A DNA stretch of 64,000 nucleotides from an uncultured bacterium (GCA_947361225.1 CANAIK010000003.1:1-64000), one strand, 5' to 3'. Positions 1 to 64,000 are shown, counted from the first letter of the stretch. A program made the numbers and translations. The notes: generated by a model from the letters alone, not told the origin.

Positions 1-23
1 TATAAATGTGATAATATTAAATT

Positions 24-647
24 ATGTCTATTCTAAAAATTATTGAATACAAAAATCCGATTCTAAGACAGAAATCGAAGGAAGTATCAAAGATATCAAA
101 AAAAATTAAGAATCTGATAACCGATATGTTGGAGACAATGTATCACGCTCAGGGCGTGGGTCTTGCCGCTCCTCAGGTGGGTGAGAATTTAAGAATTTTT
201 GTTCTCGATGTGTCAGATCCTAAGGGTCCTATTGACCCAATTGTTTTTGTGAATCCGAAAATTATCAAAAAAACAGGCGCAATAAACAGCTACGAAGGTT
301 GTTTGAGTTTTCCTAAAGCATATACAAACGTAAGAAGATACAAAAACGTCCTAATTAAAGCTCTTGATATTAACGGACGTCCTTTTGTTAAAGAGGCCCG
401 TGACGGATCCCTTTTATCAAGATGTATTCAACACGAATTCGACCACTTGGAGGGAAATCTTTTTATCGATCATTGCAGAAACAGGTTTGATGCTAATAAT
501 GCGCTCGCTAAATACAATCTTCCTTCGATTGAGGAGGAAAGATTAATTGAGGAAGATTTTTTAGAACAAGAAATCGTAGAATACGAAAAAACTCATCCTG
601 AGGAAGTTGAGGAACTAAGAAAAGCAATTGAGGAACAAGAAGGATAG
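24..647 (+). CDS. def: peptide deformylase
   Basis: GVGLAAPQVG, EGCLSFP and QHEFDHLEG (HEXXH) motifs. Confidence 0.96.
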   Translation: MSILKIIEYKNPILRQKSKEVSKISKKIKNLITDMLETMYHAQGVGLAAPQVGENLRIFVLDVSDPKGPIDPIVFVNPKIIKKTGAINSYEGCLSFPKAYTNVRRYKNVLIKALDINGRPFVKEARDGSLLSRCIQHEFDHLEGNLFIDHCRNRFDANNALAKYNLPSIEEERLIEEDFLEQEIVEYEKTHPEEVEELRKAIEEQEG

Positions 648-652
648 AAAAA

Positions 653-1588
653 ATGAAAGTAGTTTTTTTTGCAACTCCCGATATTGCTATTAAAAGTTTT
701 GAATATTTTATCAACTCCAATAATTACAAGGTTTTGGGTTTAGTTGTTCAAAAACCAAAAGCGCAGAATCGGGGCAAAAAAGTTGTCGAAAGAAAAATTA
801 CAAAAATCGCTAAAAACGCTTTAATTCCCGTGTTTGAACCCGATAGAATTTCTAAGGAACCTGAAATAATCGAAAAATTAAAAAAACTGGAGCCCGATTT
901 TTTTGTAACATTTGCTTTTGGACAAATCCTATCCCAGGAAGTTATAGATATTCCAAAATTTGGAGTTATTAACCTGCACGCAAGTTTATTGCCTCAATAT
1001 CGAGGTCCAAGTCCTATTGCTCAAGCAATTATTGACGGGTGTTCTTATAGCGGGATTACGACAATGAAAACCGAACTTGAACTTGACGCAGGGGATATTT
1101 GTCTTCAAGAAAAAATCGATATTCCGCTTGATATGAACGTTATTGAATTAATGGAAGAAATTTCCAATAAAAGTCCTCTTTTATTGGATAAAACATTAAA
1201 AGGTTTATATAATAATACCCTAAAACCAACTCCCCAAGACCACACAAAAGCCACCTTTACAAAAAAAATATTAAAAGAACAAAAACAAATCGATTGGTCA
1301 TATGATGCTTTTAATATCCACAATAAAATTAGGGGAATGTATCTAATTAACACAAATCACACAAAACACAACAACAAACTGATAAAAATCCTTAAAACGC
1401 AATTTTTAGAGAACAAAACCATAAATAAACCGGGAGAAATTATAGAAATTGATAAAGAAGGGATTGTAGTTGGATCTAAACAAGGAACGATTAAAATTCT
1501 AACTCTAAAACCTGAGGGCAAAGGAGAAATGAAGGCATTTGACTGGTCAATGGGTTCAAGAATCAAAAAAGGAGACTTTTTCGAATAA
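653..1588 (+). CDS. fmt: methionyl-tRNA formyltransferase
   Basis: VVFFATPDIA start, SLLPQYRGPSPIAQAI motif; directly follows def. Confidence 0.95.
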   Translation: MKVVFFATPDIAIKSFEYFINSNNYKVLGLVVQKPKAQNRGKKVVERKITKIAKNALIPVFEPDRISKEPEIIEKLKKLEPDFFVTFAFGQILSQEVIDIPKFGVINLHASLLPQYRGPSPIAQAIIDGCSYSGITTMKTELELDAGDICLQEKIDIPLDMNVIELMEEISNKSPLLLDKTLKGLYNNTLKPTPQDHTKATFTKKILKEQKQIDWSYDAFNIHNKIRGMYLINTNHTKHNNKLIKILKTQFLENKTINKPGEIIEIDKEGIVVGSKQGTIKILTLKPEGKGEMKAFDWSMGSRIKKGDFFE

Positions 1589-1956
1589 TGCAAAACTACA
1601 CAAGAGGAATTAGAGGCGCAATAACCTTAGAAAAAGACACAAAAGAAGAAATTAAAAAAACAACTTGTGAATTATTAGAAAAAATGCTCAAGGAAAACGA
1701 GGTTCAAAGGGAAGATATCGCTTTTGCAATTTTTACAACAACTAAAGATATCAAATCCGATTATCCTGCAAAACACGCAAGACTTGAACTCGGATTCGAT
1801 AAAATTCCAATGATGTGCTATAATGAAGCCGAAGTTGAGGGAAGTTTAAGGATGTGTTTAAGGATTTTATTAACAATTAATACAACAAAAAAACAAAACG
1901 AAATAAAACATATTTACCTTAAAGGCGCTAGTGTTCTAAGAGAGGACTTAAAATGA
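1588..1956 (+). CDS. aroH: chorismate mutase, AroH type
   Basis: 122 aa; RGIRGAITLEKDTKEEI start; AroH-like length and pattern. Confidence 0.88.
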   Translation: MQNYTRGIRGAITLEKDTKEEIKKTTCELLEKMLKENEVQREDIAFAIFTTTKDIKSDYPAKHARLELGFDKIPMMCYNEAEVEGSLRMCLRILLTINTTKKQNEIKHIYLKGASVLREDLK

Positions 1957-3302
1957 TGGAAATTATTAATAAAGAATTGGTTGAATATCCTTATTTAGAA
2001 AAGCCTTTGAGTATTTATACTTTCGATAACGGCTATAAAGTAGTATTGGCGCCAAAAAAAAGCCCTATGATTAACATAAGCTCCTGGGTAAAAACAGGAT
2101 CAATTAACGAAAACAAAGATAACAACGGCGTTTCACATTTTGTTGAACATTTATTATTTAAAGGTACAACAAAATACAAAGCCGGATATTTCGATAAAAA
2201 AATGGAACAATTGGGTGGAATTATTAACGCTGCAACCTGGAAAGATTACACTTTTTATTATATTAATATCCCTAAAGAACACTTTAGAATCGCTCTTGAG
2301 CTCCACTCCGATATGATGGTGGACGCAATTTTCCCAGGACAAGAAATTGGTCCTCGATTCGATATTAAAGGGAATCCTCCCGAAGAAAAAAGGGAAAGAT
2401 ACGTTGTTATTGAAGAAATTCGAATGGGGGAAGACAACAACTGGAGAAAAGTTTATAAAAATTTAAATAATATAATGTATCAAAATCATCCTTATAAAAG
2501 GGAGGTTATTGGGACTAAAGAAATTATTTCCAATATCACTCAAGAAGAAATTGTTCGATATTATAAAACTTTCTACACTCCTAATAACATAACAACAATA
2601 GTTTCAGGTGTTTTTGATGAAGAAAAAGTAATTAATTTAATTAAAGATAATTTCCGATTCCGGGATAACTCCAATATAGAACCTTGTGTTGCTGATAAAA
2701 AAATTAAAGAAACAAAAATCAAAAACCCAACCGTGGTCTATGATTCATCTGACATTCAAACAGGATATTTAATGTTAGGAGCGCTTTGCGATAGTGCGTC
2801 TAATTTAAAAGAAACAATAGCTCTTGATTTACTTTCAACAATTCTAGGGGACGGAAAAAGCTCAAGACTCTATTCTACTTTAGTTGAAAATCAAGAAAAA
2901 CCGCATTATTATCAAATTGAAAGCTGTCATTATCAATTTAAAGACGGGGACAATTTCTTTATTGAAGCGAATTTTGACCCAACCAAAAAAGATATTGTTA
3001 TTGAAGAATTAAAAGGGCAATTGAGGGGTTTAGAAAAAATCGAACAAACAGAACTCGATAAAGCCAAAAAAAGAGCCCGTGTAAATTTTGCCCAGGAATC
3101 AGAAACCGTTTGCGATATAGCGGATGCTATCGGTTTTTGGATGAGTGTTTGCGAAGATATTACTTTAGCTAAAAAATACTTATCGACACTGGAAGAAATT
3201 GATTGTTCTTATCTTCAATCGATTGCAAAAAAATACTTAGACCCCGATTTAGTTTCAATTAGTATTTGTTTGCCTGAAGGAGAAAAAAATGGAACATTAT
3301 AA
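1953..3302 (+). CDS. M16 family zinc peptidase, catalytic subunit
   Basis: HFVEHLLFKGT (HXXEH) motif; overlaps the aroH stop (ATGA). Confidence 0.92.
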   Translation: MMEIINKELVEYPYLEKPLSIYTFDNGYKVVLAPKKSPMINISSWVKTGSINENKDNNGVSHFVEHLLFKGTTKYKAGYFDKKMEQLGGIINAATWKDYTFYYINIPKEHFRIALELHSDMMVDAIFPGQEIGPRFDIKGNPPEEKRERYVVIEEIRMGEDNNWRKVYKNLNNIMYQNHPYKREVIGTKEIISNITQEEIVRYYKTFYTPNNITTIVSGVFDEEKVINLIKDNFRFRDNSNIEPCVADKKIKETKIKNPTVVYDSSDIQTGYLMLGALCDSASNLKETIALDLLSTILGDGKSSRLYSTLVENQEKPHYYQIESCHYQFKDGDNFFIEANFDPTKKDIVIEELKGQLRGLEKIEQTELDKAKKRARVNFAQESETVCDIADAIGFWMSVCEDITLAKKYLSTLEEIDCSYLQSIAKKYLDPDLVSISICLPEGEKNGTL

Positions 3303-4518
3303 TAAAAATAATATAAATATTCTAATCGAACAAATGCCAAAAACCCCAAGAATTAGTATTTCTTTCTTTTTTAAAGTTGTAAAAAAAGAAAAATTCGCAG
3401 GGATTAACTCCCTTTTAGCAAGATTACTACTTCAAGGGACAAAGAATTATTCAGCCTCTAAATTAGCGGAATTATTCGAGAATCAATGTATTGATATAAC
3501 TTCTAAAGCAAAACAGGATTATCTTAAGCTTTCTTTGGTCTTTTTGAATGAAGATTTAAAAGAGGCAATCAACCTTACTAAAGATTTGATTCTCAATTCA
3601 ACATTTAACGATTATAAAAAAGAAATTTACAAAATGAAGAATGAAATTATATCTGATTTGGATAATCCAAAGTTCAAATTAACGGATTGTTTTGTAAAAA
3701 CGATATTTGACAATCATCCTTACAGCGCAACTCACACAAAAATCCTTGAAAGCATTGATAATATTACAAAAGAAGATATCATTGAAACGCATAAGGAATT
3801 ATTAAAAAATTTCCATTCAATTGTTTTTGTTGGTGATTGCGAGAATAAAACCGAACTTATCGATTATTTGAGCTCAAATTTTAATTTCTTAGAATCAAAT
3901 GATACAAAAAACGAAATTGAAGATTTATTTACAACACAAAATAAAGAGGATAAACTTATTTTTATCCCCAAAAACGACGCTCAACAGGCTCAAATCCTTC
4001 AAGGGTGGCTGGTTCCAAGTTTTAATTCACCCTTAAGTCCTAATTATTCAATTCTTAATAATATCTTAGGTGCGCAAGGACTTTCAAGCAGGCTTTTTGT
4101 AAACCTAAGAGACAAACAAGGACTAGCATACACCGTTCGAAGTCAATATGAAACCCTTTTGCACAGTGCGATTTTTGATTTGTACATTGGAACTGCCCCT
4201 ATAAACATTAACAAATCTTTATTGGGATTCGAAGACGAACTTCAAAAATTAGCGGATAAAGCGCCTCTTAACGAGGAACTTATAGGAGCCAGGGAAAATA
4301 TTAAAGGAAGATTAAAGTATTTTAGTCAGAATAATTCTCAAATTTGCTCAATTCAAGGATACAACTACACAATGGGTCTTGGATTGGACTACAATGAAAA
4401 ATTCTTATCAAAACTCGATAAAGTAACAGCTGAGGATGTTTCTAATACAGCTAAAAATTTGTTGCAAACACCAAAATTAACTGTTATTATTGCACCTGAA
4501 GAATATAGAATCGAATAA
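3289..4518 (+). CDS. M16 family peptidase-like, probably non-catalytic partner
   Basis: M16-like C-terminal pattern (GLSSRLFVNLRDKQGLAYTV) but GINSLLARLLLQGT replaces the HXXEH region. Confidence 0.88.
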   Translation: MEHYNKNNINILIEQMPKTPRISISFFFKVVKKEKFAGINSLLARLLLQGTKNYSASKLAELFENQCIDITSKAKQDYLKLSLVFLNEDLKEAINLTKDLILNSTFNDYKKEIYKMKNEIISDLDNPKFKLTDCFVKTIFDNHPYSATHTKILESIDNITKEDIIETHKELLKNFHSIVFVGDCENKTELIDYLSSNFNFLESNDTKNEIEDLFTTQNKEDKLIFIPKNDAQQAQILQGWLVPSFNSPLSPNYSILNNILGAQGLSSRLFVNLRDKQGLAYTVRSQYETLLHSAIFDLYIGTAPININKSLLGFEDELQKLADKAPLNEELIGARENIKGRLKYFSQNNSQICSIQGYNYTMGLGLDYNEKFLSKLDKVTAEDVSNTAKNLLQTPKLTVIIAPEEYRIE

Positions 4519-4549
4519 ATAAAACTTGACCCTCAAATATCAAAACAAA

Positions 4550-5902
4550 CTAAGAAGCGGATTTATTCCAAAAAAGATAAACAAAAATCCCTAAAAAAGT
4601 AATTATTAATCCTGGAACCGTAGATAAGGGCTTTAGAAAAGTAAGAGAGATAATTATTATCGAACTTAGGATTATAAAAGCAATCGGGATAAAATTTGGA
4701 ACTTTAAAGACGCTTTTTTCTTTGCTATATAATTTTCTCATTCTAAAAATCCCAAAAATTGTAATTGTGTAAAAAATTATCGAAGAATAAATAACATAAT
4801 CCAATAATTGAGCGTAGTTTCCCCAAAGAATCAAAACGCAAATCCAAAAACACTGCGCCCAGAGGGAATTTTTCGGGGTTTTTGTTTTTCTATCAATAAA
4901 AGCAAGTTTTCTAAAAAAAATCCTATCTTTTGCCATTTTATAATAAACCCTGCCTCCTGTAAGAATCATCCCATTAGCGCATCCAAAGGCAGAAATTGCA
5001 ATTATTAGGGCAATTATAAAAAGCGCTTTTTGATTAAAAATTTGAATTGCAAGCTGCGCTGCTACAATATCTTGAGGAGAAGTTTTTATTAAATCCAAAG
5101 ACAAGGTCGATAAATAAATTAAATTTATTAAAAAATACAAAGTAATTACAAGCCCGACCCCAAGAATTAATGCTTTTTTGATATTTTTTTTGGGATGCTT
5201 AATTTCGCTTGTTATAAAAGTTACATTATTCCAGGTGATTGACGCAAACAGAGCCCCTGTTATACTCATTATCATTAGTTTTATAGTTTCAAGGTTAAAA
5301 ACGAAAGGGATTGTCAAATTTGATTTTAGAATCGATAAATCAAACCCGAATAAAACCCCGCACACAATAATTAGGACAATCGATAGAATTTTTGTTAAGG
5401 TAAAAATATTTTGAACCAAAACCCCCAGCTTAACGCCTTTTGAGTTAATAAAAGTTAGAATTAAAACATTAACAATCGCAAACAGCTGTTCTGTTGATAA
5501 GGAATAATGGGACAATTTAATAATATAGTTAGAACTGCTAATTATCGGAATAATTAATCCGATAAATTTTGATAACGCAATAAAAACAGCAGCAAGCGTC
5601 CCTGTTTGAATAACCAAAAAAAGCGTCCAGCCGTATAAAAAGGCAATTTTTTTATTGAATATTTTTTTAAGATAAATATATTGTCCGCCTTCGTCGGGAA
5701 TTGTAGAAGACAACTCTCCGTAGCAAAGCGCTCCTAATAAAGTTATCAATCCCGCTAATAACCACACCAAAATTAACAACAACCCGGAATTTGTGAATCT
5801 TGCAATATGGGTTGAAACAATAAAAATCCCACTCCCAATCATAGAACCCACTACGATTGAGATTGCGTCTTTTAAATTAAGGGTTCGCTTTAATTCTGAC
5901 AT
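4550..5902 (-). CDS. APC family amino acid permease
   Basis: LNLKDAISIVVGSMIGSGIFIV and YGELSSTIPDEGGQYIYLKKIF motifs; multiple TM segments. Confidence 0.9.
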   Translation of the reverse strand: MSELKRTLNLKDAISIVVGSMIGSGIFIVSTHIARFTNSGLLLILVWLLAGLITLLGALCYGELSSTIPDEGGQYIYLKKIFNKKIAFLYGWTLFLVIQTGTLAAVFIALSKFIGLIIPIISSSNYIIKLSHYSLSTEQLFAIVNVLILTFINSKGVKLGVLVQNIFTLTKILSIVLIIVCGVLFGFDLSILKSNLTIPFVFNLETIKLMIMSITGALFASITWNNVTFITSEIKHPKKNIKKALILGVGLVITLYFLINLIYLSTLSLDLIKTSPQDIVAAQLAIQIFNQKALFIIALIIAISAFGCANGMILTGGRVYYKMAKDRIFFRKLAFIDRKTKTPKNSLWAQCFWICVLILWGNYAQLLDYVIYSSIIFYTITIFGIFRMRKLYSKEKSVFKVPNFIPIAFIILSSIIIISLTFLKPLSTVPGLIITFLGIFVYLFWNKSAS

Positions 5903-5925
5903 AAAAAAATAATATCATAAAAATT

Positions 5926-7296
5926 TTATTCATCTAAAAATTCGTTTTTATTTGTTAATTTTTTTGTAATAAAATATTGAATCCTTGGAATTGCAACACC
6001 GAGCGCTAAAGTTGATAAAACCGTTGCTATTGAATAGAAAGCAAAGTTTTTATTAATATTTTTTTTAGCAATCGATTCAATTTTATCAATAGTTACGCTA
6101 TCAAAGGATTCTCTATTAATTTGTTTTATAAAGTTATCAATTGATTGTCTTATTGTATCCAGCTCTTTTTTAGGAACGAATTTCATTTTATCCGAGGCTC
6201 TATTTTTCGTTGCAATATTAAAAGTTTCACTTAAAAACTGAGGATCGCACAAAATTCCTTGTTTTAATACATCCTGCGCTTGGATTTTAGATAAATAACA
6301 GCAATTATCAAAAACAGGCTGCAATTGCGACATTTTTGCAGCTTTATTTTTATAAGACGGAAATTTTTCTAAAAATTCTTCCAATCGAACAACTTCTTTA
6401 TTGTTAAACAAATTATCAAGTTCTATTTTTTGATTTTTGTCCAATGTTCCAATTGTGCTGCCTAAAAAGTCATTTGGGTCAAACCCTTTGGTTTTTAGCT
6501 CTTCGACAACTTTATTTAAAACCTTAGGATCGATATTTGTATTCTTTGCAATTTTATTAAAAACATTATTAACTAAATGATTGGAAGAAAAAAGATAAAA
6601 ATAAATTGATGAAATATCACGAAATAAATTCTCGATTTTACGATAAATATTAGGAGCGTTTATACACCGACCCGAAACAACGCCCGAATCGGTAATTAAG
6701 AGTCTTGCAGTTGAATTATTCTCAATAACATCCGCTAATTTATAAAGAGAAGTAAAGTTGAGTTGTTTTTTATTTGTTTTATTCCTAAATTCCTCAAAAC
6801 TTGTTGGTTTTATAGTTGTTTGGTCTTTTTTTGTTTTTTGACTAATTTTTCTTGATAAATCCCTGCTTATCTTAGGTAATACAAACCCTATAAAATAAGT
6901 AGCTAAAAATGTGCTCAAAAGTGTGTTTGCGGTTTTATAGCCGAGCGCAGTTTTACTAATTTTATTATTTTTAACAGGATCCCTAAGACAATCTTTCCCT
7001 AAATTAAAACTCAAATCTTTAATTCCAAAAACCTTCCCTCCAATTGCATCCCCGAGGCTTTTAAGCGCTTGAACGCCCCAAATCCAAACAGCAGCACTAA
7101 CGCCTTGTTCAATAAATCTATCCGAAGCTTCTTTAATCCCGCCCCTTTTTTTAGCCTCGTTTGAGCGCAACAAAGTCACTCCGGATTCAATAAAAACAAT
7201 AGGAGCAATTGCATTCTTATCAAAAAATGCCCCTAAAGGCTTTGCAAATGGAGTTTTGGAGGTAAAATTAATTTGATTTTGATTGTTTATTTTCAT
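5926..7296 (-). CDS. hypothetical protein with N-terminal INFTSK motif and hydrophobic segments
   Basis: 456-aa ORF; no family recognised; style shared with 36502..37440. Confidence 0.7.
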   Translation of the reverse strand: MKINNQNQINFTSKTPFAKPLGAFFDKNAIAPIVFIESGVTLLRSNEAKKRGGIKEASDRFIEQGVSAAVWIWGVQALKSLGDAIGGKVFGIKDLSFNLGKDCLRDPVKNNKISKTALGYKTANTLLSTFLATYFIGFVLPKISRDLSRKISQKTKKDQTTIKPTSFEEFRNKTNKKQLNFTSLYKLADVIENNSTARLLITDSGVVSGRCINAPNIYRKIENLFRDISSIYFYLFSSNHLVNNVFNKIAKNTNIDPKVLNKVVEELKTKGFDPNDFLGSTIGTLDKNQKIELDNLFNNKEVVRLEEFLEKFPSYKNKAAKMSQLQPVFDNCCYLSKIQAQDVLKQGILCDPQFLSETFNIATKNRASDKMKFVPKKELDTIRQSIDNFIKQINRESFDSVTIDKIESIAKKNINKNFAFYSIATVLSTLALGVAIPRIQYFITKKLTNKNEFLDE

Positions 7297-7336
7297 TCAA
7301 TGTCAATAAAAAACACTTGAAAAAAAATTTTTGCCT

Positions 7337-7885
7337 TTAAAGTTTAATATCGCCTTGTCTTAAAACCTTGTAACAACTATCCTCACACAAAATTACGGTT
7401 GAAGGACTGGTTAATTCAATAGAATCTTTAATTGGGGGAATAATTGTCGCACAATCGGAGAATTTTTGATAAGCTTCCTTGTAGTTTTTAACAGGAGGCT
7501 CATTTGACACATTGCAAGAAGTTGTTGCAAGAACACATCCTTCGATTTTTTCAACAATTCTATAAAAATCCTCGCTATTAGGAACCCTAATTCCAACTGT
7601 CGATTTATTACTTGTAATTAAAGGGGAGCACAAATCGGTTTTTTCAAAAATCAAAGTCAAACCCCCGGGCAAGTATTGTTCAATTAACGAATTTGCATAA
7701 TTAGGAATTTTTTTAATGTATTTTTTTAAATTATTAAAATCATTGCTCATTAGAATAAGGGGTTTATCTGAATCTCTTTTTTTAATTTCATAAATTTTCT
7801 TAATTGCGCTATTATCCTCCGGATGCGCTCCAAAACCCCAAACCGTATCTGTTTTAAACGCTATAACTTCTCCTTTTTTAAGCAT
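7337..7885 (-). CDS. tsaC: L-threonylcarbamoyladenylate synthase (Sua5/YciO/YrdC)
   Basis: GEVIAFKTDTVWGFGAHPED, KKRDSDKPLILM and YLPGGLTLIF motifs. Confidence 0.92.
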   Translation of the reverse strand: MLKKGEVIAFKTDTVWGFGAHPEDNSAIKKIYEIKKRDSDKPLILMSNDFNNLKKYIKKIPNYANSLIEQYLPGGLTLIFEKTDLCSPLITSNKSTVGIRVPNSEDFYRIVEKIEGCVLATTSCNVSNEPPVKNYKEAYQKFSDCATIIPPIKDSIELTSPSTVILCEDSCYKVLRQGDIKL

Positions 7886-9473
7886 TTTTCTTAATCCCCA
7901 GTTTTGTTTCGATTTTTTCTTTTAAATCTTCCAAATACTCAATTCTTAATAAATGCGCAACCAAAACATAAGAAATTAACATAAAAATAAAATCTATGCT
8001 CACTTTTACGATTTTTAGAATAAAACTATCACTTAATACTAAATTCATACAAGAATTAAGGAAAAACCCTAATATAAAAGTAATTAAAGCACAAAAAAGA
8101 ATTTTTCCTATTTGTTTAAAGAAAACCCTGTATCCGATTGAAATTTTTTTCCTAATTAGAATCGCCAACAAAGTTCCGTTAATTAAAGTTATAATGCTTG
8201 TCGAAAGCGCAATCCCGTTTATTCCTAAGGGACCAACCAAAAGTGAATTAAAAATAAGTTTTAATAAAATCGACCCTAAAGCGATATAAAAAGGAGTTTT
8301 AGAATCCCCAAAAGAATAATAAAGACGGGTTATTGAGTCTCGAAACATATAAGGAATTATAGATAAGGAAATAAAGAATAGAACCTCTGAAACCATTAAG
8401 GTTGCTTGATGAGTAAAAGCACCCCTTTCAAGCGCAAGAGAAATAAGGTCGACTCTTGCAATAAAAATGTAAATCATTGTAAAGGTTCCGACAAAAATCA
8501 AAGATCCAACGCCTTTGTTAAAATAATGACGAACTTCATCGAACTTATTTTGCGCTACAAGTCTTGAAAACAAAGGAAACAAAGGAACCAAAAGCGCTGA
8601 TAACATTAAACCGACCGGAAACTGAAAAATCCTGTTAGCATAACCATACGCAGTCCATTGACCTTGAGCCAAGCTGCTTGCAAAGAAAATATCGACATAA
8701 ATCCCAATTTGTCCTATTGTTGAGGACAAAAAAGCGGGCATTAAAAGTTCCAGTATCTCGTTAAATTTTTTATTCTTAAAAAAATCAAAAACGGGTTTAA
8801 AAGTATATCCGAGTTTAACTACAACAGGAGTCTGAACCAAAAGCTGCAAAAGCGCTCCAAAAGTCGTTCCAAGCGCCAAATAAAACCCGGTGTTGTCCCC
8901 TTTTGTTATAAAAAGAGTTATAATTATCCCGATTGATACCATAGAAGGGGCAATATTTGGCAATAAAAATTTATTATAAGTAACTAAAATCCCGTAATAA
9001 AGCCCTAAAAGCGCCCCAACCAATATTACGGGGGACATTAATTTTAAATGATACGCTGCTAAAGCTGATAACTCGGGGCTTGCTTGTGAAATTATAATTT
9101 TCATTACAATATCGGGATAAAAGAAACAAATTAAAGCAATTAATCCAAAAACAAGCAAAGAAAAGGTTTCATAGGTATTAAAAAGTCTTTTTACTTCTTT
9201 TTTTGGCTTTGCACTAAAATTATCAATAATTTTTGAAAATACACTAACCGTAGCGGAATGAAAGGGTCCGCCCATTCCCCCTAAAATTACAACAGCGAGC
9301 GCAGGAATTTGATAGGCGTAAAAATAAGCGTCTGAAACTAAACTTGCCCCGTAATAATTAGCAACTATAATATCTCTTAAAAACCCGGCAACTTTAGATA
9401 GTAGAATTACAATTACAATAAGGGTTGCAGACTTTAAGAGGGTTTGAGATTTTTTATCTTGAGTTTTTTCCAT
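7878..9473 (-). CDS. murJ: lipid II flippase MurJ (MviN)
   Basis: 531 aa polytopic; LLSKVAGFLRDIIVANYYGAS MviN signature; YGYANRIFQFPVGLMLSALLVPLFPLFSRL. Confidence 0.93.
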   Translation of the reverse strand: MEKTQDKKSQTLLKSATLIVIVILLSKVAGFLRDIIVANYYGASLVSDAYFYAYQIPALAVVILGGMGGPFHSATVSVFSKIIDNFSAKPKKEVKRLFNTYETFSLLVFGLIALICFFYPDIVMKIIISQASPELSALAAYHLKLMSPVILVGALLGLYYGILVTYNKFLLPNIAPSMVSIGIIITLFITKGDNTGFYLALGTTFGALLQLLVQTPVVVKLGYTFKPVFDFFKNKKFNEILELLMPAFLSSTIGQIGIYVDIFFASSLAQGQWTAYGYANRIFQFPVGLMLSALLVPLFPLFSRLVAQNKFDEVRHYFNKGVGSLIFVGTFTMIYIFIARVDLISLALERGAFTHQATLMVSEVLFFISLSIIPYMFRDSITRLYYSFGDSKTPFYIALGSILLKLIFNSLLVGPLGINGIALSTSIITLINGTLLAILIRKKISIGYRVFFKQIGKILFCALITFILGFFLNSCMNLVLSDSFILKIVKVSIDFIFMLISYVLVAHLLRIEYLEDLKEKIETKLGIKKNA

Positions 9474-9475
9474 TA

Positions 9476-11149
9476 TTACAACAATTCCACACGATAAACA
9501 ACGTATTTTCCTTTATTTTCCTTGGATAAGGGTAAAAAATTAATCGTATTATTTCCTTGTTTTAAATATTGGGTAATATTCATTTTGATTACAGGGGTTT
9601 GATTAATTTGTTTTGTATCTAAGAATTCAAAACCGTTAATTGAGAAAGGAAAATCGCTGACATTTTTTTGATTGTCAATATATAAATAAGCCTCTTTGTA
9701 AGCGTCTTTGTCGAAATAGAATTCGGTTTTGTAGGAAATATTATATTCGTTAAATAACACCGTTTTAGGCATAGTTGAAATATTTATCCCCGAATAATAA
9801 TATTTTAAGATATCAGGATACTTAACCCCTTTTTTAGTTAAATTGTATGCTCCAAACTGGCTCATTCCGACGCTGTGTCCGAATCCTCCTCCAATAAACT
9901 TAAAATTGGTCGGATATTTTTCGTCCCCTTCGAAAATTTTTGTTAATAAATATTCGTCTTTGGGTTCTGTTTGTTGGATTCCCGAGGTTTCAACGTAAAA
10001 ATTGCCACTTGGTAATATTGCCCCGTTTTTCTTAATTAATCTTCTTATTCCAAGTTCTTTTTTAATCCTGTAATCACCGCTTTTGGATTTAATTTCCAAT
10101 TCCACGACTTTTCCCGATTGGGTTCTTTTGATTGGTTTAATTTCTCTTAAACCCTCAAAAGGAATGTCACCGTCGTATTTTGGGGTTACAAGATTTGCCC
10201 TTGATTGTTGTTGAAGAGTGTCTTTTAAAACATTCTCGAGCTCATCTTTTGTAAATTCTACACTCCAGCGAAACTTGGGGGAGTTAACATCCAGTCCGTT
10301 ATCTTTTTTTGAATAAAAATCTCTAATTTCTTCTTCCGTTTTAAGCGGTTTTTGATTGGGGTCATCGTATTTTGCCTTAAGATAAGGATGATTATTGCTT
10401 GGATAGCCCGTTCCAAAAACATCGTCCCAATCGTCCGTAATCCCCGGGGAGGTTGAAAAATAAAGGGCGCTAATCGGTTTTTCTTTATAAAGAGCGTAAA
10501 TTCCTTTTGTTTTTTCAACAGCGTTATCTGTTATTTCTCGATAAGAATTAACCCCGTAATAAACTTGAGAAGAAGTCGAATCAACAACATCATAATTAGG
10601 GTTGATATTTGCCCTTTGAACGTTGTTTCTTGCCGCTTCCGGCTGCGCTTTTAGAGCCTCAAGTCAGAAAGAAACAGGCATTTCATTAGGAACAACCCCT
10701 CGCAAATAATTTTGAATATCGACAACATTAACCAAATTAAAACGATTCGGTTTCTTAGATGCCCTAAGTTCCAACATTCCCTTGTATTTAGCAGGAGTCC
10801 CTTTTCGATTTAAATTAATAATAAGAAACTCGGAATTAGAACTAAGCAGCAGTGGACCCGTTAATTTTTCATACTTAGGTTTATTATCGATTGCAATATC
10901 GAATAATCCCTCTTTCATTGAAAAATAAAGCGTTTTGTTCCCGTCCACCGGTTCAATTTTGACATTTGTCGACATATCAATAATTTTTATTGTATCCAAA
11001 GACATTATTGAAACATTGTCGAATTCCTGGCTTGAAAAAGCCTGATTTGATAAACCCACTCTTATTGTTGTTTTTTCTTTTTCATAACCTAAGGTTATAT
11101 TCTCAATTAAAAACAAAAATAATATTAATATTAAAAATTTTACTCTCAT
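9476..11149 (-). pseudogene. spoIID: SpoIID/LytB domain protein interrupted by a single in-frame TGA at 10664..10666
   Basis: Both ORFs (10664..11149 and 9476..10105) are in the same frame (starts 1044 nt apart). Manual translation between them is open: VVPNEMPVSF*LEALKAQPEAARNNVQ...STSPGITDDWDDVFG...GGGFGHSVGMSQFGA. Confidence 0.85.
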
Positions 11150-11221
11150 ATTAATATATTTTACAATTAAAAATTATTAATGTAAAATATATTATGTTTA
11201 TAGATTTTTTTGGAGAAAAAT

Positions 11222-12598
11222 ATGTCCTTCGACCAAAATTTAAGAAAATTTAGCTCAGCGCAACTGCTAAACTTTTGTATCGGGTTTTTCGGGTTGCAAT
11301 TTGCCTGGCAAATGAGAATTATTCTATCAGGACCCTTAACGGAATCCTTAGGCGCAAGTCCTTTGTTATATGGATTAATCTGGCTTGCAGGACCTGTTAC
11401 GGGGATTGTTGTTCAACCAATAATAGGAGCACTGTCTGATAACACATTCACTCGTTTTGGAAGAAGAATTCCATATTTATTCTTCGGAGCCCTTTTTGGG
11501 TCAATCGGTTTAATCTTGCTCCCTAAAAGTAAATTTTTAAGCAATCTTTTTGGACCCAATCACCCTGAACTTTTGGCACTTTTAATTGCCGCAATTTTTA
11601 TTTGGGTAATTGACGCTTGCGTAAACGCTGCTCAAGGTCCTTATAGAGCTTTAATTCCGGATAATATCCAAAAAAGTCAACACGGAATTGCAAATTCCTA
11701 TCTTAGTTTTGCAATCGGTTTGGGTTCTGTAATTGCCGCTGGAACCGCTCCTTTTTTAAAGTGGGCTTTTAATTATCAAATGTCAACCGACGCTCAATTT
11801 ACCATGGCAGGGATTGCATTTATCCTGGGGATGATTTGGACCTGTGTCACTTTTAAAGAAAACATTCCCAATAAAGAAGAACTAATGGAAAAGAAATTGG
11901 AAGCTAAAAAAACCGCCTCTAAATCTTTTATTGAAAACGTTAAAGACTTTTTGAATGCAAGTCCTGAGGTTGGAAAAATTTGTTTAATGCAATTTTTTTC
12001 CTGGATTGGATTAATGAGTTTGCTTATTTTCTTTACGCAATATGTTGTTCATATTCTATATTCGGTTCCTAATACCGCTGAATTAGCTCCTAATGTTGCA
12101 AAAGTTTTTGAAGGAGCCCAAATTGAAGCGCAGAATTTCGCATCGATTTGTTTAGCGTTTTTTAACCTAATTTGTTTTATTATTGCAATTCCTATTGCAA
12201 AAATGGCTCAAGCACAAGGAAACAAAAGAGTCCACGCTATTTCTCTTCTAACTATGGCGCTGGCTTATCTTCTTATTGCTTTTATGCCCAATAAAGTTAC
12301 TGTTTTTGCAGCAATGGGACTAGCGGGAATCGGCTGGGCGTCAACTTTATCCTTGCCTTTTGCAATGTTATCCAAATATATTAAAGAAGGAACAGAAGGA
12401 TCTGCTATGGGGATTTTTAATATCTTTATTTCAGCTCCCCAGGTCCTTGTTTGTACGGTTCTTGCCTGGTTTATTAATGTTGCAACTTATAATATGACAG
12501 GAGGATTCACAAACAACCACTGGGATTATGCTTTTATGTTCGGCGCAATAATGCTTGTTATCGCCTCTTTTATTGCATTATCCACAAAAGAAGATTAA
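11222..12598 (+). CDS. MFS transporter, SLC45-like (sugar transporter-like)
   Basis: GLQFAWQMRIILSGPLTESLGASPLLYGLIWLAGPVTGIVVQPIIGALSD and RFGRRIPY motifs; ATG at 11222 preceded by GGAG is preferred over the TTG at 11210. Confidence 0.88.
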   Translation: MSFDQNLRKFSSAQLLNFCIGFFGLQFAWQMRIILSGPLTESLGASPLLYGLIWLAGPVTGIVVQPIIGALSDNTFTRFGRRIPYLFFGALFGSIGLILLPKSKFLSNLFGPNHPELLALLIAAIFIWVIDACVNAAQGPYRALIPDNIQKSQHGIANSYLSFAIGLGSVIAAGTAPFLKWAFNYQMSTDAQFTMAGIAFILGMIWTCVTFKENIPNKEELMEKKLEAKKTASKSFIENVKDFLNASPEVGKICLMQFFSWIGLMSLLIFFTQYVVHILYSVPNTAELAPNVAKVFEGAQIEAQNFASICLAFFNLICFIIAIPIAKMAQAQGNKRVHAISLLTMALAYLLIAFMPNKVTVFAAMGLAGIGWASTLSLPFAMLSKYIKEGTEGSAMGIFNIFISAPQVLVCTVLAWFINVATYNMTGGFTNNHWDYAFMFGAIMLVIASFIALSTKED

Positions 12599-12603
12599 AA
12601 CAA

Positions 12604-12625
12604 AAAGCCCCTTTTTAGGGGCTTT
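12604..12625. terminator. bidirectional intrinsic terminator
   Basis: AAAGCCCC-TTTTTA-GGGGCTTT perfect hairpin flanked by A/T tracts between convergent genes. Confidence 0.88.
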
Positions 12626-12647
12626 AAAATTAATTAATGCGCTTAAT

Positions 12648-15600
12648 TTAGAATTTTAAAATTTCTTGACAATAATTTATATAATTATCAATAACTGCTG
12701 CGTCCTCGATTTCAAAGAAGTTTTCATCATTTAATATATAATGTCGGACTTGCTCTAATAAATAATTATCGCCATTGCTATTGTCAATATTTCGAGCTTT
12801 TTGAATAAGATTATTTTTTTCTTGTTCCGATATAGGATTCTTAATATTCATCCAGGGGGTTGAAGAATCCTCGCAACCACTTATTGCGCCTCTTTGGTAT
12901 TTTTTTGTAATTTCAGATATTGCTTCTTGAGCCTCTAAACTTACGTTTTCTTTAAAGTATAAATTTATTGGATTCTCATAATCGCCCCAGTTCCTATCTG
13001 AAACCCTATAACAAAAATCAGCATCGTTTAGTTTTATTTTTTGTCCGTTTGCGTTTGTGTATGTTCCTTGTGTCATAAGCTCGTCTAATTCCTTAATTAA
13101 ATTAGCATCAAAGTTAACATTTAATAAAACTTTTTGTCCGGAGTAAACATCCCCTAAATCTGCCTTTTGTCTTATATACCCCCATCCATATCTAGGTTTA
13201 GTTTGTTTTATAAGATTATTTTGTGGTTCTTGGAACACTGAATCGTATATTTCATAGTTAACATCATCACCAAATTTACTTACATTTTTATAAGACTCCT
13301 TAATTTTATACTTAGGAAGAAACTCAAAAAGATTCTCACTTTCCGTGCGTCCTATAAATTTTGCATTTTTAGCTCCATTATTAACAATTTCCATTTGATT
13401 TCCATTATACGTAACCTCAATGCCTAGTCTATTTAACCCTTCTATTTCAAAAGACCCCAATCTACTAAGGTCATAACCCCTTGTTACACCTTCAACTTTA
13501 AGGTAAAAAGGTTCACATTCACGATATCCATATTTATCTTTGGTGGGCTCAATATTTATATAGTATTTTTCATTTTGTTTTAGAGTTTGCAATGTATCAA
13601 TATCATTTGTGCTAAAGGTTGTTTTATGTTGCACTGTAGATGTTGTCGAGTTTATTTTATTAACATTCTCAACTTTTGCATCAGTCGAATCAACTTGTTT
13701 AACAGGTTTAGTTTCTTTAATATTATCCGGTTGGATTTCATTGTCAGCTAAAGATTTGGATGGATTTTGATTATTGATATCAATATTATCAGCCAAAGTT
13801 TCCGTTTTCACATTTGCCAAATCATCAACTTGAACAGCTAGAATTTCTTGAGATACATTTTTTGCAACACTGGAAGAATTTTGATTAACAATAGCAATAT
13901 TATTATCAAAATTAGAAACTTTTTGATATTGTTCTACAACTTCTTTATAAGCTTTGTATTGTCCTGAGGAAAAGACTGTTTGATTGCCCAAAGATTCTTC
14001 CAGAGCAGAACCCAATTCATCACTTACATTGTAAGCTTTATCAAGAAGTGCGTTTGTTTGAGCGGTTGTTGGTTGAGATTCAATATTTATCCAAAAATTT
14101 GTTTTATTTTCTCGAGTACTAAGTGTTCCTCGTTGATATTTTTTTGTAATATCCACAAGCGCTCTTTTTGTTGCGTCATTAACATTGCCGTTAAAATAAA
14201 GGGTTATAGGATCCTCTCTATTTGCCCATTTTTCAATATTTTCGGCATTGTAGGTTTTATAATGAAATTCGGTATTGTCGATTGATACTTTTTTACCCTT
14301 AGAATTTGTGTAAGTCCCTTGAGTCATAAGTTCGTCTAATTCTTTAATTAAATTAGAATCCGCCTTGACATTCAAAGACGCTCTTTGTCCTTGATAATCA
14401 ACCGATGCTCCTTTAGCACTTCTATCACACCAAACTTTTTCATATTTTTTTAGTTTAACGTTATTATTAGAAGTTGCAACGGATTTTTTAATATCTGTTT
14501 TGTTTGTAAATGTATTTGTTTGATAAGCAGGATTTTTATAAGCTCCCGTTTGTTTTAGTTTTTGATATTGATCCTCAAGTTGGTTTACAAGCACGTTTTT
14601 ATCGTGCAAATTAGATAATAACAACTCGTTTTCTTGATTTAGGATTCTAATTTTGCTATCGGCAAAATTGGCTACTTCAAAACCGTCTGCTGTCTTTTTA
14701 ATTTCAAGAAAAACTCCATCTTCTTGTAAATCGTCCAGAAGATCTTCTGTAATATCTTTAATTGGAAGTCTTCCAACCCCTTCAATATCAATAAAAGCAT
14801 CGGGGTCGTTAATTAAGTAGCTTTTGTTCTTATCAAGCGTTGAAATATCACTTGAGTTAACAACTATTTTTTCAACATCGACTTTTGGTTCAACAACCGC
14901 ACTTTCAGCGGGTTTTGGGGTTAAATCATTCTCAGCCAATAATTTATTTATTTCATCAGCCTCTTTAACAACATCGCTTAAATCGACATCAATATCAGGT
15001 TCAATACCTTCGTCGAACTTAGATACAAAATCATCAGTTTGAACATCAACATCGACTTTTGGGTCAACAACCGCACTTTCAGCGGATTTTGGGGTTAAAT
15101 CGGTATCGGCGGTATTAATCTTAAAATTAGCATCCGATGTGATTTTTAAATCCAAGTCCTGAGTAACATTTTTTACAATAAATCCATCGTCAGTTTTATC
15201 AACCACAATTCCGATATTCTCAAGAATTCCTTTTTGATAATCACTAATTTGAGAAAGTTTAATTTGAGTATTTCCTAAATCAATACAAGCATCGGGATTA
15301 TCGATTAAATATTCACCCGGTTTTAGAATGGTTTCATTGTTAATATCAATTTTTACAATATCGTTAGAAAAACCGTTTGTAGCAAATTTGTTAGCATTTG
15401 GATTCAAGTTATCGACATCTATATTCTTAATAAGAAATCCATTATCGGTTTTATCAATAAATACGCCGGCGCTTTCAAGGATTTCTTTTTGATAAGTGCT
15501 TATTTCACTTAATTTTATTTTTGTTGAACCAATATTTACAGACGCATCCGGATTAGGAATTAAATACTCATTATTTGATAAAGGAATCACATCTTGAGTT

Positions 15601-17477
15601 TCATCAACAAAATTAGCTATGTCAAATAGTTTTTCGTCGTTCATTTCTTTAAATATTTGATTTAAAGCATCCCCCATATCATCTGCAAATGCATATTCTA
15701 AAGGAGCGTCTATATCTGTTGTTTTTGGTTTAGTAGAATTATTAGAAAATACATCATCTAAACCCTCAGCCAAGGCTCTTTCATAGTCATCGGTCAAGGA
15801 ATTAGTAAAATCATTAAGAATATCGTCTGAATTCCTTGTAATATCGTCTATTATTCCGGTGTCATTAAGAATATCATCTGAGTTTCTTACAATATCGTCT
15901 GTCATTCCGGCAGCTTTTTTAGATAATGGTTTAAGTGCTACATCCATACCCCAGCCAAGAATTGGAGATGCAACAAACCCTGCTTCCGCTCCTTTTATTG
16001 AATCAGAAACAATATCTTCATATCTTCCTTGCGCTACAGCTCTTCCTCCGGCATCGGCTGCGCCGACAAGTGAACCTTCAACCGCCCTTGATACAACCTT
16101 AGGAGCATTTGTCACAATTTTATTGGTTAGTGTTGTTTTAAGTGCTTGTTTTCCTGTTCCTTTAACAGTTTCCTCAACTGCCTCGAAGCCCAATTGTTTC
16201 ATTGCGGTTTTTCCGGCACTTCCTGCCATGGTTCCTGCTCCGTTTGCTAAAGGAGCCATAGCGCCATTGATAAATCCGGTTGTAGCATCATATTTAAAAT
16301 CGGTTTCCCAATTATAAGTTTTTTCATTGCCAATACAATCTGTTGCTTTAAAAAGGGGTTTCATTACAGCATTCACTCCACCTGCAGCAGCGCAAGTTAA
16401 AACTAAAGATGTTCCACCCGAAACAGGAGCAAGCGCAACCCCCGCTGCAGCAATTGCTAAAGACCCAATCCCCGTTACAACATCGGCTATTGTATCAACG
16501 CCCATTTGTTGTCCGTTTTGATATTCAATAACATCATTAAGAACAGACAAACTTCTTTGTCCGTCTTGCAATTTTAAGAATTCTTCTTGGGTTAAATCGT
16601 TTCCTGTTAAAGTTTTATAAGCATTTGCAAGATTATCGGGATTATTCTTTAAATCTTCCAATGTTTTTCTTGTTGAATCAAATTTTGCATCAATTTTATC
16701 GGACGAAGCTCCGATTCCTGTTAAATTTTTAAAACCGTGCCAAAGCCCTGAAATCCAACCGTTTTCACTTTCCGATTGGTCTTGAATTTGTTTAATTGAA
16801 TCAAGTTGATTTTCTAAAAAATTTGTAATTTCAGCTTTATTCTCATTAGATAAAGAACTGCAAAAATTATTTGCCTGTTCAATATTCTCAATTTTTTCAG
16901 CCTTTAAGGTTCTATCAAAAGTTGCTTTATAAAGTTCATCAAGTTTTGAAACATCCTGGGTTTGATTAATTTCATCCAGTTGTTTTTGCAAATTATCAAT
17001 TTCTTTTGCTTCTTTTTTATCCCCGCCTCCAAAAACGCCTTTAATCCAGTTCCAGGGCGCTGTTATAATTCCTCTTGATTGTTTTTTATTCTCAAGTGCA
17101 ATTTTTTTATTATTAATTTCATTCTCAATATCGGATTTAATATTATCGCAAGTTTCTTGCGTTAAATCAAAATCGGAAATATGAACAGTGTTGTTGCTGT
17201 TGTCATAAGTTGAGTTTAAATCATTTAAATTAAGGGTTTTGTCGTTATCGATTTTTGCAACTTCATCAATCAAATACAAAAGTGCGTCGTTTTTATCGTC
17301 AATATTAAATTTTGCGCTTAAAACATCCCTTAAAGAAACTGAGTTAATGTCCCCTTGTTCATTTTTAAGTTCGTCTATAACAGAAGCAAATTCTTCTTTT
17401 TTAATTTCTTTTGTGGAGTTTTGTTGAACCTTGTTATAAATTGCGTCATAACCGGTTAATTTGATTTCATCCGCCAT
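12648..17477 (-). CDS. very large repeat-containing hypothetical protein (1609 aa from the preferred ATG)
   Basis: One continuous ORF; preferred start ATG at 17477 (AAGGAAAGACAT upstream) rather than TTG at 17501; internal repeats and a central hydrophobic Ala/Gly-rich region. Confidence 0.85.
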   Translation of the reverse strand: MADEIKLTGYDAIYNKVQQNSTKEIKKEEFASVIDELKNEQGDINSVSLRDVLSAKFNIDDKNDALLYLIDEVAKIDNDKTLNLNDLNSTYDNSNNTVHISDFDLTQETCDNIKSDIENEINNKKIALENKKQSRGIITAPWNWIKGVFGGGDKKEAKEIDNLQKQLDEINQTQDVSKLDELYKATFDRTLKAEKIENIEQANNFCSSLSNENKAEITNFLENQLDSIKQIQDQSESENGWISGLWHGFKNLTGIGASSDKIDAKFDSTRKTLEDLKNNPDNLANAYKTLTGNDLTQEEFLKLQDGQRSLSVLNDVIEYQNGQQMGVDTIADVVTGIGSLAIAAAGVALAPVSGGTSLVLTCAAAGGVNAVMKPLFKATDCIGNEKTYNWETDFKYDATTGFINGAMAPLANGAGTMAGSAGKTAMKQLGFEAVEETVKGTGKQALKTTLTNKIVTNAPKVVSRAVEGSLVGAADAGGRAVAQGRYEDIVSDSIKGAEAGFVASPILGWGMDVALKPLSKKAAGMTDDIVRNSDDILNDTGIIDDITRNSDDILNDFTNSLTDDYERALAEGLDDVFSNNSTKPKTTDIDAPLEYAFADDMGDALNQIFKEMNDEKLFDIANFVDETQDVIPLSNNEYLIPNPDASVNIGSTKIKLSEISTYQKEILESAGVFIDKTDNGFLIKNIDVDNLNPNANKFATNGFSNDIVKIDINNETILKPGEYLIDNPDACIDLGNTQIKLSQISDYQKGILENIGIVVDKTDDGFIVKNVTQDLDLKITSDANFKINTADTDLTPKSAESAVVDPKVDVDVQTDDFVSKFDEGIEPDIDVDLSDVVKEADEINKLLAENDLTPKPAESAVVEPKVDVEKIVVNSSDISTLDKNKSYLINDPDAFIDIEGVGRLPIKDITEDLLDDLQEDGVFLEIKKTADGFEVANFADSKIRILNQENELLLSNLHDKNVLVNQLEDQYQKLKQTGAYKNPAYQTNTFTNKTDIKKSVATSNNNVKLKKYEKVWCDRSAKGASVDYQGQRASLNVKADSNLIKELDELMTQGTYTNSKGKKVSIDNTEFHYKTYNAENIEKWANREDPITLYFNGNVNDATKRALVDITKKYQRGTLSTRENKTNFWINIESQPTTAQTNALLDKAYNVSDELGSALEESLGNQTVFSSGQYKAYKEVVEQYQKVSNFDNNIAIVNQNSSSVAKNVSQEILAVQVDDLANVKTETLADNIDINNQNPSKSLADNEIQPDNIKETKPVKQVDSTDAKVENVNKINSTTSTVQHKTTFSTNDIDTLQTLKQNEKYYINIEPTKDKYGYRECEPFYLKVEGVTRGYDLSRLGSFEIEGLNRLGIEVTYNGNQMEIVNNGAKNAKFIGRTESENLFEFLPKYKIKESYKNVSKFGDDVNYEIYDSVFQEPQNNLIKQTKPRYGWGYIRQKADLGDVYSGQKVLLNVNFDANLIKELDELMTQGTYTNANGQKIKLNDADFCYRVSDRNWGDYENPINLYFKENVSLEAQEAISEITKKYQRGAISGCEDSSTPWMNIKNPISEQEKNNLIQKARNIDNSNGDNYLLEQVRHYILNDENFFEIEDAAVIDNYINYCQEILKF

Positions 17478-17591
17478 ATGTCTTTCCTTCTTTAGAATCA
17501 AGTTTTAATAGTTAACGACTAAATTTTTTCAATTCTTTAAAAAAAATAAACTCAACTTTACAAATATTTACGTATTTTCTATAATTAATTT

Positions 17592-18989
17592 ATGGCTAAA
17601 GTAAAATCAAAATGGGTTTGTCAAAACTGCGGGTATGAAACGGTTTCTTATTTGGGAAGATGTCCTGAATGCAACCAATTCGGGACATTTATCGAAGAAA
17701 TTACAAAAAATATCGTAAAATTGGATTCAGCGAAACCCTCCAATTTGGTTGAAGGAGAAATTAAAATTTCAACCATAAAAGAAATCGAGTTGGACGAAAA
17801 AACAAGATTTAGAAGTGGAATTGAAGAACTGGATAGAGTTTTAGGGGGAGGATTTGTTCAAGGTTCACTTTTATTATTAGCAGGGGACCCGGGGATTGGG
17901 AAATCTACTTTAGTGTTGCAAACAACAAAGAGTATTTGCGAAATTAAGCTTAATCAAAAAAAACTCAATGTTTTATATGTTTGCGCTGAAGAATCGCCCC
18001 ATCAGGTTAAATTAAGGGCAAAACGCCTTGGAGTGGAACCGGATAATTTATTTTTAACGAATCAAACCTGTATAGATGAAATTATTAATCAAATTGATAC
18101 AATTAAACCCGATTTTTTAATTGTGGACAGTATTCAGAGTGTTTTTTGCGCAAATATCGCCTCAGGATCAGGAAGTGTGTCTCAAATTCGAGAATGCACT
18201 AATGTTCTAATGAGAATTGCTAAACAAAAAAATATTACAACAATAATAATAGGACACGTTACAAAAGAAGGAAATATTGCAGGTCCTAAGGTCTTAGAAC
18301 ATATGGTTGATACTGTAATTAACTTCGAAGGGGATAAATACAAGCAGTTTCGAATTCTAAGATGCATTAAGAATCGTTTTGGAACAATATCGGAATTGGG
18401 GGTTTTCAAAATGGAAGACGATGGTTTAATTGAAATTACAAGCCCGTCTCAAATTCTTTTGGATAGTCCCCATAATGCGCCAGGGAGTGCAAGAATTGCA
18501 ACTTGCGAAGGGAGCAGGGTGTTTTTGCACGAACTTCAAGCACTTGTCGGTTCAACCAACTACGCAAACCCGAGAAGGGTTGCTGTTGGACTCGAATACA
18601 ACAGGGTTTTACAGGTTTTAGCGGTTCTTGAAAAAAAAGTCGGTTTAAATTTATCCAAACAAGACGTTTATGTTAATGTCGTTGGAGGAATCGGGATAGT
18701 TGAACCAAGTTATGATTTAGGACTGGCATTAGCAATAATAAGTTCAATTCGAGATATTCCAATTAATCCTAATACTATTATCATTGGTGAAATTGGGCTT
18801 TTGGGTGAAATTCGATATGTTGATAATATTGAAAGAAGACTAAAAGAAGCCCAAAAGTTGGGCTTCCAAAAAGCAATAATACCAAAAGTTAACGATAGAA
18901 CCTATGAGAAAATTAAGGATTTAGGACTTACAATAAAACAGGTGTCAAAACTAACAGACGCAATTATACAGGGTTTAAAACAGGATTAA
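17592..18989 (+). CDS. radA: DNA repair protein RadA
   Basis: CxxC-type zinc ribbon (CQNCGYETVSYLGRCPEC), LLAGDPGIGKSTL Walker A, KNRFG motif, Lon-like C-terminus. Confidence 0.97.
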   Translation: MAKVKSKWVCQNCGYETVSYLGRCPECNQFGTFIEEITKNIVKLDSAKPSNLVEGEIKISTIKEIELDEKTRFRSGIEELDRVLGGGFVQGSLLLLAGDPGIGKSTLVLQTTKSICEIKLNQKKLNVLYVCAEESPHQVKLRAKRLGVEPDNLFLTNQTCIDEIINQIDTIKPDFLIVDSIQSVFCANIASGSGSVSQIRECTNVLMRIAKQKNITTIIIGHVTKEGNIAGPKVLEHMVDTVINFEGDKYKQFRILRCIKNRFGTISELGVFKMEDDGLIEITSPSQILLDSPHNAPGSARIATCEGSRVFLHELQALVGSTNYANPRRVAVGLEYNRVLQVLAVLEKKVGLNLSKQDVYVNVVGGIGIVEPSYDLGLALAIISSIRDIPINPNTIIIGEIGLLGEIRYVDNIERRLKEAQKLGFQKAIIPKVNDRTYEKIKDLGLTIKQVSKLTDAIIQGLKQD

Positions 18990-19306
18990 AGAGTGAGACA
19001 AGTTTTCAAATATCCAATAGTTTGAACTTTATTCTCATATAAATATCGAACAAAATTCAAATATTCATTCTCTCGTGAACTCAAAGTGAGATTAATTTCA
19101 AAACCATCGGAGCAAAAGGGTTCATAATCATAAATTACATAATTATTATATTTACTTTTCCATTCTTTTTTCTCAATTGAGCATCGATATTCCCACGCCA
19201 AATTTTCAAGCCAGGGAAGGACTTCTTTAGAAACGTTTTTGAATTCTGTACAAAAGTATTGTTTGTCTTGACTAAATTTTTTATCAATCAGCATAAAAAA
19301 CTCCAT
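18986..19306 (-). CDS. small hypothetical protein
   Basis: 106-aa ORF in the gap between radA and ispD; no family recognised. Confidence 0.5.
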   Translation of the reverse strand: MEFFMLIDKKFSQDKQYFCTEFKNVSKEVLPWLENLAWEYRCSIEKKEWKSKYNNYVIYDYEPFCSDGFEINLTLSSRENEYLNFVRYLYENKVQTIGYLKTCLTL

Positions 19307-19387
19307 ACAATATTTTAATTTCTTTATATACTCTAAAATATTTATAGGTGTTTTTAAATATACTAACGTACTAGTATTAATTACCTT

Positions 19388-20029
19388 TTATGATAAATCT
19401 TCTTTAGTTGTAATTTTGATATTTTTTCTCGTTCCCTCAACCACAACAACGTTTTCACCAAAAAATTCCACCAAGGAACTATCGTCTGTAAAAGTTTGAT
19501 TATTTTTATATAATTCGTGGATTTTTTTAATAAATTGATAATCAAACCCTTGGGGTGTTTGAGTTTGAAAGATTTTTTTCCTATCGAGCGTCTTAATAAC
19601 CTTATTATTAACAACTTCCTTAATTGTATCAACGGCAAAAATCCCAACTACAACTGCCTTATGGGTTTTTAGTTGAAGTAGTGTTTTTTTAATAGTTTCG
19701 CTATCAATAAAAGGGCGGGCGCCGTCGTGAATTAGAACATTCTTTGGATTAGAACAAACTAAAAGTGCATTGTAAACACTTTCTTGTCTTGTTTTCCCGG
19801 GGAGCGCAAATTTAATTTTTTTTGTATCAATAATTGTTGACTTTATTAAAAAATTCTTAATTTCATCGGTTGCAGGAATTACAATTTCTTGAGCATAATC
19901 CAAAAACTTTAGAATCGTTGTTTCAACAACCGTCTTATCCCCTAATTTTTCCAAAAGTTTGTTAGATCCAAACCTTTGGGATAATCCCCCGGCAGTAATT
20001 ATAACGCTAACAGAAATGGTCGAATCCAC
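19388..20029 (-). CDS. ispD: 2-C-methyl-D-erythritol 4-phosphate cytidylyltransferase
   Basis: VIITAGGLSQRFGSNKLLEKLGDKTVVE and HDGARPFI motifs. Confidence 0.94.
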   Translation of the reverse strand: MDSTISVSVIITAGGLSQRFGSNKLLEKLGDKTVVETTILKFLDYAQEIVIPATDEIKNFLIKSTIIDTKKIKFALPGKTRQESVYNALLVCSNPKNVLIHDGARPFIDSETIKKTLLQLKTHKAVVVGIFAVDTIKEVVNNKVIKTLDRKKIFQTQTPQGFDYQFIKKIHELYKNNQTFTDDSSLVEFFGENVVVVEGTRKNIKITTKEDLS

Positions 20030-20879
20030 GGTATTTTAGCTCCTTATTATCTACAAAAACACCTTCGCCAGCTGAACAAATCCCAATTTCTGTTAATCCA
20101 GCGATTTTTTTATAATCCCTTTTATCTAAACAAACAACCAAAGAATAATCCTCTCCTCCAAATAGAACCATTTCTTTGTTCTTGACTTTTTTTGGAATTT
20201 TTTTATATTGAACATCGATTCTAACATTGGATTTTTCAGAAATTTGATACAAACAGTCGCACAAACCGTCGGAAGAATCCATCATTGCGTATTTGTGTTT
20301 TGTTTTAGTTGCAATTTCTTCTACAATTTTTGGGTGCAAAGGAGGTTTTTTATGATAATTAACAAAATAATTATCCCTTATTCCATATTCTAAATCTTCC
20401 AATCCTTGAGCGGACGAGCCGAATTCTCCAACAACCGCTACAATATAATCAGCGCACGCATTTTTTCTTGATGAAATTCGACGTGTCCCAACTTCACCTA
20501 AAATCGTTACAGCGATTGAAATACTTGGTCCTTTGGATAAATCACCGCCCGTAATTTCAAGATTAAATTCCCCTGAAACTTTTTTTACTTCTTTATAGAA
20601 TTCATCAATAAACTCATCGCTTAATTTCCCTGAAAGCACTATTGAAACGTATCTTGGATTGGCTCCTGAGGCTAGAATGTCAGAAATATTTACCAAAAGT
20701 GATTTTCTTGCAATTTCAGAAGGAGTCATATATTCAAGTTTAAAATGAATTCCTTCAATTAAACAATCACTCGATATAACAAGATTTGAATCCTCCAAAT
20801 AAGCGCAATCATCACCCAAATAGGAAGATCTTAAGTGTTTATTTATAATTTTTAAAAACTCAAATTCTTTTTGCGACAT
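20007..20879 (-). CDS. thiL: thiamine-monophosphate kinase
   Basis: LGDDCAYLE, DCLIEGIHF, ARKSLLVNISDILASGANPRY and MDSSDGL motifs. Confidence 0.92.
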   Translation of the reverse strand: MSQKEFEFLKIINKHLRSSYLGDDCAYLEDSNLVISSDCLIEGIHFKLEYMTPSEIARKSLLVNISDILASGANPRYVSIVLSGKLSDEFIDEFYKEVKKVSGEFNLEITGGDLSKGPSISIAVTILGEVGTRRISSRKNACADYIVAVVGEFGSSAQGLEDLEYGIRDNYFVNYHKKPPLHPKIVEEIATKTKHKYAMMDSSDGLCDCLYQISEKSNVRIDVQYKKIPKKVKNKEMVLFGGEDYSLVVCLDKRDYKKIAGLTEIGICSAGEGVFVDNKELKYRGFDHFC

Positions 20880-21300
20880 TATATAAACCCAATAATCCCA
20901 TTTTATAACTATCTTTCTTAAATCCGCTCACAACCCCTATACAGCTATTTGAAATAAAAGAATTTTTCCTGTATTCTTCTCTATTGGAAACATTGGACAA
21001 ATGAACCTCAACCGCTTTAATTCCAACGGCTTTAATTGCGTCCCCTATTGCAATACTTGTGTGAGTATATGCTGCAGGGTTTATTATTAATCCGTCAAAA
21101 TCGGCGCTTTGTTGGATTTTATCGACAATTTCACCCTCAATATTCGATTGGAAAAAACTTAGTTCAATTTCGTTGGATAAAGTTTTAGCGTATTCGACCA
21201 ATTCTTGATTTATATCTAAAAGCGTTGTATAACCGTAGATTTCAGGTTCCCTTGTACCTAGAAGATTGAGATTGGGTCCGTTAATTACTAAAATTTTCAT
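20860..21300 (-). CDS. aroQ: 3-dehydroquinate dehydratase type II
   Basis: MKILVINGPNLNLLGTREPEIYG; INPAAYTHTSIAIGDA; EVHLSNVSNREEYRKNSF. Confidence 0.95.
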   Translation of the reverse strand: MKILVINGPNLNLLGTREPEIYGYTTLLDINQELVEYAKTLSNEIELSFFQSNIEGEIVDKIQQSADFDGLIINPAAYTHTSIAIGDAIKAVGIKAVEVHLSNVSNREEYRKNSFISNSCIGVVSGFKKDSYKMGLLGLYNVAKRI

Positions 21301-22378
21301 TAAAAACTTCCTTTTTTTTAATTCTACCATTAACTAAAAAATTGTCTTCGATTTTTTTAATTTTTTTAATTTCAACCTCAATACAATCACTAACTTCTTT
21401 TGTGTTTAGTCCTTTAACAAAATCTAAACCCGAACCGAAAATTTTAGGAGCAAAAAACAAATTAATTTCGTCTATAAACGAATTTTTTAAAAGCTCCGAG
21501 TTAAATCCCGCTCCTGATTCCACCATTATTGAATAAATTCCCATTTTATAAAGGGTGTAAAAAAGATTGGAAAAATTACTAAAAGGGATTTTCTCAATCC
21601 ACGTTGGGGTTTTAATATTAGAATTATTAACAAGAATTATTCTTGTATTATCACTATTAAAAACATTATAGTTAAGAGGAATTTTATTGTTAGGGTCAAA
21701 AATTATTCGAATTGGATTTTTTTTATTTTTTATTCTTACGTTAAGTCTTGGATTGTCCTCAAGGATTGTTCCTGAGCCAGACATTATTGCTTGATATTCA
21801 CTTCTTAGTTTTTGAACCTCTAATCTTGCTTTTTCATTTGTTATCCATTTGGATTTTTTTTCAATCGTTGCAATTTTAGAATCCAGTGTTATTGCGCTTT
21901 TTAGCATAATATAAGGAGTTTTTGTTGTAATATTTTTTATAAAAACTTTATTAAGTTCATAAGCCTCGTCCTCTAAAACCCCGACTACAACTTCAATTCC
22001 TGCTTTTTTTAATTTTTCAATTCCTCTTCCTTGAACCAAAGGATTGGGGTCAAGAATCCCCACAACAACTTTTTTAATCCCGGATTCTATAATTAAATCA
22101 GCACAAGGGGGCGTTTTTCCATAATGAGAACAAGGTTCTAAGTTAACCACCAAAGTCTTATTTTTTGTGTTGTTATTTGCGTTTTTTATCGCCTCAACTT
22201 CAGCGTGGGGCGAACCATAAGCACTATGAAACCCAAAAGAAATTATTCTATCCTCAATTTCATCATAAACAACAGATCCAACATAAGGATTGGGAATATT
22301 TTTGCCTTTTGCCTTAAGTGCAAGTTTAAAGCACTTTTTCATCAATTTTTCATAAATCTTCAATTTCGATTGATTCAA
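21281..22378 (-). CDS. ribD: riboflavin biosynthesis deaminase/reductase RibD
   Basis: HAEVEAIKNA and LEPCSHYGKTPPCADLIIESGIKKVVVGILDPNP; reductase domain follows. Confidence 0.94.
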   Translation of the reverse strand: MNQSKLKIYEKLMKKCFKLALKAKGKNIPNPYVGSVVYDEIEDRIISFGFHSAYGSPHAEVEAIKNANNNTKNKTLVVNLEPCSHYGKTPPCADLIIESGIKKVVVGILDPNPLVQGRGIEKLKKAGIEVVVGVLEDEAYELNKVFIKNITTKTPYIMLKSAITLDSKIATIEKKSKWITNEKARLEVQKLRSEYQAIMSGSGTILEDNPRLNVRIKNKKNPIRIIFDPNNKIPLNYNVFNSDNTRIILVNNSNIKTPTWIEKIPFSNFSNLFYTLYKMGIYSIMVESGAGFNSELLKNSFIDEINLFFAPKIFGSGLDFVKGLNTKEVSDCIEVEIKKIKKIEDNFLVNGRIKKKEVFNENFSN

Positions 22379-23627
22379 TTTCTGAGTCGTCTCCTAAAAA
22401 TTCCAGATAATCTTCTTCTGTAATTTCATCCTCTTTTAATTCCTCAACAACTTGTTTTTTCTTGAATTTTTTTAATACATCAACATTTTTTTTGCTCAAA
22501 TCCAAGTCGTTGTCCAAAGTTTTTGTGTAGGTATGAATGTAATCGGAATCAAAGATATTAGATCCGATTAAAAGTGAATTCTCTTTTATTTGCTCATAAA
22601 ACTGAGGAACAAAACCGCCCGAAACGTGTTCTTTTGAATCGTTAAGATAAAAAATATCCTCGATTTGACAATCCTCACCGACTTCTGAAATTGAACTTAT
22701 TGTTCTTTTTCCCAATTCGTCAATATCTACAAAAATTATAAGTTTAAAAATCGAACAAGCGATTTTTCTTGCGTCTTGATAATGCAAATAAGGCTTGTTT
22801 TCAAGAATTGCGTCTATAATTTTATCCAGCGCCTCTTGTTTATTGGACGCATCCAGAGTCACAACAAGATTGTTATAACCCAATAACCCTTGAGCAACAA
22901 AGTGGACAATATCTTCCTTTGCGCCGTTTACAAAGACTTTAGCGGGATTTGATGAAAAAATTGAGTTAATTAAAGATTTTTTTTGGTTTACATCGAAAAA
23001 AGAAGAAAAATCAAAGTTTGTAAAGTTTGGACTCTCGTTTTTTAATTCTTGTCTATAATCAAAAAGAAGACATCTGTCTTTAGGGAGCATTTTTTTTGTA
23101 AGTGCGCTTAATAATGTTGTTTTTAAACTGTCTTTTTTCCCTGCGATTACAATTGAGCCTTCAACAAAAACCAAAGTTTCCAAAAAAAGCGCAATTTCTT
23201 TAGAAACAGATCTTTCCTCAATTAAAGTTTTAAAATTTGCAAATTCATCACAATAATTCTTAACAAAAATCATTGCATTGCTGGATAAGGGAGGAAGGGT
23301 CATTGAAACATTGATTCCCAGTTTGTGGTTGAATTCAAAATACGGATTTTTCTCATCAAGTTGAACCCCGATATTAGATGCCACTTTTTTAACTAAATTC
23401 TCAAGTTGAACGTTGTCTCGAAACGTTATTTGAGATTGCAGCACAACTCCTTTTTTTTGAACATAAACATATTTTGCCCCGTTAACAAAAATCGAGTTGT
23501 TATTGGACTCGTTTAACAAAGGTTCAATCGGTCCTAATCCAATAAAATCAACTGCGTTGTTTTCCGGGATATATGCCCTTAATTCCTTTTTTTTAATTTC
23601 TTTTTTTAATCTATCCCTAAGCGACAT
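22350..23627 (-). CDS. CpaF-like secretion ATPase homologue with degenerate Walker A and B motifs
   Basis: GLGPIEPLLNESNNNSIFVNGAKYVYVQKKG matches the CpaF N-terminal pattern; IAGKKDSLKTTLLSAL and PAKVFVNGAKED occupy the Walker A and Walker B positions. Confidence 0.75.
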   Translation of the reverse strand: MSLRDRLKKEIKKKELRAYIPENNAVDFIGLGPIEPLLNESNNNSIFVNGAKYVYVQKKGVVLQSQITFRDNVQLENLVKKVASNIGVQLDEKNPYFEFNHKLGINVSMTLPPLSSNAMIFVKNYCDEFANFKTLIEERSVSKEIALFLETLVFVEGSIVIAGKKDSLKTTLLSALTKKMLPKDRCLLFDYRQELKNESPNFTNFDFSSFFDVNQKKSLINSIFSSNPAKVFVNGAKEDIVHFVAQGLLGYNNLVVTLDASNKQEALDKIIDAILENKPYLHYQDARKIACSIFKLIIFVDIDELGKRTISSISEVGEDCQIEDIFYLNDSKEHVSGGFVPQFYEQIKENSLLIGSNIFDSDYIHTYTKTLDNDLDLSKKNVDVLKKFKKKQVVEELKEDEITEEDYLEFLGDDSEIESIEIEDL

Positions 23628-24812
23628 TTACTCCCCCATTCTTCGAAGCAAATTAAAAATACCGTGATTATAAGTCGGATTTTTTGAATCCTTGAGATTT
23701 AAAAAATCTATATTTAGAATTTTAGCGCAAATTTCCTTATACGCTTTAGCAATGTTAGATTGCGGGTTTGTTTCAATAACAGTCCGTCCTAAGTTTATTG
23801 CATCAACTAAAGTTAGATAATTATTGGGAATTGTTGCAAAAACTTCCCTTCCGATTGTTTTTGCACCATCTTGAAGACTAATTTCCGAATTCTCAATGTA
23901 GCGATTAACAATCAATTTAACTTTAGACTTGCTATAACCCAATTGTTCGAACATTTGATAACACTTTTGACTATTTCGAATCGAAACAAGATTGAGCATT
24001 GTAATAAAGAGAATTATATCGGAATTATTAAGAATTGAAACTGTGGTTTCGTCCATTTCAGAGTTTGTATCAATAATAATATATTGAAAGATATTTTTTA
24101 ATATATTAATCAATTTTTGAACATCCTGGGGTTTGATTCTAAAATTAAAATCGGATTCCCTAAAAGATAAGACATACAATGAATCTTGGTATTTTTGCGC
24201 CAGCGCTAAAGTTCCTTTCTCGTCTTTTTTTTCAATCGAATTAATAGTTTCAATAAAGGAATTTTTCGCTTCAACTCCCAAAAAAGCTTCAATATCGGCT
24301 GTTTTAAAGTTTAAATCCAGAAGACAAACTTTATCTTTAGTTTCTCTTGAAAGTTGATAAGCTAAATTTAGCGCTAAAGAGGTTTTCCCGCTTGCCGCTT
24401 TGGGTGAATAAATACAAATTGTATTAGCGTCCGACTGCGTAACTTGATTTTTAGAGCTCTCGATTTTTTTAACAGACGCTTGCAGGATATTGGGCAGAAT
24501 CGGTTTTAATAAAAAATCCTTAATATCTTCCTTTAGAACCTTCGAAACCAATTCCGAGTTAATTTCATAAGAAAGAGCTATAAAATTAATATTTTTATTT
24601 TTTTCTTTAATTGCTCTAATTTTTTTAATTTTTTCACTAAAAGTATTGGAATCAATATCAAAAATTATCAAATCAATATTGGATAGTTCAACTTCGAATT
24701 GTGAAAAATCACCAAATGCACCAATAAGACTGATTTCTTCCATTTCATTTAAATAGGATGAAATCAAATCTTTAGAATTATTATTTTTATCAATTATTAT
24801 TGTTTTTAGCAT
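23628..24812 (-). CDS. CpaE-like protein (receiver-like domain + ParA/MinD-type ATPase)
   Basis: N-terminal receiver-like fold (MLKTIIIDKNNNSKDLISSYL), then ICIYSPKAASGKTSLALNLAYQLS. Confidence 0.8.
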   Translation of the reverse strand: MLKTIIIDKNNNSKDLISSYLNEMEEISLIGAFGDFSQFEVELSNIDLIIFDIDSNTFSEKIKKIRAIKEKNKNINFIALSYEINSELVSKVLKEDIKDFLLKPILPNILQASVKKIESSKNQVTQSDANTICIYSPKAASGKTSLALNLAYQLSRETKDKVCLLDLNFKTADIEAFLGVEAKNSFIETINSIEKKDEKGTLALAQKYQDSLYVLSFRESDFNFRIKPQDVQKLINILKNIFQYIIIDTNSEMDETTVSILNNSDIILFITMLNLVSIRNSQKCYQMFEQLGYSKSKVKLIVNRYIENSEISLQDGAKTIGREVFATIPNNYLTLVDAINLGRTVIETNPQSNIAKAYKEICAKILNIDFLNLKDSKNPTYNHGIFNLLRRMGE

Positions 24813-24862
24813 TTTCCCACTCTTAATATAATTATATTTTATAAGTGCAAATAAAAATATAC

Positions 24863-25369
24863 TTAATTAAGAGTATTTTTTAAAAAATTTAAAAATTCGT
24901 TAAGAGAAAACCTGACAATATCTTTTTTAATTTTATGCCTATTATTTGTAGAAGATTTTTTAGAAATATATTTTATAACTTTAATTTTATTTCTATATCC
25001 CAAAGAAATATAAACCAAACCAACGGGTTTTTCTAAAGTTCCTCCTGTTGGACCCAAGATTCCTGTTGTTGCAATAGAACAATCAGCTAATTGTAACAAT
25101 CCTAAAGACATTTGATAAGCAACTTGCTCGCTTACCGCCCCGAATTCTTCGAGTGTTTCTTTTTTTACGGATAAATAACGCTCTTTAGCCTCGTTTGAGT
25201 AAGTTACAAAGTTTTGATTAATAAAAGCACTGGAACCTGAGATATCCGTTAAATAAGAGCTGATTAATCCCCCTGTGCAGCTTTCTGCCGTTGATAGGGT
25301 AAGATTATTCTTAATCAAGAGTTCTTTTATTAGCCCCAGAATTTGTTTTTTATTAAATTGGGACATCAA
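24863..25369 (-). CDS. pncC: nicotinamide-nucleotide amidase (CinA C-terminal domain)
   Basis: STAESCTGGLISSYLTDISGSSAF and GPTGGTLEKPVGLVYI motifs. Confidence 0.92.
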   Translation of the reverse strand: MMSQFNKKQILGLIKELLIKNNLTLSTAESCTGGLISSYLTDISGSSAFINQNFVTYSNEAKERYLSVKKETLEEFGAVSEQVAYQMSLGLLQLADCSIATTGILGPTGGTLEKPVGLVYISLGYRNKIKVIKYISKKSSTNNRHKIKKDIVRFSLNEFLNFLKNTLN

Positions 25370-26039
25370 GACTTCCTAAAAGAATTATGTTAAATTCATC
25401 GTTCTTTTTAATGACAATTTCATCGCCCCGTCTAAATAAATCAGCTATTGTGTTATAAAAAGCCGATCCGACGCAAGCAACAGACCCCCCGATTGCAGCA
25501 ACCGGAACAAAAAGAATTTTTGCTCCGACAAACAAGTCATCCCCTGAGGTTGCGCCCCATTTTATTGTTCTTGGAACAATTTGACCCGCTTTTTTTAAGT
25601 CTCTGTTAACAGCCTTAAAATAATTTCCATTTGTAGTTATTGCGCCGTCCGGTTTTAGGACATATTCAAATTCACTTGCAATCCCCGAGTTGATTGGGAG
25701 CTGCAAACCGTGTTTTGTTACCAAATGATCCAGATTCAAATACAAAACCGCTGGCCTTGAAAGAGTTCTAGACAACTGCACTGCTGAAACCCTGCCTCTA
25801 AAAACGGTATTCTGAGGTAAAACCAGTTTGTTGTTAACATAAAGATCTTTTTTTAAACGAGCCTCAAACATTTCCCCTTCGCTAATACTTTGAGTAGTCA
25901 TAGAATCTGACATTAAAAGCTCAAATTTTGTCCCATAAGGAATTGTAACACTGTCTTTATCGGCATAAAGCTGATGAGCGGCATTCGCTGTTGAAATTAA
26001 TAGTGTTAGGGCTAATATTAAAATTTTTAGTTGTTTCAT
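25353..26039 (-). CDS. exported hypothetical protein
   Basis: N-terminal signal peptide (MKQLKILILALTLLISTANAA); beta-rich remainder. Confidence 0.7.
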   Translation of the reverse strand: MKQLKILILALTLLISTANAAHQLYADKDSVTIPYGTKFELLMSDSMTTQSISEGEMFEARLKKDLYVNNKLVLPQNTVFRGRVSAVQLSRTLSRPAVLYLNLDHLVTKHGLQLPINSGIASEFEYVLKPDGAITTNGNYFKAVNRDLKKAGQIVPRTIKWGATSGDDLFVGAKILFVPVAAIGGSVACVGSAFYNTIADLFRRGDEIVIKKNDEFNIILLGSLDVPI

Positions 26040-26040
26040 T

Positions 26041-26892
26041 TTATTTATCCTCTATTTTTATTGAGTTAAGCTCATTAACGGTTGTTGCTCCAAATTTTGC
26101 ACTTAAGTCATCAACGTGATGAATTATATAATAAAAAGGTTCCAAATCTTTTTCGCCTAAATCAATCATAGCGCCCCAATCAGACCTTCCGTGGTGGGAT
26201 GCTATCATTTTTGCAACATTTAAAAACCCATTGGACATACAAATTGTATATCCGTATTGAGAATGGGTAATCCAGTCTTTTCGAAATTGCTCGTTGTATT
26301 CGATTAATCCTGATTCAACATCGATTTCATATTCAAAAATTTTCCCGATATCGTGCAGAATCGAGGCCGCTATAACTTCGTCTTTATTTAAGTATTTTTT
26401 AACCTTGGGTAGAATTACTTTAGCAAATTCTACAACTTCATAAGTATGAATCACCAAACCGCCGATATAATTATGATGCATTTGTTTTGCCGCAGGCGTA
26501 ATTAAGAATTTTTCTTTATTTTTAGATAGAATATCAAGAACAAAATTTTTAAGCTTTTCGTCTTTAAAATTCTCAACTTCTTCGATTATTTTTGAATAAT
26601 AATATTCTCGTTTTTCTTCTTCTAGCCCTAAAGACGCCTGGGATAAGACTTCGAAGTTATTCAAAAGACAATTATTGTATTTTTCATTAAAACTTGCCGT
26701 AATAATTCGAATAATATTTCCAACCCTGGTTGAAACACCGTTAATTCTATTTAAGGTTTCCTCCCACAAAACGCAATTTAAAGTCGAGGAATCATCGAGG
26801 TTTTTAATCTGCATTTTTCCCATTTTAGTCCCTGCTTTGGTGTCGCCTATGGAAAAAGACAGAATTTCATATTTTGAACTTAAATCTAACAT
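26041..26892 (-). CDS. OB-fold/HD-domain protein, YhaM-like 3'-5' exoribonuclease
   Basis: N-terminal OB-like segment; IGGLVIHTYEVVEFA, ASILHDIGKIFEYE and IASHHGRSDWGA HD motifs. Confidence 0.8.
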   Translation of the reverse strand: MLDLSSKYEILSFSIGDTKAGTKMGKMQIKNLDDSSTLNCVLWEETLNRINGVSTRVGNIIRIITASFNEKYNNCLLNNFEVLSQASLGLEEEKREYYYSKIIEEVENFKDEKLKNFVLDILSKNKEKFLITPAAKQMHHNYIGGLVIHTYEVVEFAKVILPKVKKYLNKDEVIAASILHDIGKIFEYEIDVESGLIEYNEQFRKDWITHSQYGYTICMSNGFLNVAKMIASHHGRSDWGAMIDLGEKDLEPFYYIIHHVDDLSAKFGATTVNELNSIKIEDK

Positions 26893-26935
26893 ATAATAAT
26901 TCTACTACAATAATTCAAAAATCGCTATTATTAAA

Positions 26936-27922
26936 TTAAAAAAAGATTGTGTAGAATATAAAAGAAAAATACAAGATTCCAGGGATTATAAGTTGAATTA
27001 GGGTTATTTTTTTGCTTAAAGCTGTGGTTATTATAAAAAATAAACTGCAAATAATTAGAATTAAAGAATTAATTAATAAAAATTTATCCAAATTCCAGGG
27101 GGTTAGAATTATCCCTAAAGTCATTGGAATTGCTCCTTGAAAGACAATTGCGCCTAAAACATTGGATAAAGCCAGTTCGTCTTTATCTTTATTAAGCCAA
27201 ATAATACTATTAACACACTCCGGAAGTTCAGTTGCAAAAGGAGTTATAAAAAGACTTAGAATCATAGGGTTAATATTAAGAATATAGGAAAAATATTTTA
27301 TTTCCCCTATAAAAACGTGAGAGGATAGAACCAAAAGAACAATTGAAACAATAATTTGCAATAAAACAAGTTTTTTCTTAAAAAATTTATAGAAAATAAG
27401 TTCCTCAAGTTCTTGGAAGATAAAACTTTCCTTGGATTTAATAATTGTTCTATAAACAAAAACAAAATAGAATAGAACCAAAATAATTGCAAAAACTTTT
27501 TTATAAGGAAAAAAAGAGGCCATAATTGCTATTAAATAAACACAAAGAAAATACTTATATTCCCTTAAACTGTTTTTATAGTTGACTTTTAGCTCTTTTC
27601 TTTTTTTTAGAATTAAAACCAAACCCAATAAAAACAAAGCCAGTGTTGATAACATAAAAGGAGAGCCAAAAATCGCCCCAATTGCGATATTTTGCGCACT
27701 TTGGATATCCGTTTTAAGAACAACCGCCCCAATAATTGCAACAACAGGAACAATAGTTTCGGGTAAAGTTGTTCCAATGACCGCTAGAATTGACCCAACG
27801 GCGTTTGAACCCAATTTTAATTTTTGACCCAAATACTCAATTGCATTTGTAAAAAGATTGCAAGCGTAAATTATTACGAAAAGCGAGAATAAGGCAAAAA
27901 ATAAATTTAATAAAAAAAGCAT
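26936..27922 (-). CDS. sodium/calcium exchanger family membrane protein
   Basis: GSNAVGSILAVIGTTLPETIVPVVAIIGA and TPFATELPECVNSI alpha-repeat motifs. Confidence 0.85.
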   Translation of the reverse strand: MLFLLNLFFALFSLFVIIYACNLFTNAIEYLGQKLKLGSNAVGSILAVIGTTLPETIVPVVAIIGAVVLKTDIQSAQNIAIGAIFGSPFMLSTLALFLLGLVLILKKRKELKVNYKNSLREYKYFLCVYLIAIMASFFPYKKVFAIILVLFYFVFVYRTIIKSKESFIFQELEELIFYKFFKKKLVLLQIIVSIVLLVLSSHVFIGEIKYFSYILNINPMILSLFITPFATELPECVNSIIWLNKDKDELALSNVLGAIVFQGAIPMTLGIILTPWNLDKFLLINSLILIICSLFFIITTALSKKITLIQLIIPGILYFSFIFYTIFF

Positions 27923-27959
27923 TTATCATCCTTTTGTTTTTATGTTATCCTTAATTAAT

Positions 27960-28913
27960 ATGGAAGAAAAAATTCTCGATTTAATTAAAGAATCAAAAAG
28001 TATCTTAATAATAACACACATTAACCCCGATGGCGATACTTTGGGTTGCGCCAGTTGTCTTAGAAGTTTTATCGGAGATAAGGCAGATATCTTAATTCAA
28101 ATTAACGATAACTTTAATTTCCCCAATACCTACAATTTCTTGCCTTATTTAAAGGATTCTAAAAATTTTTCAACATTATCGGATAAATATGACCTAATAA
28201 TAGCCCTTGACACAGCTTCAATTGATAGGATTTTAAATCCCGCAAAAAACTTGTTTATAAACTGCAAAAACTCAATTGTCATTGATCATCATAAAACAAA
28301 TAAGGGTTTTGCGAAGTTTAACCATATAAAAGGCGGGGTAAGTTCTTGCGCTCAAGTGCTTTTTGACTTTTTTACAAAACTTAATATAAAAATTACAAAA
28401 GAAATGGCGATTGGTTTATACACAGGGCTTTTAACCGACACAGGCTGTTTTAAATACGAAAGCACAACTCCCCACACCTTTGAAACCGCAAAAGAATTGA
28501 CAACAACAGGGATAAATATTTCCAATATCGCTGATTTATGCTACACAAACAACCCCAAAAACCTTGTTTTGTTTCAGAATGAGCTTATATCCAAAGCGAA
28601 TTTTTGCTTTAATGACAGAGTTGCATATATTCTTATTACCAAAGAATATATCGACAAATACAACGCTAAAGACAACTTCACAGAGGGAATTGTCGAAGTT
28701 CTAAGATCAATTTCTTCGGTTGAAGTTGCATTTGTATTAAAAGAAAGTGAAATCGGAACAAAAGTTTCAATAAGAACAAAAGAACTGGACGCAACAAAAA
28801 TTACCGATAAATTCCACGGCGGAGGACACAAAAGAGCAGCCGGATGCACAATAAGAAAAAATATCAACAAATCACTGGAGTTGTTGTTAAAAGAAACTAA
28901 AGAACTGTTATGA
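27960..28913 (+). CDS. nrnA: DHH/DHHA1 phosphoesterase, NrnA-like
   Basis: ITHINPDGDTLGC, VIDHHKTN and GGGHKRAAGCT motifs; alternative ATG at 27942. Confidence 0.9.
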   Translation: MEEKILDLIKESKSILIITHINPDGDTLGCASCLRSFIGDKADILIQINDNFNFPNTYNFLPYLKDSKNFSTLSDKYDLIIALDTASIDRILNPAKNLFINCKNSIVIDHHKTNKGFAKFNHIKGGVSSCAQVLFDFFTKLNIKITKEMAIGLYTGLLTDTGCFKYESTTPHTFETAKELTTTGINISNIADLCYTNNPKNLVLFQNELISKANFCFNDRVAYILITKEYIDKYNAKDNFTEGIVEVLRSISSVEVAFVLKESEIGTKVSIRTKELDATKITDKFHGGGHKRAAGCTIRKNINKSLELLLKETKELL

Positions 28914-29791
28914 AAAAAATATTAAACATATTAAAAGAATACTTAGGGAACTTAATTAACAGCATTATAAGAGACGATTTCGCCAATGCTGCGGGTGAAA
29001 TGGCTTATATGATGGCACTTGGGATTTTTCCTTTCATGCTTTTTTTAATGGCGGTTTTTGGGTCTTTGGGGAAAACTTTTTTTGTTAATAAAGTAATTTT
29101 CGGTTTAAGCACAATTGCCCCTGAGGGTGTAATTGATTTAATTAACAGGGTTTTAGCCGAAGTTGTAATTTTTAAAAGCGGAAAATTAATGGCGCTTGTT
29201 GGGTTTTTTGTAACAATGTTTCTAACCTCCAATGCCATTGCGGTAATAATTAAGGGTTTAAATCGAGCAAACAATATTAACGAGAATCGAAGTTTTATTA
29301 AGGTTCGATTATTAGCAATGCTTATGGTTTTTGTTAATACTTTCTTCCTTTTTATAAGTATTAATTTAATTGTCTTAGGAAAAGTTATTCTTAATTTTAT
29401 CGGAATGTACTTATCAATCCCGAATGACGTTATTGATATGGTTTTAATAACAAGATGGCCAATCGCTTTTGTAATGTTGTTTTTATTGGCATCAATCAAC
29501 TATTATGTGCTCCCTGCAAGGGATTTTAGCGCAAAAAGAAAAAGTGTTATCCCCGGATCAATGTTCTTTTGCGTTTTTTGGTTGTTGGGCTCCTGGGCTT
29601 TTTCTCTTTATGTAAACGCACTTGGAACTTACAACAAAGTTTATGGAACAATTGGAACTTTTGCAATTCTTATGGTCTGGCTTTATTATTCCTCTATAAT
29701 TCTTCTTATCGGAGGTCAGGTCAACAACCAAACTTTAAGAAAATTGATTATCTTAGAAAAGAAAAAACAAAAACAAACCGAGAACGAATAA
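28910..29791 (+). CDS. YihY/virulence factor BrkB family membrane protein
   Basis: NAAGEMAYMMALGIFPFMLFL and GTYNKVYGTIGTFAILMVWLYYSSIILLIGGQVN. Confidence 0.9.
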   Translation: MKKILNILKEYLGNLINSIIRDDFANAAGEMAYMMALGIFPFMLFLMAVFGSLGKTFFVNKVIFGLSTIAPEGVIDLINRVLAEVVIFKSGKLMALVGFFVTMFLTSNAIAVIIKGLNRANNINENRSFIKVRLLAMLMVFVNTFFLFISINLIVLGKVILNFIGMYLSIPNDVIDMVLITRWPIAFVMLFLLASINYYVLPARDFSAKRKSVIPGSMFFCVFWLLGSWAFSLYVNALGTYNKVYGTIGTFAILMVWLYYSSIILLIGGQVNNQTLRKLIILEKKKQKQTENE

Positions 29792-29838
29792 AAATTATAT
29801 ACAACTTTGCAGCAAGTGCTCCTAAAACCAATCATAAC

Positions 29839-29905
29839 GTCATGCTGAACTTGTTTCAGCATCTTACCAATTATCAGATTCCAAAAAAACAAGTTCGGAG
29901 TGACA
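29839..29905 (+). repeat. palindromic dispersed repeat, GTCATGCTGAACTTGTTTCAGCATCT ... CAAGTTCGGAGTGACA
   Basis: Perfect 8-bp hairpin ATGCTGAA-CTTGT-TTCAGCAT at 29842..29862; the CTGAACTTG arm is complementary (8/9) to CAAGTTCGG; related copy at 56180..56206. Confidence 0.8.
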
Positions 29906-29928
29906 GTTTTAACTATTTTTAGTATAAT
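29900..29928 (+). promoter_or_regulatory. sigma70-type promoter (GTGACA-17 nt-TATAAT)
   Basis: -35 GTGACA 29900..29905, 17-nt spacer, -10 TATAAT 29923..29928, in an intergenic region. Confidence 0.6.
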
Positions 29929-29934
29929 CTGCTA

Positions 29935-30050
29935 CATAAGCCCCAAAAAAAATTGGGATAGAATGCTTTTGCCTCCTACCCCAATACTGTCTGGAATTAA
30001 GAATAGCTGGAAGTATGAAAAAGATTAATTATATATAACAATCTTTTTTA
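29935..30050 (+). ncRNA. candidate small RNA, family unknown
   Basis: Promoter just upstream; internal stem ATTGGGATAG/CTACCCCAAT (9/10 pairs); terminates at AAAAAGATT...AATCTTTTTT (30018..30049); no coding ORF explains it. Confidence 0.45.
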
Positions 30051-30105
30051 TCCTTTCTCAATTAGATAAAAGTATAATCTTATTTAACTTATAGGATAAT
30101 ACCCG

Positions 30106-32961
30106 CTAGAACAACTTAAGCTGCTTTATAGTTTTTTTGTAAATTCTTTCAAATTCAAGATTTTTAATTAAATTTTTATTAATACAATCTAAAAACGGGC
30201 TTTTTTTGTGTTCTTTTAATTCTTGATTAAAAAATCTTTTTTTACAATAACTTAAAAATAATTTTTCCTTAGCCCTTGTAAAACCAACGTATAAAAGCCT
30301 TTTTTCTTCCTCAATTTCGCTTTCTTCTTGAGCTTTATAGAAAGGAAGGAATTCTTCTTCTACTCCAACTATAAAAACACACTTAAACTCCAATCCCTTA
30401 GAAGCGTGGAGCGTCATAAGAGAGATTCTATCTGCTTTTTTATCGTAGGTGTCAACTAAAGTTAGAAAAGAAAGTTCGTGGATAAACTCTTCTTTATTGG
30501 AAACTTTTTTTGCTAATTGCACACAATATTCATAAACCGATTGAGGAAAAATATCCGAATTATTGTTAATTTGAGATATAAGGGTTTGATTGTCGTCTAA
30601 ACTAAGCAAAAATTCCCGAATTTTTTTATCCTCAATTAAAAGATCATCGCTATAATTAGCATAAGGAACGCAAATTCTATCGAGCGCAGATTCAATAACT
30701 TTCATTTGAAACTTATTTCGAGTAAGAATCGCAATATCAGAAAAAACATAGTCCTCTTTAATTCCTTGCGTTCTATTAGAATCAATTGAGAAAAAACTTT
30801 GTCCTCCTAATAAATCCTCAATTGTGCTAACAACAAACTCGGCCTCCGCTTTTTCACTATTGGCGCTAAAAAGTGTGATTTTATCGTCCGAAGGTAAAAA
30901 AGCCTCCTGATTGTAATAGTTTATAAGCTCATTTGAAATATCGACAATATTTTTTTGAGATCGATAATTATATTTAAGCTCGATTTTTTTAGAACCCTTA
31001 AAATCAGATAAAAAGTTGTTAAAAAACTCGCAGCTTCCGCCTCGAAACCCGTAAATTGCCTGATTTTTATCACCAATTGCAAAAATTGAATTATTTTTTT
31101 TCAATAATTTAACTAAATCATACTGATTTTTATCAATATCTTGATATTCGTCAATAAAAATGAATTTAAATTTGTCTTGATATTGACTTAGAATCGAAGG
31201 GGAATTATTAAAAAGCTCCAGGGTTTTTGTAATTAAACTATCGAAATCAAGAACATTATCGCAATCTTTTGTATAAAGTTCTTTTTCTTGTTTTGAAATA
31301 ACCCTAAAATCATCTAAATTAAGCGCTTTTTGGTTATCTTTAATAATTCTGTAGCACAAAGAATGAAAAGTGTGGATATTAACCCCCAAAATCCCTTGTT
31401 TTTCGAGTCTTGAAGTCAATTCTTGAGCCGCTTTTTTTGTAAAAGTAACGGCTAAGATATTTTTTGGATTAATATCCTCAACCCTAACAATTTTTTCAAT
31501 TTTTTTAACTAAAACCCTTGTTTTACCGCTTCCCGGACCCGCTGCGATTAAAAGGTTTTTGTCTTTTGAATCGAGTACTTGTTGTTGATATAAATCTTCT
31601 TTATTATCCTTTTTTTCTTTTTTTTCTTCCTTAATTTTTGGTTTTTGTTCCAATTCAATCTTTTTCTTTGGTTTTTGGGTTGTTTTAATATCTAAACCCA
31701 GCCTTAAATTAAAAAAACTATCGAGTTCAAAGTCCTCAAAAACCTTAATAGTTCCATATTCCCCATCGAACCCCGGGGTTTTTATAACTTTATTGTTCCT
31801 TAATCTTAAAAGTGCCTCAAAAAGAATAGGGGAGTCTTTTTTAACTTCTTCTAAATCCAAATCTTGAAGAATAAAAAGCTCGGATCCGAATTTGTTAATT
31901 AATCTTTCATATTCTACTAAAACTTTTTTTGAACCTGATCCGACTTTAAAAATTTGCGCTATAATTTCAACCAAAGGAGTCAATGAAACCACTTTTCCCG
32001 CTGTTTTCGGGGGTTCAAAATCTCCCAATCTATCGGATAATTCTAAAACCCTGTATGAAACCCCGATTGTTAGGGGTTTATGACAAACAGGACAAATTCC
32101 TTGTAATTTCTTAGTTTCAATTGGATTTAAACAAATATCGCACTTTCGATGCCCGTCAAAATGATACTTTCCTTCCTCAGGGTAGAATTCCACTGTTCCA
32201 ACATATCCAACGCCATTTTTTAGAGCATTTTTAATATAAAAATAATCAGGATAATCGGAAAAAATCGTAGCCTCACGAGCAAGCTTAGAAGGAGAATGAG
32301 CATCCGAATTAGAAACCAATCGAAACCTGTCCAATTTAGAAACTTGCCAATTCATATAAGGATCAGAGGATAAACCCGTTTCAAGTGCGAAAATATGATT
32401 GGACAAATCCTCATAGCATTCTTCAATTGAATCAAAACCGGATTTAGAGCCCAAAACAGAAAACCAGGGGGTCCAAATGTGCGCAGGGATTATATATGAA
32501 TCCTCACTTACCGACAAAACCAGCTCCAACAAAGACCTTGAATCAAGCCCCAGGATTGGTCTTCCGTCAGATTTTATATTTCCAATCGAATCGAGTTTAT
32601 TGGAGAATTTTTTAGCCGATTCTAAATCCGGACAAAAAACCAAATGATGGACTTTTCTTGTTTTATCGCCTTTTTTATAAATTGTTGAAATTTCAGTTGA
32701 CAACAAAAACTTAGGAGGAACTAAATTTGGATAATCTTTAAAAACTTCACGTCTTATTTCTTTTTTTAGCTCAAAAATCCCTAATCCAACGTAATCAAGC
32801 TTGGTTTCGATTTCTTCTATCCACTTAGGATGGGTGTAATCTCCTGTTGAAATTACGCTTAAACCTTTTTTTGCTCCAAATAAACAAAGATTCTCCAAAT
32901 CGCAATCTTTGCTCGTTGCTCTTGAATATTTGGAATGAATATGTAAATCAGTATAAAACAT
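30106..32961 (-). CDS. EndoQ-like PHP domain + zinc finger fused to UvrD/PcrA-type helicase
   Basis: N-term TDLHIHSKYSRATSKDCDLENL, STGDYTHPKW, SNSDAHSPSKLAREA; CDIC...CPVCHK zinc ribbon; AAGPGSGKTRVLVKKI Walker A; FIDEYQDID; LMTLHASKGLEF; LLYVGFTRAKE. Confidence 0.9.
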   Translation of the reverse strand: MFYTDLHIHSKYSRATSKDCDLENLCLFGAKKGLSVISTGDYTHPKWIEEIETKLDYVGLGIFELKKEIRREVFKDYPNLVPPKFLLSTEISTIYKKGDKTRKVHHLVFCPDLESAKKFSNKLDSIGNIKSDGRPILGLDSRSLLELVLSVSEDSYIIPAHIWTPWFSVLGSKSGFDSIEECYEDLSNHIFALETGLSSDPYMNWQVSKLDRFRLVSNSDAHSPSKLAREATIFSDYPDYFYIKNALKNGVGYVGTVEFYPEEGKYHFDGHRKCDICLNPIETKKLQGICPVCHKPLTIGVSYRVLELSDRLGDFEPPKTAGKVVSLTPLVEIIAQIFKVGSGSKKVLVEYERLINKFGSELFILQDLDLEEVKKDSPILFEALLRLRNNKVIKTPGFDGEYGTIKVFEDFELDSFFNLRLGLDIKTTQKPKKKIELEQKPKIKEEKKEKKDNKEDLYQQQVLDSKDKNLLIAAGPGSGKTRVLVKKIEKIVRVEDINPKNILAVTFTKKAAQELTSRLEKQGILGVNIHTFHSLCYRIIKDNQKALNLDDFRVISKQEKELYTKDCDNVLDFDSLITKTLELFNNSPSILSQYQDKFKFIFIDEYQDIDKNQYDLVKLLKKNNSIFAIGDKNQAIYGFRGGSCEFFNNFLSDFKGSKKIELKYNYRSQKNIVDISNELINYYNQEAFLPSDDKITLFSANSEKAEAEFVVSTIEDLLGGQSFFSIDSNRTQGIKEDYVFSDIAILTRNKFQMKVIESALDRICVPYANYSDDLLIEDKKIREFLLSLDDNQTLISQINNNSDIFPQSVYEYCVQLAKKVSNKEEFIHELSFLTLVDTYDKKADRISLMTLHASKGLEFKCVFIVGVEEEFLPFYKAQEESEIEEEKRLLYVGFTRAKEKLFLSYCKKRFFNQELKEHKKSPFLDCINKNLIKNLEFERIYKKTIKQLKLF

Positions 32962-32976
32962 TTTTCTATTCTTTGT

Positions 32977-32982
32977 TATAAT
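32977..32982 (+). promoter_or_regulatory. -10 element TATAAT, 6 nt before the ATG of 32989 (leaderless architecture)
   Basis: TTGTTATAATTATTATATG; the intergenic gap to the divergent gene is only 27 nt. Confidence 0.5.
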
Positions 32983-32988
32983 TATTAT

Positions 32989-35900
32989 ATGAATAATTTA
33001 ACTATAAAACCAAACGAAAAACAACTTATATGTATTAACAATATCGAAGGAAAATACCTTGTCTTAGCGGGTCCGGGGACAGGGAAAACTTTTACTTTAA
33101 TAGAAAGAATTAAGTTTATGTTAAACCGGGGAATTAAAGAAGAAAAAATTCTTTGTTTAACTTTTTCTGATATTGCAGCCCGAGAAATTCGACAAAGATT
33201 AGAAAAAGAGCTCAATAGAACCAATATTCAAATTTCAATTTTTACTTATCACAGTTTTTGTAACGAAATTATTAATGAGAATTTTTCTGATTTCGACCTT
33301 GCTCAAAACTACAGAATAATTTCTAAAAGCACATCAAGACAATTTATTAAAGAAATTATAGACGAAATTAATCCAATCGAATATCGAAGTTCTAAAAATG
33401 ATCCTTATATTTACATTGGAACAATTCTTAATCAAATTGAGGAAATTAAAAAAAACAGATTAACCAAAGAAAAATATTTTAATAATATTGAAAAAAATCC
33501 TGATTGGAAACCGAAAATTAAGGTTTTAGAAGAAAAACTGCTTGATTATCAAAAAAAAGATAAAAAAATTCCCAACTATCTTCTAAACTCAATTGAAACG
33601 CAAAAAAAGAAAATCCAAAAAGCGCTTGAACTCTGGGATTTTTATGAAAACTACAAAAACAAAATGGAAAAAAATCATTTTATTGATTTTTATGATATGA
33701 TTAATCTTGTATTGGAAAAATTCGAATTCGAACCTTCCTTCCTGCATTCAATTTCCAATAAATTCGACTATTTTTTGGTTGATGAATATCAAGACACAAA
33801 CAAAAGTCAAAACCAAATAATTCTTGATTTAATTAATTCAAACGATAAAAAAAATATTTTTTTAGTTGGAGACGACGATCAAATAATTTTTACTTTCCAG
33901 GGGGCTAAAAAAAACACTATCGAAAACTTTTTATCCTTAAACCCCGACACTAAAGTTATTTGTCTTAAGGATAATATGCGATCAACCAAAAATATTCTTA
34001 GCGCTGCAAGAGGAATCATTATTCAGGATTCAACCAGACTTGAGCTTAACCCCGAGTTTTCCAGCTACAATATTTCTAAAGAATTAATAGCAAAAAACGA
34101 ATCTTTGGTTAATAAAAAAATTGAACTAAACAGATTCTGCAATACAAATCAAGAATACAACGCAATTGTTGATAGGATTGAAGAAATTATCAATTCCCCT
34201 GATTGTCCGAGGGATAAAACAGGAAAGAAGGATTTATCCCAAATTGCAATATTAACTAAAACCAACCCCGAATTAGATAGAATTGCAAAAAAACTTAAGA
34301 ATAAAAATATTCCCTACGAACTTAAAGAAGGAGGGGATATTTTCGAATCAAAAGCCGTCGTTGTTTTGTATTATTACCTAAAAATGCTCCAAAACCCCGC
34401 AATTTATTCCGATTGTATTTTTAAACTTTTATTACTTGAACCTTTTAATATTAACAACAACGATTTTTGTCTTCTTTATCAAAAAAAATCGAATAATAAA
34501 AGTTTTATTGACTCAATGAGAGAAACAGAAGGATTTTTAGACAAAGAAAAAATCGACAATTTTTTATCAACCTATGATTATTTAAAAAATTATATGATTT
34601 GTGAATCCTTGGATAATATTATCCTTGAAACAGGCGCAAAAACGGGGATTTTCGATTATTACTTTAATTGCGAAACAAATAAGACCGAGAATATTCTATC
34701 GCTTAAAAAATTTGTCCAAGAAGCAAAAGATTTTTTAGAATCCAAAAAAAATATCACCCTGTACGATTTTCTTGAATATTTAGATATTTGTTTGGTAGAT
34801 GAAATCCCGATTAAAACGGAAAAACCGCCTTTTGACTTAAACGCCGTTCAACTTACGACTTATCATTCTTCTAAGGGAAGAGAATTTGAATATGTTTTTT
34901 TACCAACCTTAATGAGAAACCTGTGGGAGGCTGATTTAGGGTCCAATAAACCAACAATTCCTTTAGATATTAAAGAATACAAAACAGAAGAAGAATTATC
35001 GATTGATAAACTGACAGATAGAATTAAACTTTTGTACGTTGGTTTTACAAGAGCAAAACACACATTAATCCTATCTTACACAAAAACCTTAAACGATAAA
35101 GAAAAACCGATTTCGCAATTGATTCTTAATATTAAAGATTTATTAGTCGAGCAAGATTTTTCCGATTTAGACGAAAAAATTTATATAGAAGAATCTAAAA
35201 AATCACTCCACAAAAAAACATATGATTACAAAAGAGATTTTAGTTCTTTTATTGACAATATTCTAGCGCAAAAAAATTATTCAATTAGTTCTGTTAATCT
35301 TTATTTAAAATGTCCAAGACAATACTTATATTCTAATATATTGGATTTAAGCTCTAAATTCTACCCTGCTGATTCAATGCACTATGGAAGTGCAATTCAT
35401 AGCGCACTTGAATATAGCAACAAATTTGTGCTTGAGAATAAAAAGCACGCTTTGCTTGATAAAATAATTGAAGTTTTTAGTAAAGAATTAAAAAAATATC
35501 CCTTAAGTACACTTGAACAAAAACAAATCCACCTTGAAAGAGGGCAAAAAGCGCTCCGGGATTATTATTCTCAAATAACAACAGAAAGGATAGAAAAAAT
35601 CCAATTTGTTGAATATCCGATTATTGTTAGCGAAAAAGATTACACATTTAAAGGAATTATCGATAGAATCGACAAAAACGAAGACGGAACCTATTCGATT
35701 ATTGATTACAAAACAGGTTCACCCAAAACAAAAAGTGCAATTTGTTTGGATGGAAAGAAAGAGGATTATTTTATACAAATTGCACTTTATAAGTACTTTT
35801 TTGAAAAGTATTCAAATTGTAAAGTAAGGGATGTAAACTTAGTTTTTGTTGAATCTAAGGATAATAACCTAAATTTCGAACTTGTTCAAGCTGAGCTTGA

Positions 35901-36027
35901 GGCGGCTTTAGAAAAATTCCATAATGCAATTAACAGAATCAAAAATCACGAATTTGAACCCAATTACAACAAAGAAGTTTGCAAATATTGTAAATTCAAG
36001 GATTTTTGTCATTTAGAAGTTCTATAA
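32989..36027 (+). CDS. UvrD/PcrA-like helicase with C-terminal PD-(D/E)XK nuclease, Fe-S-type
   Basis: LAGPGTGKTFTLIERI, LVDEYQDTN, TTYHSSKGREFEYVF, LLYVGFTRAKHTL; C-term GIIDRIDK...SIIDYKTG; YLKCPRQY...CKYCKFKDFC cysteines. Confidence 0.9.
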   Translation: MNNLTIKPNEKQLICINNIEGKYLVLAGPGTGKTFTLIERIKFMLNRGIKEEKILCLTFSDIAAREIRQRLEKELNRTNIQISIFTYHSFCNEIINENFSDFDLAQNYRIISKSTSRQFIKEIIDEINPIEYRSSKNDPYIYIGTILNQIEEIKKNRLTKEKYFNNIEKNPDWKPKIKVLEEKLLDYQKKDKKIPNYLLNSIETQKKKIQKALELWDFYENYKNKMEKNHFIDFYDMINLVLEKFEFEPSFLHSISNKFDYFLVDEYQDTNKSQNQIILDLINSNDKKNIFLVGDDDQIIFTFQGAKKNTIENFLSLNPDTKVICLKDNMRSTKNILSAARGIIIQDSTRLELNPEFSSYNISKELIAKNESLVNKKIELNRFCNTNQEYNAIVDRIEEIINSPDCPRDKTGKKDLSQIAILTKTNPELDRIAKKLKNKNIPYELKEGGDIFESKAVVVLYYYLKMLQNPAIYSDCIFKLLLLEPFNINNNDFCLLYQKKSNNKSFIDSMRETEGFLDKEKIDNFLSTYDYLKNYMICESLDNIILETGAKTGIFDYYFNCETNKTENILSLKKFVQEAKDFLESKKNITLYDFLEYLDICLVDEIPIKTEKPPFDLNAVQLTTYHSSKGREFEYVFLPTLMRNLWEADLGSNKPTIPLDIKEYKTEEELSIDKLTDRIKLLYVGFTRAKHTLILSYTKTLNDKEKPISQLILNIKDLLVEQDFSDLDEKIYIEESKKSLHKKTYDYKRDFSSFIDNILAQKNYSISSVNLYLKCPRQYLYSNILDLSSKFYPADSMHYGSAIHSALEYSNKFVLENKKHALLDKIIEVFSKELKKYPLSTLEQKQIHLERGQKALRDYYSQITTERIEKIQFVEYPIIVSEKDYTFKGIIDRIDKNEDGTYSIIDYKTGSPKTKSAICLDGKKEDYFIQIALYKYFFEKYSNCKVRDVNLVFVESKDNNLNFELVQAELEAALEKFHNAINRIKNHEFEPNYNKEVCKYCKFKDFCHLEVL

Positions 36028-36386
36028 ATTTTTAGTTAAGAATCTTAAATCGTGATTAATAAAATCCATTGAATCTTTGATACCTTGCGGTAAATTATAA
36101 ACATTTCGTTTAAGAACTTCCCCCACTGTTGTAGTTTCAGGGTCGAATTGTCTTAATATTGCACCGTTTTTAGTGGCATCAATATAATAATTTTTTCAGT
36201 TGCGCTAGGATGACCAATATTACCCAAAACTTTTTTGTAGCTTGCAAGAGCAGCCACAGCTTTATCATAATCAACCGTCCCTTTTTGCGCAGGGTCAACT
36301 GCTTGTTTAATTCCTGCTAGAGCTTTGGGTGAAATATATATTCTTCCTTTAAAATTTGGTGTTTGAGAAATGTTGTTAATGTTCAT
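36022..36386 (-). pseudogene. short NFKG-motif hypothetical protein disrupted by a -1 frameshift at an A6 tract
   Basis: 77-aa ORF (36153..36386) ends in ATEKIIILMPLKTVQY*; the -1 frame from GAAAAAATT reads ATEKNYYIDATKNGAILRQFDPETTTVGEVLKRNVYNLPQGIKDSMDFINHDLRFLTKNL*, ending at 36022 against the convergent helicase stop. Confidence 0.7.
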
Positions 36387-36501
36387 TTTTTTATTTCCTT
36401 TTTGGGTTGCACAAAATGATAAAACAAGTGAATTATAAAAATTGCTATTAATCTTAACAAAAATATTTACTTTGTTTGTTGTTTTAATTTAGAATAAGAA
36501 A

Positions 36502-37440
36502 ATGAAATTAACATCACCTAATAATATTAAATTTAAAAGTCTTTATAATAATAAAATTGTACTTAATGCCCTTGAAAAAATTTCAGATCACAGCGCAAGT
36601 TTCCAAGCCTCAGCCTCAATGCTGGGCGCAATTGCCCTAAGACCGCTTGCAATTAGTTTGATCCCCGGGGTTGATAAGGACAACAAAAAATATTTAAGCG
36701 CAAATTCCCTAAGTTCTGCCCTTGGGAAATTTTTAATCGCAGAAACCCTTATCCTGCCTGTTGAATCTATGATTAAAAAAACTAACCAAAAAGAAATTAA
36801 GAATTATAATATTAAAGCTCAAATTATAAAACAAGCAGCAGGAATATTAAGCGCAATCCCAAAATCCCTGGTTACAATTGCCTTAATCCCTTTTTTGGTT
36901 GACAAACTGTTCCCTCATAAAAAAAATCCTGACTTTAACTTCCAGCTTAGCAAAGAAGAAAAAAACCGCTACAAAAACGTTATAAGTTTTAAAGGAAATC
37001 CGATAAACTCAATTCTAAATTCAAAAAAATTGGATAAATTTATTGATAAAACAAATATTAACGAAAAAAATCTCGCAAGAAACGCCTCTGTTATAACGGA
37101 TGTGTTACTTGTGGGGTCCTCGAGTTTTTTTACTAAAAAATCAAAAAAAATTAAGGAGGATAAAAAAAATCCTTTAATTTATAACAATATAATATCAACC
37201 CTCCTGTGCATTCTGGGTGGATGCGGGATTGATAAGCTAATTCAAGGTGGCACTAAGAATTCGATTAATGAATTTAAAAAAATTCACAAAAATGACCCTA
37301 AATTAAATAAATATATAGAAGGGATTAACGTTGTTCGTCCGGCTTTAATTTTTGCTTGTATTTATTATGGAATCTTGCCGATTTTTTCAGGATTTATAGC
37401 AGATAAAATTGATAGAATTCAAAAAGCCCAAAAAAAATAA
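36502..37440 (+). CDS. hypothetical membrane-associated protein with IKFKS/ISFKG motifs
   Basis: 312-aa ORF, several hydrophobic segments; TAGAAT-N6-ATG upstream. Confidence 0.75.
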   Translation: MKLTSPNNIKFKSLYNNKIVLNALEKISDHSASFQASASMLGAIALRPLAISLIPGVDKDNKKYLSANSLSSALGKFLIAETLILPVESMIKKTNQKEIKNYNIKAQIIKQAAGILSAIPKSLVTIALIPFLVDKLFPHKKNPDFNFQLSKEEKNRYKNVISFKGNPINSILNSKKLDKFIDKTNINEKNLARNASVITDVLLVGSSSFFTKKSKKIKEDKKNPLIYNNIISTLLCILGGCGIDKLIQGGTKNSINEFKKIHKNDPKLNKYIEGINVVRPALIFACIYYGILPIFSGFIADKIDRIQKAQKK

Positions 37441-37477
37441 TTTTTTAATATAATAATAAAAAAAGGATTTAGGAATT

Positions 37478-40400
37478 ATGGATTGTATAAAAAAACTGGG
37501 ACCTTTGGGAAATATTGAATTTGATAAACTTTTTATCGCTCAAATTTTGTCACATTGCGCTGATGCGATTATTCAGTTTTTGCTCGTTTTTATTCTGCTA
37601 AAACTTTCTAATACCCCGGGGAACTCAATTGCCACAATGTTTTTCTCTTTTTTATTACCCCAATTTTTATTGAGTCCTTTTTCAGGGATTCTATCGGATA
37701 AACTCCCAAGAAAATTAATTTTATCTACAAGCGCAGTTTTTCGGGGTCTTATTGTTGTTGGTTTAGTTTTTTTACTGCCAAAATTATCTGTTTTATCAAT
37801 TTATTTAACCGCTTTTACACTAGGAGTAGGAGCAGCGCTTTTTTATCCTTCTAAAATGGCAATTATAACAAATATTGTATCAAGCAAACAATTAAAGTTC
37901 GCTAATGCCCTAACGAGCTCCATTGGAGCAACCGCACTGCTATTTGGCGCACTGGGAGCGAATTATTTAATTAAATTTGGATTAAATAACGCTCTTATAA
38001 CAATTTGTTCAATGTATTTTTTATCAAGTTTTATTTCTTTGTTAATTAAACTTAGAATCCCTCAAAAAATTCAATTGAAAAATAAATGCAACGATGTAAA
38101 AATTGCCTTTAATTACCTAAAAAAACACAAAAAAGCGCTTTATCTTGTTTTATTGTCAACTGCTTTGCAGTTTATTGTTGCGGTTTTTTCAAACGGGCTC
38201 AATTCCTTGGTTGTGGATTATTATAAGCTTGATTTTTCGAACCTTACCTATCTTAGAACACTTTTAGGTGTCGGGATAATATTAGGGATGATTTTTACCA
38301 TTTATTTTTCTCGTTTTATGAAAATCCCCCATTTATTTGCAATGAGTTTTAGCGGTTTATGTTTAATCCTATTGAGCGCTCCTTTGTGTCATAATTTAAG
38401 CGTGGCTTGGGTTTGGCTTATTCCGATAGGAATTTTTGATGCAATTATTCTTGTATTATTGGATACAATTCTGCAAAAAGTCACCCCGGATAGAGTTCGA
38501 GGCAAGGTTTTCGGGTTGCAATTGACCCTATCGACCTTAAGTTTTTTAGTTGGGACAATAATTACGGCAAATATTACAAGTTATATTAATCCTTTAACAA
38601 TTTTTAAAATAATCGCTCTTTTTTCTTTTAGTTTAGCTTTATTGGTTCTGGTTTTCGATAAATCATTCAGGTATTTTTTATTAAAAGCAACTTTGGGTCA
38701 AATTTTCCTTATGCTGTTTAGATACAAGGTTGAAGGATTAGAGAATATTCCAAAAAAAGGAAAAATTATCCTTGCAGGCAATCACACAGGTCATCTTGAT
38801 CCTTTTATTATCCAAATGGCAACTCATCGTGAACTTTGGTTTATAACGGGTCCTGCCGCTTTTAAAACCCCTGTTATAAGACATTTTCTTAAATATTTTA
38901 ACGTTCTTCCGCTAAAATTTGGTCAAGGACTTGAGGCGCTTGACTCAGCCGTTAATAAACTAAACAAAGGAGAGGCGGTTATTATTTTCCCTGAAGGGAA
39001 GTTTAGTCCCGACGGGAATTTATGCAAATTTAATCGAGGGGTCGGAATAATTTCCAAAAAAGCACAAGCTCCGATTATTCCTTTTGCAATTAAAGGCGGG
39101 TTTGAAACCTGGGGGCAAAAAAGAAAGACTCCAAAACTTTTTAATACAATTGTAATCCAATTTGGTCAAGCGATTGAGGACTATTTAGAGGATGAGAAAG
39201 AAATTGCTAAAAACCTTCAAACAAAAGTTGGTTTTTTAAAAAAAGCGCTGGATAGAAGAGCTTTTTACAACATTAACCAAAAACTTCATAGCGATTTTTT
39301 AGAATTAATGCAAGAAAAAGGAGATATTTACGGACAAAATATTGCGTTAGTTAAAAAAGACGAAAAAATAAGTTATATTGAACTATCAAGAAGGGCAAAA
39401 GAATTTGCCAACTATTTAATTGAAACAATAAAAGTCGAAAGAGGACAAATTATTGCAATTCTAACTGAATCAAGAATCGAGTTTGCAGTTGCTTTGTTTG
39501 CCTCAATTCAAACAGGGGCAATTGTTGTACCCCTGGATAACAAACTTACGATTAGCGAACACGAAAATATTTTAAACGATTGCAACCCAAGGATTATTCT
39601 TTGTTCGAAAAAATTCTTAAACCACACAACCGAACTTAAAAACAACGTTAAGTCAATTGAACATTGTTTTGTTCTTGAGGAAATTGATAATTACAAGGGA
39701 AATATTGAAAAGGATTTGGGTAAAAAAAGATCATTGGATGAAACCGCCCTAATTGTCTATACTTCAGGAACAACAGGGAACCCCAAGGGGGTTATGATTA
39801 GTTTTGGCAATATTTATTCCCAACTAAGAGATTTTGAAGTTATGTTTAGGGTTTCCAACAAAAATACTCTTTTATCAATTCTTCCCTTAAACCATTTACT
39901 AGAGCTCAACTGCGGATTTTTTGGAATGTTGTATTGCGGAGCTAAGGTTGTTTATCTTGAATCATTAACCCCAAAAGAGCTCATTAAAACCTTAAAAAAA
40001 GAAAAAATTACTAATATGATTATCGTTCCTTTGGTTGCAAAAATGATTAAAAGCAGCATTGAAAAGGAAATTAGGAAAAAATCAAAAATAATTCAACAAC
40101 TATTCCTGCTTGAGTTTAAAGTTGCAAAAATTCTACCAAGAAAACTAAGAAAACTTTTGTTTAAACCAATTATTGATTCTTTAGGGGGTCATCTTGAATG
40201 TTTTATCTCAGGCGGAGCTCCCCTAGAAAACGAAACGGCAATTTTCTTTAATAGAATCGGAATTCCTGTTTTTCAAGGCTACGGCTTAACAGAAACCTCA
40301 CCAACCGTTTCAACCAATCGCTATGGAAAAGAAAAACTAGGAACAGTAGGGGCTGCACTTCCTTCGGTTAGTGTTAAAACAAACGAGTCGGGAGAAATTT

Positions 40401-40888
40401 TGGTAATTGGTCCTAATATTATGCAGGGATATTACAAAAACCCCGATTTAACAAAAGAAGTAATTGACGAACAAGGCTGGTTCCACACAGGAGATATTGG
40501 TGAAATCGACAAATATGGTTTTATTAAAATTACCGGAAGAATAAAGAATTTAATTGTATTGCAAGGCGGAAAAAAGATTTTCCCCGAGGAAGTTGAAGCA
40601 ATTCTTGATAAATCGAAGTTAATTAAGGAAGTTTGCGTTCTTCCCGTAACAAAAAATCAAAAAGAAGAGGTTGGAGCAGTTGTAATTCCAATAGACGAAC
40701 TTTTAAGTGACAATGAATTGGAAATTAAGCAAAAAATCGAACAAGAAATTAAAGAATTGTCGAAAAAGTACCTTGCGCCCTATAAAACCCCGACAATTAC
40801 AGTAATTTATCCAAATAAAGAATTCCCCAGGACTTCAACTAAGAAAATTAAAAGAAACGAGATTAAAAATTATCTTGATAACTTGTAA
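37478..40888 (+). CDS. MFS transporter-acyltransferase (PlsC)-AMP ligase triple fusion (LplT-Aas-like lysophospholipid recycling)
   Basis: N-term MFS; GNHTGHLDPF (HX4D) and FPEGKFSPDG; LIVYTSGTTGNPKGVM and GYGLTETSPTVS adenylation motifs. Confidence 0.92.
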   Translation: MDCIKKLGPLGNIEFDKLFIAQILSHCADAIIQFLLVFILLKLSNTPGNSIATMFFSFLLPQFLLSPFSGILSDKLPRKLILSTSAVFRGLIVVGLVFLLPKLSVLSIYLTAFTLGVGAALFYPSKMAIITNIVSSKQLKFANALTSSIGATALLFGALGANYLIKFGLNNALITICSMYFLSSFISLLIKLRIPQKIQLKNKCNDVKIAFNYLKKHKKALYLVLLSTALQFIVAVFSNGLNSLVVDYYKLDFSNLTYLRTLLGVGIILGMIFTIYFSRFMKIPHLFAMSFSGLCLILLSAPLCHNLSVAWVWLIPIGIFDAIILVLLDTILQKVTPDRVRGKVFGLQLTLSTLSFLVGTIITANITSYINPLTIFKIIALFSFSLALLVLVFDKSFRYFLLKATLGQIFLMLFRYKVEGLENIPKKGKIILAGNHTGHLDPFIIQMATHRELWFITGPAAFKTPVIRHFLKYFNVLPLKFGQGLEALDSAVNKLNKGEAVIIFPEGKFSPDGNLCKFNRGVGIISKKAQAPIIPFAIKGGFETWGQKRKTPKLFNTIVIQFGQAIEDYLEDEKEIAKNLQTKVGFLKKALDRRAFYNINQKLHSDFLELMQEKGDIYGQNIALVKKDEKISYIELSRRAKEFANYLIETIKVERGQIIAILTESRIEFAVALFASIQTGAIVVPLDNKLTISEHENILNDCNPRIILCSKKFLNHTTELKNNVKSIEHCFVLEEIDNYKGNIEKDLGKKRSLDETALIVYTSGTTGNPKGVMISFGNIYSQLRDFEVMFRVSNKNTLLSILPLNHLLELNCGFFGMLYCGAKVVYLESLTPKELIKTLKKEKITNMIIVPLVAKMIKSSIEKEIRKKSKIIQQLFLLEFKVAKILPRKLRKLLFKPIIDSLGGHLECFISGGAPLENETAIFFNRIGIPVFQGYGLTETSPTVSTNRYGKEKLGTVGAALPSVSVKTNESGEILVIGPNIMQGYYKNPDLTKEVIDEQGWFHTGDIGEIDKYGFIKITGRIKNLIVLQGGKKIFPEEVEAILDKSKLIKEVCVLPVTKNQKEEVGAVVIPIDELLSDNELEIKQKIEQEIKELSKKYLAPYKTPTITVIYPNKEFPRTSTKKIKRNEIKNYLDNL

Positions 40889-42363
40889 AGATTTTTTTTC
40901 AGTTTTTCATAATCGATTCTAGAGTTGTGTCTTTTATCCTTAGGGATTTTTGTAACAACCAACTTATCAAGTTCGAATTTTCTTTCAATTAAAGCATTGA
41001 CAAGGTCTTCTTTAGGCAGTTTTGATTCAAGTACAACCACAACCTTAGAATTAATTTTTAGAATCGTCCCGCAATCAACCCCGGGGATTTCCATAAGAGC
41101 GTGCTCAAGAGGAAAACCATAAAAAGTTTTATCTTTATATTGGAATCTGTTTTTTATTCGACCAACAAGATAAAGATTGCCTTCGTCGTCTAAAAACCCG
41201 CCGTCACCCGTTCTGTGGTAAATTTTTCCATTATAATTAATTTTTGCAAGTTTTTGCGCCTCGGGACAATTATAATATTCCTTAAGGACGTGAGAGCCGC
41301 TTACGCAAATTTCCCCAATTTCACCTGTTTCAAGAATTGAACTTTCAAAATCCTCAATTTCCTCGTTTGTTGGTTTAATAATCCTAACTTCGATTTCCTC
41401 AACCGGTTTTCCCACCAAAAGCCCTTTTTTTAGGTCTTTTTGATTGGTTATTAAAGAATTAACACTAATGGTTGAAATCGGCTCAGCCTCGGTTGATCCA
41501 TAAATAATTTGGATATCACAGTTAATAAAATTCTCCCTCAATTTTTTAGCCACTTTTGGAAAGACAGGGGATCCGCCCGTAAAAATTCTTTTAATTCCTG
41601 AAATTTTTTGATTCTTAATAAGATTCTCATAGAAAGCAACCGAACCAACCGAAGTTGTGACATTATTTTTTTTAATGTCTTTAATAATTTTTTTAGGGTT
41701 AAATTGAGACGGTTTTCTCGGGTTAAAATCAGGAATCACGGAGGTTGTTCCGCAAGCGAGGTTGTGGAGCACAAAAATCGGCAAAGAAACCAAATCAACG
41801 TCATTAATTTCAGGTTTTAAGTGTTTTTTTAGAATTCTATGTTGTTCCAATAAAAATTCGTGGGTTCTTTTGCTCGCCTTGGGCATTCCGACAGATCCTG
41901 TCGTAAAAGTTATTAAAGCAGTCGTATCAGGGGTTATGGTTGGAGTTTCATAGTTTGTTTTAGGTTTTTTAATAAATCCCGAAACAAAATTAAGCGGAAT
42001 TTTTCTTATTTCACTTGAAAAAAGCTTTAGAATATATGCCTTGGGACAACCCAAAAAAGCCTTGCAAGGAACGGTTGATAAAGCATCGTTAAGCCTTTTT
42101 TTATCTGCCCAGGCATCTAAAAATACGGCGGTTGCTCCAATATTAAAAATTGCAGCCAAAATTATATAAAGCTCAATTGACATTGGGGTAAAAATAAGGA
42201 TATTGTCCCCTTTGGTCAAACCTTTAGATAAAAAATATTGAGAATAATTAAGAACCTTTAATAAAAATTCTCGATAAGTAATTTTTTTATTCTTATACAC
42301 TAACGCTATTTTATTTGGATAATTTTTTGCGTTCTCAAAAAGAATTTCTATAATATTGTTCAT
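40870..42363 (-). CDS. AMP-dependent ligase, OleC-like
   Basis: ALITFTTGSVGMPKASKRTHEFLLEQH, LPIFVLHNLACGTTSVIPDF, IYGSTEAEPIS, YHRTGDGGFLDDEGNLYLVGR. Confidence 0.85.
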   Translation of the reverse strand: MNNIIEILFENAKNYPNKIALVYKNKKITYREFLLKVLNYSQYFLSKGLTKGDNILIFTPMSIELYIILAAIFNIGATAVFLDAWADKKRLNDALSTVPCKAFLGCPKAYILKLFSSEIRKIPLNFVSGFIKKPKTNYETPTITPDTTALITFTTGSVGMPKASKRTHEFLLEQHRILKKHLKPEINDVDLVSLPIFVLHNLACGTTSVIPDFNPRKPSQFNPKKIIKDIKKNNVTTSVGSVAFYENLIKNQKISGIKRIFTGGSPVFPKVAKKLRENFINCDIQIIYGSTEAEPISTISVNSLITNQKDLKKGLLVGKPVEEIEVRIIKPTNEEIEDFESSILETGEIGEICVSGSHVLKEYYNCPEAQKLAKINYNGKIYHRTGDGGFLDDEGNLYLVGRIKNRFQYKDKTFYGFPLEHALMEIPGVDCGTILKINSKVVVVLESKLPKEDLVNALIERKFELDKLVVTKIPKDKRHNSRIDYEKLKKNLYKLSR

Positions 42364-43304
42364 AATTCGACTCCTAAAAGTTCATATTGTTGATAAATTT
42401 CCCCGCCTTTAATAATATTTTTTGATACGTTGTTAATATGCATTAGTGCGTGGATTATTTGGTTATACCCCAAAAAATGCGCTTTTTTGTGAATATATTC
42501 AACCAAATAAGACCCCAATCCCCGATATTTAGAATCCTCAATTTGCGCTAGGGTTTTAATTACAAGAGTTTTTTTAGTTTTATTAAAAAAATCAGGATAA
42601 CAAAAAATAAACGCAATTGGATTAAGCTGTTCGTTTTTTGCAATTAAAACAAACTTGGGGTCTAAGAATTTTTTTATTGGTTCATACATTGTGTAGAATT
42701 CCTCAAATTCAATTGGCGAATAAAGGAAATTATTAACAAAACTACAGGATGTTATATCGAATATTTGTTTTATTTGAGAATCAAAGTTTTGAGGGTCGAA
42801 TTCATCGATTGTTATTTTTTTATCTTTAAAAATTTGCTCGAATTTATCCAGTCTTTTGTAATTTTTATCTAAATTTTTATATATTGTTGAACAATAGTTA
42901 GATATTACCTTAAAACCCGAATTTTTGAATAATTCCTGATAATAGTCCGCATTATCGACATCTAAAAAAAAGCAAGGGTTATTTGTGGTTTTTAATCGAT
43001 ATTTTTTATAGGTGGATCCTTCCATTGGACCGATTAAATAATCAAAACCTTGGTTTTTAGCGTATTTTTTTATTTCCTCAAATAAATAACTAGCTGCTTT
43101 TTTATCATTAACAGATTTAAAAAAACCAATTTGTCCGATTTTTTTATAGTTTTTATAATGCAAGTTTTCGTTATAAATTAGTCCTGCGCAGGATAATAAT
43201 TGATTATCTTTTTTTATTGTAAATAATTTTTCGCTAATCCCGATTCCCCCCTCGTTTAATTGAGAAAAAGCCAAAAAATCTTCTATTTTATTGGATAAGC
43301 GCAT
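42360..43304 (-). CDS. GNAT-like acyltransferase
   Basis: GQIGFFKSVNDKKAASYLFEEIKKYAKNQGFDYLIGPMEGSTY; KYRGLGSYLVEYIHKKAHFLGY. Confidence 0.75.
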   Translation of the reverse strand: MRLSNKIEDFLAFSQLNEGGIGISEKLFTIKKDNQLLSCAGLIYNENLHYKNYKKIGQIGFFKSVNDKKAASYLFEEIKKYAKNQGFDYLIGPMEGSTYKKYRLKTTNNPCFFLDVDNADYYQELFKNSGFKVISNYCSTIYKNLDKNYKRLDKFEQIFKDKKITIDEFDPQNFDSQIKQIFDITSCSFVNNFLYSPIEFEEFYTMYEPIKKFLDPKFVLIAKNEQLNPIAFIFCYPDFFNKTKKTLVIKTLAQIEDSKYRGLGSYLVEYIHKKAHFLGYNQIIHALMHINNVSKNIIKGGEIYQQYELLGVEL

Positions 43305-44412
43305 AACCGACCCCCAAAGCGATTATTGAAACAATTGAAGTTAGGATTAAACCTTTGTTTAAATCATTGTTAAAAAGTTTTAATCGAATTATAATTCCTA
43401 TACAAACTATTGAACCTAAAAAAGGAAAAATTACAAGATTTGGAATAAAATCTCTCAAAAAAGCACAAATTACAGGGACTAAAAGAATATAATAAATCGG
43501 TTTAACCCGATATTTGTCAGCAACTTCACAATTATAATTAAGAATCAAATTTGTTTTTTGACACAAAAAAGATAAAGAAAAAATTACAATTGCGAAAAAA
43601 TTTCCCATTAAAGCCCAGATAACGTAGTTTATAAGCCCTAAAAAAAGAACGCCCGAAAACCCGATTTTTTTATAAGGGCGCATAATTATTAAATATCCTA
43701 TTAAAAATAAAATCAAAACCCCGATTTGAACTGAAAGCTCAAAAGTATTCGGATTTGTGTTTCTTGATAGTATAAAAAGAACAGATAAAGGAATAAAAAG
43801 ATTATCAGCCCCTTTTAAACTAACTCCTTCAAAAACACTAACAATTATTGAAATTAAAACCCCGATTAAAACACAATCTAATCTATCGAATCTTGTTGTT
43901 AATAGAAGGATTAAATGTACAACCAAAAAAGAACTCACAAAAAAAGCAATTGATCCTTCAAGGGTTTTTTTCGTCCCCACTTCAACGATATATTCACTTT
44001 TTCCGTATCTTTTCCCGATTAAAGCAGCAATTGCATCACAAAGCGCCAGAATTAGAATAGAAATTACATAAAACCAGGGTAAGCCCAAAAGATTTGCATA
44101 TAAAAAACAAATAAAAATTGCAATAGGATGATAAAAAGCCCCGTACGACGCCCTTTCAACCCCGTGGATTGATTGTAAAAATCCAAATTTTTTAGATATT
44201 ATCATAATTAAAGTAAACCCAAAGGCTAATAATAAGACAGATAGCGGGTTTTCAAAAATAAAAGGGAAAAAAATCGTGACAAACGCACCCAGAAAATGGG
44301 CGAATTTTCTTGTAATTTCAACCGCAACACCTTTTTTACGGAGAATTTCTCCAATTGCAAAAATTAACAAGAATATTGCACTTATTATTACAATCCAAAC
44401 CAAATCACACAT
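43288..44412 (-). CDS. phytol/dolichol kinase-like (CTP-dependent kinase family) membrane protein
   Basis: EITRKFAHFLGAFVTIFFPF; CDAIAALIGKRYGKSEYIVEVGTKKTLEGSIAFF; EGVSLKGADNLFIPL. Confidence 0.82.
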   Translation of the reverse strand: MCDLVWIVIISAIFLLIFAIGEILRKKGVAVEITRKFAHFLGAFVTIFFPFIFENPLSVLLLAFGFTLIMIISKKFGFLQSIHGVERASYGAFYHPIAIFICFLYANLLGLPWFYVISILILALCDAIAALIGKRYGKSEYIVEVGTKKTLEGSIAFFVSSFLVVHLILLLTTRFDRLDCVLIGVLISIIVSVFEGVSLKGADNLFIPLSVLFILSRNTNPNTFELSVQIGVLILFLIGYLIIMRPYKKIGFSGVLFLGLINYVIWALMGNFFAIVIFSLSFLCQKTNLILNYNCEVADKYRVKPIYYILLVPVICAFLRDFIPNLVIFPFLGSIVCIGIIIRLKLFNNDLNKGLILTSIVSIIALGVGYALIQ

Positions 44413-45508
44413 TCTTTACACCCTCAACTATAAATGCCTTGTAAAAAAACGCCCTGTCTTTTGAATGGAGTTTTTTTGATAAATCTTGTTCGAAATAAAA
44501 ATTCTGAGGCAGGATTTTGGACATTTGTCTATCAACCAGCATATTCCAATAACAAAATCTTGCATTTTTATTGCAAATTCCTAAAAAATCCTTAGAAACT
44601 TTTATAAAAAGCTCTAAATCCATATATTCAAAGATATCAGATAAATTAAAACAATCAAATTTTTCTTTTATTTGATAAGGGATTTGATTAATTAACCCCC
44701 TTTCAATCCTTAAAGAATCAATATTTTGTTTAATTGTATCAAAATTTTCTTTTTTAGCGTAATGTGGCAGGGAAAAATCAAAGTTATTTAAAAGAATATA
44801 GTTTAAAAAAGGATTGTTCCAAGCGCAAACCTCTCCTAGAGCGTAATCCGCTCTTTTTTTAATATTATCAGAAATTTGTTTTGTACTAACGTATTTAAAG
44901 AATTCTTTATCCCTTCCAAGTCTTCCTAAAACAAATCGAGAGAAAAAAACCTTAAATAAAAGTTTAAATTTCCAATTATTAAAAGTTTTGTAATAAAAAA
45001 TTTTCTGTGCGTTAATTGATTTAGGCAGGAAAAATTCACTCAAGTTTTTTTGATTGTGAATAAGAGGAAGAATTTTTTGAGCAAAAATTTGGAAATATTG
45101 TTCGAATTTTCCTTTGTGAATTATTCCACTTAGTACAATTTTTAGGTTATTATCAAGATAATATTGACTTTGAGACGACAATTTTTCTTTTATTGACCTA
45201 TAAACTTCCATTCTGTTGTTTTGGGGTTTAAAACCCAAAAAACCCAAAAAAGTTTCATAATCCAAATTCTTAATCGCCTGCTTTTTAAGCTCACTGCAAG
45301 CGATTTGAGGAATACTCAAATCAACCGCCAAAACTAAAGCAGGATTTTTAGTTAACAAACTAAGAGAATTATCAAGCCCCGAGGCTATTGATAAACATTT
45401 GGAATCCTCTTTAATATTAAGCGCTTCTAATAGTAGAATCGGGTCTTCCCAGCAGTTTGAATAGCGGATTTTATCGAACTTTGCCCTTTGTTGAATTTCT
45501 TTATCCAT
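44405..45508 (-). CDS. BtaA/DUF3419 family (S-adenosylmethionine 3-amino-3-carboxypropyl transferase-like)
   Basis: KIRYSNCWEDPILLLEALNIKEDSKCLSIASGLDNSLSLL; IVLSGIIHKGKFEQYFQIFAQKILPLIH; DIFEYMDLE. Confidence 0.85.
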   Translation of the reverse strand: MDKEIQQRAKFDKIRYSNCWEDPILLLEALNIKEDSKCLSIASGLDNSLSLLTKNPALVLAVDLSIPQIACSELKKQAIKNLDYETFLGFLGFKPQNNRMEVYRSIKEKLSSQSQYYLDNNLKIVLSGIIHKGKFEQYFQIFAQKILPLIHNQKNLSEFFLPKSINAQKIFYYKTFNNWKFKLLFKVFFSRFVLGRLGRDKEFFKYVSTKQISDNIKKRADYALGEVCAWNNPFLNYILLNNFDFSLPHYAKKENFDTIKQNIDSLRIERGLINQIPYQIKEKFDCFNLSDIFEYMDLELFIKVSKDFLGICNKNARFCYWNMLVDRQMSKILPQNFYFEQDLSKKLHSKDRAFFYKAFIVEGVKNV

Positions 45509-47894
45509 TGATTATTTTTATTGTACCTTTTTTTCCATCCATTTCAATTTCCATATCGTCCTTAAGAACCGAAAAAAGATTATTAACCCCGACAATTGCA
45601 GGAATTCCCATTTCACGAGCAACAATTGCCCCGTGGGATAGAATACTTCCTCTTTCAATTAAAATCCCCTTGCTAATTGCAAATAAAGGAACCCAGCCGG
45701 GATCCGTTCTTTTTGCTACAAGAATTTTCCCTTCTAAGTCATTTGTGTCATAAATTGAGTTAACGATTCGAACTTTTGCTCGAACAACCCCGGCGCAGCA
45801 GCCGATTCCTAATAAAACGCAATCTTTATCTATTGTTGCGGTTTCGTTTTTTTCGTTTCCTATTGAGCAATAAACAATTCCTTTGGTTTTTATTCTATCC
45901 TTTAGGTCTTCTTTTCTAAATTCATCAAATTGTTTTTTTCGATTCTCAATAATTCCCCTTAAATCAACATCAACAGAGGTTCCTAAGACATATGAAAAAA
46001 TTTCATCTTTCGTTAAGTAAAAAATATCTCTTTTGTTGTTAATAATTTTTTCTTGTTCAAAAATAACGCCGAATCGAAGAAAAATTTCCCTTACAAGCCC
46101 GAAAAGCCTTGTTCTTTCAAATCTTAAGTTTTCCCTGTTTCGAACTAAAAATCGAGTGCGATTAAGAACATATGAAAAAATCGGATTCTTAATTTTTTTA
46201 TCAATTTGAGGTTCCGGATTTTTATCTTTATTTAAATCTATAATTCCTTGTTTAACGTATGTTTTAATTAAACAAATTAAAAGTCTTGAATCCTGTTTAT
46301 ATGTAATTGTTTCAAGTTTTAGTTCTTCAATACAACGATTGCCGAATTTTTTTATAAACCCTTCGATTTCATCGTTAATCGGATAATCCTTAAGTCTTTT
46401 TTGAATAACATCCTCGACTTCAGCTAAAAACAGCTCCTTAAGTTCATTATTAAGACAAATTTTATTCGAAATTTCTTTAATTCTAATAATCGGTTCAACC
46501 GATATTATTCCTTTTTGTCCAATTAACAAATCATTCTGCAAGGTTCCTTTGGGGTCAATTTTTATAAGCATTTTTTTTAGAATTCCATAAAAAATCATTG
46601 CATAAAAATCATTAATTAAAGGAGCCTGCCAATTTTTTAATAATTTTTTTTCAAGCTCGAAATAAATTTCAATTAATTCCTGTGCGCCTTTTTTCTCTAA
46701 AGCTCCCCCTTCATAAGGGGCTAGGGTTGAGTTTATTGTTATATAAAATTGTTTAATATTTTTTTTCAAATACAGAAGATTAAAAACTAAACTTTTAATT
46801 AAGTTAAACAGTCTTAAAAATTTATTTTTTGAACTTTTTTCAACACTAACATCCTCATTAAGTGTTTCTTTTACACCCATCATTGATTCCATAAACCTTG
46901 CGTTAAATTCATATCCGGGCATTAATTTTAACAGTCGATACCAATTAAGAAGATTATAATAAACCCTTCCTTTAATATATCCAAGCATTTGGAAAATATT
47001 TTTATTTTTTTCGATTAACTCCTCCTCAACTCCCATTATTAACAAAAACTGCTTATAAACTTCACTATAAACATCAACTATAAAAGAAAAAGTCAAAGGA
47101 AGACTAATCCCGGGATAACTTTCAACGATATTAGAATTATCGAAAATATTCTCCCTTAAATTATCCTTAAAAGTCGTTATCGGACGGGCTTGGAGGATAT
47201 ATAAGACATTATTTTGATACGCCCATTCAATATCTTGAGGACAACAAAAAATTTGTTCTATTTTTCTCGTTGCTTGTTCAATTTCTTTAATTTGATGCTC
47301 CTTTAGGGTTTGGGCGTTTGGATTCTCGTTTTTTTCTTTGGTTAAACCTTGATTTTGTTCTTTATTGAGAACTAATTTGCAGGGTTTATTAACAATTGTT
47401 TTTTCAATTATTCCTTCTTTAATTTCATATGTATCAGCGCTCAATTCCCCTGAAACCAAGCCTTCTCCGACTCCAAAAACACTTGAAATTACGCAGGTTT
47501 CACTGTTATCTATTGGATTAATCGAAAAACTTACTCCTGAAACCTCCGAATCGACCATTTCCTGGACAATTGCTCCAATTTTTATATCAAAATCCTTTAA
47601 TCCGTTTTTTTCTTTGTAGAACTTGACTCTATCCAAATTAATCGAGTTAAAAACATCTTCAATTCTTTTTTTAACATCGTTTTTCCTAACATAAAGATAA
47701 GTTTCAAATAACCCCGCAAAAGAAGAACTTGCGCTATCTTCAACGTTTGTTGAAGATCGAATTGCATAAAGTTTATCTTCCTCAAGTTCGAGTTTTTGAT
47801 CCAAAGAATCGACAAAAAACCACTTAGGAACATTAAAACCCTGTTTTTGCAGAATATCTAAATTAATTGCTTTATTACCGATTAAATTGTTCAT
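45501..47894 (-). CDS. PEP-utilising phosphotransferase (PEP synthase/rifampin phosphotransferase-like)
   Basis: ATP-grasp GNKAINLDILQKQGFNVPKWF, YAIRSSTNVEDSASSSFAGLFETYL; VESYPGISLPLTFSF; swivelling-His GSILSHGAIVAREMGIPAIVGV; start ATG 47894 overlaps the upstream stop (TAATG). Confidence 0.85.
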   Translation of the reverse strand: MNNLIGNKAINLDILQKQGFNVPKWFFVDSLDQKLELEEDKLYAIRSSTNVEDSASSSFAGLFETYLYVRKNDVKKRIEDVFNSINLDRVKFYKEKNGLKDFDIKIGAIVQEMVDSEVSGVSFSINPIDNSETCVISSVFGVGEGLVSGELSADTYEIKEGIIEKTIVNKPCKLVLNKEQNQGLTKEKNENPNAQTLKEHQIKEIEQATRKIEQIFCCPQDIEWAYQNNVLYILQARPITTFKDNLRENIFDNSNIVESYPGISLPLTFSFIVDVYSEVYKQFLLIMGVEEELIEKNKNIFQMLGYIKGRVYYNLLNWYRLLKLMPGYEFNARFMESMMGVKETLNEDVSVEKSSKNKFLRLFNLIKSLVFNLLYLKKNIKQFYITINSTLAPYEGGALEKKGAQELIEIYFELEKKLLKNWQAPLINDFYAMIFYGILKKMLIKIDPKGTLQNDLLIGQKGIISVEPIIRIKEISNKICLNNELKELFLAEVEDVIQKRLKDYPINDEIEGFIKKFGNRCIEELKLETITYKQDSRLLICLIKTYVKQGIIDLNKDKNPEPQIDKKIKNPIFSYVLNRTRFLVRNRENLRFERTRLFGLVREIFLRFGVIFEQEKIINNKRDIFYLTKDEIFSYVLGTSVDVDLRGIIENRKKQFDEFRKEDLKDRIKTKGIVYCSIGNEKNETATIDKDCVLLGIGCCAGVVRAKVRIVNSIYDTNDLEGKILVAKRTDPGWVPLFAISKGILIERGSILSHGAIVAREMGIPAIVGVNNLFSVLKDDMEIEMDGKKGTIKIING

Positions 47895-48829
47895 TAACTT
47901 AAACCTCCTAAAAGATGGATTATCATTGGAATTCCACCCAAAGATAAATACATTCCGATTGTCCAAATTCCGGCTGCAGTTTCAATTTTTTGAGCGTCTT
48001 TTTGTTTTTTTGTTATCAAAAACGCAACAGCAGGATAAATACACAACAAATAAAAACAGGTTAAATAAATAACCATTAATTTTGAGAATCCTGCAAAAAG
48101 ACAGGCAAAATTGGAACAAATAAAAGTTATAAATAGAATTATTATCCAAATAATTGTTGCGTTTTTTTCTCCCCAAAGCGAAGAATAAGTTACGACTCCA
48201 AATTCCTCGGCAGAATTTGCCCTTATTTTTCTTCCAACTTCAATTACAACGCCATTAAGAAAAGTTATTATTAAAAAAATTACCAAACCCCTTGGGATGT
48301 TCTCATTATCCATCCAATCGAGTCCTGTTGTGTAGAAATCAATTATTGGCATAACCAACATATGAGATAGAAGATAAAAAATTGGATGTTTTTTTAACCA
48401 GTTGCCGACAAAAAACTCTCGTGCCATAATTAGCATAAAACTTATAACCAAAATCCAGATTGGAAACATTTTTGGAATAAAAAACAAATTAAGAATCAAC
48501 TGGACTAGAATTATTATAAAAATTAGAATCTTAAGTTCGAAAAAAGAAACCAAACCCCTTGGAACCGCCCGATAAGGACGATATTTTGCATCATCCGCCT
48601 TGTCTTTAAATTCATCGAATATCCGAAGTAAGAAAAAATATCCAAAAGAAGTTGTTGCGCCAATTAAAAAAGTGAAGTACGAAAAATCGTAGTTTCCTCT
48701 TAAGAATTTAGAATATGAAACAGCAGAAAAAGTGAATGTTAAAACCATTAGCCCATAAGCAAAAACAGGAAATCTTTCTTTTTGATAAATCCACAATCTT
48801 CTAAAAATATTTAAGTTTTTTTCTTCCAT
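47894..48829 (-). CDS. UbiA-family prenyltransferase-like membrane protein
   Basis: LLRIFDEFKDKADDAKYRPYRAVPRGLVSFFEL (Asp-rich motif) and polytopic pattern; ATG at 48829 preferred over the track start. Confidence 0.82.
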   Translation of the reverse strand: MEEKNLNIFRRLWIYQKERFPVFAYGLMVLTFTFSAVSYSKFLRGNYDFSYFTFLIGATTSFGYFFLLRIFDEFKDKADDAKYRPYRAVPRGLVSFFELKILIFIIILVQLILNLFFIPKMFPIWILVISFMLIMAREFFVGNWLKKHPIFYLLSHMLVMPIIDFYTTGLDWMDNENIPRGLVIFLIITFLNGVVIEVGRKIRANSAEEFGVVTYSSLWGEKNATIIWIIILFITFICSNFACLFAGFSKLMVIYLTCFYLLCIYPAVAFLITKKQKDAQKIETAAGIWTIGMYLSLGGIPMIIHLLGGLS

Positions 48830-48910
48830 TGTTAAGTATTCTACAAAAACCATAGTCCAAACGCATCAACCAAAAAGATGTTTGAATTTTTTTGCAAGAT
48901 AAAAATAGTA

Positions 48911-48939
48911 TTGACATTTTTTTTAAAAAAAATTACAAT
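48911..48939 (+). promoter_or_regulatory. sigma70-type promoter TTGACA-17 nt-TACAAT
   Basis: TTGACA 48911..48916, TACAAT 48934..48939, ATG 6 nt later at 48946. Confidence 0.7.
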
Positions 48940-48945
48940 TATCCT

Positions 48946-50007
48946 ATGGATAATGAATTAAGAATTACTTTTTACGGCGATTTCACATTTGGAGAAAATT
49001 ATCAAGCAAGATATGATTATTTTGAAAAAATAAACTCCTTAAGACAAAACGGTTATGATTATCTTTTCCAAAAAGTTGAACATTTTTTTAAAAATTCAGA
49101 TTACAACATTGTAAATCTTGAATCCCCTATAACAAATTCTCTAAAATCGAGTTTAGAATACAAAAAAGCTTGTATTCACTGGTGTGATTTAGAAGTTGCG
49201 CCAAAAATTATGAAAAAATACAACATCCACGCAGCTTCGCTGGGAAATAATCACGGATATGATTACGGAGAATTAGGATTAAAACAAAGCTTAGAGGCTT
49301 TAGACAAAGTTCAAATTAAACATTTTGGCGCAGCAATGAACGAAAAAAGCGCAAAAGAACCCTTGGTTGAACATTTTGATTACAATGGAAAACCTTTAAA
49401 TTTATATGTTTTTGGCGGATACAAATACAGAGAAGACTACAAAACCGAATTTAATTTTTATGCGCAAGGCGAAACAAAAGGCGGAGTAAATCTTCTAATG
49501 CCGGAAAAGGTTTGCGACGATATTAAAAAAATCAAAAATGAAGACAGCAATGCCTTTATCGTTATGTTCCCGCATTATGGTTTTGATTTACAAAAAACCG
49601 TGCAAATGCAAAAAGAAATGTCAAGAGCTTTTATCGACTCAGGGGCAGATATCGTAATAGGACACGGTCCTCATATGATAAATCAAATTGAATACTATAA
49701 TAACAAATCTATTATATACAGTCTTGGAAACTTTATTTTCAATGCCGATTTTAGAGGAAGAATGACACCTTACAATCTTGTAGCATCTCTTGTTTTTAAA
49801 GACGATATTCAAAAACCAGCGATTGAACTTTATCCTGTGCATATGAATACTAATTCCAAAACTCCGCAGACAAGACCAATCGAAAAACAAGAAATTGACG
49901 AGGTAATAAAACTTCTTTGCGAAGAAGATAAAGACGATATTATTAAAAATTCGATTTCAATAGACGAAAACAATCCCTTAGGGATATGTTTAACTTTAAA
50001 TACTTAA
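48946..50007 (+). CDS. CapA/PgsA family metallophosphatase-like protein
   Basis: ITFYGDFTFGENY, NLESPITNS, ASLGNNHGYDYG, FPHYGFD, DIVIGHGPHMINQIEYYNNKSIIYSLGNFIF; start at 48946 supported by the promoter position. Confidence 0.88.
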   Translation: MDNELRITFYGDFTFGENYQARYDYFEKINSLRQNGYDYLFQKVEHFFKNSDYNIVNLESPITNSLKSSLEYKKACIHWCDLEVAPKIMKKYNIHAASLGNNHGYDYGELGLKQSLEALDKVQIKHFGAAMNEKSAKEPLVEHFDYNGKPLNLYVFGGYKYREDYKTEFNFYAQGETKGGVNLLMPEKVCDDIKKIKNEDSNAFIVMFPHYGFDLQKTVQMQKEMSRAFIDSGADIVIGHGPHMINQIEYYNNKSIIYSLGNFIFNADFRGRMTPYNLVASLVFKDDIQKPAIELYPVHMNTNSKTPQTRPIEKQEIDEVIKLLCEEDKDDIIKNSISIDENNPLGICLTLNT

Positions 50008-50025
50008 ATTAAATGGAAAAAATTT

Positions 50026-51459
50026 ATGATAATTAAAAAAGCCATAGAATTAACCAAAGGGTTGAGTCTAATTTGCACAAATAAGGAAAAGGATTATAAA
50101 TTTATAAGCTCAATCGAGCAAGGAAAACTCACATCTTGTGATTATATTTACATTCCATTGCTTGAGAGCAATGAAAATGTTTTTGATGAACTTGAAAAAC
50201 ACCTTAAAAATCCTAATTGCAAAGGTTTTTATTTTAAAAAAGATATCCTTAAAAATCCAAATCAACAAATATACTATCACAATATTATAAAAAAATATTC
50301 ATCGAAAATTGAAGTTGTTGTATTGGTTCGAAATCCATTTAACTCAGGGTATGAAATAGGTCAAGAAAATGTAAAAACGTTCAATCCAAAAATCGTATCA
50401 ATCGCAGGAACCGATGAAAAAAATGTCGTTTTAAATCTTGTTTCATACGTCTTAAGCTCAACAGGAACAACAATAAGCTCCCGCAAAAACGCTACTGCTT
50501 GGCAAAAATTCATTGAACCGATGCTTCTTATCGATAAAGACACAAAATATTGCGTTATTGAACTTTCAGCCGAGAAAAAAGATATTTATAAATGCGCAAG
50601 AGTGTTAGAGAATAATACAATAATTTTTACCAAAACTTCTCTAAATTTCTTGAACAGATATAACGATAAAGAAGAATTTATCAATGAAATAGCATATTGT
50701 ACCGAAATGACGGACAATATTGAAAATATTTTTACATTCGAAGAAAATGATTTGGTTAACAACTCAATTAAAACAAATAAAATCAATATTATTGAAGAGA
50801 ATGAAATTAAAACCGAAGAAAAAATATCAAATAAAAAGAAATGTTTAAGAATATCCTATAAAGATATTTCGATTACAACAACCGATTATTCTTATTATAC
50901 GCCAAGATGCTTTGTTATTTCTTATTTAGCGCTTAAAAGTCTGGGGTTGAATGAAAATGATATTCAAAAGAAATTTTCAGATTATAAAGACACATCCGCA
51001 ATTTATGAAAAAACAAAACTCTCCAACAATAACCATATTGTTATGAGCACACAAGATCATACTTTTTATTCGATAAAAAACGCAATAAAACAATTCTCAT
51101 TAGAATATAGCGAATTTAAAAAAATCATAATATTATCAAAAATAGACAATCTTGGAAATTATTCCGATGATATACATAAAGAAATATTAAAAGATTTAGC
51201 CAAGGAAAAATTCAATACGGTTGTTCTAATTAATTTAAATGAATTTGAAAGTAATTATAAAATTTATGATAAAAAAGCTTATGTAAAAAGGTTTGTGGTA
51301 AATAAAAACACAAATTACGAAAGCTTTTCAATAAACTTGAATTTATTTTTAGAAGGGCAAATTAACGACAACACGGCTGTTTTAGTTTGCATACCTTCAA
51401 ATATGAATTTAAACTCTTTATTTGCATTAACGGAGTCATATAAATGCGCTACAACTTAA
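50026..51459 (+). CDS. degenerate Mur ligase-like protein lacking an intact P-loop
   Basis: KIVSIAGTDEKNVVLNLVSYVL aligns with KIITVTGSVGKTSTTEMIYAIF of the next gene. Confidence 0.7.
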   Translation: MIIKKAIELTKGLSLICTNKEKDYKFISSIEQGKLTSCDYIYIPLLESNENVFDELEKHLKNPNCKGFYFKKDILKNPNQQIYYHNIIKKYSSKIEVVVLVRNPFNSGYEIGQENVKTFNPKIVSIAGTDEKNVVLNLVSYVLSSTGTTISSRKNATAWQKFIEPMLLIDKDTKYCVIELSAEKKDIYKCARVLENNTIIFTKTSLNFLNRYNDKEEFINEIAYCTEMTDNIENIFTFEENDLVNNSIKTNKINIIEENEIKTEEKISNKKKCLRISYKDISITTTDYSYYTPRCFVISYLALKSLGLNENDIQKKFSDYKDTSAIYEKTKLSNNNHIVMSTQDHTFYSIKNAIKQFSLEYSEFKKIIILSKIDNLGNYSDDIHKEILKDLAKEKFNTVVLINLNEFESNYKIYDKKAYVKRFVVNKNTNYESFSINLNLFLEGQINDNTAVLVCIPSNMNLNSLFALTESYKCATT

Positions 51460-52922
51460 AAGAAATTCTACAGAATACAAGTTCTTATATTTTCTATAAA
51501 AATTCAGACGATATTTTCGAAAAAGAATATGAATCAACTCTGCTTATAGACAAAACAAGAGAACTTCCTCAAAAAGGCATTAATACAATCTTTACGCCCT
51601 TTAGAATAATGATTAACGACCATTATTCAGATTCTTTTTTCCTGATTAAAAAAGCTCTTGATAATGGAGTAAAGGGATTTTTCTTCGATGAAATAAGGCT
51701 CAAAGAAGAAAAATATTATAATTTTTTACTTGAAACAATAGAACAATACAAAGATAAAATCGATTTTATTATAATGGTTCCCGACACAATTCAAGCCATT
51801 TTCGATCTTGCAAGATACACTATTAAAAACAAATTTACAAAAGATGTAAAAATAATTACCGTAACCGGTTCTGTAGGCAAAACTTCTACCACGGAAATGA
51901 TTTATGCTATTTTTAAAGAAAAATATAAAATTTACCGTGGGGAACCAATGGTTAATTTGAGATTTAGAATTAATCAAAAAATTATTGAAGCAGATAACGA
52001 TGTTGATTTTCTTTTATTTGAATGCAGCGGAGCAAACAGAGGTTATCCAAAAATTTTCTCCGAACTTTTAACGCCCGATGCTTGTGTTGTAACCAAAGTA
52101 GGAACCGAGAATCTCGGAATATTTAAAAGTTTAGACAATATTGCAAACCAGAAATGCGAATTAATGACTTGTTTGCACGAAAATAATTTTGCTGTTTTAA
52201 ATGACAGCCCCGAAATAAGAAGAGCGAGTGAAAAATATAATTGCAAAAAGATTTACACAAAAGAAGGCGATTATGAACTCATTAAAAGCGATCAACAAGG
52301 CTCCAAATTTATTTACAAAAACAAAGAATATGAAATTCCGGTTGTGGGCGTGCATCAAATAAACAACGCAATGAAGGCAATCGAAGTTGCAAATGGTTTT
52401 GATGTTCCTTACGAAACCATTGTAAGCGGATTGAAAAAATTCCAAACGGTTGGAAGCAGATGGAATACAGACAATTTTAACGGAACCCTTTTTGTATCGG
52501 ATTGTCCGAATAATCCAAGCTATGAAACAATGTTATCAAGTATTACAACATTTGTTAATCTTTACAAAAATTTTGAAAACAAACGTATTGCAATAAGCGG
52601 AATAAGATCCTTAGGAAACCACGAGAAAAAAGTGCATCTTGATTTGGCGAAATTTATTGCGCAACAACCTTTAAATGAGGTTATTTGTCTTGAGTCTGAA
52701 ACAAAAATAATATATGAATACTTAAAAGAAAATGCTCCGCAAATGCAAGTCAAATACTACGACAAACCAAATTCCCTGGATAAAGATGAGCCTTTTGTGC
52801 AATATATTATAAATTCTCTTGGCGAGAATCAAGCATTTTTAATGAAAGGACAGGGAATAGATCCGAAAATAAGATATGAGGATGTTTTTACAACCTTAAA
52901 ACAAGTCTTCAATAAAAAATAA
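51444..52922 (+). CDS. Mur ligase family (MurF/CapB-like) amide ligase
   Basis: KIITVTGSVGKTSTTEMIY; ECSGANRGYPKIFSELLTPDACVVTKVGTENLGIFKS; VVGVHQINNAMKAIEVA. Confidence 0.88.
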   Translation: MRYNLKEILQNTSSYIFYKNSDDIFEKEYESTLLIDKTRELPQKGINTIFTPFRIMINDHYSDSFFLIKKALDNGVKGFFFDEIRLKEEKYYNFLLETIEQYKDKIDFIIMVPDTIQAIFDLARYTIKNKFTKDVKIITVTGSVGKTSTTEMIYAIFKEKYKIYRGEPMVNLRFRINQKIIEADNDVDFLLFECSGANRGYPKIFSELLTPDACVVTKVGTENLGIFKSLDNIANQKCELMTCLHENNFAVLNDSPEIRRASEKYNCKKIYTKEGDYELIKSDQQGSKFIYKNKEYEIPVVGVHQINNAMKAIEVANGFDVPYETIVSGLKKFQTVGSRWNTDNFNGTLFVSDCPNNPSYETMLSSITTFVNLYKNFENKRIAISGIRSLGNHEKKVHLDLAKFIAQQPLNEVICLESETKIIYEYLKENAPQMQVKYYDKPNSLDKDEPFVQYIINSLGENQAFLMKGQGIDPKIRYEDVFTTLKQVFNKK

Positions 52923-52951
52923 GGTTTTATTAAGCATTTTATAATAAAACC
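52923..52951. terminator. bidirectional terminator-like hairpin
   Basis: GGTTTTATTA...TAATAAAACC between convergent genes. Confidence 0.6.
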
Positions 52952-52962
52952 AAGGGATTAAT

Positions 52963-53634
52963 TTAGTTTTTAATTAAAATTTGATAGGATATTAATTTAC
53001 AACAACAAAAATTAATTTTTTTAACCTCAAACCCGCAATTATTAAACTCTTTTACAAGTTCATTGGGGGAGGGGAATTGGTTTTTAGATTTTATCAAGTA
53101 TTTATAAGCTTTTTCGTTTCCAGAAAACAGTTTTGTTAATAACAATATTGCAAAATCATAAATTGTACTTAAAAAATTTTTGCATCCAAAATCAATATGC
53201 AAAAAATATCCGCCTTTTTTTAACAGTCTAAAAACCTCTTTTAGCGCTTTTTTCCTATCTTCAATATTCCTTAAACCAAACCCCATTAAAATATAATCAA
53301 AATAAGAATCCTCAAAATCCGTATTCGTTGCGTCTTGTAAAGAAAAAACCGTATTGGGAGCTTTTGTTTTTGCTATATTAATCATTTTTTCACTAAAATC
53401 TACCCCAAAACTCTCAATTGAAGGTTCCATATCTTTTGCAATTCTACTTAAATCCCCGCTTCCCGAGCACAAATCAAGCACTTTTGAATTAGGTTTTATT
53501 GTTAAAGCCCTTATTGCAGCTTTTTTTATATAAATATGGGTATAAAAAGAAATTATATTGTTCCAAAAATCGTATTGGGGAGCAATTTTATCAAACATCT
53601 TTTTTATTTTTCTGGGCGTTTTATCAAAATTCAC
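52963..53634 (-). CDS. ubiE: demethylmenaquinone/ubiquinone methyltransferase
   Basis: MFDKIAPQYDFWNNIISF; VLDLCSGSGDL; LMGFGLRNIEDRKKALKEVFRLLKKGG; GTG start. Confidence 0.9.
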   Translation of the reverse strand: MNFDKTPRKIKKMFDKIAPQYDFWNNIISFYTHIYIKKAAIRALTIKPNSKVLDLCSGSGDLSRIAKDMEPSIESFGVDFSEKMINIAKTKAPNTVFSLQDATNTDFEDSYFDYILMGFGLRNIEDRKKALKEVFRLLKKGGYFLHIDFGCKNFLSTIYDFAILLLTKLFSGNEKAYKYLIKSKNQFPSPNELVKEFNNCGFEVKKINFCCCKLISYQILIKN

Positions 53635-53768
53635 ATTAAAATCCTTTTTTTATTAGTTATATAATGTAGAATATATTTTATTAATATTCGAATGTTTTTG
53701 CAATAATTAGTAGAATATATAGCAAATTTTATTATGTTTCTATTTTATAATAGTAAAAGGATTTTATT

Positions 53769-54749
53769 ATGACAAAAATTAACTCTGTAAATATTTTACC
53801 CGTTTCAAACAATCAAATAAAAACAAACAATCCATCTGCGCAGCAAATAAACGACAATGCCGTAAATAATAAATCACTCAAAAACGGAGATATTGTTACA
53901 ATTCCTTTGTTAAATAAAGAAATTAAAAAACCGGTTGCAATTATAGGAGGTCTTGCTGCTATTGCAGCTGTAGCAGTTGGTATTTTGGCATTATCTAAAA
54001 AACCGGGATGTGAAGTTCAAACAACGCAAAGCGTAGAAAAAATGGTGCAAAAAGAATTAGACGCAATTAACTCCGCTGTTAAAAAATTGGACAGTGAAGC
54101 TAACGAAGCATCAAAAAGGGCGGAAAATCTATTAAAAAGCGTTATAGAAGCAATGAACAAAGGTAGCGAAAAAAGATCCGACGGTACATTGATTAGAGAA
54201 GTTCAAAATTTTGGTAATTATTTGGTGGAATATGCGCAAGACGGTAAAACAGTAACCAGAAAAACAGAATTTTTACTAGACAACATTAGCAAAATTGAAG
54301 AATATATTGGCAATAGAAAAAATGTTTTTGTGGATACACTCGGAAAAAAATCGTATATAGAATATGAAAAATTGGAAGATGGTACCTTTAAACCGCTTAG
54401 AGAAACCATATTCCGGGGTGGATGCTATTTCAATAGTAATTCTACCGATTTTTCTTTATCTGAAAAAATTTTATTCCATTGGGAAAATGGCACCAAAGAA
54501 TCATTTACAAAACTCCAAGGAAAACCTGCTTTCTATAATGCCAATATAGAAGTTCCATATGAAAACTTCAACAAAGAATCTTGTATAGCAGTTGATTGTA
54601 TCGGCAGTCCTAATGTTGGTTTTAACACAGATGGAAGTTTTATACGCAATCTTGATTTTAACAAGTATTTAATTTCCAAGTTTGATAAAAATAAACCATT
54701 AGATTTGGAATCAAAAATTAATAAAATACTAGAGGATTATAAATTATAA
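53769..54749 (+). CDS. hypothetical protein with one TM segment and a coiled-coil-like region
   Basis: PVAIIGGLAAIAAVAVGILAL TM segment; AAAGG upstream of the ATG. Confidence 0.6.
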   Translation: MTKINSVNILPVSNNQIKTNNPSAQQINDNAVNNKSLKNGDIVTIPLLNKEIKKPVAIIGGLAAIAAVAVGILALSKKPGCEVQTTQSVEKMVQKELDAINSAVKKLDSEANEASKRAENLLKSVIEAMNKGSEKRSDGTLIREVQNFGNYLVEYAQDGKTVTRKTEFLLDNISKIEEYIGNRKNVFVDTLGKKSYIEYEKLEDGTFKPLRETIFRGGCYFNSNSTDFSLSEKILFHWENGTKESFTKLQGKPAFYNANIEVPYENFNKESCIAVDCIGSPNVGFNTDGSFIRNLDFNKYLISKFDKNKPLDLESKINKILEDYKL

Positions 54750-54880
54750 AAACTAAAGCATAAGGTCTCTTAAGACTTTTAAACTCTTGCAACAACACTT
54801 TAAAAACAAAACAATAACAAAATTTTGGATAAAACTTGCAATATTATAGCTATTATTAAAATATTAAAAATTGCACAATA

Positions 54881-54910
54881 AAACCCTCAACCATTAAACT
54901 TGAGGGTTTT
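54881..54910. terminator. intrinsic terminator
   Basis: AAACCCTCAA-ccattaaac-TTGAGGGTTTT hairpin at the boundary of the phage module. Confidence 0.82.
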
Positions 54911-54938
54911 TAGATAAACGATTATCATTATAACAGGA

Positions 54939-55334
54939 TTAATACCTTAAAACTTCCTTTCTATTTTTTCCTTTGATAAAAGAAATGTGGGTCCATTTGT
55001 TGTATTCGTTAATTAGTTGATCGAATTCGATATTGGAATTTTTAATAATTTTAACAATTTCAGCGGGTTTCATTCCCCCAACCACAAAATCCGCTGCTTG
55101 ACCTTTTGTGTGCTGGGAGTTTATTGCACCTTTAACTAGTTCATTAACCTTTTTATTCCTATAGCCGCTTGTTATAACCATTGGTTTTTTAATCAGGTTT
55201 CTAATGGGTTGCAAACAATAAAAAAGCAAATCGAGCATATTATCAAGACTGTTAACATCGGGCATATTATTAATATTATTTTTTATCGCAGTGTCTGAGT
55301 GAATAAGCTCTGATATTGTAAAATTCAAATTCAT
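54939..55334 (-). CDS. M15-family peptidase, endolysin
   Basis: VITSGYRNKKVNELVKGAINSQHTKGQAADFVVGG; WTHISFIKGKNR. Confidence 0.88.
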   Translation of the reverse strand: MNLNFTISELIHSDTAIKNNINNMPDVNSLDNMLDLLFYCLQPIRNLIKKPMVITSGYRNKKVNELVKGAINSQHTKGQAADFVVGGMKPAEIVKIIKNSNIEFDQLINEYNKWTHISFIKGKNRKEVLRY

Positions 55335-55582
55335 TTTAACCCCTCCTCCAAATCCTCAATCCTATGATTCTCAACTTTAATTTGTTCTTTAATAACGGAA
55401 ATATCTCTTTCGATTGCAAAAGTTCGCTCAATTACAGAATTATGTTTATCCTGTTTTTTCTCAATTACGACCAATTTTTCCTCAAATTTCCCGATTCTAT
55501 AAGCAAGGTACAACGCCTGGACTACAACTGTAAGTAAAATTCCCGCCAGTTCATAACTCATATTCATTTTTCCCACCCGCAA
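55331..55582 (-). CDS. holin-like small protein with one TM segment and coiled coil
   Basis: Single N-terminal TM plus charged helix; adjacent to endolysin. Confidence 0.5.
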   Translation of the reverse strand: MRVGKMNMSYELAGILLTVVVQALYLAYRIGKFEEKLVVIEKKQDKHNSVIERTFAIERDISVIKEQIKVENHRIEDLEEGLK

Positions 55583-56022
55583 AACTTTTGGTAATTATCC
55601 ACACTATGAAACATCATCCATCTTTTAAAATCAGATACTCCGGATACGTACAAAAGCCTTTCAAAAACTTTAGTACTAAAATACCTATTATTATTAATAA
55701 TATCGTGTTTTTGGCACAATTTATCGTGGATTAAAGAAGGAATCAAAAACCTTGGGTCAGTTTTAGCGCCGATTATTCTCCAAAAAAACCGTGGAATTGT
55801 GGCTCCGTCCCAACAATAACCCTTTTCAACTTTAAAATAATAATTTTTTTCTTCAATAAAATCAAATAAATTAACCTCAAGGTTATTATTATTTATAAAA
55901 GGGTATTTTTCAATTTCTTTCTTTTCACAATCGGTCATTTCGGGATTAATTATTCTAATATTGCAATCGGGTTTAATATTAAAAAATATCCCTAATTCAT
56001 TATCTTTATACCATTCAATCAT
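55564..56022 (-). CDS. DUF1353-like phage protein
   Basis: GYCWDGATIPRFFWRIIG; IPSLIHDKLC. Confidence 0.72.
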   Translation of the reverse strand: MIEWYKDNELGIFFNIKPDCNIRIINPEMTDCEKKEIEKYPFINNNNLEVNLFDFIEEKNYYFKVEKGYCWDGATIPRFFWRIIGAKTDPRFLIPSLIHDKLCQKHDIINNNRYFSTKVFERLLYVSGVSDFKRWMMFHSVDNYQKFCGWEK

Positions 56023-56497
56023 TATTCAGCTCCTCCCAATCCCCGGTTTTAAAGAAATTATCGAGCTGGGTTGGGTTGAATCCTAATAAAGTGCCGATTT
56101 GGTTTATCCAAGGGTTACCTCGATAGAAATTATTTGCCTTAAGCTCAATTTTTAGAGCCTTAAGGTCGATATCTAATTTGTCACCCTGAACTTGTTTTAA
56201 GGTCTCAATTTGATTAATTAAATCCTCAAAATCAATCCCCTTAGATTTATAAATTGCCCTTTCAACGTCGGCTCTGGTTAAGGATAAAGAATCCAGCTTT
56301 TGGCGGTTCTCTTTTTCTTTTAATTTTTCCGCCTCACTTAAAGACATTAATTCACCATTATAGATAACATAACCTTTTTGAACTTTTTTAATCTCAAAAT
56401 CGCCCTTCAATGAAAGTCTTTGAGCTGTCAATTCCAATCTTTTTAAATCGTCGTCATAAATTAAAATTTCGTCATTTTCCTTGATATAATAAGTCAT
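56015..56497 (-). CDS. phage hypothetical protein containing an in-frame dispersed repeat (ETLKQVQGD)
   Basis: 160-aa ORF between the fibre and DUF1353 genes. Confidence 0.6.
   Translation of the reverse strand: MTYYIKENDEILIYDDDLKRLELTAQRLSLKGDFEIKKVQKGYVIYNGELMSLSEAEKLKEKENRQKLDSLSLTRADVERAIYKSKGIDFEDLINQIETLKQVQGDKLDIDLKALKIELKANNFYRGNPWINQIGTLLGFNPTQLDNFFKTGDWEELNND
56180..56206 (+). repeat. second copy of the dispersed repeat, inside a CDS
   Basis: GTCACCCTGAACTTGTTTTAAGGTCTC; compare GTCATGCTGAACTTGTTTCAGCATCTT at 29839. Confidence 0.7.
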
Positions 56498-57501
56498 TAT
56501 GAACCTCCTTTAGCATAAACAAATCTTAACAGGTTAAATATGCAATTTGTATTGCATTTGAATTTGACAATTTCGCCTTTGCTTAACTTTATGGGAAAAA
56601 ATTGCGATTGTCCTTGAAGTGCCCCGCCTATAATATATGTAAAATTTATATTAGGAAGACTTATTTGACAATCATTATACGCATTTGTGCCGGTACCCAC
56701 CCCTATGTATAAAATACCGTCCGCAGGCGCAGTGTAAGCAGTTGATTTTAAGTTATTGGGCGGTGTTGTCCAATTCTCATACTTGCTGTAATTTGGCATC
56801 GATGCAACATTTGCTTGAAACGCATCGGTTTTTTTATTTAATTCTTCCTGTAAATCCGTTTGAGCTGCAATATCGCCCGCTATATTGCCCCAGGTTGAAA
56901 ATTCCAATAAATCATCCCTTTTGAGAAGTTCTACAGGTTCAATAGGGTTAAAACTTGTAAAAGGCTGATTTGCGATTTTATTTGCAAACCCTAAAAAGCA
57001 CATTTTCCTTACTTCCCAATCAGCGCCAAATACAGACACTTTATACAAATTAGTTTTAGGATTATACCAAGCAATAATTTCATTTTGGTTTTTTTGCGGT
57101 TCGTCTTTAGAGACATAATACGCTCCACCCCAAGAAGCAGTGCATTTTAAGTCATTAAAGTAAAAAAGATAATAGGATTGTTCCGATTCTTCGATATTTT
57201 TTTCCGTATCCGATTCAATAGTAACCTCAATGTTTTTTAAGCTCCCGTCCTCGTTTCTTCCGTCAGGGATAAGAAGTTTCAAGTTTGCTTTTGTTGTAAT
57301 TGTAAGATTATCTAAAGTCGCAACCCCATTAGGAGCAGCAAGGACGCAGTTTGTCAGTTGAGTCTTATTTAAATTATTATAAATTGCACTATCAATTTTA
57401 TCGAAATTCTCATTCAGCGCCTCATCGATATCAAAAGTCAACTTTCCGTCTTCTTTAGTATCGTATTTAAACAAATTTAAAAAACCCGAAAATTTAGGCA
57501 T
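56497..57501 (-). CDS. phage tail fibre-like protein
   Basis: Position after XkdU-like gene; FDIDEALNENFDKIDSAIYN start; beta-rich C-terminus. Confidence 0.65.
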   Translation of the reverse strand: MPKFSGFLNLFKYDTKEDGKLTFDIDEALNENFDKIDSAIYNNLNKTQLTNCVLAAPNGVATLDNLTITTKANLKLLIPDGRNEDGSLKNIEVTIESDTEKNIEESEQSYYLFYFNDLKCTASWGGAYYVSKDEPQKNQNEIIAWYNPKTNLYKVSVFGADWEVRKMCFLGFANKIANQPFTSFNPIEPVELLKRDDLLEFSTWGNIAGDIAAQTDLQEELNKKTDAFQANVASMPNYSKYENWTTPPNNLKSTAYTAPADGILYIGVGTGTNAYNDCQISLPNINFTYIIGGALQGQSQFFPIKLSKGEIVKFKCNTNCIFNLLRFVYAKGGS

Positions 57502-57504
57502 TTT

Positions 57505-58047
57505 TTAGTTCTCCTTTCCGTTTATAAACATATCCAGTGTGATTTTTTCCATATCCTCAATAGTTTTTAACTTGTGAATATTCTCTACAAGCAAATATTT
57601 ATACAAAAGTTGATAAGACAAATGTGCGGGTTTTGTTTCATTGATAAATTTTTTTAACGTCTCCAAATCAGATGGAATTCCGTATTTGTTGACAAATTTT
57701 ATTTGAATTTTGCCTTCTTTAAAATCCGCTTCAATTTCCCCGTTCCTCCAAGAATTACAAACTTGTTGAATAATTGAAATGCAATTTTTTTGATTACCCT
57801 GAATCCATTTTGCCCGAATTGCATATCTTCTGTTCTCAAAATTGTCCTTGCTTTTTAACAAAAGTTTGTTTTCCCAAAACTGACAAGATTTTTCGTCTAG
57901 CAAACCAAAATTAAAAATATTTTTTAAACGCACTATAATTCCATCCAAATCATTTAGAAGTTTGTTAATTGCGTTTGTATAATCAGCTATAAAAAAATCT
58001 TTTCTGTAAATTCTATGGAGTAAATTTAAAAATTTTTCCTTAAACAT
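57505..58047 (-). CDS. XkdU/YmfQ-like (DUF2313) tail protein
   Basis: Follows baseplate J gene; RRYAIRAKWIQGNQKNCISIIQQVCNSWRNGEIEADFKEGKIQIKFV. Confidence 0.72.
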   Translation of the reverse strand: MFKEKFLNLLHRIYRKDFFIADYTNAINKLLNDLDGIIVRLKNIFNFGLLDEKSCQFWENKLLLKSKDNFENRRYAIRAKWIQGNQKNCISIIQQVCNSWRNGEIEADFKEGKIQIKFVNKYGIPSDLETLKKFINETKPAHLSYQLLYKYLLVENIHKLKTIEDMEKITLDMFINGKEN

Positions 58048-58049
58048 TC

Positions 58050-59189
58050 CTAAACCTCATTTACCGTTAAATTCTCAAGAACGGGAATTTGAGAAATTAC
58101 ATTGTTATTGATTATCAAAATATTATTAATATCATCATTTAATTTTAAATTTTTATAATCCAAAACATTCTCACAATTCATAATAGCAACGCCGATTTTT
58201 GCATAACTTACATAATTAACGTTCTCATCAAGTGCAATTTGCGAAAAATATTCTTCAATTGCATTAAAAACAATTTTTTTTGTTGAGTCTAAATCCGCTC
58301 CGTTTTTTAAAATTACATCAAATGAAACCGATAAATTAAGAGCGTCTGCGCCAACAACCGTGCAGTATGCTCCGATTGGAGCAGCTCCGTTTCCGCATCC
58401 CCAGCCAATTTTAGCCCCTTTTTCATCTAAAACATAAGGATCAATGTGGTTTTGAACACTTTTAATTAAATCAAGGGAAGGAATCTTTTTATTAGAATCA
58501 ATAATTACAACTTTAACAGTATTATCGCCATTCCACAAAGGTTTTACAATTGCCTTAGAAACTCCTATGACTTCAAGGGCAAGTTTTCTGTAGTGATAGA
58601 TATTTCCGCTTATAATTGGCTTTTGTAAGTCTTCATAGTATCTGTTAAGCAAACTTTCTTTTGATTCATCATCATATCCGTTTACAAATGCCTCGTTATT
58701 TGTAACACTTACGATTCCTTGAATTGTTGTCGGAATAACAACTATCGAATTTTTAACAACATTTGTCTTTTTTCCCTTATCGACGGATTCAACTTCAAAA
58801 ACATCGTTCGTGTGAACTTGTTTTTCTTCAATTGCTTGAAATTTTATCCCGTCTCGGGTTTCGAATATTGTACCTTTATTTATAAGCCCTTCGCCGTTTG
58901 TGACGGTTAAAAATCCGCTTGAACCCGTTGCTTTTTTTGCTTCAATGTTTCTTGTGTAATAAGTGTATTTGCATAAATCCTCGTAATCCATATTAGAAGG
59001 ATCCTCAAGACATTTTGCGATATAGATTATTTTTTTATAAATTTGATGCAGAATCTCCCCTATCGCAATGAAAAAATCCCAGGCAAAAAACCCGACCGTT
59101 TTTTGATAGCCGGCAGGTAAATTGTCAAGCCCGCTTTTTGCAATTTCTTGCGCTGTAATTTCCGTATTATCCACTAAAGTCATTTCCAT
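58050..59189 (-). CDS. baseplate J/gp47 (XkdT-like) protein
   Basis: KATGSSGFLTVTNGEGLINKGTIFETRDGIKFQAIEE; NGYDDESKESLLNRYYEDLQKPIISGNIYHYRKLALEVIGVSKAIVKPLWNG. Confidence 0.88.
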   Translation of the reverse strand: MEMTLVDNTEITAQEIAKSGLDNLPAGYQKTVGFFAWDFFIAIGEILHQIYKKIIYIAKCLEDPSNMDYEDLCKYTYYTRNIEAKKATGSSGFLTVTNGEGLINKGTIFETRDGIKFQAIEEKQVHTNDVFEVESVDKGKKTNVVKNSIVVIPTTIQGIVSVTNNEAFVNGYDDESKESLLNRYYEDLQKPIISGNIYHYRKLALEVIGVSKAIVKPLWNGDNTVKVVIIDSNKKIPSLDLIKSVQNHIDPYVLDEKGAKIGWGCGNGAAPIGAYCTVVGADALNLSVSFDVILKNGADLDSTKKIVFNAIEEYFSQIALDENVNYVSYAKIGVAIMNCENVLDYKNLKLNDDINNILIINNNVISQIPVLENLTVNEV

Positions 59190-59622
59190 CTCCTAAATTT
59201 GCGCTTAATGTATAAGCTTTTTCTATATCAACCGTTAATAAACTGCCGCTAAAGAGTTCCACTTCAACTGAAATATTTAAAACTTTCCCCTTTTTTGATA
59301 ATTCAAAATTTGAAACCCGAGAAATTGCAGGATTTAAGGGCAGTCCTTCACGAAAATCCCTTTCAATTTCTGCTTCTTCATAGCCAAAACCCAATCTTTT
59401 ACAACCGAACAATTTTTTAAATCGCACTCCAAACCCGGTTCCTTGATAAATCGGATATGCGTCTTTTTCTGTCATACAAAACTTAATAATCCACTGTCTA
59501 ATTGCCTCTATTTCCTTAATCATATTGGGCGAACCGTTTTTGATAACGATTTTAGTATCGTTTTTTATTGAAAAATCAATTTGTGGTTCATAACCAATTT
59601 CTTGTGAAAAAAAATCTTCCAT
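59167..59622 (-). CDS. XkdS-like (DUF2634) baseplate protein
   Basis: IRQWIIKFCMTEKDAYPIYQGTGFGVRFKKLFG; position before baseplate J. Confidence 0.72.
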   Translation of the reverse strand: MEDFFSQEIGYEPQIDFSIKNDTKIVIKNGSPNMIKEIEAIRQWIIKFCMTEKDAYPIYQGTGFGVRFKKLFGCKRLGFGYEEAEIERDFREGLPLNPAISRVSNFELSKKGKVLNISVEVELFSGSLLTVDIEKAYTLSANLGDGNDFSG

Positions 59623-60078
59623 TTATAACACCTTATCAATTAATATATAACGATTTGTTTCTTCTAAACTGTTGATAACTACAAAATCACCAATTTGTAA
59701 AACACATTTTAATTTTAATAATTCATCACGTAACCCTAAAATTGCGCTTGCAAGGGAAGATATTGCGCTTGGCATTTGACAAGCACTATTAGTATAAGAA
59801 TGTGTTTCTTGAATAGATTTAGCGTTATTGGTATCATCTAAAACCCCTAAGGACAACACACCTGTTGAATCGATATTGCAGCGAAAGCGAAACCACTGCG
59901 AAATTTCCAATTCTACACCTTCCGTTAATAGAATATTCCCGTCTGCAATTTGCAGCGTTAAAGGCGATAGTTCGACAATTTTTCCAATAATTGCAGCTTT
60001 TAAGTCTTTTGGATTATTTCTTTTTAAAAATTCTTTTTTTAATACATCAATAATTGTCTCTTCTTTTTTATTTAACAT
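59623..60078 (-). CDS. XkdR-like (DUF2577-type) tail protein
   Basis: IGKIVELSPLTLQIADGNILLTEGVEL; synteny. Confidence 0.6.
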   Translation of the reverse strand: MLNKKEETIIDVLKKEFLKRNNPKDLKAAIIGKIVELSPLTLQIADGNILLTEGVELEISQWFRFRCNIDSTGVLSLGVLDDTNNAKSIQETHSYTNSACQMPSAISSLASAILGLRDELLKLKCVLQIGDFVVINSLEETNRYILIDKVL

Positions 60079-60105
60079 TCAAACCCCCCTTTTTTTAAAA
60101 ATTTT

Positions 60106-60951
60106 TTATTGTTTTATAAACTTCTTAATAGAAACTTGGACATTCTCAATTGCGCCTTTAATTGAATGTTTGCTTGATATAATTTTATACTTGTCTTTAA
60201 TATTTATTTTGTTATTATCAATTGTTGTAGTTGTTCCTGTTTGCAATTGATTGTCCCCGATTAGTGAAAAAGAATTTTCTTCTGTTGTTTTTAATTCATT
60301 AATCGTTTCGTTGTAATTTTTCATATCTTCAATCGACGAGGTTTTTGCAAAAGCTTTTATATATTCAAAACTTTTAATTGAATAAAGATTTGCAATATAG
60401 CCTCGCAAATCGTAATTTTCCTTGTATTGTAATAAATTTATCTTCCCGTTTTTACAATCAAAATAGAATTCGTCTTCAAATCCTTTATCAACTGCGGTTC
60501 TGTACAAATCCTTTAGAATTTTTTGCAATGTTTCTTTTCTATATATTTTTGTAACCGTAAAATCAATTTGCGGAAAACTCCCGTAAGGAAGCTGAGCTTT
60601 TTTACAAGCATCAATCATAGCGGTTGAAATTTTTGCATTTCTAAATTGAATGGTTATTTCTTCTTTTCCCGAATAAAATCCTAAGTCATAGCCAAAGTAT
60701 TTGAAACTTTCTTCATTGCTTTGAGTTATTTTTGTAATTCTTCCAACAAAAACAGACTCATTATTGTCTTGATTAAATAGCTCAATCCAATCCCCGCACA
60801 TTAATTCTTCTTTTGTTTCGAAATCAAAATAAACAAAAACATTGTTAATATCGTCTTGCCAGTTAAATGACAATATTTTTTCAATCGCAGCCTTTCTTTT
60901 TAGCGTTTTTGAATCTATTTTATAAACAATATATGACATATTAACCCTCAA
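60106..60951 (-). CDS. XkdQ-like tail hub protein
   Basis: GDWIELFNQDNNESVFVGRITKI; synteny. Confidence 0.7.
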   Translation of the reverse strand: MRVNMSYIVYKIDSKTLKRKAAIEKILSFNWQDDINNVFVYFDFETKEELMCGDWIELFNQDNNESVFVGRITKITQSNEESFKYFGYDLGFYSGKEEITIQFRNAKISTAMIDACKKAQLPYGSFPQIDFTVTKIYRKETLQKILKDLYRTAVDKGFEDEFYFDCKNGKINLLQYKENYDLRGYIANLYSIKSFEYIKAFAKTSSIEDMKNYNETINELKTTEENSFSLIGDNQLQTGTTTTIDNNKINIKDKYKIISSKHSIKGAIENVQVSIKKFIKQ

Positions 60952-60960
60952 ATCCCTTTT

Positions 60961-61473
60961 TTACATTAAACCCGCTTTTTTTAACACGCTTAATTGACTG
61001 CTGTTTGTTATATAGTTTTCAATATACTTAAACACTTGTTTTTCACGATTCACAAAATCAAAAAAGCCTTCCGGGAATTCGGTTAATAATATTGAATAAT
61101 TAATATCGCCGGTTTTATCCACGCCATATGAAAATTCATCAATTGTTGCTAAAAAATTAAACATAAGGATTTTTTTTGCGCTTGTTCCAATTATTCTTAT
61201 TGGGAGTTTAAGTTTGCGCATTGTTTCAATAAAATCTACATAAACCCAACCATTAGGAAATGTTTTAGACGATACAAAATTATAATTTTTATTAACAGGA
61301 AAAAAACTTGTCCAAGCAATAGTTCTTAACGACGGGTTATCCAAAACACGAATTTTCCCGCTTAGTGTATTCTGTGTTGAATTTGCACCAAGAGCGCTTA
61401 TTTTAGTCCCCGCAGGAACAACCGGGATTAAATAAACGGTAATATTTGCTAAATCTGTTAATATTATATTCAC
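60961..61473 (-). CDS. phage tail protein, XkdP-position
   Basis: Synteny between tape measure and hub; beta-rich. Confidence 0.5.
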   Translation of the reverse strand: MNIILTDLANITVYLIPVVPAGTKISALGANSTQNTLSGKIRVLDNPSLRTIAWTSFFPVNKNYNFVSSKTFPNGWVYVDFIETMRKLKLPIRIIGTSAKKILMFNFLATIDEFSYGVDKTGDINYSILLTEFPEGFFDFVNREKQVFKYIENYITNSSQLSVLKKAGLM

Positions 61474-62240
61474 GCCGGTAACACCTTTCTTAATTCAAGC
61501 GCCATTTTATTCATTAATTCATTCACGAATTCATTATTGTCAACCATATTTCCCTCAATATTCATATTGATTGTTATATTAGAAGCAGGTATTGTTTTTT
61601 GCATTTGATTTTTATTAACAACAGTTGTGTTTTGTTGCAAATTCGACAATTTTAGCCCGTATTGACTAATAGCTGTTGTTTTATTATTCAATATTGTTGT
61701 CATTGTATTATATTTTTCTTTGTTGGTTTTTTTGTATTCCCAATTTTTTATATTGCTTTTAATATTCTGCAAATTACAAATTTTTTTTGACAATACATTT
61801 AATTTATTTATATTCATTCTAACCACTTGTCCAATTGGTTTTAGAACCCTAAAACTTTTGACTTTAGATGTTTCTTTTATAATTACAGAACTTCCAAGTG
61901 TTTTTTGGACAAATTTTTTACCCTTCTTTAAAAATTCAATCGAATCGTTATAAATATTTTCTTTATTTCTTAGTTTTTCAAAACCGCTTTTATTAATAGT
62001 TTCTTTTGAATTCATTTGAAACAGATTAATTTTTCCTTCGATTCGATTTATCGAGCAATCTTGCTCTTGATACAATTTTTGAGATAATATATCCGTTTTC
62101 ATTGCTTTTGTCATTAATTCTTCGACAATAGCGGTTTTTTTTATTTTTTTGTTAGTTGTTGTCAGTTTTTTTACAATGTTTATAATTATTGAAAAACATT
62201 TGCTTTTTAAACTTAAAACAACTCCGATAGTTTTTGCCAT
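61470..62240 (-). CDS. short tape-measure-like protein
   Basis: Position after the tail chaperone; C-terminus ITINMNIEGNMVDNNEFVNELMNKMALELRKVL resembles tape-measure C-termini. Confidence 0.6.
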   Translation of the reverse strand: MAKTIGVVLSLKSKCFSIIINIVKKLTTTNKKIKKTAIVEELMTKAMKTDILSQKLYQEQDCSINRIEGKINLFQMNSKETINKSGFEKLRNKENIYNDSIEFLKKGKKFVQKTLGSSVIIKETSKVKSFRVLKPIGQVVRMNINKLNVLSKKICNLQNIKSNIKNWEYKKTNKEKYNTMTTILNNKTTAISQYGLKLSNLQQNTTVVNKNQMQKTIPASNITINMNIEGNMVDNNEFVNELMNKMALELRKVLPA

Positions 62241-62754
62241 TTTTGCTTTTCTTCCTCTTTTTCAACAAGTAATGATGCAATCAAGAATGTTTTTTGCGAT
62301 TGCGTAAGATTGCACAATTTTTTTAAATCGTGTCCTTTCTGCAAATAATGATGAATCAAATACAGCTCATCATCATTTTTTATTGCTTTTTTATTGGTTC
62401 TAAATCCTTATTATATCCATAACGACTCAAGATAAATTTTGCCAAGTTGTCAATTTCAAAAATATTTCCGCCAAATGCCTTTTCAACTATCATTATCGGA
62501 TCTTTTATATCCTCGAATTCATCTTTAAGCGCTTTAGATCGAAATATTGGACAACATTCATAAATTAATTCATAATCACCACGCAAGGGTTCGTCTTCTG
62601 AGGCTGAATTAATCAGTTGCACAATTTTTTGCGGGGATATTTCCTCAACTTTTATTTGAGCGCCAAATGTTTCTGAAAAAAATACTTCTTTTTTTCTTTC
62701 TTCAATAAGTTTTTTTGCTTTAAGAATATCTTCAATTGTCAGTTCTTTAGTCAT
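62213..62754 (-). CDS. tail assembly chaperone -1 frameshift product (G-T like fusion)
   Basis: A AAA AAG heptamer (62386..62392 on the complement) just before the G stop; -1 frame continues KKAIKNDDELYLIHHYLQKGHDLKKLCNLTQSQKTFLIASLLVEKEEEKQKWQKLSELF* to 62213. Confidence 0.75.
62380..62754 (-). CDS. XkdN-like tail assembly chaperone (G product)
   Basis: ATG at 62754 (MTKELTIEDILKAKKLIEERKK); between tail tube and tape measure. Confidence 0.75.
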   Translation of the reverse strand: MTKELTIEDILKAKKLIEERKKEVFFSETFGAQIKVEEISPQKIVQLINSASEDEPLRGDYELIYECCPIFRSKALKDEFEDIKDPIMIVEKAFGGNIFEIDNLAKFILSRYGYNKDLEPIKKQ

Positions 62755-62809
62755 TGTTTTTTCCTTTTTTTTCTTTCGAATGCGAGAATAATTTATTCTC
62801 GCAAACCCA

Positions 62810-63250
62810 CTACACATTCTCTAACCATTCGTAATCTTCGCAAGCATACGGAAGACTTTCTTCAGTTGCCGTTTTTTGTGCTAAATCAATCAAATTCAAT
62901 TCATCGAATGTAACACCGATAAGTTTTACACGTTGAACCTTGTTTGTATTGTTATTGTAAGCTTTTCCTATAATAGAAATATCGGGCTGCTTGCCGTTTT
63001 TATATTGCTCGAAAATATTGATAAATGTATTATCTATTCTCCATTTTGTGAACTCACCTGTCAGTTCAACACACACCAGTTTTCTTTTTTTTGTATAACT
63101 TTCCGATTCGTCAATATCCTCATACATATTCGCTTGTTTTAATGTGAATGTTTTCATACTTCCGACTTTTACTTCTTGATTATCGGTTGTAAGCCACACA
63201 GAACCGTCGGTTCCGTTAAAAATTTCTTTTGTCTGTAAATTTTTTCCCAT
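62810..63250 (-). CDS. tail tube protein (XkdM-like)
   Basis: FNGTDGSVWLTTDNQEVKVGSMKTFTLKQAN; directly after sheath. Confidence 0.8.
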   Translation of the reverse strand: MGKNLQTKEIFNGTDGSVWLTTDNQEVKVGSMKTFTLKQANMYEDIDESESYTKKRKLVCVELTGEFTKWRIDNTFINIFEQYKNGKQPDISIIGKAYNNNTNKVQRVKLIGVTFDELNLIDLAQKTATEESLPYACEDYEWLENV

Positions 63251-63270
63251 TTTTTTATCCTTTTTTTTAA

Positions 63271-64000
63271 TTAGTACATTTCAACTTCAATTTCGCAGGA
63301 TTCAATTGCATTTAAGAATTTAACATCGAATTTTAGCGCCATTATTTTTTTGTAAGTTAATTTTGCAACTTCCAAATCTGACATTGAATTGATTTCGTCT
63401 TCGTTTTTTCCCGATGCAATCCACAATTCACGCATTCTTTGTGTGTCAATAGAAACCGTGTTTTTGTATTCTTCGTCGAATATATCCGCTTTTTCCATTT
63501 CTCTTATAAAACCCTTGCAAGCGGAAATGAACAATTGTTCATTGTCGTAGTTATTCTTGTATTTGCCTTTATAACCTGCTCGAAAAGAATATTTGATATC
63601 AGTGTCAAATCTTTTTATACCTTCCATAATGCACAAGTCTTTCATATCCTCGGTATCTTTTGTATTTGTTGTTATTAAGGTATTTACAGGACTTGCAACC
63701 CGAACTCCTTCTTCTTCGTTGTACAAAGTTATTTGACCTTCGGTTACAATTTTTGGCATATCAACTTTTTCTAATTCAGTTAACACATAGCCCGCAATTG
63801 ACATATTATAAGGACATCCGGCGCACAAACCTGCAATAAGCGGCAATAAATCCATTCCTTTTATTTTTGTTGAACCGTTTACTTGAATTCCGTTAGCCAG
63901 TGTAGCGCTTGGGTTATTAATTGATGCAACCCATTTTGAATCCGCTTTTTTGTTATAAACCAAAGCAAAAATTTCATTCTCTTTTGCATATGAAACAATT
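63271..64000 (-). CDS. tail sheath protein (XkdK-like), 5' end outside the window
   Basis: IVSYAKENEIFALVYNKKADSKW...GMDLLPLIAGLCAGCPYNMSIAGYVLTELEKVD; open to the window edge. Confidence 0.82.
   Translation of the reverse strand, partial: IVSYAKENEIFALVYNKKADSKWVASINNPSATLANGIQVNGSTKIKGMDLLPLIAGLCAGCPYNMSIAGYVLTELEKVDMPKIVTEGQITLYNEEEGVRVASPVNTLITTNTKDTEDMKDLCIMEGIKRFDTDIKYSFRAGYKGKYKNNYDNEQLFISACKGFIREMEKADIFDEEYKNTVSIDTQRMRELWIASGKNEDEINSMSDLEVAKLTYKKIMALKFDVKFLNAIESCEIEVEMY

What the first reader, a model, noticed from the sequence alone, without database searches (positions are those of the whole stretch)
40870..48829. Six-gene coupled operon for a possible undescribed lipid or prenyl conjugate
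Seen: six minus-strand genes in the order UbiA-like, PEP-utilising phosphotransferase, BtaA/DUF3419, phytol/dolichol kinase-like, GNAT-like, OleC-like AMP ligase. Every junction overlaps: TAATG at 47894, overlaps of 8, 8 and 17 nt, and ATGA at 42360. Known: UbiA enzymes make prenyl-acceptor bonds; BtaA moves 3-amino-3-carboxypropyl from SAM onto diacylglycerol in betaine-lipid synthesis; phytol kinases phosphorylate isoprenoid alcohols; AMP ligases activate acyl groups. No BtaB-type methyltransferase is present, so ordinary betaine lipid (DGTS) is not the obvious product. I know of no characterised pathway with this combination. Inference: a novel membrane lipid with a homoserine-like headgroup and/or prenyl chain.
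Basis: partly seen in the sequence, partly recalled or inferred. Interest (0 to 1): 0.82.

Follow-up and report, generated by a model that had tools for sequence, protein, structure and literature searches.

The report
Conserved uncharacterised aminolipid-type biosynthesis operon
Six overlapping genes in this gut bacterium form a biosynthetic unit that recurs, often intact, in about nine bacterial phyla and on a plasmid; it probably builds an undescribed lipid-like molecule carrying a group taken from S-adenosylmethionine, but its product has never been identified as far as I could find.

Summary
It is far more than a chance neighbourhood. Among 32 loci with at least 8 kb on both sides of a BtaA relative, each partner is present in 28 to 31; all six co-occur in about nine phyla with shuffled order, and exactly these six sit on a Roseinatronobacter plasmid. 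So this is a mobile, coherent pathway.

Most clusters outside the gut lineages add a seventh gene, an HMG-CoA reductase. In 8 of 9 hosts tested it is an orphan: no HMG-CoA synthase or mevalonate-diphosphate decarboxylase, but Dxr present. Its HMG pocket is altered, and in two genomes lacking the operon's kinase it is fused to a kinase. I infer that it makes an alcohol that is then phosphorylated.

Best reading: an undescribed lipid with a non-methylated 3-amino-3-carboxypropyl group that is then N-acylated. Lipid nature about 0.7; exact chemistry unknown. The prenyl part is doubtful, because the UbiA has lost its second Asp motif. The window's own copy is divergent with two suspicious active-site substitutions. 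No publication of the pathway was found in the open-access library searched.

The parts
47894..48829 (-). Gene A: UbiA-family membrane transferase (~311 aa). Motif 1 is RxxDExKDxxxD; the second Asp motif is replaced by invariant ExxRK...E
   Evidence: Pfam UbiA 2e-9; AF2 model pLDDT 92.8, nearest fold DGGGP synthase 6m31, TM 0.61/0.68; alignment A2
45501..47895 (-). Gene B: ATP-grasp plus swivelling-His phosphotransferase/ligase, rifampin-phosphotransferase/PigC-like; catalytic His in SHGAIVARE
   Evidence: Pfam PPDK_N and PEP-utilizers; nearest solved 5hv2/5fbs/5hv1, E about 1e-125; NCBIfam PRK06241.2-2, PigC, RedH, Rph
44405..45508 (-). Gene C: BtaA/DUF3419 family, predicted SAM 3-amino-3-carboxypropyl transferase; window copy has SGLDN where relatives have SAGDN
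   Evidence: PF11899 1.2e-57; relatives; tree
43288..44412 (-). Gene D: CTP-dependent polyprenol/phytol/diacylglycerol-kinase-like membrane protein; family motifs ExxRKxxH, DxxAAxxG, K(S/T)xEGS, DNxxxP complete
   Evidence: PF01148 8e-6; alignment A3; 0 deviations at conserved columns in window
42360..43304 (-). Gene E: tandem-GNAT acyltransferase
   Evidence: Acetyltransf_1 2.9e-6; AF2 pLDDT 92.3; nearest folds are tandem GNATs incl. mycothiol synthase MshD and glucosamine N-acetyltransferase
40870..42363 (-). Gene F: ANL-superfamily acyl-adenylating enzyme, PRK09274/OleC-like; window copy has R where relatives have K in the C-terminal RHNSK motif
   Evidence: AMP-binding 5.6e-50; PRK09274 354 bits, OleC 210 bits; alignment A5
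37478..40888 (+). Convergent neighbour: MFS + PlsC-type acyltransferase + acyl ligase (LplT-Aas-like); next to the operon in most gut relatives, separable from it
   Evidence: Pfam; same place in L007, L008, L011, L012, L016, L017, L019-L021; overlaps HMGR codirectionally in L009; exists without the operon in G016

Best explanation
The six genes are one horizontally mobile biosynthetic operon that makes a membrane-associated lipid bearing a 3-amino-3-carboxypropyl (homoserine-type) group. SHOWN by sequence: gene families, translational coupling, conserved co-occurrence across phyla, intact family motifs in B and D and in half of A, and intact folds for A and E. INFERRED mechanism: (1) a lipid alcohol, made in most lineages by reducing an acyl thioester with the orphan HMG-CoA-reductase homologue and obtained otherwise in gut lineages, is phosphorylated by the CTP-dependent kinase D; (2) UbiA-fold enzyme A uses the phosphorylated lipid to form a lipid-acceptor bond; (3) C adds the 3-amino-3-carboxypropyl group from SAM; (4) the free amine is N-acylated by tandem GNAT E with an acyl group activated by F; (5) B phosphorylates a hydroxyl or drives a condensation with ATP. 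The order of steps 2 to 5 is a guess. With no BtaB-type methyltransferase, the amine stays available for acylation, as in ornithine-type lipids.
For: Conserved neighbourhood: A 31, B 31, D 28, E 30, F 31 of 32 loci with full flanks. Order shuffled between lineages (ABCDEF in Gastranaerophilales/Bacteroidota, CDEF-AB in Lentisphaerota, Kiritimatiellota and Desulfobacterales), so the linkage is not mere vertical inheritance of synteny. A plasmid of Roseinatronobacter sp. S2 carries exactly A-B-C-D-E-F in that order. Lipid nature: DUF3419/BtaA, UbiA with archaeal lipid synthase as nearest solved relative, lipid-alcohol kinase motifs, and neighbours PlsC/Aas, CDP-alcohol transferase and CdsA-like genes in some loci. 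Alcohol step: HMGR in 21 of 32 loci, hosts lacking HMG-CoA synthase and mevalonate-diphosphate decarboxylase but with Dxr, human S684->E and K735->S with the four catalytic residues kept, HMGR fused to an APH/EcKL kinase in L038 and L089, whose genomes lack D. Tandem GNAT fold.
Against: No product is known. No conserved acyl-carrier protein was found in the operon. BtaA-family members need not act on lipids: a Rhizobium DUF3419 sits in a different, natural-product-like cluster. Acceptors for A, B and F cannot be read from sequence. HMGR is missing from this genome and from a complete Lentisphaerae genome with the operon, so the alcohol supply there is unexplained. D is absent from several host genomes without an obvious substitute. 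In this copy C has G->L in the SAM loop and F has K->R at the likely adenylation lysine.
Confidence: 0.6

Rival explanations
1. The operon makes a soluble or secreted small molecule (metallophore, signal or antibiotic-like compound) that contains the aminocarboxypropyl group; the membrane enzymes only anchor or decorate it.
For: B resembles PigC/RedH condensing enzymes and F resembles NRPS adenylation domains and OleC; one planctomycete locus carries P450, MFS and methyltransferase genes beside it; other aminocarboxypropyl transferases make nicotianamine-type compounds (PMC10491745).
Against: Two of six enzymes belong to families that act on long lipids; no carrier protein, receptor or dedicated exporter recurs among the neighbours.
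Confidence: 0.2
2. It is an isoprenoid lipid pathway: HMG-CoA reductase feeds mevalonate, and UbiA joins prenyl chains to a glycerol-like acceptor, as in archaeal ether lipids.
For: Nearest solved relative of A is archaeal DGGGP synthase; HMGR is in most clusters; D resembles prenol kinases.
Against: 8 of 9 HMGR-bearing hosts tested lack HMG-CoA synthase and mevalonate-diphosphate decarboxylase and have Dxr; the HMG pocket is altered; A lacks the second Asp motif; no other isoprenoid gene recurs in the clusters.
Confidence: 0.12
3. An ordinary betaine-lipid (DGTS/DGHS) operon with accessory genes.
For: C belongs to the BtaA family, PF11899.
Against: No BtaB partner here or in most relatives; a BtaA-methyltransferase pair (Chondrinema) is only about 23% identical and lies far off in the tree; the five constant partners are unknown in DGTS synthesis.
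Confidence: 0.05
4. Whatever the pathway makes elsewhere, the copy in this window is decaying or altered and no longer makes it (compatible with any of the other readings).
For: 23 deviations at columns >=90% conserved, against 0-2 in most sister lineages, including the SAM loop of C and a probable catalytic lysine of F; long branch 0.47 against <=0.12 for its gut sister sequences; only one other genome of its genus among those sampled has the operon.
Against: All six frames are open over 8 kb with overlaps intact; A and D have no deviations; the neighbouring Aas gene is equally divergent, so this may be a distinct lineage rather than decay.
Confidence: 0.15

Closest known systems
BtaA/BtaB betaine lipid (DGTS) synthesis
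   Same: C is in the BtaA/DUF3419 family, so SAM aminocarboxypropyl transfer is the expected chemistry
   Different: No BtaB; C is a separate clade about 23% identical to a BtaA that has a methyltransferase partner; five extra constant partner genes
Archaeal digeranylgeranylglyceryl phosphate synthase (UbiA superfamily)
   Same: A has the UbiA fold and DGGGPS as nearest solved relative by sequence and by fold
   Different: Second Asp-rich motif replaced by ExxRK; no GGGP synthase-type gene recurs beside it
Rifampin phosphotransferase Rph / prodigiosin ligase PigC (PEP-synthase-like)
   Same: B has ATP-grasp and swivelling-His domains with the catalytic His
   Different: Well below the NCBIfam cut-offs for Rph, PigC and PEP synthase; middle substrate domain unassigned
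OleC beta-lactone synthetase / PRK09274 AMP ligases
   Same: F is in this part of the ANL superfamily
   Different: Below the curated cut-offs; no OleA, OleB or OleD partners
Ornithine-lipid pathways (OlsBA, OlsF, OlsH/OlsI)
   Same: Idea of an N-acylated amino-acid lipid
   Different: None of these enzymes is in the operon; here the amino-acid part would come from SAM
Class I HMG-CoA reductase (cluster partner elsewhere)
   Same: Fold family and the four catalytic residues
   Different: Orphan in MEP-pathway hosts; S684->E and K735->S in the HMG site

Membership tests
BtaA/BtaB betaine-lipid operon | DUF3419/BtaA aminocarboxypropyl transferase | tested here: met
   PF11899 196 bits against cut-off 28
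BtaA/BtaB betaine-lipid operon | BtaB-type N-methyltransferase partner | tested here: not met
   None in the operon; only a UbiE-like gene resembles it in the genome, and that gene does not track the operon
BtaA/BtaB betaine-lipid operon | DGTS or DGHS made in vivo | not testable with these tools
   needs lipidomics
UbiA prenyltransferase | UbiA fold and Pfam domain | tested here: met
UbiA prenyltransferase | first Asp-rich motif | tested here: met
   R77xxD80ExK83D84xxxD88 conserved, a variant without the usual Asn
UbiA prenyltransferase | second Asp-rich motif | tested here: not met
   E205xxR208K209...E216 invariant in 26 sequences
CTP-dependent lipid-alcohol kinase (dolichol/phytol/DAG kinase) | conserved motifs RKxxH, DxxAAxxG, K(S/T)xEGS, DN | tested here: met
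   alignment A3
CTP-dependent lipid-alcohol kinase (dolichol/phytol/DAG kinase) | CTP use and an alcohol substrate | not testable with these tools
   needs assay
Rph/PigC-like phosphotransferase | ATP-grasp domain, swivelling domain and catalytic His | tested here: met
Rph/PigC-like phosphotransferase | score above the curated equivalog cut-off | tested here: not met
   PigC 260 against 1300 bits; Rph 256 against 999 bits
OleC beta-lactone synthetase | score above the curated cut-off and Ole partners | tested here: not met
   210 against 900 bits; no OleA/B/D in the operon
Mevalonate pathway (for the HMGR partner) | HMG-CoA synthase and mevalonate-diphosphate decarboxylase in the host | tested here: not met
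   Absent in 8 of 9 HMGR-cluster hosts, Dxr present in the same 8
Archaeal-type ether lipid pathway | GGGP synthase and glycerol-1-phosphate dehydrogenase | not tested
   No recurrent neighbour of that kind was seen, but genomes were not searched for them

The most novel reading that the evidence does not exclude
The operon makes a lipid class not yet described, widespread across bacterial phyla, whose backbone alcohol comes from a repurposed HMG-CoA reductase and whose head group is an N-acylated aminocarboxypropyl unit from SAM.
Probability: 0.35. Interest if true: 0.9.

Novelty: new variant of a known kind. Interest (0 to 1): 0.72.

Why it matters
A gene set this well conserved across about nine phyla, in cultivable Dyadobacter and Sphingobacterium among others and on a plasmid, implies a molecule that many bacteria make and nobody has assigned. 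It would add a BtaA-family pathway without betaine lipid, a role for HMG-CoA reductase outside mevalonate metabolism, and a UbiA-fold enzyme with a rebuilt active site. Because cultured hosts carry it, the product can be looked for directly.

Tried and rejected
Literature: ten searches for combinations of DUF3419, BtaA, UbiA, HMG-CoA reductase, PEP synthase and Gastranaerophilales gave no paper on this gene set; the library is open-access only. A GH3-dependent ornithine-lipid pathway of planctomycetes was checked and is a different gene set. The UbiE-like methyltransferase at 52963-53634 was considered as a hidden BtaB and rejected, because it is found in relatives without the operon and is missing from G007, which has the operon. 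The LplT-Aas-like gene was considered as part of the operon and judged separable. HMGR as a mevalonate supplier was considered and rejected for most hosts. Promoter and terminator scans were near chance and not used. Accelerated evolution of the six genes alone was considered, but the neighbouring Aas gene is equally divergent.

Full report
OBSERVATION. The window lies in a 1.9 Mb, 98-contig genome of a gut-type Gastranaerophilales/Melainabacteria bacterium, inferred from the titles of its relatives. The six minus-strand ORFs are all present. The junctions TAATG, 8, 8, 17 and 4 nt were read from the sequence.

CO-OCCURRENCE. Only 5 of 58 relatives, this genome included, have C, so the operon is accessory in the order. 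One scan of 85,462 species genomes gave 80 loci of the best C relatives. Profiles of A-F were searched in all of them. Of 32 loci with at least 8 kb on both sides of C, A is in 31, B in 31, D in 28, E in 30 and F in 31. By record title, all six occur together in Melainabacteria, Endomicrobia, Bacteroidota, Chlorobiota, Lentisphaerota, Kiritimatiellota, Planctomycetota, Desulfobacterota-type and Pseudomonadota genomes. Gene order differs (ABCDEF against CDEF-AB; split and inverted in some planctomycetes), which argues for functional linkage. The figure is conditional on the subclade of C found by the two peptide patterns, and the loci are not independent (25 Bacteroidota and 11 gut sister sequences in the tree). 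A plasmid of Roseinatronobacter sp. S2 carries exactly A-B-C-D-E-F; all six match the profiles. The C tree mixes phyla (Elusimicrobiota next to Gastranaerophilales, Lentisphaerota in several places), consistent with transfer but not proof of it.

SEVENTH GENE. An HMG-CoA reductase of class I type stands beside C or A in 40 loci (identified) and in 21 of the 32 well-flanked ones. It is absent from this genome and its gut relatives, though present in the more distant Gastranaerophilales G056, where Aas-HMGR-A-B-C-D-E-F all run in one direction. Eleven of 18 cluster genomes tested have no HMGR at all, including the complete Lentisphaerae WC36 chromosome. Of nine HMGR-bearing hosts tested, eight lack HMG-CoA synthase and mevalonate-diphosphate decarboxylase (only sub-cut-off hits) and have Dxr; the exception, Pontiellaceae, has the mevalonate genes. 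Some of these are isolate genomes (Sphingobacterium, Rhabdobacter, Dyadobacter), so incompleteness does not explain it. Aligned to human HMGR, the catalytic Glu, Lys, Asp and His are kept, while S684 is Glu and K735 is Ser in nearly all members (human numbering and roles from my own knowledge). In L038 and L089 the HMGR is fused to an APH/EcKL-type kinase domain, and those two genomes have no D. Four other genomes in that search also lack D, and no such fusion was seen in them, so this is suggestive only.

ENZYMES. A: AF2 model pLDDT 92.8, UbiA fold, nearest DGGGP synthase by sequence and structure. Motif 1 is kept as RxxDExKDxxxD; where UbiA enzymes have the second Asp motif there is invariant ExxRK (the canonical motifs are from my own knowledge). 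B: nearest solved structures are rifampin phosphotransferases (that 5hv2/5fbs are Rph is my knowledge, the depositors' label is PEP synthase). D: complete CTP-kinase motifs; short (about 220 aa) in Bacteroidota, with a C-terminal membrane extension elsewhere. E: AF2 model pLDDT 92.3, tandem GNAT. F: ANL family with C-terminal RHNSK motif. C: BtaA family; BtaA moves aminocarboxypropyl from SAM in betaine-lipid synthesis (PMC10491745). It is about 23% identical to a Chondrinema BtaA that has a methyltransferase beside it.

THIS COPY. The window's proteins deviate at 23 columns that are at least 90% conserved, against 0-2 in most sisters. These include SAGDN->SGLDN in C and RHNSK->RHNSR in F. The C branch is long. 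The adjacent Aas-like gene is equally divergent, so a separate lineage of the whole block is as likely as decay.

MECHANISM. I commit to an aminocarboxypropyl lipid that is N-acylated rather than methylated, with a phosphorylated lipid alcohol as an early intermediate. Co-occurrence, folds and motifs are shown; substrate identities and order are inferred. Probability that the product is a lipid is about 0.7; that my detailed order is right, about 0.2.

NOVELTY. I found no description of this gene set in an open-access library of 5.39 million papers, which does not exclude a subscription paper or preprint. The enzyme families are known; the pathway is, as far as I can tell, not.

Noticed in passing
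window 48892-52922 (+): PGA_cap-type protein followed by two Mur-ligase-like proteins, divergent from the operon; the PGA_cap gene has no close match in the 29 other genomes searched. May be a polyglutamate- or amide-ligase cassette.
   Followed up: partly
L101 (Rhizobium plasmid pMK-2): A different DUF3419 context: ketoacyl-ACP synthase III, oxidoreductase, MBL hydrolase and CoF synthetase beside the DUF3419 gene; DUF3419 matches also occur on Shinella and Sinorhizobium plasmids. Possibly another uncharacterised aminocarboxypropyl pathway.
   Followed up: no
L060 9375-20316: Planctomycete variant of the operon without HMGR or D, with a class I methyltransferase directly before C, and MFS and P450 genes after E.
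   Followed up: partly
G000:C15:14590-15711: The Dxr gene of the window's genome has one in-frame TAA, from an assembly error or a broken gene.
   Followed up: no
L038 7239-9995 and L089 4612-7362: HMG-CoA reductase fused to an APH/EcKL-type kinase domain.
   Followed up: partly
L007 5016-6122: A HipA-type kinase gene lies just upstream of the operon in one gut relative.
   Followed up: no
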